Part shown: positions 1 through 52,736 of the stretch, in pieces
Layout of the letters: every line of letters begins with the position of its first letter
Position numbering within the stretch: the first letter of the stretch is position 1
DNA from: Bacteroidales bacterium
GTDB lineage: Bacteria > Bacteroidota > Bacteroidia > Bacteroidales > DTU049
Direction: 5' to 3'
Assembly: GCA_016937255.1 (NCBI GenBank)
Contig: JAFGWG010000109.1
Coordinates: 1-52,736, forward strand
Length of the DNA: 52,736 nucleotides
Program-made: the position numbers and the translations under genes
Notes under the pieces: generated by a model
Database searches by the model: none
The model's input: the letters and a program-made list of their open reading frames with translations, nothing else
Told to the model about the DNA's origin: nothing

Positions 1-38
1 AAAAATTGGGATTTTTAACCCCAATCGAATTTTTATCC

Positions 39-341
39 CTAAATTTGTCTAATCAAAAAGTTGCATTTGTGACTTGAATTCAGCTTCTTTTTTGCTATGT
101 CTTTTAGAAACATAAATGCAGCATAGTGGTCTTTGACCATCAGGTGGTCAGATAGTGGTTTGCCTTTAGCGGTAATATCTTTTTCCAACAATAGTTGAGT
201 GTCATTTTCAGTTAATGAACAGCCTTCTATTTTGGTGGAATTATAAACAATTGAAATCATAGAGAACTTTTCATAATTAATCGCCTCCGATAATTCCAAA
301 TCAAGATATTCTTTGCGCAATATTTCCAGCTCTTTCCACAT
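39..341 (-). pseudogene. Fic-family protein, N-terminal remnant
   Basis: This 100-residue frame resembles the N-terminal helical region of Fic/DOC AMP-transferases. It has STKIEG (about residues 35-40), which fits the inhibitory-helix motif [S/T]xxxE[G/N], followed by the usual LTENDTQLLLEKD and GKPLSDHLMVKDHYAA segments. The catalytic HxFxxGNGR core is absent: the frame leaves the family pattern after about residue 86 and stops at 39-41. Intact relatives are normally 250-400 residues. A -7 box (TATATTTG on the minus strand, 350-357) lies just before the ATG, so the promoter end looks intact while the gene is broken. Only 38 bases lie beyond the stop inside the window, so a frameshifted continuation further left cannot be excluded. 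Confidence 0.55.
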
Positions 342-349
342 AGCAAATG

Positions 350-357
350 CAAATATA
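350..357 (-). promoter_or_regulatory. Bacteroidota -7 element for Fic remnant
   Basis: On the minus strand the bases read TATATTTG, a match to the Bacteroidota -7 consensus TAnnTTTG, 8 nt before the ATG at 341. No convincing TTG -33 element is seen at the right distance. The position implies a transcript with almost no leader. Confidence 0.4.
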
Positions 358-557
358 GTTCAAATTTTGGCTTACACAGTCCTGTTTTTCAGTATTTTGC
401 CTGAAAGTTTCTGTATGCATAATTTGAATTATAAATCTCATTACTATTAATTAAAATAGTTTTTGTAAGAAAAACACAATATTTCAAAACGTGTAAGATT
501 ATAATCCATTAATAATTTATGTTGACCTGTAGATAAATGTTTTCACTTCCTGAAAAA

Positions 558-956
558 TCATTTACGTATTTCAGTAATTTCCCATATCTCATTTTTAAGA
601 CTTACCGTACAGGAACATGCAGGTAAATAAGGTTTATCGTTTTGCTCTTTGGTGTTTTTGAAACTGACGGTTCTTGTATCTCCTGTGCTAAAGAAATCTT
701 CGCCGCTAAAATCAATACGTCCGAAATAAATGGTATCGCCAAATGCTGTTTTGCTGCCTTCAATAACATCAAGAATTACGGCCTGGTATTTTTCACCCCA
801 GCCAACCGGTAAATGCGATGTGATCTTTAGCTTAAAAGTAACAAAATCAGTGTCTTGAGCCAGAGAGGTGAATCCGACAGAAAGGAAGAATGCAAACAGG
901 AGAAATAATTTTTTTATATAAATTTGTTTTGCGATTTGCAACAAAAATTGCACCAA
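558..956 (-). CDS. small secreted protein of unknown function
   Basis: The family of this 132-residue protein is not recognised. A basic start, a hydrophobic stretch (about residues 14-32, KKLFLLFAFFLSVGF) and an AQ-D boundary make an N-terminal signal peptide likely. The mature part is about 98 residues, mostly predicted-beta in character, with a CSC pair near the C-terminus (PACSCTV) that could form a disulfide or bind metal. The native start may lie nearer the KKLFLL segment, since the first ten residues are not typical of a signal peptide. It stands alone, with about 200 bp of non-coding DNA on each side. Confidence 0.55.
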   Translation of the reverse strand: MVQFLLQIAKQIYIKKLFLLFAFFLSVGFTSLAQDTDFVTFKLKITSHLPVGWGEKYQAVILDVIEGSKTAFGDTIYFGRIDFSGEDFFSTGDTRTVSFKNTKEQNDKPYLPACSCTVSLKNEIWEITEIRK

Positions 957-1128
957 ATTTTTTTTGAAGCCTATGCGATTTTAATCCAATCAAAATCCGC
1001 GTCCATAATCTTTGTTCGCACGCTTGACACGCAGTAGGGGTGATCAGCAAATCTATACCTTTGTGTGCTTAATTTTTGTGTTCTCTATGTGCTTAGAGGG
1101 AAACACATCAGCACATCAAATTATTCAC

Positions 1129-1136
1129 TATCTTTG
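1129..1136 (+). promoter_or_regulatory. -7 element upstream of yggS
   Basis: TATCTTTG matches TAnnTTTG and lies 19 nt before the ATG at 1156. A clear TTG -33 is not visible about 19 nt further upstream. Confidence 0.4.
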
Positions 1137-1155
1137 AAATAGTAAAACAGTGCAG

Positions 1156-1830
1156 ATGAGAATCAAGGATAATCTTGAAAGAATACGGGCAAAGCTGCCT
1201 TCAAACGTAAAACTGATTGCGGTAAGCAAAACCAAGCCGGCCGAAATGCTTTTAGAAGCTTATGAAGCTGGTCAACGATTGTTTGGAGAAAATTATGTGC
1301 AGGATTTGATGTCGAAACAGCCGGATTTACCTTCGGATATGATATTCCATTTTATCGGCCATCTGCAAACCAATAAAGTGAAATATATTGCGCCTTTTAT
1401 TTCCTGTATTCAAAGTGTGGATAGTCCAAAAATATTAAAGGAGATTAATAAGCAGGCAGCAAAAAATGATCGTGTAATTGATTGTTTATTAGAATTTTCA
1501 ATTGCTGAAAATGATTCCAAGTTTGGTTTTAATCTCGATGAAGTCCAAGAGTTGCTGAATAGCGAATCTTATCAATCTATGCAAAATATTCGAATTTGCG
1601 GAGTAATGGGCATGGGCAGTTTTTCAGATGATACTGATCGCTCACGCCGTGAGTACAAAAAATTAAAAAGTATTTTCGACCAACTGAAAAAAGAGTATTT
1701 CGCATCTGATGCGTCTTTCAAAGAAATTTCTATGGGCATGTCTGCCGATTATCTTATTGCAATAGAAGAGGGAAGCACCATGGTTCGCGTAGGAACAGAT
1801 ATCTTTGGTGACCGAAATTACAAGGAATGA
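1156..1830 (+). CDS. yggS: YggS-family PLP-binding protein (PLP homeostasis)
   Basis: Single-domain alanine-racemase-like barrel of the YggS/PROSC/YBL036C family, which carries pyridoxal phosphate and regulates B6 and amino-acid homeostasis in the cytoplasm. The PLP lysine is the first K of AVSKTKP (residue 25). Other family signatures are FGENYVQ, HFIGHLQTNK, SMGMSADY and the C-terminal VRVGTDIFG. At 224 residues it has the usual length. The ATG at 1156 was chosen over an in-frame GTG at 1150, because family members begin close to this point. A -7 box TATCTTTG (1129-1136) lies 19 nt before the ATG. The stop region overlaps the beginning of the next frame, whose likely start is at 1857. Confidence 0.93.
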   Translation: MRIKDNLERIRAKLPSNVKLIAVSKTKPAEMLLEAYEAGQRLFGENYVQDLMSKQPDLPSDMIFHFIGHLQTNKVKYIAPFISCIQSVDSPKILKEINKQAAKNDRVIDCLLEFSIAENDSKFGFNLDEVQELLNSESYQSMQNIRICGVMGMGSFSDDTDRSRREYKKLKSIFDQLKKEYFASDASFKEISMGMSADYLIAIEEGSTMVRVGTDIFGDRNYKE

Positions 1831-1856
1831 TTATTGTTTTCTCAAGAGAAAAAAAC

Positions 1857-2960
1857 ATGAAAAAGATATTTTTTATTATTGCTCTGATAAACCTGATTTT
1901 AGTTCAGGCTCAAACCGTTTATCATTATAATATGCCCTGCGGATCAGAGCGGTATTTTGAAAGCGATTCGTCCTTTCTTATTGTACAGGTTCACGATTCT
2001 GATATGGTTTTGGTTCATCACGATGCCGCCGGAATTGTACTTGCTCGTTATGCCGGTAAAATGAGTAGCGCAAATGAGTTTTTTCTTCAACGCGATGATG
2101 AAATGGGTAATGCTGAAGTATATTTTCCTGAGGAAGCAAAGTTGAATTTTACCACAATGGATAATAAAGGTGGGTCTAAAAAGATTTATTTCTATACCGA
2201 AGTTTCTGATCAAAAAATGATTCCATTTGATTATTTATGCTTTACGGCAAATAGAGCAATATATTTCACAGTAGATGAAGGGAAAGATTCTGTAAATATG
2301 TTTATTCAGCGTAGATATCCTGTTCCTGCAAAAAGTTTGTCGAAAGAAGATTCTTTGAAATTTATTGAAGCCATTCTTGCACCGTATAAAGGCTTGCCCA
2401 ACGAATTTCGATACCCTGAAGATATGGTTAAAAATGCCGATATTATGCTGATTCAGGATTATACTTCCATGTATGAAGCTGGCAGTATGGAACCCGATTA
2501 TACTGCTTTTTGGGAAATTAATGAAGATATAGACATCGTGCTTAATTGCGCGGGACTACTGGGTGTTGTAAATTCGCTCTATGAATATACGGGTGGTGCA
2601 CACGGAACATACGGTTCTATGTGTAATGTTTATGATTTTACAACCAGAAATATAGTTGGTTTCGATGATATTTTTGAAGGAGATTATGAACCCGCTCTGA
2701 TTAAGAATATCAATACAAAAGTTCGTGAGCAATTGGAAATTGAAGAAGGGGAATCGCTCTCAGATCGTGGCTTCTTTGTAGATGAAATGCCATTGACCGA
2801 TAATTTCTGTCTCTACACCAATCGTATTATGTTTGTCTACAATATATATGAGGTTGCTCCGTATGTTGTGGGCTCTATTGAGGTAGAAATTCCATACACG
2901 GAATTGAAGGAATTCATTAAGAAAAATGGGCCTATTGATCGATTGATGAATGGAGAATAA
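1857..2960 (+). CDS. exported protein with DUF3298 (RsiV-like) C-terminal domain
   Basis: A signal peptide (MKKIFFIIALINLILVQAQ) starts at the ATG at 1857. The longer frame from 1827 adds ten non-signal residues and overlaps the yggS stop, so the inner start is preferred. The C-terminal third (residues about 225-360) carries GGAHGTYGSM followed by a VYDFTTRNIVGFDDIF-type segment. That combination is typical of DUF3298, the domain of RsiV and related envelope proteins that may bind cell-wall ligands. The N-terminal half is not recognised. The protein is probably periplasmic or secreted; no lipobox or T9SS tail is seen. It follows yggS closely and may be co-transcribed. Confidence 0.75.
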   Translation: MKKIFFIIALINLILVQAQTVYHYNMPCGSERYFESDSSFLIVQVHDSDMVLVHHDAAGIVLARYAGKMSSANEFFLQRDDEMGNAEVYFPEEAKLNFTTMDNKGGSKKIYFYTEVSDQKMIPFDYLCFTANRAIYFTVDEGKDSVNMFIQRRYPVPAKSLSKEDSLKFIEAILAPYKGLPNEFRYPEDMVKNADIMLIQDYTSMYEAGSMEPDYTAFWEINEDIDIVLNCAGLLGVVNSLYEYTGGAHGTYGSMCNVYDFTTRNIVGFDDIFEGDYEPALIKNINTKVREQLEIEEGESLSDRGFFVDEMPLTDNFCLYTNRIMFVYNIYEVAPYVVGSIEVEIPYTELKEFIKKNGPIDRLMNGE

Positions 2961-2989
2961 GCAATATGATGTTTTATAGCGCAGATTTT

Positions 2990-3005
2990 GAAAAAGTACT
3001 TTTTC
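2990..3005. repeat. 16-bp perfect palindrome between convergent genes
   Basis: GAAAAAGTACTTTTTC reads the same on both strands. It lies 30 bp after the DUF3298-like gene and 44 bp beyond the stop of the convergent hflX gene. It has no loop, so as an RNA hairpin it would need to open its centre; a weak bidirectional terminator is possible. Confidence 0.35.
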
Positions 3006-3048
3006 TTCACTTTTGACTTTTTAGATTTAAGTTTTTCAATTTAGCTTC

Positions 3049-4233
3049 TCAATAATAAGGCATAGTGCCAGGATACCTGTGCTCATGCAGGTTTTTCACT
3101 TTGTCAAATAAAACCTTGCGCAGCTTATCCATGTTGCGGTTTTTCAGTGCAGAGATGAAAACGGAATCGCCATGTAAATGACTCATCCAGCTTCGGCTGA
3201 GTTGATCATCAATGTTGAATTCGGAAAAGCTGATTTGATGTGCTTCTTGCATCTTCACAGCATCACATTTATTGAAAACCATTACATAAGGTTTGTCGCC
3301 TGCGCCAATATCATTTAATGTTGCTTGTACTGTTTCGATATGTTCCTCGAAATTGGGGTGAGAAATATCAACTACGTGCATTAGCAGGTCGGCTTCACGA
3401 ATTTCATCCAATGTTGATTTGAAGGATTCTACCAAATGATGAGGCAGCTTACGAATAAATCCAACAGTATCACCAAGTAAGAAAGCAAGATGATCAATTG
3501 TAACCTTGCGTACAGTAGTGTCAAGTGTTGCAAATAACTTATTTTCAGCAAATACATCCGATTTTGCCATGGCATTCATCAAAGTCGATTTGCCAACATT
3601 GGTATAACCCACCAAAGCGACACGAACCATGGCTGCACGGTGTTTTCTTTGAGTTTGCTTTTGCTTGTCGATCTGAATCAGGTCTTTTTTAAGCTTTGAA
3701 ATTCGATCGCGGATAATACGACGGTCGGTTTCAATTTCTTTTTCTCCGGGGCCTTTCATGCCAATTCCACCGCGTTGTTTTTGAAGGTGAGACCACATTC
3801 CGGTAAGACGAGGTAGCAAATATTCGTATTGTGCCAGTTCAACTTGTGTTCTCGAATACGCTGTTTTGGCTCTAGAGGCAAAAATATCCAGAATTAAATT
3901 GGTGCGATCCAGAATTTTGCACTTAAAAGCATTTTCAATATTCCTGATTTGAGAAGCGGAGAGTTCATCATCGAAAATGGCAATATCGATCTCATGCTCT
4001 TCTATATATGCTGCAATTTCTTGAAGCTTTCCGCTGCCCACAAAGCTTTTATTATCAGGGCGATCAAGTCTTTGGAGAAAACTTTTTACTACAATAGCAC
4101 TGGCCGTGCGAGCCAGAAAATCGAGCTCGTCAATATATTCTTTTGCTTGTTCTTCGTTTTGCCGTGCAGTAATGATACCAATTAAAACTGCTTTTTCGTG
4201 CTCTTTTTGAGTACTTATTCCGTTTTTCTTCAC
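3049..4233 (-). CDS. hflX: HflX ribosome-associated GTPase
   Basis: GTPase of the Obg-HflX superfamily that binds the large ribosomal subunit and can split stalled ribosomes. The N-terminal HflX domain (about residues 15-190) contains FVGSGKLQEI, IFDDELSASQIRN and the glycine-rich GGIGMKGPGEKEIETD. The G domain follows: G1 GYTNVGKST (about 208-216), G3 DTVGFI, G4 NKCD and a G5-like SALK. At 394 residues it has normal length. It is the last gene of a minus-strand operon that starts at recJ, separated by only 3 bp from the preceding membrane-protein gene. Confidence 0.95.
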   Translation of the reverse strand: MKKNGISTQKEHEKAVLIGIITARQNEEQAKEYIDELDFLARTASAIVVKSFLQRLDRPDNKSFVGSGKLQEIAAYIEEHEIDIAIFDDELSASQIRNIENAFKCKILDRTNLILDIFASRAKTAYSRTQVELAQYEYLLPRLTGMWSHLQKQRGGIGMKGPGEKEIETDRRIIRDRISKLKKDLIQIDKQKQTQRKHRAAMVRVALVGYTNVGKSTLMNAMAKSDVFAENKLFATLDTTVRKVTIDHLAFLLGDTVGFIRKLPHHLVESFKSTLDEIREADLLMHVVDISHPNFEEHIETVQATLNDIGAGDKPYVMVFNKCDAVKMQEAHQISFSEFNIDDQLSRSWMSHLHGDSVFISALKNRNMDKLRKVLFDKVKNLHEHRYPGTMPYY

Positions 4234-4236
4234 AAA

Positions 4237-4578
4237 TTATCGTTTATTTCCAATACTGAGAAATAGCAACATAGCTGCAGCACTCAGTAGGAAGAGTGCA
4301 AATATAGGGTCGGGGTTTTTAGAAATGAAGTGAAAAGCTTCGAAAAGGGAAACCCCTAACAAAACTAAAGCACTGAAGAGGGTCATACTGTGTTTGGCCA
4401 TAAATCCACCGACGAACAGAAAGACGCTAAACAAAGAAAATATTGCAGCGATATAAAACTGCAATTCTGAAAAATCGAAAGTTTTTACGGTTTCAAAAAA
4501 TGTGCTGTATGCAATTACCGGCATGGATATTCTAAGCATCCATGCGGAAAAAGGGAATAGCGCTTTGGCTGGTCTCAT
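4237..4578 (-). CDS. small integral membrane protein, unknown function
   Basis: This 113-residue protein has three to four predicted membrane segments (about residues 12-28, 40-60, 66-82, 90-108) and no soluble domain. The family is not recognised. It lies between trpS (2 bp) and hflX (3 bp) on the same strand, so it is almost certainly translated from the recJ-trpS-hflX transcript. No catalytic motif is visible. Confidence 0.7.
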   Translation of the reverse strand: MRPAKALFPFSAWMLRISMPVIAYSTFFETVKTFDFSELQFYIAAIFSLFSVFLFVGGFMAKHSMTLFSALVLLGVSLFEAFHFISKNPDPIFALFLLSAAAMLLFLSIGNKR

Positions 4579-4580
4579 AA

Positions 4581-5579
4581 TTATATACTTTTAAATCCAA
4601 TAATATCACGAACCTCACGGATGGTTTGCTGTGCACTTTCTCTGGCTTTATCGCGACCTTGTTTGGCAATTTTCGACAATAATTCATCATTGGATGAAAT
4701 ACTGAGAATTTTATCACGGGTTGGAGCAATAAATTCATTCATGTCTTCAGCCAATTGTTTTTTCATGTCACCATATCGAATATTGCAATCGGCAAACGCA
4801 TCTTTAAAGAATTTCACCGTTTCTTCTTTTGAAACAATATTCATTAATGCAAAGAGGTTTTGAATATAATCGGGAGGTGTAGAGTTCTTTTCAGTAGGTC
4901 CTGAATCTGTTTTGGCCTTCATGATTTTTTTCTTAATAGTGGCTTCATCATCAATTAAGAAAATGGCATTTCCAAATCCTTCAGATTTTCCCATTTTTCC
5001 ACTACCATCCAGTCCGGGAACCTTTACGAGTTCTTCTCCAAAATTATAAGCTACCGGCTCGGGAAAATACTCGGTATTATACATGTGATTGAAGCGCTTT
5101 GCAAAAGTACGGGTCATTTCCAGATTCTGTTCTTGGTCTTTTCCTACCGGAACTTTTGATGCTCGGTGAATTAAGATGTCAGCTGCCATCAGGGTAGGGT
5201 AAGTGAGTAAACCGGCATTAACATTATCCGGTTGTTTTCTTGCTTTATCTTTGAAAGTCGTAACCCGTTGCAATTCTCCTAAATAAGCGTTCATATTGAA
5301 AAACAAATATAGCTCTATGGTTTCAGGTACATCGCTTTGAACGTAAATGCAGGCTTTGTCGGGATCCATTCCGCAGGCAATAAATTCGGCCAATACTTGC
5401 TTTACATTGCCTTGAAGATTTTCTGGAGTAGGATGCGTGGTGAGACTGTGGTAATCGGCAATGAAGAAGTAGCAATCGCTTTCTTCCTGAAGTCGTAGAA
5501 AGTTTTTAAGTGCTCCAAAGTAATTTCCCAAATGAAGATTGCCTGTGGGGCGAATTCCGCTAACTATTTTATTTTTCAT
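4581..5579 (-). CDS. trpS: tryptophanyl-tRNA synthetase
   Basis: Class I aminoacyl-tRNA synthetase charging tRNA-Trp. The ATP-binding HIGH motif appears as HLGN in PTGNLHLGNYFGA (residues 11-23) and the KMSKS loop as KMGKS in GSGKMGKSEGFGN (about residue 195). DKACIYVQSDVPE and the tail region SNDELL are also family-like. At 332 residues it has the usual bacterial length. Its start overlaps the end of recJ by 11 bp (5569-5579), suggesting translational coupling. Confidence 0.96.
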   Translation of the reverse strand: MKNKIVSGIRPTGNLHLGNYFGALKNFLRLQEESDCYFFIADYHSLTTHPTPENLQGNVKQVLAEFIACGMDPDKACIYVQSDVPETIELYLFFNMNAYLGELQRVTTFKDKARKQPDNVNAGLLTYPTLMAADILIHRASKVPVGKDQEQNLEMTRTFAKRFNHMYNTEYFPEPVAYNFGEELVKVPGLDGSGKMGKSEGFGNAIFLIDDEATIKKKIMKAKTDSGPTEKNSTPPDYIQNLFALMNIVSKEETVKFFKDAFADCNIRYGDMKKQLAEDMNEFIAPTRDKILSISSNDELLSKIAKQGRDKARESAQQTIREVRDIIGFKSI

Positions 5580-7347
5580 CGAGAAGGAAGTTGTTGGTTC
5601 GTATGTCTTTGACGTTTAGTTGAATAGTGGTGTTCCCATTCCATTCATTTTCCTCAATAGCATACACAATATCAAAGGGTTTTTGTCCCTCAATCATAGG
5701 ATAGTGATCTGCCATCTGGAAAGCAATTCCGGGGTGACCTAATCCTTTATAGAATTTCTGTGTAACAAAGAGTTTAAGATGTTTTTCTCCTACAATTTTG
5801 GAATACCCGTTATCGTATATTTCATTGGTTTGAAAAATCGGTGACATATTCCCAGGTCCAAAGGGTGCAAATTGCCGTAGCAAATTGAAGAATTTTTTAG
5901 TAATGGCATTGAAATCGAGAAATGTATCCACCTCAATAATTGGGGTTTTGATATCTTCGGTCATATGCTTTTGTGCAAAATCTTCGAAACGTTCTTTGAA
6001 AATATCAAGATTATCTTCTCTTAACGATAAACCAGCAGCGTAAGTGTGTCCACCCCAATGTTCGAGCAAGTCGCTGCATGATTCAATGGCTTCATAAATG
6101 TCGAAACCTCGAATAGAGCGCGCACTTCCGGTAATTAGGCCTGTATCAACCGATTGTGTAAAAACAATGGTAGGTTTATAATAATGTTCGGTTAATCGGC
6201 TGGCAACAATACCAAGAATCCCTTTATGCCAGTTTGGATTAAAAAGAACGGTGCTTAATTTAGACTGATCAATTTCAGAATCGGCAATGGTTTCTAATGC
6301 TTCCTGTGTGGCATTACTATCGAGGCTTTTACGTTCAATATTGAAAATATCAATTTTCGCAGCAATGGTATCTGCTTTTTCTGCAGATTCGCAAACCAGT
6401 AAATCGACCGAGTTTTTGCCGCTTTGAATTCTGCCAGCAGCATTTACTCTAGGGCCAACGATGAAAACCAAATCAGAAACTGAAATCTTTTTGGTGAAAG
6501 AGTAATCGGTTTTATAGATACTGTCTGGACGGCGTTTTATGCCGGCTGTTTTCATTATTGCTTCAATCCCTGCACTGGGATTAGTGTTGAGTACTTTTAA
6601 TCCAAAATGTGCAAGTATTCTGTTTTCGCCGGTAACAGGAACAATGTCTGCAGCTATACTAAGCACAACTTTATCGAGCAAGGGCTTTAATTTTTCAATA
6701 CCAACATTGGTTTTTTGAGCAAGACCCTGAAGGAGTTTAAAGCCAACTCCGCAGCCAGATAAATCATCGAATGGATAGGAACAATCTTTTCTTTTTGGAT
6801 CGAGTACCGCAACAGCATCGGGGATTTTATCGCCAGGCCTGTGGTGATCGCAAATGATAAACTCAATATTTTTCGTTTTTGCGTACTCAATTTTTTCAAC
6901 AGCCTTTATACCGCAATCAATAGCAATAATAAGAGGCATGCCGTTTTCTGCAGCATAATCAATACCCTGTTTTGAAATTCCATAGCCTTCAGTATATCGA
7001 TCTGGGATATAATAATCGAGTGGAATTTTATATCTGGAAAGAAAAGAATATAAAGTGGCTACTGCAGTAGTGCCGTCAACATCGTAATCGCCATAAAGTA
7101 GGATTTTTTCCTTGCGCTCAATAGCCAATAAAATTCTGTCTACGGCTTTATCCATGTCCTTCATTAGAAAAGGATCGTGAAGTTCTTCCAATGTTGGGCG
7201 GAAAAAACTCTTGGCTTTTTCATAATTGTCAATACCACGTTGGGCAAGCAAATTTGCAATTTGCCTGTTGACATTGATTTGGCTCATAAGGTGCTGAATG
7301 ACTTCTTCATCACCTTGCTCTTTTAATACCCAACGTTTGTTTAACAT
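5569..7347 (-). CDS. recJ: single-stranded-DNA-specific exonuclease RecJ
   Basis: A 5'-3' ssDNA exonuclease for recombination and mismatch repair. Phosphoesterase motifs are GDYDVDGTTA (near residue 90), IAIDCGIKA, and ICDHHRPGD. DHHA1 carries GGHTYAAGLSL, and a C-terminal OB-like region ends the protein. The 592-residue start at ATG 7347 is preferred. A longer frame opening with TTG at 7368 begins inside the -7 promoter element, so it cannot be the translated start. First gene of the recJ-trpS-membrane protein-hflX operon. Confidence 0.95.
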   Translation of the reverse strand: MLNKRWVLKEQGDEEVIQHLMSQINVNRQIANLLAQRGIDNYEKAKSFFRPTLEELHDPFLMKDMDKAVDRILLAIERKEKILLYGDYDVDGTTAVATLYSFLSRYKIPLDYYIPDRYTEGYGISKQGIDYAAENGMPLIIAIDCGIKAVEKIEYAKTKNIEFIICDHHRPGDKIPDAVAVLDPKRKDCSYPFDDLSGCGVGFKLLQGLAQKTNVGIEKLKPLLDKVVLSIAADIVPVTGENRILAHFGLKVLNTNPSAGIEAIMKTAGIKRRPDSIYKTDYSFTKKISVSDLVFIVGPRVNAAGRIQSGKNSVDLLVCESAEKADTIAAKIDIFNIERKSLDSNATQEALETIADSEIDQSKLSTVLFNPNWHKGILGIVASRLTEHYYKPTIVFTQSVDTGLITGSARSIRGFDIYEAIESCSDLLEHWGGHTYAAGLSLREDNLDIFKERFEDFAQKHMTEDIKTPIIEVDTFLDFNAITKKFFNLLRQFAPFGPGNMSPIFQTNEIYDNGYSKIVGEKHLKLFVTQKFYKGLGHPGIAFQMADHYPMIEGQKPFDIVYAIEENEWNGNTTIQLNVKDIRTNNFLLDEK

Positions 7348-7365
7348 AGTGGAGATTTCTTCTTG

Positions 7366-7396
7366 CAAAAGTAATGATTTTGCTCATTATTTCAAA
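7366..7396 (-). promoter_or_regulatory. Bacteroidota promoter for recJ operon
   Basis: On the minus strand TTTG (7393-7396), 19 nt spacer, then TACTTTTG (7366-7373). Both elements and the spacing fit the Bacteroidota sigma-ABfr consensus TTTG-N19-TAnnTTTG. The ATG at 7347 follows about 19 nt later, which supports that start over the upstream TTG. Confidence 0.65.
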
Positions 7397-7447
7397 TATA
7401 ATATCGGCATGTATGGATGAAATCTCTAATTATTAATGCCTTCAGTG

Positions 7448-7477
7448 TTGATCGTGAATTTATTTCATGTATTTTTG
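7448..7477 (+). promoter_or_regulatory. Bacteroidota promoter for rdgB
   Basis: TTG (7448-7450), 19 nt spacer, TATTTTTG (7470-7477). The promoter runs divergently from the recJ promoter. The ATG at 7482 lies only 4 nt after the -7 box, so the message would be leaderless or nearly so. An earlier in-frame ATG at 7467 sits upstream of and touching the -7 box and is unlikely to be used. Confidence 0.6.
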
Positions 7478-7481
7478 TGAA

Positions 7482-8066
7482 ATGGAAAAACTGGTTTTTG
7501 CCACCCATAATCCACATAAATTAAAGGAACTTCGTCAGATTTTCCCTTCATTGGAAATATTGGGTCTGCACGATTGCAATATAACTGAGGAAATAATAGA
7601 AGATGGACATACTCTGGAAGCCAATGCAGAGATAAAAGCTGACTATGTGTTTCAGAAAACGGGGTTTTCATGCTTCGCAGATGATACAGGATTGGAAGTA
7701 GATGCGCTACATGGAGCTCCAGGAGTACTTTCTGCAAGATATGCAGGTGACGGACACGATTTCAACGCAAATATGGATAAATTATTGCGAGAAATGAAAG
7801 ACAAAGAAAATAGATCGGCTCGTTTTAAAACAGTAATTTGCCTTATCCTGAATGGACGAAAAAGCTTTTTTGAGGGCGTGGTTGAAGGTGAAATTCTGCA
7901 TCAGCCGCGTGGTGATGAAGGTTTTGGGTATGATCCGATTTTTAGACCACTAAATCATAGTTTAAGCTTTGCTGAAATGACATCGGATGAAAAAAACAGT
8001 ATAAGCCATAGAGGTAGAGCGGTACAAAAGCTATTGGGTTTTTTGTTAAAACAGCTAGATATATAA
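7482..8066 (+). CDS. rdgB: RdgB/HAM1-type dITP/XTP pyrophosphatase
   Basis: Hydrolyses non-canonical purine NTPs (ITP, dITP, XTP) to the monophosphates and so sanitises the nucleotide pool. Signatures are ATHNPHKLKEL at the start, FADDTGLEVDALHGAPG, SARYAG, FGYDPIF and SFAEMTSDEKNSISHRGRA near the end. The 194-residue form from ATG 7482 has normal family length. It is monocistronic, divergent from recJ. Confidence 0.95.
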   Translation: MEKLVFATHNPHKLKELRQIFPSLEILGLHDCNITEEIIEDGHTLEANAEIKADYVFQKTGFSCFADDTGLEVDALHGAPGVLSARYAGDGHDFNANMDKLLREMKDKENRSARFKTVICLILNGRKSFFEGVVEGEILHQPRGDEGFGYDPIFRPLNHSLSFAEMTSDEKNSISHRGRAVQKLLGFLLKQLDI

Positions 8067-8207
8067 TTATTAAGCAACTATTTTTATTAAACTTTCGTAC
8101 AATTTTCTTGTCAAATGGTTATCAAAAGGGCTACACGGGGAAAAATGTTTTTATTTTGTTGTTGAATTTTGTATTTTTATGGACTTTTTGTTTTAAAACA
8201 TCGGTGT

Positions 8208-9482
8208 ATGGCAAAATATTTACTTTATGTAAGGGTTGTTTTTTTTGCGCTTAATCTTCTGCCATTTTGCTTTGTAAATGGTCAAAATGTAGTGAATAAC
8301 GGAGATGGTATAGTTATTAATAGTGGCGCATATCTCGTAATAGGTGGCGATTATATTAATCATACGGCTACTCAGGATGGGTTTGTTGATCTTGATGGGA
8401 GTATGCTGGTATATGATGATTTTTTAAATTACGCAAACAATGATGTTTTTATTAATGTTGAAGCAATTCCCGATGGTCTTGTGCTCATGCCTTCAGCTCA
8501 GCAGCAAACAATCGGGGGTAGCCATGAAACGGGTTTTGAAAACCTCCACGTAGTTGCTGGTACTAAGCTTCTCGATTTTGATAAAGCACGGGTGGAAGGA
8601 GTTTTTACTCTGGCATCTGTTTTTGATTTAAATCGCAATACTCTAGAGATTACCAAAAGCAATACATCGGCCTTACATTATGTTTCGGGGTATCTTTATG
8701 CGGAAACAGATCCAATACAGGGACTTGGTGTACTTCGTTGGCATATTGATGATCAACTGGGTTTTTTCTATGTTCCTTTTGGTTCTGGATTGGGAAATTA
8801 TAATGATCTTGATTTGATGTTTGCAGTTCAAACTCCTGCTGTAGGAAATGGATATGTCGATTTTTCAACTTATCCTACTCCTCCCTCAAATGCGCCGCTT
8901 CCTGATAATGTAACAACTCTTGCACCATTTACCGCTGAACTTACTATAGATCGCTTCTGGGTAATTGATGCTACGCAGGCTCAAAAACCGTCAGCCAGTA
9001 TCGAGTTTTCATATACTCAAATCGATTGCAACGGAATTAAGGAAAATACACTCAAGGCCATCAGATATAATGATGACAATAGCACTTGGGATGATTGGGG
9101 TCCTGATGGTCAGATTGATATCACCGCAAATACATTGCTTACTTCACAAGTTGCAAGTACAGATTTGTATAAAAGTTGGACGCTCACCGGGCAAACAGAT
9201 GAGGATTTCATTTTTATTCCAAATACATTTTCACCAAATCATGATGGGGAGAATGATGTTTTCTATCCAATTATTGGAAATGAGGAAGTAAATGAGTATG
9301 TTTTTCGTGTGTTTGATCGCTGGGGAACTGAAATATTCTACTCCACAGCAACGAATGAAGGTTGGGATGGATTCTTTAAAACTGCCGAATGTCCCCAAGA
9401 TGTTTATGTTTATATTCTGGAGTACAGAAGTGTAAATGGAGAGAAAGTTCACAAATACGGACATGTCAATTTAATTCGATAA
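8208..9482 (+). CDS. T9SS type B sorting domain (gliding-motility-associated, CHU_C-like) surface protein
   Basis: An exported protein of about 424 residues. A signal peptide runs from the ATG at 8208 to about GQN; a longer frame from 8169 adds 13 residues. The middle (about 25-330) is beta-rich and not assigned. The C-terminal ~90 residues form the type B sorting domain: IPNTFSPNHDGENDVF, then FRVFDRWGTEIF, GWDGFF, and a terminal VYVYILEY block. Such domains direct secretion by the type IX system and surface attachment in Bacteroidota. It is the first of three closely spaced plus-strand genes (gaps 16 and 11 bp). Confidence 0.88.
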   Translation: MAKYLLYVRVVFFALNLLPFCFVNGQNVVNNGDGIVINSGAYLVIGGDYINHTATQDGFVDLDGSMLVYDDFLNYANNDVFINVEAIPDGLVLMPSAQQQTIGGSHETGFENLHVVAGTKLLDFDKARVEGVFTLASVFDLNRNTLEITKSNTSALHYVSGYLYAETDPIQGLGVLRWHIDDQLGFFYVPFGSGLGNYNDLDLMFAVQTPAVGNGYVDFSTYPTPPSNAPLPDNVTTLAPFTAELTIDRFWVIDATQAQKPSASIEFSYTQIDCNGIKENTLKAIRYNDDNSTWDDWGPDGQIDITANTLLTSQVASTDLYKSWTLTGQTDEDFIFIPNTFSPNHDGENDVFYPIIGNEEVNEYVFRVFDRWGTEIFYSTATNEGWDGFFKTAECPQDVYVYILEYRSVNGEKVHKYGHVNLIR

Positions 9483-9498
9483 TTAAAAAAACAATCAT

Positions 9499-11160
9499 AT
9501 GAACAGGATTTTTACAAAACAGGCTTTATTGGTAATGGCGCTTCTATTGATTTTAGGAGGTAGAACAGGCTTTGCCCAGAATAATGTAGCCATAAATTCA
9601 ACAGGAAACCTCCCTGATCCTTCTGCAGCCCTTGATGTATCTGCTGATGATAAAGGAGTTTTGATTCCAAGAATGAGTGCCGTTCAGCGTTTGGCTATTG
9701 CCGCTCCCGCAGATGGACTAATGGTTTATGATACAGACACTATGTGTGTTTTGGTTTATCAGGCTGGAACTGCGAGTTGGTTTTCACTTTGCAATTCATC
9801 TAGTGGTGTTATAGGTGCAGACGGCTTATCGAGTTTAGTTAAACCTACCATTGAGCCTGCAGGTGCAAACTGTGCAAATGGTGGTTTTATGCTTGAGTTT
9901 GGTCTCGATGCAAATAATAATGGAATTCTCGATGCAGGGGAAGTGAATGCTGCATTAACGAGATATATTTGCCATGGTGCTGATGGCGCTACAGGCCCTG
10001 CCGGTCCAGCCGGTCCAACAGGTGCAACTGGTGCAACCGGAGCTACTGGTCCTGCCGGAGCAACCGGTCCACAAGGTCCTGCCGGCCCTGCGGGTACGGG
10101 TTATAATACCGTTGCATTAACTTCTCTTGAGCCTGCAGGTGTAAACTGCCCAAATGGTGGGGTTTTACTTCAGTTTGGTCTCGATGCAAATAGTAATGGT
10201 GTGCTTGATCCCGGGGAAGTAGATCCTTCATTATCAAGATATGTGTGTAATGGAGCTGTTGGTGCAACCGGCCCTGCTGGCCCAGCCGGAGCAACTGGTC
10301 CCGCCGGACCCGCCGGACCCGCCGGACCAACCGGAGCAACAGGAGCAACTGGCCCTGCCGGTCCTGCCGGAGCAATGGGCGCAACTGGTCCTGCCGGTCC
10401 AACTGGAGCTACTGGTGCTACAGGTCCTCAAGGCCCTCAAGGTCCTGCCGGTCCTCTTGGTTGTACTAATGCCAATTATGTTCTGAAAAACGATGGTGTT
10501 CAGGGTGTTTGCTCTATTATTTATGACAATGGTACTAATATTGGAATCGGAACAGCAGCTCCAACTCAAAAACTCGATGTAGTTGGCGCAGTAAAATTTT
10601 CAAACGCTTTAATGCCAAATAATAATGCAGGTACTTCAGGTCAAATACTGCAATCTCAAGGAGCTGGGCTTCCTCCAATTTGGGAAACTCCAACCAATAT
10701 TGCTATTTATGGTAACCATGTAGATAATGTAACGCTGACCAATTTAGTTACTACAACAAGTACCAGCTGGGTAGATATCCCTGGAATGTCTAGAACTTTT
10801 ACTCCTGTTCATAATAAAATATACATCTTTGCGTCGCTTGTTGCCCGTTTGGCAAATAGTAGCGGTATGGCTCAATTCGGTCAAGCTATTTGTAGTGCTC
10901 GTATTTTGGTAAATGGTGTTGAGGTTGCTACTGCAGCAACTGTTGTAACAGATTTCGATGAGGATTATTGGGGAGGTCAATATGTTGTAACTTCAGGTAT
11001 GATTTCTTTCTCCGGAGTTCCTGTAAATTGTACTGCCGGAGTACCTGTGGTTGTTAAAATGCAATGGAGCGCAGCTGTGAGTTGGGCTACTTCACCATGG
11101 AGACTTGAAATTAGCCCGGGTTCCGCAAATGATCACTGTACAATGACATTGTTCGATTAA
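9499..11160 (+). CDS. secreted collagen-like (Gly-X-Y) protein with EF-hand-like modules
   Basis: 553 residues with a signal peptide (to about residue 26, GFAQN). Residues about 35-105 have the LDVSADDKGVLIPRM-type head seen in many Bacteroidota surface proteins. Two similar ~50-residue modules follow (about 110-160 and 202-252). Each has paired cysteines and a canonical 12-residue EF-hand-like loop, DANNNGILDAGE and DANSNGVLDPGE. Each module is followed by Gly-X-Y repeats rich in GPA, GAT and GPT (about 160-200 and 252-321). A NIGIGT..TQKLDVVG linker and a C-terminal ~200-residue domain complete it. No T9SS tail is seen, so the export route past the periplasm is uncertain. Triple-helix formation is inferred from composition. 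Confidence 0.85.
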   Translation: MNRIFTKQALLVMALLLILGGRTGFAQNNVAINSTGNLPDPSAALDVSADDKGVLIPRMSAVQRLAIAAPADGLMVYDTDTMCVLVYQAGTASWFSLCNSSSGVIGADGLSSLVKPTIEPAGANCANGGFMLEFGLDANNNGILDAGEVNAALTRYICHGADGATGPAGPAGPTGATGATGATGPAGATGPQGPAGPAGTGYNTVALTSLEPAGVNCPNGGVLLQFGLDANSNGVLDPGEVDPSLSRYVCNGAVGATGPAGPAGATGPAGPAGPAGPTGATGATGPAGPAGAMGATGPAGPTGATGATGPQGPQGPAGPLGCTNANYVLKNDGVQGVCSIIYDNGTNIGIGTAAPTQKLDVVGAVKFSNALMPNNNAGTSGQILQSQGAGLPPIWETPTNIAIYGNHVDNVTLTNLVTTTSTSWVDIPGMSRTFTPVHNKIYIFASLVARLANSSGMAQFGQAICSARILVNGVEVATAATVVTDFDEDYWGGQYVVTSGMISFSGVPVNCTAGVPVVVKMQWSAAVSWATSPWRLEISPGSANDHCTMTLFD

Positions 11161-11171
11161 ATACAATTGTA

Positions 11172-11489
11172 ATGAGAAGATTTGTTTTAATCATATCGGT
11201 TTTTATTCTGACAGGCTTTTGTGCAAATGCTCAGCAAACTGCGGTCTCAAAATCAGCTGCTGCTTCAGTAGAAGTAAGAAATCAGCCTCCTGACCAGAAT
11301 ACTGCAATGAAGCTTTTGCGACATAATCAAATTATGGCTTTGCCTGATTCACAGAAAATATCTCCCACACATTGTTTTGGTCAGGTGGATACAAATATGG
11401 CAACTAGCCCGCGTTTTCTGGGGTGGGATACCATTATTACACCAACAATGCGATATTATCCTCCTCCAAGACCTGAGGAACAAGACTAA
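11172..11489 (+). CDS. small exported protein, unknown function
   Basis: A 105-residue protein with a clear signal peptide (MRRFVLIISVFILTGFCANAQ). The mature part is about 84 residues, polar, with a proline-rich end (YYPPPRPEEQD). No family is recognised. It starts 11 bp after the collagen-like gene, so it is probably in the same operon and may act with the two preceding surface proteins. Its stop is 1 bp from the stop of the convergent aminotransferase gene. Confidence 0.65.
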   Translation: MRRFVLIISVFILTGFCANAQQTAVSKSAAASVEVRNQPPDQNTAMKLLRHNQIMALPDSQKISPTHCFGQVDTNMATSPRFLGWDTIITPTMRYYPPPRPEEQD

Positions 11490-11490
11490 A

Positions 11491-12636
11491 TTATTCCGAA
11501 AGGAATTCTGCTAAATTACGAGCAATAAATTTAATGTCTGCCTTCTTAATGCCAGTGTGCATGGGAAGGCGGATTAGTTTTGGGTATTCTGATTCGCTAA
11601 TTGGACAATCGATAGAGCGAAAATGCTGCCCAAAAGGACTTTTATGCAATGGAGGGAAATGCCTGTGTGCAGATATGTCTCTTGCATTTAGATGAGCCAA
11701 AATAGCATTTGCAGTATTAGAATCTTGACATTTTAGAAAGAAAATATGGGCATTGAAAATGGTTTCTTTTTCTGGCAAAGGAGGGAGCTGGAAAATCTTC
11801 TTGTTTTCAATAAGAACTTTCAGCTCTTCATAATACCAATTCCATACTTCAAGCCTATATGAATTTGTTATTTCCAATTCCCGAAGTTGCGAATAGAGAT
11901 AAGCTGCCGATAAATTATTCATGCTGAAAGATGAGCCTTCACTGGTCCAGGTATATTCTTCAACTTCTTTTTTTAGAAAAGCACTGCGGTTGCTTCCTTT
12001 TTCATAGATCTGCTCCGCTTTTTCAAGTAAGGTTTCATTATTAAGCAGCAAAGCACCACCTTCTCCACAATGAATATTCTTGGTTTCATGAAAACTCAAA
12101 CAGCCTATATCTCCAATGGTTCCCAGATATTTGCCATTTAATTTTGCGCCAATGCTATGAGCAGCATCTTCAATCAAAAAGAGACTGTGTTTATTGCAGA
12201 TTTCTGAAAGCCGGTTAAGATCAGCGGCATATCCTCCATAGTGCACGGCCACAATAGCTTTTGTGTTTGGACTGATTTTGCTTTCTGCATCGGCAGCATC
12301 AATGCACATGGTTTCCGGAAGAATATCAGCAAAAACAATTTTTGCGCCCCGCAAAACAAAAGCATTAGCTGTACTGATATGCGTGAATGATGGTACTATA
12401 ACTTCATCACCCGGATGAATATCAATGCATAAGGCTGCCATTTCCAAAGCCCCTGTACATGAATGGGTCATAAAAACGTGCTTGCATTTGTAATTTTTCT
12501 TAAACCAATGCTCGCATTTCTTCACGAAATCTCCATCAGCACTCAGGCACCCAGATTGTATGGCTTGTTTAAGAAAGATCTCTTCATTCTGACTTCTATA
12601 TGGAATATTGAATTCAATCACGCAATGCGTTTTCAA
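11491..12636 (-). CDS. rffA: DegT/DnrJ-family aminotransferase, WecE/RffA-type (dTDP-4-keto-6-deoxyglucose transaminase)
   Basis: PLP-dependent sugar aminotransferase that likely makes dTDP-4-amino-4,6-dideoxygalactose for a surface polysaccharide. The family pattern is clear: LSADGDFVKKCEHW, SCTGALEMAALC, GDEVIVPSFTHISTANAF, EDAAHSIGA and the PLP lysine in SFHETKNIHCGEGG. At 381 residues it matches WecE/RffA. The substrate is inferred from similarity of the N-terminal third, and a related sugar is possible. The ATG at 12636 overlaps ddl by 23 bp; a GTG at 12621 begins closer to the usual family start. Confidence 0.88.
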   Translation of the reverse strand: MKTHCVIEFNIPYRSQNEEIFLKQAIQSGCLSADGDFVKKCEHWFKKNYKCKHVFMTHSCTGALEMAALCIDIHPGDEVIVPSFTHISTANAFVLRGAKIVFADILPETMCIDAADAESKISPNTKAIVAVHYGGYAADLNRLSEICNKHSLFLIEDAAHSIGAKLNGKYLGTIGDIGCLSFHETKNIHCGEGGALLLNNETLLEKAEQIYEKGSNRSAFLKKEVEEYTWTSEGSSFSMNNLSAAYLYSQLRELEITNSYRLEVWNWYYEELKVLIENKKIFQLPPLPEKETIFNAHIFFLKCQDSNTANAILAHLNARDISAHRHFPPLHKSPFGQHFRSIDCPISESEYPKLIRLPMHTGIKKADIKFIARNLAEFLSE

Positions 12637-13597
12637 TAATCATGTCGTATAATTCGCTGTCGGTAAAGCCTGAGGCTCTGGCTTGTTGTGGGACAATGCT
12701 TGCCGAAGACATTCCCGGAATCGTATTCACTTCAATAAAATACGGGTCTTTTCCGTCGTGAATGAAATCGAATCGAACCACACCGCGGCAATTCAGTTTT
12801 TCATAGAAATATTCACTCTGTTTTCTAACATCTTCCACCAGCCTTTCATCTACCGGTGGTGGAGTAATTTCGTCGGCCATGCCTTGAGTGTATTTAGCCT
12901 CAAAATCGAAAAACTCTTTTTTGCTTCGAATCAGAGTGAGTGGAAAACTCATTATTTTGCCTTTGTGTCTGATGACTCCACATGTAAGTTCATCGCCCGA
13001 AATATATTCTTCGATAATGACTTCCTTGTCTTCTTTGAAAGCTTTTTCAATGGCTGTCGGAAGGTCTTTAATATCTGTAACCCGGCTCATTCCAATGCTG
13101 CTTCCTCCGCTATTGGGTTTCACAAAAACTGGAAACTTCATTGCTTCTGCTTCAGCAAAGTCTAATTTGCATTCAGGTGAATTTAGGTATATGCTTTTCG
13201 CTGTTTTTGCCCCGAATGCTTCCACAAATTTTAGCGTATATGCTTTATTGAAAGTAAGATTTGAAACCATGGCAGAACAAGTGGTGTGAGGAATCTCTAA
13301 TATTTCAAAATAGCTTTGTAGCATACCGTTTTCGCCCGGAGTTCCGTGAATCATGATGAAAGCCAAGTCAAATTTCAGTACTCCGTTTTTTGTTTCCACC
13401 GAAAAATCATGACGGTTTACCGGGATATCTTCTCCATCAACTTCACATAGCCATTCTTTACGGCTAATTTTCATCAAAAAAACATTATAATTGTTTCGAT
13501 TGATGTTTTTTGCAATCACCGAAGCACTTTGAATGGAGATAACCGATTCGCCTGAATAACCGCCACTTAGCAGCGCAATATTGGGTTTAGATGACAT
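12614..13597 (-). CDS. ddl: D-alanine--D-alanine ligase
   Basis: ATP-grasp ligase making D-Ala-D-Ala for peptidoglycan. Signatures are ALLSGGYSGE at the N-terminus, IMIHGTPGENG, VFVKPNSGGSSIGMS (ATP-binding loop), EEYISGDELTCGV, FDFIHDGKDPYFIEVNTIPGM and STS-like ending. At 327 residues it has normal length. It overlaps the sugar aminotransferase gene downstream, which is probably co-translated. No D-Lac-type specificity change can be judged by eye. Confidence 0.95.
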   Translation of the reverse strand: MSSKPNIALLSGGYSGESVISIQSASVIAKNINRNNYNVFLMKISRKEWLCEVDGEDIPVNRHDFSVETKNGVLKFDLAFIMIHGTPGENGMLQSYFEILEIPHTTCSAMVSNLTFNKAYTLKFVEAFGAKTAKSIYLNSPECKLDFAEAEAMKFPVFVKPNSGGSSIGMSRVTDIKDLPTAIEKAFKEDKEVIIEEYISGDELTCGVIRHKGKIMSFPLTLIRSKKEFFDFEAKYTQGMADEITPPPVDERLVEDVRKQSEYFYEKLNCRGVVRFDFIHDGKDPYFIEVNTIPGMSSASIVPQQARASGFTDSELYDMIIENALRD

Positions 13598-13700
13598 ACG
13601 ATTCTTTTAAAAAGTAAAGGTAGGAAATATTTTTTAGGCATAATTGGTTATTTGTCTAAGTTGTTTTGTGAATTACTCAATTTGTAGAATCTAGGTTTTT

Positions 13701-13760
13701 AATACGCAAAATTCGTGTAAATAATACGTATGAATACGCAAAATTCGTATTAAAATTGCG
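13701..13760. repeat. 60-bp flanking repeat, left copy (dyad-rich)
   Basis: Matches the copy at 14923-14982 at 56 of 60 positions in direct orientation. Inside it, the unit AATACGCAAAATTCGT occurs twice, and the second copy is a dyad AATACG-N7-CGTATT. A further palindrome ATACGTAT lies between them. The last bases provide the TTG of the ATPase promoter, so the repeat sits exactly where an operator would. Confidence 0.85.
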
Positions 13761-13786
13761 ATTACTATAATATTTTCGTATATTTG
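13756..13786 (+). promoter_or_regulatory. Bacteroidota promoter for the AAA ATPase gene
   Basis: TTG (13756-13758), 20 nt spacer, TATATTTG (13779-13786). The ATG at 13796 is 9 nt past the -7 box. The -33 element overlaps the end of the dyad-rich repeat, which suggests repression or another control by whatever binds the repeat. Confidence 0.6.
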
Positions 13787-13795
13787 CAATAAAAA

Positions 13796-14923
13796 ATGAT
13801 TAGGCGTGTTCTCGAAAATAAAATCAGACAAAAAGCTGGAGGTAATAAGGCCGTAATTCTGTTTGGCCCTCGTCAGGCAGGTAAAAGTACATTAATGAGT
13901 GAACTTTTTTCTGGTCGTGAGGATATTCTTTGGCTCAATGGTGATGACAGCGAAACAATTGAAATGTTTGAAAATGCATCTATTAATCGTTTCAAAACCA
14001 TTTTTTCGTCCTATAAGATTCTGATAATCGATGAGGCACAACAAATTCCTGACATTGGTAGAAAAATTAAAATATTTACCGATCAAATTCCCGAAATAGG
14101 AATAGTGGCTACAGGTTCCTCTTCTTTCGATCTGGCTGATAAAACATCAGAATCATTAACGGGTAGAAAGTGGGAATTTAAGTTGTTTCCGCTTTCGTTT
14201 TCAGAAATGAGTCTGCATCACGGGTTGCATAATGAACTTGCAATGCTAGAGCATCGTCTTTTGTATGGATATTACCCTGAAGTGGTAACTAATCCTTCGG
14301 AAGAAAAGGAAATTTTGCAATTGCTCTGTGACAGTTATTTATACAAAGATGTGCTGATGTTTGCAAATATCAGACATTCTGATATGATAATCAAGTTGTT
14401 ACAAATGCTTGCCCTGCAAATTGGTTCAGAAGTTTCGTATAATGAACTGGCCAATTCTTTAGGTATTGACCGTGGTACAGTTGAAAGATATATTGATTTG
14501 CTTGAGAAATCTTTTGTGGTGTTTAGACTTCCTGCGTTTAGCCGAAACTTGCGAAATGAGCTGAAAAAATCGCGAAAAATATACTTTACTGATAACGGAA
14601 TTAGGAATATGCTGCTTCGAAATTTCAGTGAACTTCATCTTCGTAACGATGTTGGGGCTCTGTGGGAGAATTTTCTGATCAGCGAAAGAATGAAGAAAAA
14701 TAACTATGACGGATATTTGTGCAATACGTATTTCTGGCGCACATTTTCACAGTCTGAACTTGACTATTTGGAAGAATCTGATGGACAATTGCATGCGTAT
14801 GAGTTCAAGTGGAATGTGAATAAAGCCGCAAAATCAAAAATTCCTTCAGCTTTTAGCGAAATGTATAAAAATGCTGATTTTACTGTAATCAGCCCGGGTA
14901 ATGTAGAAGATTTTTTATTATGA
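13796..14923 (+). CDS. DUF4143-type AAA ATPase with C-terminal nuclease-like domain
   Basis: 375 residues. The N-terminal AAA domain has Walker A GPRQAGKST (about 25-33) and Walker B ILIIDEAQ (about 75-82). A winged-helix-like stretch (SYNELANSLGIDRGTVERYIDLLEKSFVVFRL, cited here by its core GIDRGTVERY) links to the DUF4143 region. That region ends with SELDYLEE...YEFKWN, which fits a PD-(D/E)XK-like ELD/ExK pattern. The family is common in bacterial and archaeal accessory genomes, with poorly known function; a toxin, defence or DNA-transaction role has been suggested only from context. It stands alone between two 60-bp repeats, the right one beginning at the last base of the stop codon. Confidence 0.88.
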   Translation: MIRRVLENKIRQKAGGNKAVILFGPRQAGKSTLMSELFSGREDILWLNGDDSETIEMFENASINRFKTIFSSYKILIIDEAQQIPDIGRKIKIFTDQIPEIGIVATGSSSFDLADKTSESLTGRKWEFKLFPLSFSEMSLHHGLHNELAMLEHRLLYGYYPEVVTNPSEEKEILQLLCDSYLYKDVLMFANIRHSDMIIKLLQMLALQIGSEVSYNELANSLGIDRGTVERYIDLLEKSFVVFRLPAFSRNLRNELKKSRKIYFTDNGIRNMLLRNFSELHLRNDVGALWENFLISERMKKNNYDGYLCNTYFWRTFSQSELDYLEESDGQLHAYEFKWNVNKAAKSKIPSAFSEMYKNADFTVISPGNVEDFLL

Positions 14924-14982
14924 ATACGCAAAATTCGTATAAATAATGCGTATGAATACGCAAAATTAGCATTAAAATTGCG
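14923..14982. repeat. 60-bp flanking repeat, right copy
   Basis: Direct repeat of 13701-13760 with four mismatches. It begins on the final A of the ATPase stop codon. The first half is closest to the left copy; the second dyad is degraded (AATTAGCATT in place of AATTCGTATT). No -7 box follows this copy. Confidence 0.85.
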
Positions 14983-15238
14983 TATACCATCTTCTGCCAT
15001 AGCCACCCGATGTTTTTTTAGTCTGCTTTTTGGGATACGACTTAAATTCTCACCTGTATGGGGAAGAGATAATTCGCAATATTCATCTCCATACTACAGC
15101 CCTCGCATGACTTTTCTCCAAGCCAAAATATCAAAATATCTTTGTTAATAGATGCTGCATTTAGGCTGCATATTTCTCATTAATTTTTAGCATATTTGCA
15201 GGAATCTTATTTGTGAAGAAATTTGAAAATATTGGGAT
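14983..15238. other. non-coding stretch between right repeat and GH3 gene
   Basis: Together with the right repeat this makes a gene-free gap of 315 bp. Apart from a -7-like TATCTTTG at 15137-15144, about 95 nt before the GH3 start, nothing convincing is seen. A short direct repeat, GCTGCAT, occurs twice near 15150-15170. No tRNA, terminator or small reading frame with a good start was found. Confidence 0.5.
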
Positions 15239-18133
15239 ATGAGAATTGCATTAACTATACTACTCACTATACTGCTCAGCTTTCCGGCAATAATATCTGC
15301 TCAAAACTATGATGCAAAAGTAGATTCTGTTCTGAAGAATATGTCTTTGCGCGATAAAATCGGACAGTTGATGATGATTGAAGTATATTCAGATCGTGAT
15401 GAAGCCTACAATATTGCTTTTGCTGATACCATAAGAATGTTTAAGCCTGGAAGCATTGTGTTTTTTCAGGGAAGCCCGAATGCTGAAACTAAACTCCTTA
15501 ATGATTTGCAGAAAGCTTCTGAAATCCCAATGCTGGTTGCAATGGATGCTGAATGGGGTGTCGCCATGCGTCTTGATTCAGTGATTACCATGCCGCGTTT
15601 TATGGCATTGGCTGCCACAAACGATAGTGCATTAATTTACAATTATGGTCGTATTGTGGGCGAACAATGCCGCCGTCTTGGCATACATATCAATTTTGCC
15701 CCGGTGGTAGATGTGAATTCAAATCCCTTAAATCCGGTTATTAATTATAGATCGCTGGGAGAAAATCAGTATAAAGTTGCAGAATATGCACGTATATTTT
15801 GCAAGGGAATGCTTTCGGCAGGAACTTTACCTGTGGCAAAGCACTATCCTGGTCATGGTAATACTTCACAAGATTCGCATAGAACCCTTCCGCAAATTAA
15901 TGATAGCAGGGCTGTTTTTGACTCTGTTCATCTCTTGCCTTTCCGCGAAATGGTAAAAGATGATATTTGGGGAATTATGGTTGCTCATGTATATGCTCCT
16001 GCTCTCGATGATACTTATTTGTTGCCTTCAAGTTTGTCTAGAAAAATTATTCATGATATTCTTCGTGAAGAAATGGGCTATGAAGGGCTTATTATTACCG
16101 ATGCCTTGATGATGAAAGGCGTTACGCGAGGAAATAAAAGCGGGTCAATAGAAGTTCAGGCTTATATGGCCGGGAATGATTTATTGCTAATGCCGGAAGA
16201 TTTGGATATTGCAATAGATTCTATGATTGCGGCAGTAAATGACGGAAGAATTAGGGAGGCTGATATAGACGAAAGTGTACGCAAAGTTTTACTGAGTAAA
16301 TTTGAACTTGGACTTTTTGATGAAGTAGACGTTCCTCTTGAAAATCTAACAGAAGATCTTAATAAACCTGAGTATTTCGATTATGCCCAGCAAATGTTTG
16401 ACAAAGCTGTGACTTTGGTTTACGATCACGATTCTCTTGTGCCGTTTTCCGGAAGTCGGGCAGATGTTCCCGTTGTTTCATTTTATATTAATGAGGAAAG
16501 TTCTTTTCATAATGAGGCAAAGAAATTTGCTAGAATAAATACCTTTTTTATCCCTGATCCTGCAAAAACGGCTGAGGTAAACTCCGTTCTTCAGAAAGTG
16601 GCGGCATACGATACTTTAATTCTTTGTGTGCACCAGATGAATTATTGGACTCGTGATAATTATCGATTTACTTCAGATTTGCGCTCTGTTGTGAATCGTT
16701 TTGCAACTAAGCATAAAGTGATTCTCTGCCTCATGGGAAATCCGTATGCGTTCGGAATGTACACATACGCCAATGCGCCAAGGGCATTGATTGTGGGATA
16801 CGAAAGAAATGAAATGGCTGAAATTTCAATTGCCAGAGCATTATTTGGTTCTATTCCGTTTCGAGGTAAGCTTCCCGTTACTATCAGTCAGTATTTTCCT
16901 GCTGGCACTGGAATTCAAACACAAAATAATGGCGTGCTGCATGAAGCGAAACCCGAAGATTTAGGAATAGATCTTAGGCCGCTTGCCGAGATTGATTCTA
17001 TTGTAGAACAGGCCATAAAAGATACTGCGTTCCCGGGCTGCCAGATTTTGGCTGTAAAAGATGGAAATATCTTTTACAATAAATCTTTTGGATATCATAC
17101 CTACGATTCTCTGCTACCGGTGCAAAACTCAGATTTATATGATCTGGCTTCTCTAACCAAAATGCTGGCTACTACGCTTGCTGTTATGAAATTTTATGAA
17201 AATGGAGTCATTGACTTGCAGAGCTCATTGAAAAATTATCTCAGCATTTCTGATGGAACTCCGGTTGGCGAATTGCATCTCGATCGCATTCTTACTCATT
17301 CTTCAGGATTACCTCCTTGGATTCCATTTCATTTTCTAGTAATGAATAAACCCGATTTGGATCCATATTGGGTAGCCACTTCAAAATCATCAACACATTC
17401 TGTACAAATATGTGATGGCCTTTACGTTCGTCCTGAAATTTCAGATACGATTATGCAGCGAATATTGCATTCAAAACTTAAACCAGATCAGGGATATAAA
17501 TATAGCGATCTGGGATTTATTCTGCTGAAATTTATGGTTGAGGAACTTTCGGCGAAAGATTTTGAAGCTTATATGAATGAATCATTCTACTATCCTTTAG
17601 GGCTGAATTCGATGATGTATAATCCATTACGAAAATTTGATTTGACTGCGATTCCTCCCACCGAGCAGGATACTTTATTCCGCGATAAACTGATACAAGG
17701 ATATGTGCATGATCAAAATGCCTCATTATTTGGAGGAGTGGCCGGACATGCCGGGCTTTTTTCAAATGCCTACGATATTGGTGTGATTATGCAAATGCTG
17801 ATGCAGGGCGGAAAATACGGGGGTAAGCAGTATCTGAAAACATCAACTATTTTGAAGTTTACCTCTACATATTTTGATAAAAATCGCCGTGGCCTTGGAT
17901 TCGATAAGAGTGTTATGCGAAAATACGGAAATGCATGTATTGAAGCTTCCCCTAGGAGTTACGGACACTCAGGATTTACAGGAACCTATGTGTGGAGCGA
18001 TCCCGATAATGGATTGATTTACATATTCCTGTCCAATCGCGTATATCCCGATGCCGAAAATTCAAAACTGGTTAAGGAAAATATTCGCACAAGAATTCAC
18101 AGCCTCTTCTACGAAGCGGTTTTAAATAATTGA
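15239..18133 (+). CDS. fused GH3 beta-N-acetylhexosaminidase and class C beta-lactamase-like serine hydrolase, exported
   Basis: 964 residues with a signal peptide (to SAQ, about 22). The GH3 domain (about 30-370) has KHYPGHGNTSQDSHRTLP with the general-acid/base His region at about 200-216, and the nucleophile Asp in IITDALMMKGV (about 285). A linker resembling a GH3 C-terminal domain follows (380-560). The serine-hydrolase domain (about 580-955) has SLTK (SxxK, Ser about 637), YSD (YxN-like, about 755) and HSGFTGT (KTG-box equivalent, about 909). A periplasmic role in peptidoglycan or muropeptide turnover is likely: NagZ-like cleavage together with a DD-peptidase or esterase activity. This fusion is known in Bacteroidota. 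It is followed within 2 bp by a TPR membrane protein. Confidence 0.9.
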   Translation: MRIALTILLTILLSFPAIISAQNYDAKVDSVLKNMSLRDKIGQLMMIEVYSDRDEAYNIAFADTIRMFKPGSIVFFQGSPNAETKLLNDLQKASEIPMLVAMDAEWGVAMRLDSVITMPRFMALAATNDSALIYNYGRIVGEQCRRLGIHINFAPVVDVNSNPLNPVINYRSLGENQYKVAEYARIFCKGMLSAGTLPVAKHYPGHGNTSQDSHRTLPQINDSRAVFDSVHLLPFREMVKDDIWGIMVAHVYAPALDDTYLLPSSLSRKIIHDILREEMGYEGLIITDALMMKGVTRGNKSGSIEVQAYMAGNDLLLMPEDLDIAIDSMIAAVNDGRIREADIDESVRKVLLSKFELGLFDEVDVPLENLTEDLNKPEYFDYAQQMFDKAVTLVYDHDSLVPFSGSRADVPVVSFYINEESSFHNEAKKFARINTFFIPDPAKTAEVNSVLQKVAAYDTLILCVHQMNYWTRDNYRFTSDLRSVVNRFATKHKVILCLMGNPYAFGMYTYANAPRALIVGYERNEMAEISIARALFGSIPFRGKLPVTISQYFPAGTGIQTQNNGVLHEAKPEDLGIDLRPLAEIDSIVEQAIKDTAFPGCQILAVKDGNIFYNKSFGYHTYDSLLPVQNSDLYDLASLTKMLATTLAVMKFYENGVIDLQSSLKNYLSISDGTPVGELHLDRILTHSSGLPPWIPFHFLVMNKPDLDPYWVATSKSSTHSVQICDGLYVRPEISDTIMQRILHSKLKPDQGYKYSDLGFILLKFMVEELSAKDFEAYMNESFYYPLGLNSMMYNPLRKFDLTAIPPTEQDTLFRDKLIQGYVHDQNASLFGGVAGHAGLFSNAYDIGVIMQMLMQGGKYGGKQYLKTSTILKFTSTYFDKNRRGLGFDKSVMRKYGNACIEASPRSYGHSGFTGTYVWSDPDNGLIYIFLSNRVYPDAENSKLVKENIRTRIHSLFYEAVLNN

Positions 18134-18135
18134 TT

Positions 18136-20262
18136 ATGGCCAGAAAATCAAAGCAGCACAATAAGAAGACAACTTTTAAAAAGCCTTCTCAAGGGTCGAA
18201 AAAAGAAGTCAAGACTGAAAAACCAGAAGCTATTTTTAAGAAAAGGATGAAACTCTGGATTCCTATTGCTGTTATTTTGGTGCTTACAACGATTGTGTAT
18301 GCCAATTCGTTTCAGAATGATTTTATCATGAACTGGGACGATGCAGGTTATATAGTGAATAACGATTATATAAAAACCCTCGATGGGGAATCGCTCAAAG
18401 CCATATTCAGCGATTATTATATGAGCAATTATCATCCGCTAACGACATTGACTTATGCTTTAGAATACAGTATTGCCGGGGAAAATGTGTTTCTGTATCA
18501 CTTCAATAATTTCTGGCTTCATCTTGTGAATATTATTTTGGTATTCTTTCTTGTGAAAATGCTGATTCGGAAAGGATCTCTTTGGGTTCCTTTTATAGTG
18601 GCGCTCTTTTTTGCCATACATCCCATGCATGTTGAATCTGTGGCCTGGATTTCTGAACGAAAGGACATGCTATACACTTTGTTCTTCCTGCTCGGCTTGA
18701 TCTTCTATTTGAAATATCTGCGTGCTGAAAAAGGCAAGCTCAAACCTTATATTTTGCTTTTTATTTTCTTCGTGCTTTCTCTCTTATCGAAGTCGGCGGC
18801 AGTGGTATTTCCTGTACTCCTTTTTGCATTCGATTGGTTTGAACGCAGAAAATGGTCGTGGATGATCGTTTTGGAGAAAATTCCTTTATTGGCAATGTCG
18901 GTTTTGTTTGGAATTATGGCCATGAACAGCCAGAAAGATGCCGTGCAGGATTTGGCTCCATTATTATCTACAGGCGAGCGATTGCTGATTGTGAATTTTT
19001 CATTCTTAACGTATTTGTGGAAGCTTATTCTTCCCATTCATCTTTCAGCTATGTATCCATATCCATTGAAAGAAGACGGGGTGCTGCCTCAAATCTATTT
19101 TATGCTGCCTCTTGCAACAGCTGCTCTGGGTTTTTTGGTATGGAAATTCCGCAAGGAAAGAGAATTGATTTTTGGATTGGCTTTTTTCGCGATTACCATT
19201 GCACTTGTAATTCAATTGCTCCCGGTTGGGGGAACTATTGTGAGTGAGCGTTATTCATATGTGCCGTATATCGGATTATTATTTCCTCTTGCTGTTTGGC
19301 TCGACCGAGCTTTTCAGAAAAAGAAAAATACTATTGCTGTTATTGTTGCGGTTCCTGCTTTATTGTTTTCCATGCAGTCGTTTGATCGGGTTAATTATTG
19401 GGAAAATGGAGATGTTTTGTTTACAGATGTAATCGAAAAATATCCTAAGCTTCCATATGCTTATAATAACCGTGGGTTCTTGTATTGGGACTATTATGCA
19501 TTGAAAGTTTACGCCGAAAATCCTCTGAAAAAAGATAGCTATGTAAACAAAGCCTATCAGGATTATACGGTGGCCGTTTCTTTGGATCCAAATTATAAAC
19601 AGGCTTGGAATAATCGTGCTGTGCTTTTATACAATACGGGTAAAATAGAAGAGTCATTGGCAGATTTTAATGTGGTATTGTCTATCGATTCTCTTTATTC
19701 TGATGGGTTGATTGGGCGGGCTAATACTTTATCTACATTGCAAAAATTTGAAGAGAGTCTTCCCGATTATAATGCCTATTTGCAAATTAAACCTGAGGAT
19801 ACAAAAGCCTATGTATGGAGGGCCATTGCAAATGCTAATCTCAAACGCTTTGACTTGGCTTTTGCCGATTTGAAATATGCATTGCAAAAAGACAATACCG
19901 ATTATGAAGCGTGGTATTGGACGGGAATTTGCCATTATAATTTGGCAAATTATGACTCGGCTCTTTATAATTTTAATCAATCTATTCAACGCAAGCAAGA
20001 TTTTTATGAGGTTTTTGCCTGGAAAGCTTTAGCACTGCATAAATTGAAACGTTTCGATGAAGCACTTCAGGTTTTTGCACATGCTATTTCTATGAATCCT
20101 GCAGATCCTGCCAATTATGTAAATCGTGCCATTACATTGTATAATATGAATCGCTATGATGAGGCTCTAAAAGATCTTCAAACCGCCGGTGAAATGCAAT
20201 ACCCGCTTAACCGCGAATTTTTCATGGCAGTGCAGAATAAAGATCCTTATTTGCAGGAGTAG
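18136..20262 (+). CDS. multi-spanning membrane protein with C-terminal TPR repeats
   Basis: 708 residues. A lysine-rich cytoplasmic start (about 1-35) precedes about ten membrane helices (about 38-420). The sequence between helices 1 and 2, with NDFIMNWDDAGYI, YHPLT and HPMHVESVAW, resembles the GT-C/TMTC-type glycosyltransferase-like TPR proteins. At least six TPR units follow (about 435-700), for example AWNNRAVLLYNTGKIEESLADF. Some family members act as O-mannosyltransferases; activity here is not established. The ATG at 18136 follows the preceding stop by 2 bp, and the in-frame TTG at 18130 overlaps it. Confidence 0.8.
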   Translation: MARKSKQHNKKTTFKKPSQGSKKEVKTEKPEAIFKKRMKLWIPIAVILVLTTIVYANSFQNDFIMNWDDAGYIVNNDYIKTLDGESLKAIFSDYYMSNYHPLTTLTYALEYSIAGENVFLYHFNNFWLHLVNIILVFFLVKMLIRKGSLWVPFIVALFFAIHPMHVESVAWISERKDMLYTLFFLLGLIFYLKYLRAEKGKLKPYILLFIFFVLSLLSKSAAVVFPVLLFAFDWFERRKWSWMIVLEKIPLLAMSVLFGIMAMNSQKDAVQDLAPLLSTGERLLIVNFSFLTYLWKLILPIHLSAMYPYPLKEDGVLPQIYFMLPLATAALGFLVWKFRKERELIFGLAFFAITIALVIQLLPVGGTIVSERYSYVPYIGLLFPLAVWLDRAFQKKKNTIAVIVAVPALLFSMQSFDRVNYWENGDVLFTDVIEKYPKLPYAYNNRGFLYWDYYALKVYAENPLKKDSYVNKAYQDYTVAVSLDPNYKQAWNNRAVLLYNTGKIEESLADFNVVLSIDSLYSDGLIGRANTLSTLQKFEESLPDYNAYLQIKPEDTKAYVWRAIANANLKRFDLAFADLKYALQKDNTDYEAWYWTGICHYNLANYDSALYNFNQSIQRKQDFYEVFAWKALALHKLKRFDEALQVFAHAISMNPADPANYVNRAITLYNMNRYDEALKDLQTAGEMQYPLNREFFMAVQNKDPYLQE

Positions 20263-20316
20263 AGACAAGGCATGCCATGTTCCTATTGCCTGTAAAAAAA
20301 GTATAGCATCTTATAT

Positions 20317-20345
20317 TGTGGAATGTGGAAGGTAGAATGTGAAAA
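20317..20345. repeat. GTGGAA-type spacer repeat, left of four-helix-bundle gene
   Basis: Reads TGTGGAATGTGGAAGG and continues in the same style. The right-hand side of the gene (20796-20833) carries the same type of sequence in inverted orientation (CCACTTTCC, CACTTTCCAC). The match is imperfect and partly a matter of simple composition. Confidence 0.4.
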
Positions 20346-20363
20346 TACTCAATGCGATTTGCC

Positions 20364-20714
20364 TTATTTATCAAGACTTCTTATTAATCCATATAGCAAT
20401 TTGGACACAATGGTGACTTCTTTTAAATAGTTTTCAAATTCACTCTTCGACAATAGGTTAATATCTAGGGCAGTGTATAACATAGACCTAACTTCCCCGC
20501 AAGAGCCTTTTGAATAGTTTAGATAGTTTTTGAATTCGGCTTTTGATTTGCGTTCAAATCCTTCTGCAATGTTATTCAATATGGATAAAGAAGCTCTGCA
20601 AATTTGATCTCTGAAAAAGTATTCTTTACAATTAATGAAATGGAAGAAAATGTTTTTATTAAGCTCTCTAGCTCTCTGCCAAACATCTAGGTTTTCGAAT
20701 TTAACAATAGCCAT
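20364..20714 (-). CDS. four-helix-bundle protein (23S rRNA intervening-sequence/Avd-like family)
   Basis: 116 residues matching the S23-type four-helix-bundle family. It opens with FENLDVWQRARELNKNIF, then FRDQICRASLSILNNIAEG, FERKSKAEFKNYL and a final helix. Proteins of this family are encoded within 23S rRNA intervening sequences or as free-standing genes and resemble Avd of diversity-generating retroelements. No reverse transcriptase, template repeat or rRNA is nearby, so it is a free-standing copy. The function of free-standing members is unclear. It is flanked by GTGGAA-type low-complexity spacers (see repeats). Confidence 0.88.
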   Translation of the reverse strand: MAIVKFENLDVWQRARELNKNIFFHFINCKEYFFRDQICRASLSILNNIAEGFERKSKAEFKNYLNYSKGSCGEVRSMLYTALDINLLSKSEFENYLKEVTIVSKLLYGLIRSLDK

Positions 20715-20795
20715 AAGTTTTTTTATAAATGTATAAATTATTATTGATTCATAAGATAATAGACAGTCAACCTTTTATAGGGCCAAACAGACACA

Positions 20796-20833
20796 CCTTT
20801 TCCACTTTCCACCAACCACTTTTCACTTTCCAC
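20796..20833. repeat. GTGGAA-type spacer repeat, right of four-helix-bundle gene, inverted
   Basis: Reverse complement contains GTGGAAAGTG three times with small variations. It lies directly before the OmpA terminator. Such runs are common between Bacteroidota genes; here they bracket the four-helix-bundle gene on both sides. Confidence 0.4.
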
Positions 20834-20864
20834 AAAAAAGCCCCTTCTTTCGAAGAGGCCTTAT
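20834..20864 (-). terminator. rho-independent terminator of the OmpA lipoprotein gene
   Basis: On the minus strand, an AAGGCCTCTTC arm, GAAA loop and GAAGGGGCTT arm are followed by a T run. Pairing includes a bulge and a G-U. It lies 23 bp after the OmpA stop codon. Confidence 0.65.
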
Positions 20865-20886
20865 AACGATTGGTTGGTTTTTGGGA

Positions 20887-21903
20887 CTAGTTACTTTCAA
20901 GAATCTTAAGTAACTCGTCAAGTTTCGGAGTTAGAATAATTTCGGTTCTTCTATTTTTACTTCTCGCTTCACTGTTGTTTGAAGGATCGAGCGGAACATA
21001 TTCTCCACGTCCTGCAGAAGTTATTCTGGAAGGATCTATTTTGGTATTGCTGAGAATGATCTTTGTAACACTGGTTGCCCTCATTACACTTAAATCCCAA
21101 TTGTCTTTTACCTGCCCGCTGCCTTTGTATGGAAAATTGTCGGTATGACCTTCAACCATGATATTGATGTCTGGATTTTCTGCCAAAACTTTAGCAAGTT
21201 TATTTAGGGCGTCTTTACCTTTGGCATTTACAGTCCAACTACCACTGGCAAACAATAATGACTCATCCATAGAGACATAAATCTTTCCGTTTTTCTCTAC
21301 AATGGTGAGTCCATTGTTTTCAAATCCTTCCAGTGCAAGTGTCAGTTTGTCTTTAAGCGCTTTAACAATACTGTCTTTGGCATTAAGCATGCTTTCGAGT
21401 TCGATAATTCTCTTTTCTTGGGCCAAAAGATCTGCCTGCATCTGATCCAGATTTTGCTTTCTCATATTCAGCTCATTTTCAAGCTTAAGCAATTCTGCTT
21501 CTTTCTGATTCAATTTTTCCTGAGTCAATTGCAACTCTGTACTAATTTTTTCTGTTTCATTTGCATTCAGGGAGAGCAATTCCTGATGTTTTCTGTTCAA
21601 CTCTTCGTAAAGAGAATTGAGTTTGTCATATTGATTAATCATTTTTCGCATTGAAATTCCTGTCATGGTGGTATCATTCTCCAGAATCATGACTTGTTTT
21701 TCCAATTGCCCTAATTTTTCCTCATTCTCTTTATTTGTGGCACTTAACTCATCAAATTGAGTTTTTATATTGGCAAGATCTGCTTCGGCTTTCTCTCTTG
21801 CAGCTTTTTCATCCTGAAACTGACGTGCAGGAACACAGCTAAATGCACCGAATACGATAAGCACCAAAAGTAAATTGCGATAATTGAATAAGATCGATTT
21901 CAT
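20887..21903 (-). CDS. OmpA-family peptidoglycan-binding lipoprotein with coiled coil
   Basis: 338 residues. A lipoprotein signal with lipobox AFSC (Cys about 23) precedes a long heptad-rich coiled coil (about 30-195). The C-terminal OmpA domain follows (about 205-330), with LLFASGSWTV, NPDINIMVEGHTD, LSVMRATSV, ITSAGRGEYVP and NRRTEIILTP. The domain binds diaminopimelate in peptidoglycan, so this protein probably tethers the outer membrane to the wall. It is monocistronic, with a -7-like TATTTTTG on the minus strand at 21927-21934 and a terminator after it. Confidence 0.92.
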   Translation of the reverse strand: MKSILFNYRNLLLVLIVFGAFSCVPARQFQDEKAAREKAEADLANIKTQFDELSATNKENEEKLGQLEKQVMILENDTTMTGISMRKMINQYDKLNSLYEELNRKHQELLSLNANETEKISTELQLTQEKLNQKEAELLKLENELNMRKQNLDQMQADLLAQEKRIIELESMLNAKDSIVKALKDKLTLALEGFENNGLTIVEKNGKIYVSMDESLLFASGSWTVNAKGKDALNKLAKVLAENPDINIMVEGHTDNFPYKGSGQVKDNWDLSVMRATSVTKIILSNTKIDPSRITSAGRGEYVPLDPSNNSEARSKNRRTEIILTPKLDELLKILESN

Positions 21904-21926
21904 TGTGTTTTATTTTAGATCAAAGA

Positions 21927-21934
21927 CAAAAATA
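21927..21934 (-). promoter_or_regulatory. -7 element for the OmpA lipoprotein gene
   Basis: TATTTTTG on the minus strand fits TAnnTTTG, 23 nt before the ATG at 21903. No good -33 element was seen. Confidence 0.4.
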
Positions 21935-22035
21935 CTACTTTTTAATGAAAATAACTTTATTACTTATCATTGGTTTTACACAGGCAAGAAAGAAGATAAA
22001 TATCAGATTAGAATATTTATGTGCAAAATCTTAAA

Positions 22036-22043
22036 TATTTTTG
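22036..22043 (+). promoter_or_regulatory. -7 element upstream of TonB receptor gene
   Basis: TATTTTTG fits TAnnTTTG. A TTG -33 is not evident. No riboswitch-like structure was recognised in the 50-nt leader. Confidence 0.35.
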
Positions 22044-22093
22044 CATTTCCTGCGCAAGTTTAACATCAGGAATTTGTCTAAAACAAAAAAAGA

Positions 22094-24553
22094 ATGCGAA
22101 AAATTATACTGGGATTGGTGTTGATATTCCCGTTGCTGGCATTTGCTCAGCCACAAGGAAGACCGGATGTTGAATTTACTCTTATTGGAACTGTTATAGA
22201 TTCCCTGAATGAAAAAGCTGTAGAATATGCCAGTGTGGCTGTTTTTTCTATGCGCGATTCATCTCTGGTTGCTGGAGGAATTACTAATGCAAAAGGTACT
22301 TTCGAGATTATTGTTAAGCGTCCCGGACGATTTTTTGTCACTATTGAGTTTATTGGATATGCGAAAAAAATACTTAGTTCTGTAGAATTGAAACCAGATC
22401 AAGGTACCGAAAAGAACTTGGGGGAGATTTTTCTCGCGCCTTCTGCAACTTCCCTAAATGGGGTTGAAATTGTGGCCGAAAAGCCTTTAGTCGAGCTTAG
22501 CATTGATAAAAAAGTGGTTAATGTAGAGCAAAATCTTACTACCGCTGGCGGAACTGCGCTCGAAGTTCTTGAAAATGTACCGGGAGTGGAAGTAGATCAG
22601 GATGGAAATGTAAGCCTGCGTGGTTCTGAAAACGTTACCATTCTTATTGATGGCCGTCCGTCAACGCTGGCTGGCGCAGATAGTAAATCAGTTTTAGAAC
22701 AGATACCCGCTTCTACCATTGAATCTGTTGAACTCATTACCAATCCTTCTGCTAAATACCGTCCCGATGGTATGGTGGGCATCATCAATATCATTCTGAA
22801 AAAGAAAAAAGGATCCGGACTCAATTCACTTCTTAGTGTGAGTTATGGTACATGGGATAAATATAGCGCATCTTTTTCGATGAATTATTCCACAAATAAA
22901 TATAATTTGTACGGAAGCTATAATTACCAGAACGAAATTAGCATTGGGTCTGGTAAGTCATCTTTCATCTATTATAACGACGATGACCATCATTTTCTAA
23001 ATCAGAAAATTGAATCTGAAAGAACAAACTTAAGTCATAGTTTTAAAGTTGGTGGCGATTGGTATATGGGCAGGAAAACAAGTTTGGGAGGAAGTTTTGG
23101 ATATCGCTTAATGAGTGGAATAGATCATGATCAAACCCTGTCTTGGTACCGCAATATTAATGATAGCATTACCGAAGCATATAATAATAATGCCATTGAA
23201 GACGAAGGGCGTAAGAATTACGACGCTAGCATTAGCTTTCAACAGAAATTCAAAAAACCCGGTCAACAGTTGAATATCGATGCGTTCTATTCCAAAAGTG
23301 ATGATATAGATTCTACATTTAGTCGTCGTAGTTATCTTGAAGATGATTTGTTTACTGTAACCTCTGTCGAATCACCAGAATGGTATTATACCATCGACCC
23401 AACCATTCACGATATTTATAATGCAAAAATCGATTATGTGCATCCGTTTAACGACAGCACAAAGTTTGAAGCCGGTTTTGATGGTTCGTGGACAAGAATG
23501 GATCTGAATACAGAATACTTAGATTATGATTTTGCAAATCAGGAATACACTTTTGATAGTGTTCGTTCCAATCATTTTCTTTTCGATGAAAATATTCAGG
23601 CTATATATTTGAATTATAGCACCAAAATAAAAAATTGGGGTCTCTCTCTTGGGGTTCGTGGTGAAATTGCTTCAACCAATGCCCGCCAGAAAGACTCAAC
23701 CGATAATGTAAGAGACTACAATAGCTTGTATCCAACAGGCGCATTGAGTTATAAGTTGTCTAAAACCAAGGAAATTATGGTGACCTATAGTCGTCGTATC
23801 AATCGTCCGCGCTCAAGAAGCCTAAATCCATATATCGATTATAGTTTCTATCCAAACCTGAGAACAGGTAACCCGTATCTCGATCCTGAATACATTAATT
23901 CGTTTGAACTTACCTATGCTCAGTACAGTAAAAAAGGCACTTTTATGCCAACTATTTTTTACAAAAAAGTTTACGATGTGATGTCACGATACCGCCAAAG
24001 TTTTGGAGATACCGTTTTTCTGATGACCTGGGAGAACTATAGTTCAGCCACTTCATACGGAGCAGAATTGATTTATACGTATAAGTTATTTCCGTGGTGG
24101 AATACAAGCATAAGTGGCTCTTGGTACAGGATTGAAATTGACGGAACAAATGTGGAAACCGATATTACCGGCAATAGTTTTGGTTGGAATGCCCGATTGA
24201 ATAACCAGTTTAAATTCAAAAATAACTGGGAAGCGCAGCTTAGTGGTTTTGTTCGTGGCCCAAGATTTACAGGTCAGGCCAATTTGAAGACGTTCTATAT
24301 GTTTGATGTCGCAGTAAAAAAATCTTTCTACGACAAGAAACTTGAAGTTTCTCTTCGTGCAAGAAATCTCTTCAATACCGGTGTATTTAAGATTGATTTT
24401 CAAGACGATGCCTACGAATTTAATATGGAACGCCGCAGAGAAGGCATGGTGGTTTACTTGGGGCTTACCTGGAAACTTAGTGGAGATTATAAAGAAAAAC
24501 GCCAACGTGGAAATTCTGAAGGCATGGATGGCGGTGATGATGGAATGCTATAA
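22094..24553 (+). CDS. TonB-dependent outer-membrane receptor (outer membrane beta-barrel family)
   Basis: 819 residues with signal peptide (to FAQ, about 19). A carboxypeptidase-regulatory-like beta-sandwich comes first (about 27-115: LIGTVIDSLNEKAVEYASV, then KGTFEI). A plug domain follows (about 125-240: LENVPGVEVDQDGNVSLRG, NVTILIDGRP), then the barrel to the end with aromatic-rich strands. The substrate is not predictable. No SusD partner is adjacent, so it is not a SusCD pair. A -7 box TATTTTTG lies at 22036-22043, giving about a 45-nt leader. Confidence 0.9.
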   Translation: MRKIILGLVLIFPLLAFAQPQGRPDVEFTLIGTVIDSLNEKAVEYASVAVFSMRDSSLVAGGITNAKGTFEIIVKRPGRFFVTIEFIGYAKKILSSVELKPDQGTEKNLGEIFLAPSATSLNGVEIVAEKPLVELSIDKKVVNVEQNLTTAGGTALEVLENVPGVEVDQDGNVSLRGSENVTILIDGRPSTLAGADSKSVLEQIPASTIESVELITNPSAKYRPDGMVGIINIILKKKKGSGLNSLLSVSYGTWDKYSASFSMNYSTNKYNLYGSYNYQNEISIGSGKSSFIYYNDDDHHFLNQKIESERTNLSHSFKVGGDWYMGRKTSLGGSFGYRLMSGIDHDQTLSWYRNINDSITEAYNNNAIEDEGRKNYDASISFQQKFKKPGQQLNIDAFYSKSDDIDSTFSRRSYLEDDLFTVTSVESPEWYYTIDPTIHDIYNAKIDYVHPFNDSTKFEAGFDGSWTRMDLNTEYLDYDFANQEYTFDSVRSNHFLFDENIQAIYLNYSTKIKNWGLSLGVRGEIASTNARQKDSTDNVRDYNSLYPTGALSYKLSKTKEIMVTYSRRINRPRSRSLNPYIDYSFYPNLRTGNPYLDPEYINSFELTYAQYSKKGTFMPTIFYKKVYDVMSRYRQSFGDTVFLMTWENYSSATSYGAELIYTYKLFPWWNTSISGSWYRIEIDGTNVETDITGNSFGWNARLNNQFKFKNNWEAQLSGFVRGPRFTGQANLKTFYMFDVAVKKSFYDKKLEVSLRARNLFNTGVFKIDFQDDAYEFNMERRREGMVVYLGLTWKLSGDYKEKRQRGNSEGMDGGDDGML

Positions 24554-24719
24554 TCAGTGTGAGTGTGAGCAAGAGTGTGACGAAATAATCAATTTTTCAG
24601 CTTTGAAACAAGAAGAAATAGGATCAAATATTTTACCGTAAACTGATTTTAAATTGCCAATAAATTAACTGTTTGTGCTTAAACTTCTTGTGTGATGTAA
24701 ATTTCCTCAAAATCCAATT

Positions 24720-27524
24720 ATGAAGAAATTTTATCCACTCATTATTTTTTTATTTTTCTTTCAGAATATATCTGAAGCTCGATATTTTCCATCAGTAAAT
24801 GGAATTTCGGTCGGGAAAGTGAACTGCTACGAACAATTATCTTCAGGAGAAGTTTTGGTCGGCACCTCCACTGGACTATTTTTATATAGTCAAAATAATT
24901 TTGCTGTTATACTTCCTGCCAGTATTCATGGAGTGAATGATATTGCAGAAGATAATTCTGGTAATATTTGGCTTGCCACTACGCATGGAGGTTTAATGAA
25001 ACTTGGAGGAATGCAAATAGCTGGGGCATGGTCCTCGCAAAATTCAATTGTAGAAGACAGTGTCTTGTCTGTGACTGTTGATGCTTCGGGCGTTGTTTAT
25101 TTTGGTACGTTAGAGGATTTCTATAAGCTCAGCAATTATCAAGTGAGCTCATTTGGTCTCTCTGGCTCCGTTACTGACCCTGCAGTAATTGCTATTGAGA
25201 AATTTCAAAATCAAATTTTCACTGTTGTGAAGGATTCTGTTTGTATTGTTCACCCTTCTGGACTGCAAAAGATTCAGAATGGCCATTTCGGACAATTATT
25301 TCCACTTGAAAATGGGGAGCTGTTCATGGGCGATTACATGAGCACAAGTATTGCATATAAGTTTAACGGAGCGGCATTCATTCAGGACTCTACATTTACT
25401 AGATTTGTAAATATTGTCCCCCATTATGGTGCAATGCGGAGTGCTTTTTATTATAATGGAGATTATTTTTATAACTCTACAAGAAATTTCTATAGAAATA
25501 TTCCAGGAGATTCAGTGTACTTCTTACACAATTCATATTTAATCGATCCTGATGAATATTATTCGATTATTAAGCATATCCCGACAGGAGAAGTTTTAGT
25601 TGGGTCATCAGATGGACTCTATGTTTATGACTTCAATAATACTCTTTCGAATTTTGGTAACAATATTACATATATAGATTATGGCGAAATAAGAGTTCCT
25701 GTAAATTCTCAGGGAAATATTTTTAATGATCTGAATTCTGAACTTGTCCCGATGACTACTGCACCTGCAAACTCACAGACTGGCCCTGTTTTTATTGCGG
25801 CATTATGGTTTTCAGGGCTCGATGCTTCCAATAATCTGCATTTGGCGGCATCACGGTATGGCGCAAATGGGCGAGATTTTTTCCCCGGTGCAGTACCTAT
25901 AAATTTAAACGAAAACTATGTAAATGCAGCCAATAACCGGGTATGGAAGATAAACCGTTCAGAAATTAATTACCATATTGCAAACTGGAATTCTGCCGGA
26001 TATCTGATGCCCGAAGTCATACAAAACTGGCCGGCTCATGGTGATCCACTCTTGAGTGAGGCTCCAATTCTGGCACCCTTCAAAGATATGAACCAAAACG
26101 GTCTGTATGAGCCTCAGCTTGGAGATTATCCAGTTATTCTTGGCGATCAAGCCATTTATTTTATTTACAATGACTATAAATTTGCACATACAGAAAGCAA
26201 CGGCCTGCCACTCAATGTGGAAATTCATGGGATGGCCTATGTAATTATTGATTCTACAGATGCTCAAACCATTGAGGATAGTAAAAACACAGTTTTCTTT
26301 CATTATACCGTAAACAACAGATCTCTAACAAATTATCATGATTTCAGGATATCACTTTTTACGGATTTCGATATAGGAAATTCGAGGGATGATTATATGG
26401 GGTGTGATACTGTTTTGAATTGCTATTTTGGATATAATGGCGATGCTTATGATGAGGACAGTAGTGGAACTATGGGCTATGGTTATCATCCGCCTGCAAT
26501 GGGAGTGACATTTCTGAGCCATGAGATGCTGTCTTTTATGGTCTATAATAATACTGGTTTAGTGCCTTGGTATATTACAGATCCTCAAACAGCCATGGAT
26601 TATTATAATATTATGCACTCGTTTTGGATAAATGGTTCTTCGATAACATATGGCAATTCGGGTTATGGAGGAACACAACCTGTATCATATATGTATCCCG
26701 GTAATCCATGGAATCCCAATGAGTGGTCAGATGCAACATCTGGTGTGATTCCATATGATAGGAGAGGTGTGGCCACAATCGGACCGGAGAATTTTCCTGC
26801 CGGACAGTCTATGTGTTTTGAATTTGCATATGTATTTGATAGAGAAGATAGTACGGGCGCAAATCTTGAGAATTTGTTTTATCTGAAGCGTCGTATTTTA
26901 AGAATTAGAGATTGGTATGATACATGGACTCCTGGCTGCTTGTACTATGAACATGATTTTATTAATTCCAATGCCGGTCCCGCCGATGATACACTGTATT
27001 CATATATTGATACGTGTTTGTTCGACCCGTACACCATGATCGATTCGGCATGGATTGAAAACATTTCTGTTTCAGGTAATACTGCCTTTGTTGACTGGAC
27101 TGTTGTTCAGTTTCCGGATACTTTTCATTTGCAAAATGTGCAATATGTTTTGAGCAATGGCGGAACCCATTTCTTTGTTCTGGCCGTACTTTGCAATTCA
27201 GGTTATAGACTGAACGGGGATGGGCAAAACAATGTTTGGTACTTTTCAGATATTTCGGATGCAACACCTACTGAAAATCCAGCACCTGATTGGCTTGAAA
27301 TTACAGTGTATCCGAATCCGTCATCTGGGTTGCTCTCTGTATATATTCCTGATTTTATTTCGGGGTACTCCATGCTCATATATGATATGACGGGCAAATT
27401 GGTTTATACGACTAAACTTCTGGGTAAAAGCAATAGCTTTGACTTCAGTTATTTTTCAAAAGGAGTGTATTTTATGCAAATTCCAGAGGCCGGAAAATCA
27501 TTGAAGTGGATTAAAACGGATTAG
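24720..27524 (+). CDS. large secreted protein with T9SS type A sorting domain
   Basis: 934 residues with signal peptide (to about SEA). The N-terminal part (about 25-320) has beta-propeller-like repeats of the two-component-regulator type, such as EDNSGNIWLATTHGGLMKL, and the recurring EVLVGTSTGL and EVLVGSSDGL. The centre is unassigned and rich in aromatic, Asn and Gly residues. The last ~85 residues form the type A sorting domain: ITVYPNPSSGLLSVYIP, LIYDMTGKLVYTTKL, FSKGVYFMQI. It is likely secreted by the type IX system and anchored or released after processing. It forms a single-gene unit between the TonB receptor and msrA. Confidence 0.88.
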   Translation: MKKFYPLIIFLFFFQNISEARYFPSVNGISVGKVNCYEQLSSGEVLVGTSTGLFLYSQNNFAVILPASIHGVNDIAEDNSGNIWLATTHGGLMKLGGMQIAGAWSSQNSIVEDSVLSVTVDASGVVYFGTLEDFYKLSNYQVSSFGLSGSVTDPAVIAIEKFQNQIFTVVKDSVCIVHPSGLQKIQNGHFGQLFPLENGELFMGDYMSTSIAYKFNGAAFIQDSTFTRFVNIVPHYGAMRSAFYYNGDYFYNSTRNFYRNIPGDSVYFLHNSYLIDPDEYYSIIKHIPTGEVLVGSSDGLYVYDFNNTLSNFGNNITYIDYGEIRVPVNSQGNIFNDLNSELVPMTTAPANSQTGPVFIAALWFSGLDASNNLHLAASRYGANGRDFFPGAVPINLNENYVNAANNRVWKINRSEINYHIANWNSAGYLMPEVIQNWPAHGDPLLSEAPILAPFKDMNQNGLYEPQLGDYPVILGDQAIYFIYNDYKFAHTESNGLPLNVEIHGMAYVIIDSTDAQTIEDSKNTVFFHYTVNNRSLTNYHDFRISLFTDFDIGNSRDDYMGCDTVLNCYFGYNGDAYDEDSSGTMGYGYHPPAMGVTFLSHEMLSFMVYNNTGLVPWYITDPQTAMDYYNIMHSFWINGSSITYGNSGYGGTQPVSYMYPGNPWNPNEWSDATSGVIPYDRRGVATIGPENFPAGQSMCFEFAYVFDREDSTGANLENLFYLKRRILRIRDWYDTWTPGCLYYEHDFINSNAGPADDTLYSYIDTCLFDPYTMIDSAWIENISVSGNTAFVDWTVVQFPDTFHLQNVQYVLSNGGTHFFVLAVLCNSGYRLNGDGQNNVWYFSDISDATPTENPAPDWLEITVYPNPSSGLLSVYIPDFISGYSMLIYDMTGKLVYTTKLLGKSNSFDFSYFSKGVYFMQIPEAGKSLKWIKTD

Positions 27525-27613
27525 CTATCTTTGGAATAGTTTAAAGTCAAAAGTATTTGGAATGATCTCACTTTTTGCTTTTTTACTTTTTGCTTTTTCA
27601 ATTTAACTTCACC

Positions 27614-28072
27614 ATGCAAAAATCCATACTCGCAGCCGGCTGTTTCTGGGGCGTACAACATAAACTCGATAACCTGAAAGGCGTAATCAGCACCAAAGCC
27701 GTATATGCCGGTGGAGAAATAGCTGAACCCACATATCAGCAAGTGTGCAGTGGAAATTCTGGGCATGCAGAAGCTGTTTTTATTGAGTTTGATGAAGAAA
27801 TTTTGCTGTTTCGCGATCTGCTGCTTTTCTTTTTCTCCATTCACGATGCTACGCAATTGAATAGACAAGGCCCGGATATCGGAACGCAGTATCGTTCTGC
27901 CATTTTTTGCTTTTCAGAAGATCAGGAACAAACAGCAAAGAATCTTATCGATGAATTGCAGCAAACACCCAAATATAGCCGTGAGAAAATTCAAACGATT
28001 ATAGAAAAAGCCGATCTTTTCTTTGATGCTGAAGAGTATCATCAGAAGTATTATCGAAAAAAGGGATTTTAG
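27614..28072 (+). CDS. msrA: peptide-methionine (S)-S-oxide reductase MsrA
   Basis: Repairs methionine-S-sulfoxide in proteins. The catalytic Cys is in AAGCFWGVQH (residues 7-16), followed by YAGGEIAEPTYQQVCSGNSGHAEAV (cited as its core TYQQVCSGNSGHAEAV), FFSIHDATQLNRQGPDIGTQYRSAIF and a YHQKYYRKKGF end. 152 residues, short for the family but complete in its motifs. The ATG at 27614 was chosen; the longer frame from 27575 starts in a T-rich spacer. Confidence 0.94.
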   Translation: MQKSILAAGCFWGVQHKLDNLKGVISTKAVYAGGEIAEPTYQQVCSGNSGHAEAVFIEFDEEILLFRDLLLFFFSIHDATQLNRQGPDIGTQYRSAIFCFSEDQEQTAKNLIDELQQTPKYSREKIQTIIEKADLFFDAEEYHQKYYRKKGF

Positions 28073-28237
28073 TTGATCGGTTGTTAATAATGAGAGAATT
28101 TGCGTAGATATCTTGACGAGACAGTAACTTTATACACATTTGGTTTTTGACTACACACAAGCCCTCCCCAAAAAACCAAAAGAGTATAAATTTTCCCACC
28201 GCACCCAGGCTGTTAATAAGTTCGGAAAACAAAATCA

Positions 28238-28266
28238 TTGAATTACAGAAAGACTAATTATATTTG
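28238..28266 (+). promoter_or_regulatory. promoter of the XRE-led island operon
   Basis: TTG (28238-28240), 18 nt spacer, TATATTTG (28259-28266), 43 nt before the ATG of the XRE gene. The -7 box overlaps the first half-site of a TTGAC/GTCAA dyad, which fits an autoregulated promoter. Confidence 0.6.
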
Positions 28267-28294
28267 ACAATTAACGTCAAGTCATAATAGTCAA
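28264..28294. promoter_or_regulatory. candidate operator upstream of XRE regulator
   Basis: TTGAC (28264-28268) and GTCAA (28276-28280) form an inverted repeat with a 7-nt spacer. A third half-site GTCAA follows at 28290-28294. Repeated half-sites over the -7 box and the start of the transcript are typical of XRE-type autorepression. Binding by the adjacent regulator is inferred. Confidence 0.5.
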
Positions 28295-28308
28295 GTGATA
28301 TTTCACAA

Positions 28309-28617
28309 ATGAAAGAAAGCAAGACAACAGGAGAAATACTTCGCGAAAAAAGAGAGAAAAAGGGATTGCTTCTAAGACAAGTAGCTGCTATGCTAGATAT
28401 TGACACCGCAATACTTAGTAAGATTGAAAGAAGTGAAAGAAAAGCAAGCAAAGAGCAAATCATAAAACTTGCAGAGATTCTCGAATTAGACGAAGAAGAT
28501 TTGATTGTTCAATTCCTGAGTGAAAAAATTCTTTACGAAATAAAGGATGAAGAATTGGGAAGCAAAGCACTTAAAGTTGCCGAACAAAAAATGAAATACA
28601 ACAAAAATAATAGCTGA
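28309..28617 (+). CDS. XRE-family HTH transcriptional regulator
   Basis: 102 residues with an XRE helix-turn-helix over about residues 9-62: LREKREKKGLLLRQVAAML, then TAILSKIERSERKASKEQI and LAEILELDEEDL. A short helical tail follows. Such proteins commonly control restriction-modification genes. It starts the island operon and its stop is 5 nt before the Res gene ATG. Autoregulation via the upstream dyad is likely. Confidence 0.9.
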   Translation: MKESKTTGEILREKREKKGLLLRQVAAMLDIDTAILSKIERSERKASKEQIIKLAEILELDEEDLIVQFLSEKILYEIKDEELGSKALKVAEQKMKYNKNNS

Positions 28618-28622
28618 GATTG

Positions 28623-30326
28623 ATGGAAATAAAATTAGAAGAATTAGAGTACCAGCAAATAGCCATCAAATCTGTGGTTAAAGTTTTTGACAAGAACAAC
28701 AAAAATACGTTTGATAATGCTTGTTTTGAAGGTATTCGTTCAAATATTTGCTCACTTTCAAAAGAACAATTAGCGGAAAATATAAAATCTGTCATTGTCG
28801 AAAACGGAATTGATGAAGTAACTGCAAAACTTAGTGAGCTACAAGAGTTGACTATCGAAATGGAGACTGGAACAGGTAAAACGCTTGTTTATATTAAAAC
28901 CATTTACCAATTATTCAAAGATTATGGCTTCACTAAATTTATCATTCTCGTTCCTTCCGTAGCAATTAGACAAGGTGTGCTAAGTGCTATTTCAACTTTT
29001 GAAACTCAACTGGAAGACATCTATAAATTTACACCTAAACATTTTGAATACAACAGTAAAAAACTAAATAAGGTAACGAACTTTATCGAGGAACAGCATC
29101 CCCAAATAATGGTGATGACCTTAGCTTCATTTAATTCGGAAGAAAAAATTCTGAATCAAGCCAAACGGGAAGACCTATTTGCAAACATTCCTTTTATTGA
29201 AGCAATCGGACGCACAAATCCAATCATCATTATGGATGAGCCTCAAGAAGGAATGGATACCGAAAATTCAGTAAATCAAATTGCTAAACTCAACCCGCTT
29301 TTCAAATTAAGATATTCCGCTACTCATAAAGTTTCCGTCAATAAAGTTTACCGCTTAACGCCTTACGACAGTTATAAAGAAGGGTTGGTAAAAAGGATTG
29401 AAGTGTTAACCGTTACAGAAAAAAATGATGAAGCAACTTTGAAACTGGAACTTTCCGAAATCAAAAATGAAAAGAATCCAATACAAGCTAAAATTAAAGC
29501 ATGGCATCAATTAGCAAGTGGAAAAATAGAATTTAAGGACACAAAATGGCTAAAGGACGGAGATAATCTTGGAGAAGTTACCAATAACCCAAGTTATCTG
29601 AAATACAAAATTGAACGAATCAATAAAAGTTTGAGAACCGGAAAATGGTCGGTTTCGTTTACAAATGGCACTGAAATTCTTGAAAAACAAACATCAGGAA
29701 ATATTCAAAGCGTTTGGGCTTTACAGCTGGAATGGCTCATTCTTCGCCATTTGGCAAAGAATCCACCGCAATACATTCATCAGGCATCTTCGCTCATCAA
29801 AAACATTGAGTTAGAAGAAATGCTGAGAGGTTTGGATTATCATTTAACAGATGAAACTTTTCCTTTTGAATTCAATGATTTTGTAAAACAAGTGGAAAAT
29901 TCAGGTTATACCGAAACGCCCAAAAGAGGGATTTGGGATAAAATGCTGGTAGATAGCCATGTTGAACATCAATTTGCCTTAGCCACCGATTTAGATGATG
30001 AAGTGGTTTGCTTTCTTAAACTCCCGTCTTATTACAAAATTCAAACACCTATTGGCGAATATGAACCCGATTTTGGGATTGTGATGAAGCGGAAAAGCCT
30101 GAGAAACGAAAAGGAAAGCGAATTTTATTTTGTGATTGAAACCAAAGGAACGAACGACATCAACAACAAAAAAGCACTCAAAGAAAGTGAGGTTTACAAA
30201 ATACAATGTGCGCTGAAGCATTTTGCTGCGCTCGGAGTAGATGTGCAGTATAAGGCTCCTGTAAAAGACTACCAATATTTTAAAACAGAAGCAACCAAAA
30301 GCATAAATGAAACTGTTGAACAATAA
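28623..30326 (+). CDS. type III restriction (Res) protein with apparent internal deletion of the second helicase domain
   Basis: 567 residues; full-length type III Res proteins are usually about 870-1000. The first RecA-like domain is present: Walker A METGTGKTLVY (about 80-90), ILVPSVAIRQGV, motif II IIMDEPQEGMD (about 205) and SATH (about 233), then LTPYDSYKEGLVKRIEV. After NIQSVWALQLEWLILRHL (about 365-380) the sequence jumps to the C-terminal region. The LSLFFID block and helicase motifs IV-VI are missing. The nuclease end is intact in motif: YEPDFGIV (about 480) and FVIETKGT (about 505), a PD-(D/E)XK arrangement. It should not translocate DNA. Start TTG at 28620 is directly before ATG 28623. 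Confidence 0.82.
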   Translation: MEIKLEELEYQQIAIKSVVKVFDKNNKNTFDNACFEGIRSNICSLSKEQLAENIKSVIVENGIDEVTAKLSELQELTIEMETGTGKTLVYIKTIYQLFKDYGFTKFIILVPSVAIRQGVLSAISTFETQLEDIYKFTPKHFEYNSKKLNKVTNFIEEQHPQIMVMTLASFNSEEKILNQAKREDLFANIPFIEAIGRTNPIIIMDEPQEGMDTENSVNQIAKLNPLFKLRYSATHKVSVNKVYRLTPYDSYKEGLVKRIEVLTVTEKNDEATLKLELSEIKNEKNPIQAKIKAWHQLASGKIEFKDTKWLKDGDNLGEVTNNPSYLKYKIERINKSLRTGKWSVSFTNGTEILEKQTSGNIQSVWALQLEWLILRHLAKNPPQYIHQASSLIKNIELEEMLRGLDYHLTDETFPFEFNDFVKQVENSGYTETPKRGIWDKMLVDSHVEHQFALATDLDDEVVCFLKLPSYYKIQTPIGEYEPDFGIVMKRKSLRNEKESEFYFVIETKGTNDINNKKALKESEVYKIQCALKHFAALGVDVQYKAPVKDYQYFKTEATKSINETVEQ

Positions 30327-30330
30327 CTTT

Positions 30331-30357
30331 ATCATTTTCCTGACATCAGGAAAACGA
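30331..30357. promoter_or_regulatory. 13-bp-arm inverted repeat before the KilA-N genes
   Basis: Core TTTTCCTGA-CA-TCAGGAAAA is a perfect dyad, extended by ATC at one end and GAT at the other with one mismatched pair between. It lies just after the res stop codon and 18 bp before the truncated KilA-N frame. No T run follows on the plus strand, so an operator is more likely than a terminator. The minus-strand side reads TTATCGTTTTCC. Confidence 0.6.
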
Positions 30358-30374
30358 TAATACCAGATTATAGT

Positions 30375-30632
30375 ATGGGTAAAACAAAAAAGATAAACAT
30401 TGCAGGAACTGAAATTACTATCGTTTCTCAAGAGAAAGACGATTATATTTCTTTGACAGATATGGCTAAAAGTCAATTGCAGGAAGTAGTGATTATTATA
30501 TGGCTTAGCCTAAAAAGCACTATTGAATATCTTGGAGAATGGGAAGCATTATATAATCTAGATTTTAATTATACCGAATTCGGTACAATTAGAAATGAAG
30601 CTAGTTTAAACAATTGTGAAATAAGATTATAA
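30375..30632 (+). pseudogene. truncated KilA-N domain protein
   Basis: 85 residues that align from the first residue with the start of the intact KilA-N protein 3 bp downstream: shared DYISLTD, TIE(Y/F)LG, WE, and a final NEA. The region between the two TDs and TIEYLG is altered, and the protein stops right after NEAS, where the intact copy continues with the C-terminal half of the domain. It is best read as a decayed tandem duplicate; expression as a short DNA-binding peptide cannot be excluded. Confidence 0.7.
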
Positions 30633-30635
30633 TCT

Positions 30636-31463
30636 ATGGCTAAAAATCAACTTATAATGGTTCAAAATATTCCTATAGCTACTTTTAAAAGTCAAAATGG
30701 AGATTATATTTCGTTGACAGACATTGCAAGAAATAAAAATGCAAACGAACCTAAAGATGTAGTTAAAAACTGGATGCGATCCAAAACAACTATTGAATTT
30801 TTAGGTCTTTGGGAACAAATAAATAATATCAATTTTAAAGGGGTCGAATTCGACTCCTTTATGAACGAAGCAGGTTCGAATGCATTTACATTATCTCCCT
30901 CTAAATGGATTGAAAGTACAGATGCTATAGGTATAATTTCAAAACAAGGAAAATCTGGAGGAACTTATGCTCATAAGGATATAGCTTTTGAATTCGCTTC
31001 CTGGATAAGTGCTCCTTTCAAACTTTATCTAGTAAAAGAATTTCAACGCCTTAAACAAGAAGAAAGCAGCCGTCTTAATCTTGAATGGAACTTTCAAAGA
31101 ACACTTGCCAAAGTAAATTACAAAATCCATACAGATGCGATTAAGGATAATATTATTCCATCAGCATTGAGTAAAAAGCAAACTTCTATCATTTATGCAT
31201 CCGAAGCTGATGTTTTAAACATGGCCTTGTTTGGAAAAACCGCAAAACAATGGCGAGATGAAAATCCAAATGAAAAAGGCAATGTGAGAGATTTTGCAAG
31301 CATTCAGCAGTTGGTAGTTTTATCTAATCTTGAAAGCATTAATGCTATGCTAATCCATCAAGAGATACCACAAAAAGACAGGTTAGTACAACTTAATAAA
31401 ATGGCAATTTCACAGATGAAATCATTGGTGAATAATTCCAATATAAAAAAATTGAATAAATGA
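30636..31463 (+). CDS. KilA-N domain DNA-binding protein
   Basis: 275 residues. The KilA-N/APSES-like domain covers about 8-140: DYISLTDIARNKN, VVKNWMRSKTTIEFLGLWE, LSPSKWIESTDAIGI, and GGTYAHKDIAFEFASWIS. A C-terminal region follows, with YASEADVLNMALFGKTAKQW, seen in Bacteroidota relatives. Such genes occur in phages and also inside bacterial type III restriction-modification loci between res and mod, as here. Its role there is unknown, with DNA binding or regulation inferred. Its stop overlaps the Mod gene start as ATGA (31460-31463). Confidence 0.88.
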   Translation: MAKNQLIMVQNIPIATFKSQNGDYISLTDIARNKNANEPKDVVKNWMRSKTTIEFLGLWEQINNINFKGVEFDSFMNEAGSNAFTLSPSKWIESTDAIGIISKQGKSGGTYAHKDIAFEFASWISAPFKLYLVKEFQRLKQEESSRLNLEWNFQRTLAKVNYKIHTDAIKDNIIPSALSKKQTSIIYASEADVLNMALFGKTAKQWRDENPNEKGNVRDFASIQQLVVLSNLESINAMLIHQEIPQKDRLVQLNKMAISQMKSLVNNSNIKKLNK

Positions 31464-31942
31464 GTAAGGAAAAAGAAACCACCGAAAACCCAATGGAAAA
31501 GGTACAATCACATGATTGGAACAAAGAACGTTTGGAACAGCTCAAGCAATCCAATTTCCCAAGAGTAGAATACGCTCCTGACCCTGAAAAAACGGAGGAA
31601 GAAAACATTGAGGCACTCAAAAAATACATTCGAGACAAGGAGGCTCAATTGGTTACCGCTTTCAATAGAGAGGAACTCATTACCGAGATTTTAATCAAAA
31701 ACGGCTTCAAACTCAATTACACTTTAACCAAACAGGAATCCTTTAAAAAGAATGAAATTCTACTGGCTTCTGATGGCGACAAAGAAACCTTGATTTGTTT
31801 GGATGTAACCATTGCAGATGAAACAGTAGAGCATTTCAAAACTCACCCCGCCCAAAAACTAATTGTGCTGGAACGTGCTTTAGACACCACCAAAAAATGG
31901 AATCTGAAACACGCTATGGGCGATAAGTTTAATGCGTTTTAA
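31460..31942 (+). CDS. type III methyltransferase (Mod) protein lacking its catalytic domain
   Basis: 160 residues, against about 600-650 for intact Mod. Residues about 17-30 (HDWNKERLEQLKQ) look like the extreme N-terminus of the family. Directly after, SNFPRVEYAPDPEKTEEEN and the C-terminal part FNREELITEILIKNG, FKKNEILLASDGDKE, LICLDVTIADETVE and VLERALDTTKKWNLKH look like the C-terminal domain. The DPPY and FxGxG motifs are absent. The joint at about residue 30 is in frame. It is translationally coupled to the KilA-N gene (ATGA overlap). It cannot methylate DNA; a DNA-recognition or partner-binding role is conceivable. Confidence 0.72.
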   Translation: MSKEKETTENPMEKVQSHDWNKERLEQLKQSNFPRVEYAPDPEKTEEENIEALKKYIRDKEAQLVTAFNREELITEILIKNGFKLNYTLTKQESFKKNEILLASDGDKETLICLDVTIADETVEHFKTHPAQKLIVLERALDTTKKWNLKHAMGDKFNAF

Positions 31943-31944
31943 AA

Positions 31945-32712
31945 ATGAAAAAAATGAAAAAAAAAGTAATCAGTTTGTTTGGAAACAATAAGGTTATCCA
32001 AAATGAAGGTGTAAAATATTCTGAATTGTTAGAGCAGTTTATTAGTCCATTTACTAATGAATTTGAGGATAAGGAATATCTTGAAGACATTTTTGAATTT
32101 GCAATAAATGCTTGGAATTTTGGGAATATAAAAGCACTTGTGCCAAAAGACGAATTTGAAAAATCAGCTCATCTAATGCGAGCAGAAGTTGATGGTGTCC
32201 TGTTAAATAAGATGATTGATTATAAGGTTGCTAATTTTAAAGCGTACGATAACTTTATTGTTGATTATGAACTAACACTTAACGAAGGAGAAGACCCCAT
32301 ATTAAGCATTACAACTCAAGAAAAAGAAGTGTATTTAACTAATATGATGGATGCATTAGATAATGAAGTTAGTGAAAATGATTTTGAGGAAAACTTCATT
32401 GACAGATCTGCAATTGTTTTAAAACCGCAGCAACCTCTTTTCGATTGGATTAACAAACTCTACCCTGAAAATAAAATCTTTGAAGTTGAAGAATGCAACA
32501 TTTATTTGGTTAATGAGGAGATTGATGATCTGGAAAAATGGTTAAGTAAGAAGTTTGATAAATTCTTTATGATGGAATTGGATGCGTGGCACACTAATAA
32601 AAAAGAATGGCCTCAAAAACGCAATTATAAAATGTTTAAACAATGGTTTCAGGTTGATATTTCCACTATGATTTACGATTTGGAAAAGAGACCTGTTTTA
32701 AAACTGGATTAA
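31945..32712 (+). CDS. unrecognised acidic protein in the Res/KilA-N island
   Basis: 255 residues, no signal peptide or membrane segment, acidic overall apart from a lysine-rich start. The family is not recognised. The C-terminal ~75 residues (about 180-255) are the most domain-like: WLSKKFDKFFMMELDAWHTN, then WPQKRNYKMFKQWFQVDI, an aromatic-rich pattern. The N-terminal half contains predicted helices. It begins 2 bp after the Mod remnant and is separated by 3 bp from the SWIM gene, so it belongs to the same transcript. The start may be the second ATG at 31954. Confidence 0.65.
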   Translation: MKKMKKKVISLFGNNKVIQNEGVKYSELLEQFISPFTNEFEDKEYLEDIFEFAINAWNFGNIKALVPKDEFEKSAHLMRAEVDGVLLNKMIDYKVANFKAYDNFIVDYELTLNEGEDPILSITTQEKEVYLTNMMDALDNEVSENDFEENFIDRSAIVLKPQQPLFDWINKLYPENKIFEVEECNIYLVNEEIDDLEKWLSKKFDKFFMMELDAWHTNKKEWPQKRNYKMFKQWFQVDISTMIYDLEKRPVLKLD

Positions 32713-32715
32713 AAT

Positions 32716-34398
32716 ATGCAAATACCGTTAAGCCAATTTGAACAGATTATAGACGAAACCATACGCAAAAGAGGTTTATCTTATTTTAAAGGTGGTGCAA
32801 TTATTGATTTTTCTGAAGTTTCAACTGGAGAGTATGAAGCCATTGTTTCCGGAACGAAAGAATATACCGTTCAATTAGAAATTAAAAATAACACCATAAT
32901 AGAATACAATTGTGATTGCCCTTACAACATGGGCCCAGTTTGTAAACACGTAGTTGCCGTAATTTTTCATTTGCAACAAGATGAATTGGAGTTTAATCAG
33001 CCCAATTCTACAATTCCTAAAAAGAAAAAAACAAAATCCGTTTCGCAGCACGTAAAAGAACTACTAAATGCAATATCGCATAAAGAACTGATTGATTTTG
33101 TGCAAGAAAACAGTATAAAAGATAAGAAATTTAGGAATTACTTTTTAGCATCGTTTGGTCATTTAAGTCAAAATCAGTCAAAGGAATTTTATCAAAAACA
33201 AATTCATTCCATTTTACAATCAGCCGCAGGAAGAGACGGCTGGATTGGTTGGAATGATATGAAATATGTTGTAAACACAACCGAACCATTTTTAGAAAAC
33301 GCTGAAAAATATTTAGCTAGCAATAATTTTGAAAATGTATTTTTCATAAGTACTGCTTTACTGGAAGAAATAACAGAAGCTTTTCAATATGGAGATGACA
33401 GTAATGGTGATTTAGGCTATTTTATAGATTCATCCATGGAGTTACTTTCAAAATTAGCTCAGGAGAAACTTCCTGAATCCTTGAAAAAGGAGGTGTTTGA
33501 CTATTGCATTGTTTCTTTTAACCAAAAGCTATTTCAAGGGTGGGATTGGCACTTAGGAATGCTTCATATTGCTTGCCAATTAATTGAAAACGAAAGTGAC
33601 GCAGACATAATATTGAGCTGTTTGGGCACTGTTAGCGGAGAATATGAACGAGAGCGAGCCCAATCCTTTAAACTGGATTTATTGAGAAAGTTTAAAAGTG
33701 AAAAAGAAGTAGAAAAGTATATCAATAAGCACATTTCAAATCCATCAATCAGAACAAAAGAAATTGAAAAAGCTTTTAATAATAAAGACTTCGAAAGAGT
33801 AATAAGTCTTTCAAAAGACGGAATTAAATGTGATGAAAAAGATAAACCAGGATTGGCAAAAGGTTGGTACGATTGGTTATTAAAAATTGCTTTAATTCAA
33901 AATGATACAATTAAAGTAATTGAATATGCACGATTCCGGTTAATTAATAATTTTGGTGGGACGCAAGATTATTATCAAATATTAAAGGACACTATTGAGA
34001 ATGAAAATTGGCATCCATTTTTAGAAGAAATAATAAAAGAAATTACTCCTAAAAATGGATGGACTTACATTGAATTAATTCGGGAAATTTATATAAAAGA
34101 AGAATGGTGGGATAGACTGTTTCTTATGCTCAAACAAAATATTTCTCTGGAGAATATTCAGCAGAATGAACAGTATTTAGCAAAAGATTATTCTTCGGAG
34201 TTAATTGAACTCTATAGTGAAAGAATTACAAATTACGTTGAAAAATATATTGGACGAAATCATTACCAAACTGCTTGCAGGTTTTTACATAGAATGAAAA
34301 AGCTGGGAGGCAATGAACAAGTAAATGAGTTAATAGAATTATTTAAGAAACAGTATCCACAACGTAAAGCATTAATGGACGAATTGACCCGAGTATAA
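32716..34398 (+). CDS. SWIM zinc-finger protein
   Basis: 560 residues. The SWIM domain is near the N-terminus, at about residues 50-90: CDCPYNMGPVCKHVVAVIF, the CxCx(n)CxH zinc-binding pattern. The remaining ~450 residues are helical, repeat-like, and resemble the long C-terminal extensions of SWIM proteins that bind nucleic acid or partners; no catalytic domain is seen. The SWIM protein is the last gene of the island, with only 3 bp from the preceding gene. A link with the Res/Mod remnants is inferred from co-orientation and packing. Confidence 0.85.
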   Translation: MQIPLSQFEQIIDETIRKRGLSYFKGGAIIDFSEVSTGEYEAIVSGTKEYTVQLEIKNNTIIEYNCDCPYNMGPVCKHVVAVIFHLQQDELEFNQPNSTIPKKKKTKSVSQHVKELLNAISHKELIDFVQENSIKDKKFRNYFLASFGHLSQNQSKEFYQKQIHSILQSAAGRDGWIGWNDMKYVVNTTEPFLENAEKYLASNNFENVFFISTALLEEITEAFQYGDDSNGDLGYFIDSSMELLSKLAQEKLPESLKKEVFDYCIVSFNQKLFQGWDWHLGMLHIACQLIENESDADIILSCLGTVSGEYERERAQSFKLDLLRKFKSEKEVEKYINKHISNPSIRTKEIEKAFNNKDFERVISLSKDGIKCDEKDKPGLAKGWYDWLLKIALIQNDTIKVIEYARFRLINNFGGTQDYYQILKDTIENENWHPFLEEIIKEITPKNGWTYIELIREIYIKEEWWDRLFLMLKQNISLENIQQNEQYLAKDYSSELIELYSERITNYVEKYIGRNHYQTACRFLHRMKKLGGNEQVNELIELFKKQYPQRKALMDELTRV

Positions 34399-34552
34399 TG
34401 CACCTATTTTAAATTTTAATTTCATATAATGTAGATTTATAATGATTAATGAGGCTAATTTAGTGAAATATTTGGATAAATTGGAGGTTTGTGGGTGAAA
34501 ATTTAAATTTCTAAAGTAGATAACACTCGTCTTCACATTTCAAAAAAAATCA

Positions 34553-34560
34553 TACCTTTG
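34553..34560 (+). promoter_or_regulatory. -7 element upstream of glyA
   Basis: TACCTTTG fits TAnnTTTG, 17 nt before the ATG at 34578. The expected -33 region has no TTG. No riboswitch-like structure was recognised in the 179-bp gap. Confidence 0.4.
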
Positions 34561-34577
34561 AAAGAAAAATTTCGGAT

Positions 34578-35858
34578 ATGAAACAGGATACAAAGGTTTT
34601 TGATTTAATTGAACAGGAAAAAATGCGTCAGATGCATGGTGTAGAGCTTATTGCTTCTGAGAATTTTGTCAGTGAGCAGGTTCTTCAGGCCATGGGCAGT
34701 GTTTTAACCAATAAATATGCTGAAGGATACCCCGGAAAGCGCTATTATGGCGGTTGCCAGATTGTTGACCAAACCGAACAGCTTGCTATTGATCGCGCTT
34801 GCGAACTTTTTGGTGCCGAATTTGCCAATGTGCAGCCTCATAGTGGAGCACAAGCGAATGCAGCAGTATTTTTTGCATGTCTTCAGCCCGGCGATACCTT
34901 TATGGGCCTCGATTTGGCACATGGCGGACACCTTTCACACGGATCGCCTGTAAACTTGAGTGGTATTCTCTATAATCCGGTGGCTTATCATGTAAAAGAA
35001 GAAACCGGAATGATTGATTACGACGAAATGGAAGAACTCGCCATGCAGCACAAGCCAAAGCTTATTGTTGCGGGAGCATCAGCTTATAGTCGCGATTGGG
35101 ATTTTGCCCGTATGCGTGCCATTGCTGATAAATGCGGCGCTCTTCTTATGGCCGATATTGCGCATCCCGCAGGACTTATTGCTGCAAAATTGCTTAACGA
35201 TCCTGTAGAGCATTGTCATATTATCACAACAACGACACATAAAACCCTTCGTGGACCTCGTGGTGGACTTATTCTCATTGGAAAAGATTTCGATAATCCT
35301 TGGGGGCAAACTACTCCAAAAGGTGAGATTAAGAAAATGTCTGCTGTGATTAACTCAGCGGTATTTCCAGGTCAACAAGGCGGACCACTTGAGCATGTTA
35401 TTGCTGCTAAGGCTGTTGCTTTTGGTGAAGCACTCGATCCTTCATACAAAGAGTATATGGTGCAAACACAGAAGAATGCTGCTGCTATGGCAACTGCATT
35501 TGTTGAAAAAGGATATAAAGTAATTAGCGATGGAACAGATAATCACTTGATGTTGATTGATTTGCGCCCGAAATTTCCTGAGCTGACCGGTAGAAAAGCC
35601 GAAAACACATTGGTACTTGCCGATATTACCATCAATAAAAATATGGTTCCATTCGATACCCGCAGTCCGTTTCAGGCTTCCGGAATTCGTGTGGGAACTC
35701 CAGCCATCACCACTCGTGGTTTGAAAGAAAATCAAATGGCAAAGTTGGTAGATTGGATTGATCAGGTATTATCAGATCCTGACAATGAAGCTGTTATTCA
35801 GAAAGTGAGGTCGGAAGTAAATGCCTTCATGAAGGATTTTCCGCTCTTCGCATGGTAA
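34578..35858 (+). CDS. glyA: serine hydroxymethyltransferase
   Basis: PLP enzyme interconverting serine and glycine with tetrahydrofolate, feeding one-carbon metabolism. Signatures: [21 protein letters not shown] (shown by its core IASENFVS), [31 protein letters not shown] and the PLP lysine in [13 protein letters not shown] (about residue 220). [11 protein letters not shown] and [12 protein letters not shown] complete it. 426 residues, the usual length. It is followed by its own terminator. Confidence 0.97.
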
Positions 35859-35868
35859 ATATTTATCG

Positions 35869-35898
35869 AGGAGCGCTTTTGGGTGCTCCTTTTTTTTA
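35869..35898 (+). terminator. rho-independent terminator of glyA
   Basis: AGGAGCG and TGCTCCT arms around a short loop, then eight or more T. It lies 11 bp after the glyA stop and before the polyphosphate operon. Confidence 0.8.
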
Positions 35899-35916
35899 AT
35901 TCTATAATTTTTGTAC

Positions 35917-36420
35917 ATGAAAAATAAGCGATTGCTGATAATGCGACATGCCAAATCATCGTGGGATCAATTGGCTCTGGATGATTTTCAAAGACCGTTA
36001 TTGCCAAAGGGAGAGAGTAGAACAAATCTGGTTTCAGATGCGTTGAAAGAGAAGAAGTTAATTCCCGATCAAATCATTTGCAGTCCTGCAGTTAGAGCTT
36101 TGACTACAGCTAAACTTGTGATGAAGAATCTTGAGATAAAAGAAGATAAGCTTATCACAGAGCAGAATCTTTATTTTAGAGGTGAAGAAGATTATTTTAA
36201 TACTGTTTTTGCATGTCCAAATGAAATAGAAACACTTATGATTGTTGGTCATAACCCAATGATTACTTCTTTTAGTAATTTTTTCCTGACCGAAAAGATT
36301 GAAAACCTGCCTACCAGTGGTATTATTGGGTTGGAATTTGAATGTGAAAAATGGGAAGATATTGCCGCTAGTTCTTGTAATAATATTGCCAGATTATTTC
36401 CGAAAAAAATGAAATCATGA
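35917..36420 (+). CDS. sixA: histidine phosphatase family protein (SixA-like)
   Basis: 167 residues with the catalytic RHAKS motif in LIMRHAKSSWD (about 8-18) and a second His in IVGHNPM (about 109-115), both typical of the branch-1 histidine phosphatases. In E. coli SixA dephosphorylates a phosphohistidine. Here its partner is unknown, but its position directly before ppk1 and ppx points to phosphate or polyphosphate metabolism. The ATG at 35917 was chosen over TTG 35911. Its stop overlaps the ppk1 ATG as ATGA. Confidence 0.88.
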   Translation: MKNKRLLIMRHAKSSWDQLALDDFQRPLLPKGESRTNLVSDALKEKKLIPDQIICSPAVRALTTAKLVMKNLEIKEDKLITEQNLYFRGEEDYFNTVFACPNEIETLMIVGHNPMITSFSNFFLTEKIENLPTSGIIGLEFECEKWEDIAASSCNNIARLFPKKMKS

Positions 36421-38489
36421 AGCGAAAACCCAAAATTGATAAAAGTTTGTATGTAAATAGGGAAATCAGCTGGCTCGACTTCAATGAGCGCGTACTTCAG
36501 GAAGCTGCTGATCCTAAAAAGCCATTACTTGAGAGGGTTAAGTTTTTGGGGATATTTTCCAATAATCAGGATGAGTTTTTTCGTGTTCGTGTTGCTACAT
36601 TAAAAAGAGTGATAAAGTATAAGACTCTGTCGAAGAGGGCTTTTGATCGACCCGAGGATCCCAAAAAGATTTTGGACGAGATCAGTAAACGCATTATTGA
36701 ACAACAGGCACGTTTACATGATATTTTTGAGGGAATTAAAAAAGAACTTCGAAAAGAGAATATTTATTTAATCAATGAAAAGGAATTGCGCTATAAGATT
36801 CATAAAGAACATGTAGTGAAATATTTTCGACAGAAATTACGCCCTAATATTTTTCCCATTATGATGAAAAATTATAATGTGGATTGCGATTTGAGAGATA
36901 AGTCGATTTATCTGGCTATTGAAATGAAGATTGAAGAACAGTCTCAGCAGATTGATTATTCATTGATTGAAATTCCTACTGAAAGTTTGTCTAGATTTTT
37001 GGTTCTCCCGGAGTATGATGGCAAAAATTATGTCATGTTTATCGACGATGTAATCCGTTATAACCTTCATGAAATATATGCTTCTCTGCATTATAATCAT
37101 TTCAGGGCATATACTATGAAATTTACCCGCGATGCAGAACTCGATATTGATAATGATATTTCTAAAAGTTTTCTGGAGCAAATGGCCGATAGCCTTAAGC
37201 AGCGAAAAAGCGGAAATCCGGTTCGCTATGTGGTTGATCGGGAAATTCCAGAAGATATGTTTCGCTATGTAAGTAAGAAAATTGGAATTACGGCTCACGA
37301 TACTGTGGTTATGGGTGGTCGATATCATAATTTCAAAGATTTGATGGGCTTTCCTACTTTTGGGAAAAGTAACCTTGAATTTGATCCAATGCCCCCAATT
37401 GTTCATCAGAGATTGAATAATTGTGAAAGTATTTTCGATGAACTCAAGGCAAAGGATGTAATGCTGAATTTCCCTTACCAGTCTTTTCAGTATGTGATCG
37501 ATTTTCTTCGTGAAGCATCTATTGATCCGCAGGTGCGATCTATTAAAATGACAATATATCGAATAGGTGGAGCGTCAAATATTATGAATGCATTAATTGG
37601 TGCTGCCAGAAACGGAAAAAAAGTTACGGTTTTTATGGAATTGCAGGCTCGTTTTGATGAGCAGAATAATATTAAGTGGTCAACCAAACTTCAAGATGAA
37701 GGTGTGCGTGTTATTCAGAGTATTCCAGGTTTAAAAGTTCATGCCAAGCTTATTCTGATTCGTAGGAAAGAAGGTCGTCGCGATGTGTATTATACCAATA
37801 TTGGCACCGGAAATTTTAATGAAAATACGGCTGCCGTTTATGGTGACACGAGTATTATGACTTCCGACCAGCGTATTGGACGTGAGGTTTACAAGGTTTT
37901 TGAAATGTTTGAAGCCAGTTACAGAAATTTCATTTTCTCTCATTTGGTAGTTTCACCAATGGGAATGCGCAATTTCATTAATCGGACATTGAATAATTTG
38001 ATTGTTGCTGCTCGCGAAGGCAAAGAAGCTCATGCCATTATTAAACTTAATAATATTGTAGATACTCAGGTTATTGAAAAATTGTATCAAGCAGCCAAAG
38101 AGGGCGTAAAAATTGATATAATTGCACGCGGAATGTGTGTGCTTCAGCCCATAAACAATAATATTCGCATTGTGAGTATTGTGGGGCGCTTTTTGGAGCA
38201 TTCTCGTATTCTCTATTTTAATATTGCCGGGCAAGAGTCCGTGTATATTACTTCTGCTGATTGGATGATTCGTAACCTTGATCATAGAATTGAAGTTATG
38301 AGCCCGGTATATGATAAAGATGCTGCAGATTTATTGAAAAACATGTTGGAAACTCAGCTGAAAGACAATGTGAAGGCTAGATACGTAAATGGTGATAGAA
38401 ATAATACTTATTACACTAAAGGCAAGATCAAAATCTCATCTCAAATGGAGTTTTATAAATTCCTTGGTGAAGCAAAGCTGAAAGTATGA
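36417..38489 (+). CDS. ppk1: polyphosphate kinase 1
   Basis: Makes polyphosphate from ATP. Starts with the family's YVNREISWLDFNERVLQEA and FSNNQDEFFRVRV. The two essential histidines are in LKVHAKLILI (about residue 439) and LEHSRILYF (about 594), matching E. coli positions 435 and 592. 690 residues, full length. Middle of a three-gene operon with ATGA overlaps on both sides (36417 and 38486). Confidence 0.97.
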   Translation: MKRKPKIDKSLYVNREISWLDFNERVLQEAADPKKPLLERVKFLGIFSNNQDEFFRVRVATLKRVIKYKTLSKRAFDRPEDPKKILDEISKRIIEQQARLHDIFEGIKKELRKENIYLINEKELRYKIHKEHVVKYFRQKLRPNIFPIMMKNYNVDCDLRDKSIYLAIEMKIEEQSQQIDYSLIEIPTESLSRFLVLPEYDGKNYVMFIDDVIRYNLHEIYASLHYNHFRAYTMKFTRDAELDIDNDISKSFLEQMADSLKQRKSGNPVRYVVDREIPEDMFRYVSKKIGITAHDTVVMGGRYHNFKDLMGFPTFGKSNLEFDPMPPIVHQRLNNCESIFDELKAKDVMLNFPYQSFQYVIDFLREASIDPQVRSIKMTIYRIGGASNIMNALIGAARNGKKVTVFMELQARFDEQNNIKWSTKLQDEGVRVIQSIPGLKVHAKLILIRRKEGRRDVYYTNIGTGNFNENTAAVYGDTSIMTSDQRIGREVYKVFEMFEASYRNFIFSHLVVSPMGMRNFINRTLNNLIVAAREGKEAHAIIKLNNIVDTQVIEKLYQAAKEGVKIDIIARGMCVLQPINNNIRIVSIVGRFLEHSRILYFNIAGQESVYITSADWMIRNLDHRIEVMSPVYDKDAADLLKNMLETQLKDNVKARYVNGDRNNTYYTKGKIKISSQMEFYKFLGEAKLKV

Positions 38490-39361
38490 TTTTTGCCGCT
38501 ATAGATATTGGTTCAAATGCAGTGCGCTTATTAGTAGCTAACGTGTTGGATAAAAACGGAAAGCCGTGGGTGCATAAGCAAACTATGGTTCGGGCTCCGG
38601 TTCGTTTGGGTGAGGATGTGTATGAAAACAATCGTATCAGCGAAATTAAGAAAGCAAAATTACTGAAAGCCATAGAAGCGTATAAACACATCATTGAATT
38701 GTATGAGCCTGTTGCTGCAAGTGTCTTTGCTACAGCTGCTATGCGTGATGCAGAAAATGGTGCAGAGGTGTTATCGGAAATAAAAAACTGCGTGCCTTGG
38801 CCGGTCGAAATCATTAATGGGGAAGAGGAAGCATCGATTTTACTTGAGATGTTTAGGCATGGAGGTGAAGAATCCGAAATCAAACTGCTTATCGATTTAG
38901 GCGGTGGTAGTACAGAAATGACTATTTTATGCCCTAATGGCGATGTACATCCCAAATCTTTCAAAATTGGAGCGGTGAGAATGCTGCAGGATAAAATTTC
39001 TGAGGAAGAATGGAGTAGACTTCACTGTTTCATTGAGAAATACTTGCCCAAAGGCCGCATTCATTGTATTGGCTCGGGAGGGAATATCAATGCTTTAAAA
39101 AGTCATTTTTCCGATCCACTTGAAAAATATATCAGTGTAAGTCGTATTCGCCTTGCACACGATGCGTTGTCTCCTTTGCCACTTGAAGAAAGAATATCTC
39201 GATATTTGCTTCGCCCCGATCGTGCAGATGTCATTGTTCCGGCAGCTCAGATTTTCTTGAAAATCATGAATAAAGCCGGTGTAGACCGTATTTATGTCCC
39301 CAGAGTTGGTTTACCCGAGGGAATGATTTTGAGAATGTATAGGAATTACCTATCTGATTAA
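38486..39361 (+). CDS. ppx: Ppx/GppA exopolyphosphatase family protein
   Basis: Actin-like ATPase-fold phosphatase acting on polyphosphate or (p)ppGpp. It has AAIDIGSNAVRLLVA (phosphate-1 loop), VFATAAMRDAENG, INGEEEA, LIDLGGGSTEMT (phosphate-2 loop) and CIGSGGNINAL. 291 residues, the short type without the HD domain common in longer Ppx. Its pairing with ppk1 and the translational coupling favour polyphosphate. It overlaps by 12 bp the end of the convergent membrane-protein gene. Confidence 0.93.
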   Translation: MIFAAIDIGSNAVRLLVANVLDKNGKPWVHKQTMVRAPVRLGEDVYENNRISEIKKAKLLKAIEAYKHIIELYEPVAASVFATAAMRDAENGAEVLSEIKNCVPWPVEIINGEEEASILLEMFRHGGEESEIKLLIDLGGGSTEMTILCPNGDVHPKSFKIGAVRMLQDKISEEEWSRLHCFIEKYLPKGRIHCIGSGGNINALKSHFSDPLEKYISVSRIRLAHDALSPLPLEERISRYLLRPDRADVIVPAAQIFLKIMNKAGVDRIYVPRVGLPEGMILRMYRNYLSD

Positions 39362-40009
39362 CCAAGCCAAAAGCGGCACCACAACAACCCATCCGCCCAA
39401 TATTACAGCAATAAGCCATTTATTATTATCTAGGAAATCCATTTTGTAATTGGCTTTGCCATTAATAAGCGATTGGAAGAAACGAATTTCTCTTACGATA
39501 TTGGTCAAAACGGCGGCCAGTAAAAGAATAAATGGTGTTGGATCCTGATGAATAGTATTGAGTTCAAACCACCCCAGAATAAGACTATTGGTAAAATAAT
39601 AGACTGGGTATCCAATAATCAACGCTACTACTATAATAGCTCCGGCCTTCCATTCGCCTTGGTCAATACTGGCCATTTTGTAAATCTGAAAAATGAGCAA
39701 ACCAATAGCAAGACTAGCGAAATTGATGAGCGTTACTTCAATGAAATACGTTTCAAAGTTTCCATTATCGCGCAAAACAATTGATGCCACAACAAGAAAA
39801 ATACTTAGTATTTCCCATATTAATTCGCTCTTACTTCGTTCATTGGCCACAAAACGCGACATGTAAACGGTAGTGAAAAGTAATGCACAAATCCAACCTG
39901 TAGCAGCTAACAATGTAGTTTTCTCTGGCAATAAAATTGCAATGACCAGAAAGGCTGTAAATGGCACAATGCCCTTGTATACAAGCAGAATTCTGTTAAG
40001 TAATTTCAT
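39350..40009 (-). CDS. integral membrane protein, unknown function
   Basis: 219 residues with about six membrane helices (near 10-28, 33-50, 66-80, 90-108, 120-142, 153-172, and 195-215) separated by short loops. No family is recognised. The gene lies 14 bp after the MscS-like gene on the same strand, so it is probably co-transcribed with it. Confidence 0.65.
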   Translation of the reverse strand: MKLLNRILLVYKGIVPFTAFLVIAILLPEKTTLLAATGWICALLFTTVYMSRFVANERSKSELIWEILSIFLVVASIVLRDNGNFETYFIEVTLINFASLAIGLLIFQIYKMASIDQGEWKAGAIIVVALIIGYPVYYFTNSLILGWFELNTIHQDPTPFILLLAAVLTNIVREIRFFQSLINGKANYKMDFLDNNKWLIAVILGGWVVVVPLLAWLIR

Positions 40010-40023
40010 GGGGTCTAATTACT

Positions 40024-41286
40024 CTATTCCTTCAATGACCTGAAATCCTTTCCACTTGGATTCTGGAATATCGCCAGATCAAAGAATGCAGCAGAAGAAA
40101 TTACGTGGTCGAAAATATCGCCCATAATTGCTTCATATTCAACCCATGCTTTGGTTTTGGTAAAGCAATATAGCTCTAGAGCTACACCATTATCACCCGG
40201 AGGCAATTGGCGAACCATCAATGTGAGTTTGGGCTGAATATCCTTATGATTTTTTAGGTATTCAGTGAGATATGCTCTGAAAATACCAAGATTGGTTTGT
40301 TTGCGCTTGTTTACAATATGTTTTGCGCCCTCAGCTATGCTTTTATTATACTCATCGAGTTCCTTTTGTGTCTTTTCAAGGTACTCTCTAAGGATTTTTA
40401 TAGCCTTAAGCTTCTCAATTTCATCTTCTTCCATGAAACGAACAGAGTCGAGATCAATATTTACAGATCTTTTCAACCGACGCCCATCTGATTCCTGCAT
40501 CCCACGCCAGTTTTGGAAACTGTCTGATATGAGGGCGTAGGTGGGAATAGACACAATAGTATTGTCGAAATTCTTTACTTTAACACTGTTGAGTGAAATT
40601 TCCAGAACGTCTCCATCTGCCTTATATTTGTCCATGGTGATCCAATCGCCGGGGCGAAGAATATCATTTGATGAAAGCTGAACTGAGGCTACAAAGCCAA
40701 GAATAGTGTCTTTGAAAACCAATAAGAGCACAGCGGTCATTGCACCTAAACCTCCAAGTAGATAACCGGGCGATTCATTAATTACAATTGCAATGATGAG
40801 AATTCCACCCACAAAACCACCAAGAATCTTTAATATCTGTAAATATCCTTTTATGGGTTTCGATTTTGCAGCTTCAGTCTTTTGATAGGTATTGTGAAAT
40901 GAATCCAAAAGCGCATAAATAGCCAGTAATATATAGAGGATGAGCAGAATATTGGTGATATCCATAATTATAAGTGCCCATCCAGGATAATTTGGTAAAG
41001 CGATTATTACGAGTTTGTACACAATAATTAACGGTACAATATAGCTTAGTCTTCTTAGGAATTTTGAATCTATAAGTATATCATCATATTTGCTTTTTGT
41101 GCGTTTGATAACACGAATAAAAATTTGCTTTAATACGAATTTAGTCAGGTAAAATGCAACAGCAGCAATAGCCAGTAGAATAATTATGGCTGTAGTTTCA
41201 GTTGCAATACTGACATATCTTTCATTAAATCCAAGTGTATTGTAAATATGAAGAAAGTGTTCTCTGAAAAAAATATCGAAATTCAT
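40024..41286 (-). CDS. MscS-family mechanosensitive ion channel
   Basis: 420 residues. Five membrane helices (about 20-180), then the pore helix and MscS beta domain: GGLGAMTAVLLLVFKDTILGF with the LRPGDWITMD and NFDNTIVSIPTYALISDSFQNW segments. The long C-terminal domain (about 265-420) resembles the YbdG-type small channels rather than E. coli MscS. It probably releases solutes on hypo-osmotic shock. It abuts the peptidase gene with a 1-bp overlap. Confidence 0.9.
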   Translation of the reverse strand: MNFDIFFREHFLHIYNTLGFNERYVSIATETTAIIILLAIAAVAFYLTKFVLKQIFIRVIKRTKSKYDDILIDSKFLRRLSYIVPLIIVYKLVIIALPNYPGWALIIMDITNILLILYILLAIYALLDSFHNTYQKTEAAKSKPIKGYLQILKILGGFVGGILIIAIVINESPGYLLGGLGAMTAVLLLVFKDTILGFVASVQLSSNDILRPGDWITMDKYKADGDVLEISLNSVKVKNFDNTIVSIPTYALISDSFQNWRGMQESDGRRLKRSVNIDLDSVRFMEEDEIEKLKAIKILREYLEKTQKELDEYNKSIAEGAKHIVNKRKQTNLGIFRAYLTEYLKNHKDIQPKLTLMVRQLPPGDNGVALELYCFTKTKAWVEYEAIMGDIFDHVISSAAFFDLAIFQNPSGKDFRSLKE

Positions 41287-42662
41287 TATTTATCCTCCTT
41301 AAACATTGGATCCCACGGTGGGAGCATGATTGCTTTTTGTTTTAGTATATTTAGTGTTTTTTCGGGTACATATTTTTTATTGATAACCAAGCGGAACATG
41401 TAGTTATCAAACCATTCGTCGGTCATGATTAGGTGGCCCTCAAAGCCGGTCATCCCCCATGAATTTTCGAGTAGCCATTTGGTTGGCTCGCCAGACACAT
41501 TCAAGTCAACAGCAACCAATGTCATTCCATGTGAACTTCCACTTTCAAAAGTCTGAATGCGTTGTTTTTTATCCATAGTGAAAGGAATATCGTACAGGCT
41601 CTCGTAATCGTAATTGTCCATATCGAGGGTTCCGCTACCACGCTCATACTGTTTGCCTACATCGCAGCTAAAAAACATGGCTTCGTTTGCTTTGATGCTT
41701 TCTATTGCCATGGCTTTTATTTCATCGGCAGGCAAATTGATGTATTTCCAGTTTACGCCTTCCTCGGTGTTGCGGTCAAATTCAATTTCGTAAAGCTTAT
41801 AATACTCTCGACTGGGATCATCCATAAACATGATATAATCAGAAGTTTCGATGGTGAGAACTTCTTTGTAGAAGCTCAAAGGAGTATATTCTTTAATGTC
41901 ACCGGCTTCTTTGTTTTTATCAATGAAGCGGTAATTGAATGATGTTGGGGGCTCACCAAGATTATATACCAAAATTTTATACACATTAGCTAGCATAGTT
42001 AATTTCATGGCTTGTAGTTCTGCAGGCTTCTTCTTGTTTTTAAAAGCTTCGCGCAATTCCAATGCATATTGACGCAGAAGAGTAGTTAAAGTACGACTCA
42101 GGTAACGGGTGTTATTGCTGCTATTGGTTTCAGGCATAATTTCTGTTGGAACGAGGCCGTATTTATCAACCAGATTTACAAAACCTCCCCAAACACCACC
42201 ATCGCCAATAGCATTTTTAAGTAACCATTCTACACGGCGATCATCCAGTGGGCGATCAGCAGATTCGATTATTCCTTGCAGAAATAAATTGGCTTTTTCA
42301 AGTTGATCGTAGAAAAAGAGATAGTTCTGTGAGAATTCAAAATCGCTAAGATTATATTTTTCAATAACCTGAGGGCGAAATACATTTAAACTGGCAAAAA
42401 GCCAGCAGCGACCTGAGCTTTTCTGATCGGTAATTCCTTTGGTTTTTACACGATAGGTAAAATAATGATCGGGTTTATCCTGATTATTGGCATTTACGGT
42501 CAGATCATTCATGTCATTATTGTGCAAAGCATTAATAATTCCTTGATTTGGATTCGATGCTTCATACTTCTTCTGAATGTTTTGTAAAACCTCGGGACTT
42601 ATGGTCTGAGCCATTAACCCTGAAATACAAAGTAGCATTAAACTGAAAAATAATGTTTTCAT
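41286..42662 (-). CDS. exported C1-family peptidase (aminopeptidase C/bleomycin hydrolase type)
   Basis: 458 residues with signal peptide (to MAQ, about 19). The catalytic Cys is in SSGRCWLFASLN (about 86), His in SSHGMTLVAVD (about 387) and Asn in LLENSWGM (about 410), which is the PepC/BLMH arrangement. Most bacterial PepC enzymes are cytosolic; the signal peptide places this one in the periplasm or beyond, as in several Bacteroidota. First gene of a three-gene minus-strand set with the channel and membrane protein. Confidence 0.9.
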   Translation of the reverse strand: MKTLFFSLMLLCISGLMAQTISPEVLQNIQKKYEASNPNQGIINALHNNDMNDLTVNANNQDKPDHYFTYRVKTKGITDQKSSGRCWLFASLNVFRPQVIEKYNLSDFEFSQNYLFFYDQLEKANLFLQGIIESADRPLDDRRVEWLLKNAIGDGGVWGGFVNLVDKYGLVPTEIMPETNSSNNTRYLSRTLTTLLRQYALELREAFKNKKKPAELQAMKLTMLANVYKILVYNLGEPPTSFNYRFIDKNKEAGDIKEYTPLSFYKEVLTIETSDYIMFMDDPSREYYKLYEIEFDRNTEEGVNWKYINLPADEIKAMAIESIKANEAMFFSCDVGKQYERGSGTLDMDNYDYESLYDIPFTMDKKQRIQTFESGSSHGMTLVAVDLNVSGEPTKWLLENSWGMTGFEGHLIMTDEWFDNYMFRLVINKKYVPEKTLNILKQKAIMLPPWDPMFKEDK

Positions 42663-42896
42663 ATCCTTGATTTTGAATTGCTAAAATAGAGAGAGTATGG
42701 GAGATATGCAAGTTATTTGGGGATATTTTTAATAGCAGCCCTAGGGATCTTTGATTCAGTCATCCTAGTATTGAGTACGATTGCACATTAATAGAATGGG
42801 TGTAGAATAATTTGCTTTAGATCGGGTATATTAAAGGTAGAGTCGAAAATTAATATTCTCTTTATGGCTTCCTTAACTATATGGGTTATCTTTGTA

Positions 42897-42904
42897 ATTC
42901 AAAA
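42897..42904 (+). promoter_or_regulatory. -7 element upstream of alkaline phosphatase
   Basis: TATCTTTG fits TAnnTTTG. It lies 9 nt before the ATG at 42914, giving a very short leader. No phosphate-box-like repeat was recognised in the 250-bp gap between the divergent genes. Confidence 0.4.
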
Positions 42905-42913
42905 TAATACATT

Positions 42914-44479
42914 ATGAAGATTTTTACAGGTTTATTTTATGTAATACTTGCTTTGGGTGCTTTTTCACAAAATACAGAACCCAAAAACATCATCGTTTTT
43001 ATTTCCGATGGGGGAGGGTATAATCAAATTCTTGCTACTGATTATTATCTGATGGGTGACAGCGGAACAGCTCCATATGCAAATTTCCCTGTACAGATGG
43101 CCATGAGTACTTATCCTGCTTCCAATGAAAATGGCGGCACAACATCGTATAATACACGAGATGCGTGGACTCGCTTTTCGTATAATTCTAATGGGTATAC
43201 CGAATCAGCTGCCTCTGCAACAGCCCTAGCCACGGGCTATAAAACTATGAATGGAAGAGTTGGTTCCTCGGTAAATGGACAACCCTTAACCAATATATCA
43301 GAAATTGCCAGAAGTAATGGCAAAGCCTATGGGGTGGTAAGTTCAGTTCCATTTAATCATGCAACACCTGCCGGATTTCTCGTGCATAATGAGTCGCGCA
43401 AAAATTATAGTGCGCTTTCATGGGAAATGATTTTATCGTCTGGAGCAGATGTGATTATGGGCGCTGGCTCACCTTACCATGACAATGATGGCCTTGAGGT
43501 TGATTCACCTAACTTTTATGGGTTTGGGTCAAAAAATCTCTATTCATATCTTTTGGAAAATAACCATCAATTTGATAATCAACTGGTTGCATCGTCTTCT
43601 GAAACAGACTGGATATTTACTTCCTCGCGCGTGGTCGTTCAGGAAATAGCTCAAGGGGAGAGTGTGCCTTCACGGCTTTTTGTTCTGGCTCCTGTTGCCA
43701 AAACATTGTCTGAGATGAGATCAGATACTTCATATTTGCCTGGCGATAATAGAACCAACGAGGATATTCCAACTCTTAAAGAAATGAGCTTGGCTGCTTT
43801 ACAGGTTTTATCTCAAAATCAGAATGGATTTTTTCTAATGATAGAGGGTGGAGCCATTGATTGGGCTAATCACGATAATTATACCGTGCGTATGATAGAG
43901 GAATATGCTTCCTTTTATCTAACTGTTGAAGGCGTAATTCAATTTCTTGAGTATAATGGAATGCTTGATGAAACCTTGATAATTGTAACAAGTGATCATG
44001 AATGTGGCAATTTCTGGGGGCGAGGATGCAATGAATCCACTTTTGTTTTACCGCAGAATCAGGGATTTGGAAATATCCCAGCATCAAAATATTACAGTGA
44101 TGATCATAGTAACCAGCTGGTTCCATTTTATGCCACAGGCCCTTATTCAGAGATTTATTATCAATTTGCCGATGAAATAGACAGTGTTAGAGGACCTTAT
44201 TTAACCAATAGCGAAGTGGCTCTTGGAATAAAAATGCTATGGGGAAATACTACGTACATATATGAAGCGTTTAGAGATAGTGCAGATGCACCACGATACT
44301 TATATGCAACAGCACCATGCATAAATGCAGAATTCCAATGGTACTTCAATGGACTTGAGGCTGAAGGTGTGAGTGGCTGGAAAATAGATATTAGTAATGC
44401 GGCAGCGGGCACGGTTTTTGAGTGTGAGGCTACCTGTGGTAGCAAATCTTATTGGTCGAATAAATTTGTTTTGAAATGA
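42914..44479 (+). CDS. exported alkaline phosphatase with Ig-like C-terminal domain
   Basis: 521 residues with signal peptide (to FSQ, about 19). Metal- and nucleophile-bearing motifs: VFISDGGGYNQ (about 27-37), ESAASATALATGYKT with the nucleophile Ser (about 98), FLMIEGGAIDWANHDN and IIVTSDHECG. These are the residues binding two zinc and a third metal ion in alkaline phosphatases. The last ~50 residues (FQWYFNGLEAEGVSGWKIDI, then FECEATCGSKSYWSNKFVLK) resemble an Ig-like domain rather than a T9SS tail. The gene overlaps the next one as ATGA. Confidence 0.92.
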   Translation: MKIFTGLFYVILALGAFSQNTEPKNIIVFISDGGGYNQILATDYYLMGDSGTAPYANFPVQMAMSTYPASNENGGTTSYNTRDAWTRFSYNSNGYTESAASATALATGYKTMNGRVGSSVNGQPLTNISEIARSNGKAYGVVSSVPFNHATPAGFLVHNESRKNYSALSWEMILSSGADVIMGAGSPYHDNDGLEVDSPNFYGFGSKNLYSYLLENNHQFDNQLVASSSETDWIFTSSRVVVQEIAQGESVPSRLFVLAPVAKTLSEMRSDTSYLPGDNRTNEDIPTLKEMSLAALQVLSQNQNGFFLMIEGGAIDWANHDNYTVRMIEEYASFYLTVEGVIQFLEYNGMLDETLIIVTSDHECGNFWGRGCNESTFVLPQNQGFGNIPASKYYSDDHSNQLVPFYATGPYSEIYYQFADEIDSVRGPYLTNSEVALGIKMLWGNTTYIYEAFRDSADAPRYLYATAPCINAEFQWYFNGLEAEGVSGWKIDISNAAAGTVFECEATCGSKSYWSNKFVLK

Positions 44480-45012
44480 GAAAACTACTAATTATACTTG
44501 TCCTTGTATTAGCTGCATATTCATCAAAATCTCAGGGAACTGAGCTTAAAAACAATTTTTTCACAGGTGGATCATTTGGCTTACGTTTTGGGAGCTTAAC
44601 CAATATTGAGGTTTCGCCAGCCTTTGGCTACCATCTCAACGACTTTCTAAGTGCTGGTGTAGGTGGAACGTACCAGTTTTATAATAATAAATATTATTAT
44701 CCGCCATTGCGACTCAATATTTATGGAGGTCGTGCATTTTTTAGAGTGCATCCAGTTTCATTTATTTACTTGCAGGGAGAATATGAATTGCTCACTTATA
44801 AGACAGATATTTTTAGCCCAACTGGAGATATGGAGAATATTTTAAGTGAAAATATGCTGGCTGGTATTGCTTATAGGGAGCAGCTTTCAGAAACGGTGAA
44901 TTATTATTTGATGTTGATGTATAATTTTAATCAAACCATTTATACGCCTTATTCAAATCCAGTATATCGGGTTGGAATTGAAGTCGCTTTTCCAGCTAGT
45001 AGGAGAAAATAG
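44476..45012 (+). CDS. small outer-membrane beta-barrel-like protein
   Basis: 178 residues with signal peptide (to SQG). The rest alternates glycine and aromatic residues in strand-like stretches (GGSFGLRFGSLTNIEVSPAFGY, cited as GGSFGLRFGS) and ends in a short basic tail. An eight-stranded barrel is likely. The family is not recognised. It is translationally coupled to the alkaline phosphatase (ATGA overlap) and ends 1 bp before the end of the convergent WG-repeat gene. Confidence 0.7.
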   Translation: MRKLLIILVLVLAAYSSKSQGTELKNNFFTGGSFGLRFGSLTNIEVSPAFGYHLNDFLSAGVGGTYQFYNNKYYYPPLRLNIYGGRAFFRVHPVSFIYLQGEYELLTYKTDIFSPTGDMENILSENMLAGIAYREQLSETVNYYLMLMYNFNQTIYTPYSNPVYRVGIEVAFPASRRK

Positions 45013-48000
45013 CTATTCCTTCACTTCCCATAGCACGGTGCCGTCGCTTCGCACATATCCCCAGCGATCGCCATAAGTAACTCTGTATAAGCCTCTTTGA
45101 TCTACGCTTATAGATGTGTATGCTGGTTTTAGGTAATATTTGCCTCTGGTATCGGTAAATCCATAAAGCCTCATATTTTTAACAATAAACATGTTTTCTG
45201 AGTATTCACGAATTTCATCCCATTTAGAATGTGTATAATGTATTCCCAGAGTATGATTGTAGAGATATCTTTTATTTCCCGAGCTTAGAATATACATGCC
45301 GTTTCCAGAATACACCGGTTTGTTTTTGCCACTAAAAATAGTTCTTCCATTGGTGTCAATTAATAAATATCGTGTGCTTTGGCTCATGTGAATCAGCATG
45401 TTTTCATCGAAATATGCGTTTTTAAGTCTTCGGCCTAAAGAAAATGTGCGTTGTACTTGTCCCTTTTTATTGATGATGTATGTTTGTGTGTTGTCGCTAA
45501 CAACGGCGAGATCATTTCTGAATGGACTAGCCATTTTAAATGGCTTCAATAAGGAGTCGCCATTTAGTGTAAAATACTGATATTGAAGGGCAGTTCGGGT
45601 AATTACTATACTGTCGCTTACAATTAAATTACTCTGAGAAATGAATTTACCAATTTTTTCTCCTTCACTATTAAAAAGAATGTGTTTTTTTCTTTTCTTT
45701 CTCACATAAATGCCTTCACCAGCGGCATAAATATTTTTATATGGTCCGCAAATATATTTTCCGGTGCTGTCAACATAGCTTTTTTTATTGTGTTTTGCCA
45801 CCAGACGAATATTGTTCTCATCGGGAGGGAGAATTTTGTCTTGTTTGGGTTTAATTACATATTTTCCTGTTTTATTGATTAAACCATAGCCTCTTTTTAA
45901 AAATACAAGTGCAAGACCATTTTCAAATGGGAAACATCGTTTAAATTTCCCTTCAATTTCAAATTTCCCATCGTCACTAATATAACCCCACTCGCTTTTA
46001 ATTCTTACGGGTGCAAGCCCTTCATTAAATGCTCCTGCTGAGTAATATTTGGGTTCTATAGCCCAGTCTCCACTATGATCTATATATCCATATAATCCTT
46101 TTATTTTTGCCGGCGCAAGTCCTTCAGAAAAGTCGTCGGCACGTTTAAATTTGAAAGGAATAATAATATTTCCATCCTTATCAATAAAACCATATTTTCC
46201 ATTTTCTTTGGCACAGGCAAGTCCTTCGCTAAAGTTCCCCGCTTTAGTAAAATTGAGGTTATAAACCAGATGTCCCCTTGTATCTATGTAGCTGTATCGC
46301 CTTTCTTCGAAATATATGGCTGTGTTTTTATAGCCAAGTTTGCGATCCATTTCGAGGTATGAGCTATATTTATCGTATCGCATAAAGGCAGGTTCAAACT
46401 TGTCGATAGGCGTTTTACCCATTGCGTTTGATTTCCCGCCGGCAAATCTAAAGACTTGTGTAGAATCAGGATTGATGGCTAGAAGATAATAGAGCCCGCC
46501 TTTTTTGACAATACTATCGGTATAGGAGTCAAGTGGTCTGACAAATTTGTGAAAACTGCTGTATAATTGAGATACAGACATAATATTGCAGCCTTCGTTT
46601 CGCTTGCCAATCGTTAAGGAATCATATGTCCAGGCTTTAGCTCTTCCGTCATGAATAGGCTCAATAAAGTCTTTTTTGGTTTTTGATGAATCGCCGGTAT
46701 AAGACAAAATATACCAATTCCCTTGCATATCTATGGCTCTTGCAAAGTCTCCTTCTCTTCCAAAACCGTAGCTTGGCTGATCATAAATGTCTTTTCTTTT
46801 CAGAAGATCATAATAAAAAATCATTGCAAATACAGGCTCAAATAGAACCTTGCCAATGGCAATATTGGCCAGCCCAAATTGCATATTGGCATAAAATGTT
46901 AATGGACCAATTTTTATATAATTGCTGTCGCAGCGGTTCATAATTAGGGTTAGCCCAATATCTTGTCCTGGGAAAATGAAATCATAACTTGGGGCAACAG
47001 TCCAGGTGTTGGCGCTCGTGTTTCGTATTCCATAAAGGTTTTGAGTACTGTCAAACTGCCACTCATAATTGGGAATTGCAGTTGCATTTGGAAACCTATA
47101 GTTGCTTCCAATTCTTAAAACAGGAATATTTCTTGTTGTAGCGGTATGAGTTAGATTGTTGTTTTCAAAATTGTATATTTCAATATTTTCTCCATTATAT
47201 GCTTTAATTAAATTATTTTTTACTTCAATATTGTCGTAAATGATGGGAAGTAATTCTGTGCCATCCCGATTAAGAAGTCCTGAAAGTCCATTCTTGGTTA
47301 CAATAAATCCGGTATTTTTGACATCACTATAGCCTTCAAACCAGTTTTTGCTTAGAAGTTTACCAGAGGTGTTGAGGAAATTAAGCAGATTGTTTTTTTC
47401 AACAAGAAAAATAGCTGTATCGTTAATGGTGATATTGTCAAACCATTCTTCAGTAACTGGGGTAGCATTTTCATCCCATATTTGCAGTTGATTGTTTCTT
47501 TGAAATGTAAAATAATTCTTTTGGCTAAACTTATTGTAGAGAATTTGGATCTGCCAATAAGTTCCATCGCCAATAAATCCTTTTTTAATACTGAAAAGCC
47601 GTTTATTATTTGTGCTGCCCACTCTGAAAAAGTCTGAAAATAAGTGGAGAACTTCTTTGTTGTTTACATCAAGAATAATATGTCCGGTTGAATCGGCAAG
47701 CCCATAGCTTGAGGAGGCTTTATTGTAAAGTTTTACATATCCATCGCAGAGGGTCCATGATATCTCGTACTCAATGGCCGAAAAATCTGTAGATGTATCG
47801 GAATATACCGAGTACAATTTGTTTTCTCCTTCATAAAAATAAAAAGGCATGGGTTTGTTCCCATTGCTTTTTACAAATTGGATTTTTCTGTCGGTGCTCC
47901 CGGTAATTACTTTTCCGCAAGGATGAACGCATGAGGTCACTTTTTCATATGATCGTAAAAATAGAATTCTGTTCTGAATTTCCAAAAAATCGTAGTCGAA

Positions 48001-48546
48001 TGGGAGTAGTTCTTTCCCGTTTTTATCGAAAAGGCCAATTTTATTGTTTTTAATGGCAATGACCATCGAATAATAGTATTGAATGGAATCAGCTGGAAAA
48101 AACACTTTGTCTTTTCCATCCATTTGATAAATGGTTGTTCCTATTTCATTTCTGGCAATAAATGCATTGAAAACTTGGTCTATGCGAATGTGATGATATA
48201 AAGCCGGAATAATCATTTCTTTATCTTTTTCCACTCCAAATAGACCTTCGTCGTTGACAAGGAAATATGACCCAGAAAGCAAATAGCATGCAGAATGGAA
48301 TTGGCTTGCAAACTCTCCATTTCGCTGGTTGAAAAAGGCCTCTTTATCTGCATTCCTAACAATAGAATATTGGGATCCGGGTTGTGGACGTACATTATCG
48401 TATTGCAAAGGGATGATCAACTGCCCGTCGTTGTTAATGAAGCCCCACTTATTGTCTTTTTGAACAGGAAGGAAGCTGCTGTTTTGGGCAGGCAGTTGAT
48501 TCACCACTATTAGGCAGAAAAGAATGGAAATGGCATGTCTAAGCAT
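45013..48546 (-). CDS. large exported WG-repeat protein
   Basis: 1177 residues with signal peptide (to LPAQN, about 22). At least ten WG-type repeats (W/YGxI/L-x-x-x-G-x-x-I-x-P) are visible, for example KWGFINNDGQLIIPLQYD at the start, KYGFIDKDGNIIIPFKF and SEWGYISDDGKFEIEGKF in the middle, and RWGYVRSDGTVLWE at the end. Between about 480 and 720 the pattern is interrupted by unassigned sequence. WG-repeat proteins are thought to bind other proteins or peptidoglycan; no enzyme domain or T9SS tail is seen. It begins 4 bp after the preceding lipoprotein gene, so they form an operon. Confidence 0.85.
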   Translation of the reverse strand: MLRHAISILFCLIVVNQLPAQNSSFLPVQKDNKWGFINNDGQLIIPLQYDNVRPQPGSQYSIVRNADKEAFFNQRNGEFASQFHSACYLLSGSYFLVNDEGLFGVEKDKEMIIPALYHHIRIDQVFNAFIARNEIGTTIYQMDGKDKVFFPADSIQYYYSMVIAIKNNKIGLFDKNGKELLPFDYDFLEIQNRILFLRSYEKVTSCVHPCGKVITGSTDRKIQFVKSNGNKPMPFYFYEGENKLYSVYSDTSTDFSAIEYEISWTLCDGYVKLYNKASSSYGLADSTGHIILDVNNKEVLHLFSDFFRVGSTNNKRLFSIKKGFIGDGTYWQIQILYNKFSQKNYFTFQRNNQLQIWDENATPVTEEWFDNITINDTAIFLVEKNNLLNFLNTSGKLLSKNWFEGYSDVKNTGFIVTKNGLSGLLNRDGTELLPIIYDNIEVKNNLIKAYNGENIEIYNFENNNLTHTATTRNIPVLRIGSNYRFPNATAIPNYEWQFDSTQNLYGIRNTSANTWTVAPSYDFIFPGQDIGLTLIMNRCDSNYIKIGPLTFYANMQFGLANIAIGKVLFEPVFAMIFYYDLLKRKDIYDQPSYGFGREGDFARAIDMQGNWYILSYTGDSSKTKKDFIEPIHDGRAKAWTYDSLTIGKRNEGCNIMSVSQLYSSFHKFVRPLDSYTDSIVKKGGLYYLLAINPDSTQVFRFAGGKSNAMGKTPIDKFEPAFMRYDKYSSYLEMDRKLGYKNTAIYFEERRYSYIDTRGHLVYNLNFTKAGNFSEGLACAKENGKYGFIDKDGNIIIPFKFKRADDFSEGLAPAKIKGLYGYIDHSGDWAIEPKYYSAGAFNEGLAPVRIKSEWGYISDDGKFEIEGKFKRCFPFENGLALVFLKRGYGLINKTGKYVIKPKQDKILPPDENNIRLVAKHNKKSYVDSTGKYICGPYKNIYAAGEGIYVRKKRKKHILFNSEGEKIGKFISQSNLIVSDSIVITRTALQYQYFTLNGDSLLKPFKMASPFRNDLAVVSDNTQTYIINKKGQVQRTFSLGRRLKNAYFDENMLIHMSQSTRYLLIDTNGRTIFSGKNKPVYSGNGMYILSSGNKRYLYNHTLGIHYTHSKWDEIREYSENMFIVKNMRLYGFTDTRGKYYLKPAYTSISVDQRGLYRVTYGDRWGYVRSDGTVLWEVKE

Positions 48547-48550
48547 TGAA

Positions 48551-49858
48551 CTACAGAATTATATCCATAAGATCTTCACTGCTTGTAATTTTTTTGTTGG
48601 TATTGTACATATTAATGGATTCGAGCCCGTTTTGGACTTTTATGTACAGATCGTAGGTGTTTTCACTAAGAAGTACTTCCCCTTCTTTATTCAATGCCAC
48701 AAAAATATATTCCTCGTCTGGAGTAACAAGAACTTTGTTTTTATTGAATGAATTATATTCTAGAACACCATTAATGCTAAAAAAGATTTGATAAACGCGG
48801 TAAGAAGCGTTTAATTCAACGCCTTCGTTCATAAAAGCTAATGGTGCACGAATAATAGTTTTGAATTGATGAATGCAATCCCAGTTGTAAAAGCCAAATC
48901 CATTTACACCCATACTTCGCACAAGTTTGCCTTCATCATTGGCTCTTGATTTGGATTTTTCAATTTCCACCATACCTTCCTCAATGGCTTCAATTTTCTC
49001 ATTAAATGCTGTTTCATCAATATCCTGTCCTTTTACAGGGACAATAGATGTAATAAATGATTTTTTCTGGTTGGTGAGTACAAGAATGTATTCGCCATCA
49101 CGAAGTGAATCCTTTCGAATGCTTGAAGTGGTCCATTGTGCATTGAAAATCCAGTTTTCTATTTCAGGATCAAGATATTCTTTGTTGCCGCTATACTTCC
49201 AAGGAATATTATCAAAGCTTTCTACATCATCGTACGAATCGGTAAATTCCATCTCAAAAACAAATCCCGTGTTTTTCTGAATGTTTACATTCCCGTTTGT
49301 ATTTATTTCTGCAGTGCTGTCGTTGTCTTCCTCTGCTTCTACAGCCTTTTTGGTTGTTATATAATTCCAGTTTCCGGCAATGGTGTCAAATTGATAGAAA
49401 TTGTATGGACCTAATTCGTCTGTGATATTAGATGCCATGTCAACTCGAATTTCACTGTTATCAGAGATGAAAAGTTGCTCTCCGCTTGACTTTGTAGCGT
49501 TGATCCAGAACATTCCGGCTGATGTGAATACGTTTTCCTCCATAGCGCTATCGTACGCCATAGGGATTCCACTAAGAAGTATAGATGCTTGATCTAAATA
49601 CTCCTCATACATGATTTTGGCCTCTGGAACTGGATTTTTCTTGGCGTCGACAATAGAATTTGCAGGGACAAATATCTTGCTTCCGCTTTTTAATTCAAGC
49701 AAAGTGTCTTTGCTGGTGTCAATAATAAATGTTTTTTGCCCAAGCGAAATATCCGGCAAAGGTTTATCTATTTTACGTATTGCTTCCTTTTCGGGGCTGC
49801 ATGCATAAACCCATAGCAGTGCAGCAGCAATCATGCTGATAAAAATTTTGTGCTTCAT
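48551..49858 (-). CDS. lipoprotein of unknown function
   Basis: 435 residues. Lipobox VYAC-S with the Cys at about residue 20 (WVYACSPEKE). The mature protein is acidic, beta-rich in the N-terminal part with a recurrent LSGIPMAYDSAMEENVFTSAGMF-type segment, which resembles large exported Bacteroidota proteins with a carboxypeptidase-regulatory-like head. The family is not firmly recognised. It is the first gene of a pair with the WG-repeat protein and may be its outer-membrane anchor or partner (inference). Confidence 0.72.
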   Translation of the reverse strand: MKHKIFISMIAAALLWVYACSPEKEAIRKIDKPLPDISLGQKTFIIDTSKDTLLELKSGSKIFVPANSIVDAKKNPVPEAKIMYEEYLDQASILLSGIPMAYDSAMEENVFTSAGMFWINATKSSGEQLFISDNSEIRVDMASNITDELGPYNFYQFDTIAGNWNYITTKKAVEAEEDNDSTAEINTNGNVNIQKNTGFVFEMEFTDSYDDVESFDNIPWKYSGNKEYLDPEIENWIFNAQWTTSSIRKDSLRDGEYILVLTNQKKSFITSIVPVKGQDIDETAFNEKIEAIEEGMVEIEKSKSRANDEGKLVRSMGVNGFGFYNWDCIHQFKTIIRAPLAFMNEGVELNASYRVYQIFFSINGVLEYNSFNKNKVLVTPDEEYIFVALNKEGEVLLSENTYDLYIKVQNGLESINMYNTNKKITSSEDLMDIIL

Positions 49859-50062
49859 ACCTGTTGTTTTTGTTTTATACTAAAAAACGCTTTAGTAAAT
49901 CAAATTATTGTGAAACTCATTGTGAAATCCAAATATAAACATGGGAAGATAGAATTAACAAGTAAAACGACTAAAATGCATTATTAAAATATTTATAGCT
50001 TTGTTGAACTTGAAGTAGATATTTTTTTTCTGAGATTTTATTAAAATCAATCTGTTGGAAAG

Positions 50063-50093
50063 TTTGTAGATAAAAAAATAATTTCTATCTTTG
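50063..50093 (+). promoter_or_regulatory. Bacteroidota promoter for rpmG operon
   Basis: TTTG (50063-50066), 19 nt spacer, TATCTTTG (50086-50093), 19 nt before the rpmG ATG. Both elements fit the consensus well. The rest of the 254-bp gap upstream holds nothing else recognisable. Confidence 0.65.
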
Positions 50094-50112
50094 CAGCCCT
50101 AAAAATGAAGTC

Positions 50113-50301
50113 ATGGCAAAAAAGACAAAAGACGCAAGAATTCAGGTTATTCTCGAGTGCACAGAGCACAAAGCAAGTGGTATGCCTGGTACTTCCCGCT
50201 ATATTACTACCAAGAATAAGAAGAATACACCCGAGAGAATGGAATTGAAAAAATACAATCCTATTCTTAAGAAAATGACTGTTCACAAAGAAATTAAATA
50301 A
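50113..50301 (+). CDS. rpmG: 50S ribosomal protein L33
   Basis: 62 residues starting [18 protein letters not shown], with [23 protein letters not shown] and a C-terminal HKEIK: a clear L33. Zinc-binding cysteine pairs found in some L33 proteins are absent (only one Cys). It is followed after 7 bp by a DUF4295-like gene, the standard Bacteroidota order; rpmB is not adjacent upstream. Confidence 0.95.
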
Positions 50302-50308
50302 TTGAGTT

Positions 50309-50464
50309 ATGGCTAAGAAAGTAGTTGCTACACTGAAATCCGCCGATGGTAAAGGTTATACCAAAGTTATAAAAACGGTAAAATCAGAAAAAACCGGTGC
50401 TTATACTTTTAAGGAAGATATTATTCCTTCCGAAAACGTAAAAGAATTTTTTGCCAAAAAATAA
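50309..50464 (+). CDS. DUF4295-type small basic protein
   Basis: A 51-residue protein, MAKKVVATLKSADGKGYTK at the start, FKEDIIPSENVKEFFAKK at the end, found directly after rpmG in Bacteroidota. Its role is unknown; the basic composition and the constant linkage to L33 suggest a ribosome-associated protein. It is easily missed by length cutoffs. Confidence 0.85.
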   Translation: MAKKVVATLKSADGKGYTKVIKTVKSEKTGAYTFKEDIIPSENVKEFFAKK

Positions 50465-50475
50465 TTTTCTGGTTT

Positions 50476-51483
50476 TTATAAAATATTGACTTCGGGGTAT
50501 AGTAATATCCCGAAGTTTTTATTTATATCAAGTCTGATCTCTTCCGAAAGATCAGCAATTTCAGAACCCTTTGCTCCACCAAGATTTATCAATACTAGCG
50601 CTTGGTCTTTATGTACGCCTGCTTCTCCTCTTGTTTTTCCTTTCCATCCAGCTTTTTCAATCAGCCAACCAGCAGGTATTTTTACCATATTGTTTTCTGC
50701 TTCGTAATGTGGAATATCGGGGTGTTTTAATAGTAATTCAAGAAATTTATCATGTTCAATAACAGGGTTTTTGAAAAAACTTCCGGCATTTCCAATCTTG
50801 GTATGATCAGGTAATTTGCTTCGACGAATTTCAATTACTGCTTTTCTAACTTCAGCTGGAGAAGGATTGTAAATGCCTGATTCGTTGAAATATTTCTTTA
50901 ATGCAGTATAGGAAATATTGACCTCAGGCTTTTTCTTGAGGCGAAAATTTACCTTATATATAAAAAGTTCTTTTCGCTTTTTAAAAATGGAATTCCGGTA
51001 GCCAAATTCACATTCCCTCTTAAAAATACTGATAAATTCTGATTTAGTGATATCGTAAGCAAAAACCTCTTCAATAAAATCGCAGGCTTCAATTCCGTAT
51101 GCTCCAATATTTTGCACAGGGCTGCTTCCAATACTTCCTGGTATCAGGCTTAAATTTTCAAGGCCATGCCATCCCTGGTTCAAACAAAATTCAACAAAAT
51201 TATCCCAGTTTAATCCAGCACCAGCAGCAATGAGGATAGTGTCTTCATTTTCTTCAAGAACTTCTATGTGCTCGTCGGTTGATTTGATTATGAGTCCATT
51301 GAAATTCTTCGTAAAAAGAATATTGCTCCCTTCGCCAAGGAAAAGCAGTTGTTCATTTTCTCCAATCTTATCTTTTAACTCCAGTAGTTCTTCAGGTTTT
51401 TCAATTTCAATCAGCTCACGGGCGTTAACGTCAACACCAAAGCTATTATAGTCTTTAAGCGATATGTGATGTTGTATTTTCAT
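50476..51483 (-). CDS. murB: UDP-N-acetylenolpyruvoylglucosamine reductase MurB
   Basis: FAD enzyme making UDP-MurNAc. It starts with NSFGVDVNARELIEIEKPEEL, then the FAD-binding LGEGSNILFTKNFNG and GSIGSSPVQNIGAYG, with the catalytic Ser in NAGSFFKNP (about 228) and catalytic Glu in GILLYPEVNIL at the end. 335 residues, type I length. The start codon overlaps the rseC stop (51480-51483), so the SDR, rseC and murB genes are one transcript. Confidence 0.96.
   Translation of the reverse strand: MKIQHHISLKDYNSFGVDVNARELIEIEKPEELLELKDKIGENEQLLFLGEGSNILFTKNFNGLIIKSTDEHIEVLEENEDTILIAAGAGLNWDNFVEFCLNQGWHGLENLSLIPGSIGSSPVQNIGAYGIEACDFIEEVFAYDITKSEFISIFKRECEFGYRNSIFKKRKELFIYKVNFRLKKKPEVNISYTALKKYFNESGIYNPSPAEVRKAVIEIRRSKLPDHTKIGNAGSFFKNPVIEHDKFLELLLKHPDIPHYEAENNMVKIPAGWLIEKAGWKGKTRGEAGVHKDQALVLINLGGAKGSEIADLSEEIRLDINKNFGILLYPEVNIL
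50489..50520 (+). terminator. rho-independent terminator of rpmG operon, inside the 3' end of murB
   Basis: Perfect arms ACTTCGGG and CCCGAAGT around a 12-nt AT-rich loop, then TTTTTATTT. The hairpin lies 25 bp after the DUF4295-like stop codon. It overlaps the last codons of murB (opposite strand), including the codon for the family's conserved C-terminal Glu. Confidence 0.85.
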
Positions 51484-51893
51484 TGCTTATGAATACTGAA
51501 ATTAAAAGACTCCGCGGCCTTTTTGCGTGTGAGAAAAATGATGAGAAAATAAATAGCAGTAGCCCCCAATGCTACCAAGGCTGAGATTCCTTCTCCCATT
51601 CCCAATGTTAGAGCTACAATAATAAAGGCAAAAATGATAATGACTGGTAAAATATAGCTCAAAAAGACCGCTAATAATCCTTTGCCTGCTGAGACAGTAA
51701 GTTTTACCTTCTCTCCAATATTGAATTCATTGGCATTCTTGCTTCTAATGCTAAATATTTTTTCTTTGGCATCGGAAGGATTGCAAACATTTTGAATTGC
51801 ACAGGAAGCACAAGCTGCTATGGAGATAATGGATACTTTTATTTCGTTTCCATTAATTTCTTTTACAATACCATCGTGATCTACATGTTCCAT
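51480..51893 (-). CDS. rseC: RseC/SoxR-reducing-system family membrane protein
   Basis: 137 residues. The N-terminal cysteine cluster IAACASCAIQNVCNP (about 27-41) and two membrane helices (about 72-95, 100-122) are typical of RseC family proteins. In Bacteroidota it is often found with rnf genes; here it lies between an SDR gene and murB, with no rnf cluster in view. A role in redox signalling or in electron-transfer complex assembly is inferred from the family. Confidence 0.88.
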   Translation of the reverse strand: MEHVDHDGIVKEINGNEIKVSIISIAACASCAIQNVCNPSDAKEKIFSIRSKNANEFNIGEKVKLTVSAGKGLLAVFLSYILPVIIIFAFIIVALTLGMGEGISALVALGATAIYFLIIFLTRKKAAESFNFSIHKQ

Positions 51894-51896
51894 TTT

Positions 51897-52601
51897 TTAT
51901 GGATTTGACAAGGAAAGCGGGATGACTTTGCCATTCATAATCTTTCCAGATTCGAGTGCAAAGTTAAAAATAAATTGACCCATCTCGTCAGGTGTGACAG
52001 GAGCTTTAAATCCGGGGAAGGCTTCGGCAAGCATTTCTGTTTGAACTGCGCCTGGGCACAACGCATTTACGTTTATTTTTTGATCTTTCAATTCCTCTGC
52101 TAAACTTTCACTCAGGTTGGCAATGGCTGCTTTGGCTGCAGCATACATTGAAAGTCCGTTGAATTTTGCACTACCTTGATAACCGCCCATGCTGCTAATG
52201 TTCACAATATGAGATCCTTTTGGCATATGCGGCTGTACATTCTGAATTAGAAAAAATGTAGCCCAAAAATTCATCCTAAATGTATATTCGAAATCACTTT
52301 TATTGAAGTCTTCAAAATTCTTCTTCACCAGAACGCCTGCATTATTGATGAGTATCTCCGGTCTGAAATTCATGACATCAAGTAATCTTTTTAAGGCTGC
52401 GGCATAATTCTCTTCTCCCAAGTCAGCTTCTAAATGGTGAAAGGTGCTTCCATGTTTTGCTTTCTCTGCAATATCATTCAGAGCTTCAATCCCATCTGTG
52501 CTGCGGCTTAGACCCAAAACTCTATGTCTGCCATGCTGTAAAGCTGCTGCTGCTGTGGCAAAGCCAATGCCTCTGGAAGTGCCGCTGATGATAATATCCA
52601 T
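51897..52601 (-). CDS. SDR-family oxidoreductase
   Basis: 234 residues with Rossmann fold: ISGTSRGIGFATA (cofactor-binding, about 4-16), LINNAGVLV (about 87-95), NISSMGGYQGS with the catalytic Ser (about 139) and SMYAAAKAA with the YxxxK pair (about 154-158). The SDR's substrate cannot be predicted. It is the first gene of the SDR-rseC-murB operon; TATCTTTG on the minus strand at 52617-52624 is a probable -7 element. Confidence 0.92.
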   Translation of the reverse strand: MDIIISGTSRGIGFATAAAALQHGRHRVLGLSRSTDGIEALNDIAEKAKHGSTFHHLEADLGEENYAAALKRLLDVMNFRPEILINNAGVLVKKNFEDFNKSDFEYTFRMNFWATFFLIQNVQPHMPKGSHIVNISSMGGYQGSAKFNGLSMYAAAKAAIANLSESLAEELKDQKINVNALCPGAVQTEMLAEAFPGFKAPVTPDEMGQFIFNFALESGKIMNGKVIPLSLSNP

Positions 52602-52616
52602 GCGATGTTTTTATTT

Positions 52617-52624
52617 CAAAGATA
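52617..52624 (-). promoter_or_regulatory. -7 element for the SDR-rseC-murB operon
   Basis: TATCTTTG on the minus strand fits TAnnTTTG, 15 nt before the ATG at 52601. No TTG -33 was found at the expected distance. Confidence 0.4.
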
Positions 52625-52650
52625 CGAATATTTGCCTAAGCATAATACGA

Positions 52651-52687
52651 AAAGAGGCTGTCTCAAAAGGGATAGCCTCTTTTTTTA
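52651..52687. terminator. bidirectional terminator-like hairpin
   Basis: Arms AAAGAGGCT and AGCCTCTTT around a short loop, followed by a T run on the plus strand and preceded by an A run on the other. It probably ends a plus-strand transcript; no plus-strand gene ends nearby, so it more likely serves to isolate the SDR operon from the gene beyond the edge. Confidence 0.6.
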
Positions 52688-52695
52688 TTAAAACA

Positions 52696-52728
52696 TTTTG
52701 GTTAATAATTCGAGTAGAAATATCTTTG
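52696..52728 (+). promoter_or_regulatory. Bacteroidota promoter near the right edge
   Basis: TTTTG (52696-52700), 20 nt spacer, TATCTTTG (52721-52728). The gene it drives lies outside the window. Confidence 0.6.
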
Positions 52729-52736
52729 AAATTACA

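Follow-up and report, generated by a model that had tools for sequence, protein, structure and literature searches.

Organisation of the collagen-like gene

The window, by which we mean the whole stretch of 52,736 nucleotides that was analysed, contains an open reading frame at 9499..11160 on the + strand that starts with ATG and, according to the list of open reading frames (ORFs), encodes a collagen-like protein of 553 amino acids. From its N-terminus the protein consists of an N-terminal domain, a DUF7151 module, 14 Gly-X-Y triplets, a second DUF7151 module, 24 further triplets and a C-terminal part of 230 amino acids. The features of the locus are as follows.

8205..9482, + strand: gene for a T9SS type B secreted protein, the partner gene (CHU_C 1.8e-15 in Pfam; TIGR04131 1.1e-14)
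9499..11160, + strand: collagen-like gene, 553 aa (Pfam DUF7151 4.5e-33, Collagen 8.6e-15)
9499..9576, + strand: signal-peptide-like start, aa 1-26 (hydrophobic stretch, by eye)
9577..9798, + strand: N-terminal domain of ~75 aa, aa 27-100 (blastp matches in other proteins)
9823..9978, + strand: DUF7151 module 1, aa 109-160 (Pfam; AlphaFold2 model)
9907..9942, + strand: calcium-type loop 1, DANNNGILDAGE, aa 137-148 (loop pattern)
9976..10101, + strand: collagen stretch 1, 14 Gly-X-Y triplets, aa 160-201 (Pfam; triplet scan)
10099..10254, + strand: DUF7151 module 2, aa 201-252 (Pfam)
10183..10218, + strand: calcium-type loop 2, DANSNGVLDPGE, aa 229-240 (loop pattern)
10252..10467, + strand: collagen stretch 2, 24 Gly-X-Y triplets, aa 252-323 (Pfam; triplet scan)
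10534..10635, + strand: tail-fibre-like linker, aa 346-379 (PHROG 9942 tail fiber protein, 4.7e-5)
10702..11157, + strand: C-terminal domain, aa 402-553, probable TNF/C1q-type jelly roll (AlphaFold2, Foldseek, VIA)
11172..11489, + strand: small ORF, 105 aa, with a signal-peptide-like start (by eye), the last gene before a strand switch

The preliminary description of this DNA, made from the letters and their reading frames, had reported an ORF with two modules, each a cysteine pair plus a 12-residue calcium-type loop leading into a Gly-X-Y run, and this architecture is present as described. We take it to be real because shuffles of the same protein give no such runs and hardly ever such a loop: the loop pattern occurs twice against an expectation of 0.0003 per shuffle, and the longest Gly-X-Y run reached 10 triplets (20,000 shuffles in each case). 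Within the window, the loop pattern is confined to one of the 54 stop-to-stop frames of at least 120 aa, that of the collagen-like gene. The protein scores 113.4 bits against DUF7151 (PF23657, which has no function in the Pfam catalogue; curated cut-off 27.2), in two stretches, and 54.7 bits against the collagen family PF01391 (cut-off 27.2), with uninterrupted runs of 14 and 24 triplets. Membership of the SclA, SclB or Lcl families was rejected, as the scores lie below the NCBIfam cut-offs (36.9 of 400, 58.1 of 325 and 58.2 of 500 bits, respectively).

The N-terminal domain is common to many other secreted proteins of these bacteria. A blastp comparison of residues 1-112 with the ORFs of the collected loci gave 35 matches at E <= 1e-3, a count that takes in copies of the window gene, and six other loci in the window's own genome match the domain. 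Two loci of this genome (L003 and L005) combine it with a C-terminus that by eye resembles the tail-fibre-type peptidase S74 chaperone domain. No CHU_C or TIGR04131 sorting domain was detected in the collagen-like protein at E <= 1 with Pfam and NCBIfam.

DUF7151 modules carry a conserved calcium-type loop

The two modules of the window protein are identical at 29 of 52 positions, and in each of them a pair of cysteines (C125/C158 in module 1, C217/C250 in module 2) brackets the loop. Both loops have the residues of an EF-hand-type 12-residue loop, namely D1, D/N3, D/N/S5 and E12. A profile seeded by the two window copies and run on the ORFs of the collected loci gathered 188 non-redundant modules from 73 proteins; the loop count was restricted to the 176 full-length ones, which cover at least 80% of the columns. 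Conservation of the loops in homologues, whose absence the preliminary description had named as grounds for refutation, was borne out in this collection, with all four loop residues present in 176 of 176 full-length modules gathered with a profile that itself includes the loop, so that modules that have lost the loop are under-represented. Position 6 of the loop is Gly in 147 of the 176, and both cysteines are found in 172; the four modules without the full pair comprise two neighbours in one phage protein, one alignment shift and one truncated module.

An AlphaFold2 model of the module, built from 27 module sequences, has a mean pLDDT of 96.1 and contains three strands (positions 4-11, 21-28 and 41-50), with the loop placed between strands 2 and 3 together with a short HHH turn. 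The term 'EF-hand-like', used in the preliminary description, thus suits the sequence of the loop but not the predicted fold: on the strand-loop-strand model (pLDDT 96) we rejected the helix-loop-helix arrangement of an EF-hand for DUF7151, and retained the loop type. No Pfam EF-hand family matches the window protein at E <= 1, and two DUF7151 relatives (in locus L038 and in phage Colly_1) show weak EF-hand matches below the cut-off.

Comparison of the module model with the PDB gave no Foldseek match at E <= 0.001 (17 matches at E <= 10, the best at 5.3), and the best VIA hit had a Z of only 2.7. The modelled fold therefore has no match in the PDB, although this alone does not make it a new one. 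The top BFVD hit came from phage Colly_1 of Maribacter (E 8.4e-3; TM 0.85, taken by query length) and is a protein homologous to the module in sequence, with 48% identity. Loops of the Dx[DN]xDG type bind Ca2+ in strand-loop-strand settings too, according to the available part of PMC3123361. The loop of DUF7151 fits calcium binding, and from its sequence the module probably holds a Ca2+ site and a disulfide.

The collagen stretches are short and nearly uncharged

Collagen stretch 1 directly follows module 1, and its last triplet, GTG, overlaps the start of module 2; stretch 2 ends with the triplet GCT. Over the 38 triplets, the X positions are filled mostly by P (21) and A (15) and the Y positions by T (16) and A (14), and a single one of the 76 X/Y positions is charged. 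To our knowledge, bacterial collagen chains lack hydroxyproline (Hyp), and Hyp-free stretches this short would be weak alone. With stretches that are short, nearly uncharged and Hyp-free, stability must come from elsewhere.

The number of triplets differs between relatives, a point that the preliminary description had proposed to check: against 14+24 in the window, three relatives of the same family have 15+20, 9+15 and 5+4. The last of these indicates that at least the length of the collagen is not essential, and stretches of 5 and 4 triplets are too short for a triple helix. One could accordingly read the Gly-X-Y stretches as flexible, extended linkers that form no stable triple helix, a reading in keeping with the expected lack of hydroxyproline, the shortness of runs of 14 and 24 triplets, their one charged residue and the still shorter stretches of that relative. 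We consider it improbable, since glycine spacing is perfect throughout both runs, a head of a trimeric type is predicted at the C-terminus, and three of the four family members have runs of 9-24 triplets.

The C-terminal part is likely to end in a jelly-roll head

The C-terminal part begins with a linker and continues into a predicted globular head. The match to phrog_9942 spans residues 24-57 of this part, and 39 IMG/VR loci match it, mostly only within its first ~70 residues. The AlphaFold2 model of the C-terminal part was built from 2 sequences only and has a mean pLDDT of 48.4; even at this low confidence, it shows a sandwich from about aa 402. In Foldseek, this low-confidence head model (pLDDT 48) matched the N-terminal lectin domain of BC2L-C best (E 2.8e-5) and also the TNF-like lectin PLTL. 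In VIA comparisons, the same model (pLDDT 48) scored a Z of 11.5 against PLTL (9ib6; rmsd 2.9, 124 aligned residues, 14% identity), 8.7 against a globular domain of C1q type (5hba) and 8.4 against the F-BclA / BclA-type tip (9h38); birnavirus VP2 and chlamydial Pgp3 also reached Z values of 9-10. When seven head sequences were combined into a profile and searched against the PDB, TNF and C1q chains were not among the results, the single match being the designed protein 8pjw (E 3.3e-4). Judged by the model, the fold class of the head is likely a TNF/C1q-type jelly roll, and a lectin function would be a guess.

Heads of the same family also occur without DUF7151. One such protein (L011) has no detected DUF7151 or collagen run, and two others (L238 and L105) carry collagen only.

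A T9SS type B gene accompanies the collagen-like gene in this family

The collagen-like gene lies between the T9SS type B gene, which ends 16 bases upstream, and the small 105-aa ORF, which starts 11 bases downstream; the preliminary description had placed it correctly, between a T9SS type B gene and a small ORF with a signal-peptide-like start (by eye), and had suggested both flanking proteins as partners. The start of the upstream gene at 8205 (ATG) was picked by eye, the program call being a TTG at 8169. The first of the two suggested partners is kept in three relatives, whereas for the second no homologue was found in the collected loci. A T9SS type B homologue adjoins the collagen-like gene in HGW-Bacteroidetes-6 (L037) and in genomes G001 and G004, the order being reversed in G004, so that in this family the T9SS type B gene stands beside the two-module gene in 4 of the 4 genomes that have that gene. 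The genome of the window also encodes SprA of the T9SS translocon. G001 contains a further, one-module gene (L235), which has no T9SS neighbour in the 6 kb read.

For the small downstream ORF, no Pfam or NCBIfam family was found, and the ORFs of the collected loci included no homologues other than its own copies. Its place is taken by a different 115-aa ORF in G001, and in the HGW-Bacteroidetes-6 relative no same-strand ORF of at least 90 aa lies between the collagen-like gene and the next gene. With no homologue in the collected loci, and with its place empty or differently filled in relatives, we dropped the small protein as a part of the system.

Families other than this one also have such pairs. 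In three loci (L230, L233 and L237), a T9SS homologue is adjoined by a protein that combines the same N-terminal domain with short runs of collagen, and in L239 such a collagen-like protein is separated from the T9SS homologue by two genes; CHU_C or TIGR04131 was confirmed for the T9SS homologues of these regions. Among 14 regions with a T9SS homologue, a sample chosen not at random (the window, L037 and 12 of 14 fetched regions), a protein with the N-terminal domain is the direct neighbour in 7, lies two genes off in 2 and is missing in 5; two of the regions, L232 and L241, run up to the end of a contig. Although the pairing is consistent within this family and is met again outside it, 5 of the 14 regions lack it, and we rejected it as a general rule.

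The L239 region has some further content. The two genes between its collagen-like gene and its T9SS type B homologue (5260-6967) are FISUMP-like, one of them (6185-6967) being Fib_succ_major (PF09603) and the other recognised by eye; the T9SS type B homologue is then followed by a gene that by eye is PorP/SprF-like.

The surroundings of the gene also bear on a possible phage origin. The protein could be of a phage-derived tail-fibre type that the cell has kept, or be part of a prophage or tail-like particle: it has PHROG tail-fibre matches, mostly through its collagen, its linker at aa 346-379 resembles phage fibres, and in Maribacter phages a protein with DUF7151 and collagen is annotated as tail fiber. 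Against this, the neighbours that were tested (trpS, recJ, a gene of the RdgB/HAM1 type, a sugar aminotransferase, a D-Ala-D-Ala ligase and the T9SS type B gene) are housekeeping or surface genes, not phage genes, the protein has a start that by eye resembles a signal peptide, and its relatives keep the T9SS neighbour. Judged by these neighbours, we regard a phage-type protein as unlikely here.

DUF7151 alternates with collagen in several phyla

Searching other Bacteroidota for the module, as proposed in the preliminary description, found DUF7151 in 4 of 296 sampled genomes, the window's own included. All in all, 4 of the 59 genomes in and around the window's family have it (the window's, HGW-Bacteroidetes-6, G001 and G004), and the other 55 in this sample of the window's order lack it. 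By comparison, the domain was present in 91 of 146 sampled genomes of Myxococcota (the phylum of Pyxidicoccus) and in 8 of 249 of Pseudomonadota (the phylum of Dokdonella), the centre genome being counted in each case. Altogether 109 ORFs were reduced to 74 non-redundant DUF7151 proteins by dropping those whose first module is contained in another protein; 55 of them have a run of at least 4 triplets and 19 do not, so DUF7151 is not made only for collagen.

Alternation of the two elements is frequent in these proteins. In 11 of 30 Myxococcota proteins, which come from best-scoring loci, a module is directly flanked on both sides by runs of at least 8 triplets; the locus lists for Myxococcota and Pseudomonadota hold the best-scoring loci and are not random, and one set of loci was found with a query of collagen between two modules, in which collagen neighbours are over-represented. 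With D for DUF7151 and numbers for triplets, the layout is 20-D-63-D-26-D-24 in Pyxidicoccus fallax, D-10-D-8-D-13 in a betaproteobacterial MAG, 9-D-143 in a Fluviicola MAG and 31-D-34 in one putatively viral IMG/VR contig. The alternation of DUF7151 and collagen is thus a recurrent design, common in Myxococcota. The preliminary description had called calcium-stiffened stalks of this kind unusual, a view that does not survive the comparison, given that the module is catalogued in Pfam and that many Myxococcota, together with some Pseudomonadota and Flavobacteriales, have it in alternation with collagen.

Several of these loci have features of their own. Pyxidicoccus fallax has four neighbouring frames with 3-4 DUF7151 matches each within ~7 kb (G526:C110:31530-37810). 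Maribacter phages contribute eight records, all of the Molly/Colly group and with one DUF7151 match each. The Colly_1 protein (L227, 5932-7902), annotated as tail fiber, has six DUF7151 stretches along with collagen triplets of the GAD/GED type; two adjacent modules have lost both cysteines together, and its start looks lipoprotein-like by eye, which would be odd for a fibre. A Flavobacteriales MAG (L041, frame 2..3583) encodes a protein in which six 43-residue modules of the VLNGITNP...WPAGVSLV type alternate with runs of 17-28 triplets over aa 365-925, and which also has one DUF7151. In L050 (frame 4521..6410), 28-residue spacers of the NGNGTFT..YSDG type, by eye probably beta hairpins, alternate with collagen at aa 263-402; this protein likewise has one DUF7151, and the N-terminal domain of the window protein recurs near its C-terminus.

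This variety bears on what the modules do. They might be side-mounted binding knobs on a passive collagen rod, with Ca2+ stabilising only the fold of each knob. Tandem DUF7151 without collagen would be in line with such a role, as seen in L029 with four modules in a row and in 7 of the 30 Myxococcota proteins, which have no runs of at least 4 triplets, and so would the presence of other small modules in the same place between collagen runs, of 43 residues in L041 and of 28 in L050. The most conserved DUF7151 positions, however, are structural (the Cys pair, GG and the loop), and no near-invariant column hints at a binding surface, which argues, if not strongly, against passive-rod knobs; we rate that role as unlikely and prefer modules that act on the collagen itself.

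Discussion

The best explanation overall, to which we give about an even chance of being right, sees the gene product as a secreted collagen-like adhesin, probably a homotrimer, with calcium-/disulfide-stabilised DUF7151 clamps. Domain order, conservation of the loop and the cysteines, the predicted fold of the module and the gene pairing in this family are the computed support for it, from which we infer Ca2+ binding, the trimer, clamping, surface display and glycan binding.

In the working that we propose, trimer formation is most likely the task of the C-terminal jelly-roll head, from which the two collagen stretches would begin to zip up, much as in C1q or BclA. Each DUF7151 would be a three-stranded knob of ~50 residues closed by a disulfide and by Ca2+ in a loop of the Dx[DN]x[DN]G type, and outside the cell, at high Ca2+, the three knobs of a trimer would become rigid. 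Rigid knobs may then act as clamps or spacers that hold the chains in register, protect the short, nearly uncharged helices and set the length of the stalk. The head might bind a glycan or another surface, while the N-terminal domain, possibly with a T9SS partner, would attach the stalk to the cell; the partner at the surface is likely to be the T9SS type B neighbour.

A wider claim, possible but doubtful in our judgement, is that DUF7151 would in general be a calcium-/disulfide-locked joint at which the triple helix is interrupted but the trimer stays together, and which sets register and stiffness with Ca2+, having spread across Myxococcota, Bacteroidota, Pseudomonadota and phages. On this view, one calcium-responsive stalk with a lectin-like head would be the window protein.

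Several known systems resemble parts of this protein. BclA has a collagen stretch with a jelly-roll tip (PMC8968730, in the parts available; F-BclA is the subject of the preprint PMC11952670), and the stalks of BclA/F-BclA and C1q likewise have a collagen stretch followed by a C-terminal TNF/C1q-type domain. In the available portions of the accounts compared, BclA and C1q stalks are not described with DUF7151-like calcium modules between collagen runs; the window protein differs from them also in its Gram-negative Bacteroidota setting with a T9SS neighbour. In the E. coli EPclB prophage fibres, a Pf2 repeat between two collagen stretches appears as an extra globule by microscopy, as the available part of PMC3368898 reports, so that both proteins have two collagen stretches parted by a small non-collagen unit. 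Pf2 is a different family from DUF7151, however, EPclB is a phage protein, and the word 'calcium' is absent from the available text of PMC3368898. In otolin-1, an animal collagen of the C1q family, Ca2+ strengthens the collagen trimer (PMC8211825, in the available part); there it acts in the C1q head, whereas the window protein has its calcium-type loops in modules between the collagen runs. The Dx[DN]xDG loops outside EF-hands share both the linear motif and the strand-loop-strand setting of the DUF7151 model, but the available text of PMC3123361 is without the word 'collagen', and no solved fold matched the DUF7151 model well.

Within PF23657, the window modules share the Cys pair and the loop, to which we add, as proposals, a calcium-binding role for the loop, the strand-loop-strand fold and a function with collagen. 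Collagen, the head type and DUF7151 are each already known or catalogued. Among the literature matches listed, no paper deals with DUF7151 or with calcium modules between bacterial collagen runs, and none describes DUF7151 as a module with a calcium loop that alternates with collagen in bacteria.

What keeps short, Hyp-free bacterial collagens folded also matters in practice for work on recombinant collagen. One natural solution is suggested by a small, widespread module that sits between collagen runs and has a conserved calcium-type loop. If true, this would provide a predicted biochemical property for a Pfam domain carried by 91 of the 146 sampled Myxococcota genomes.
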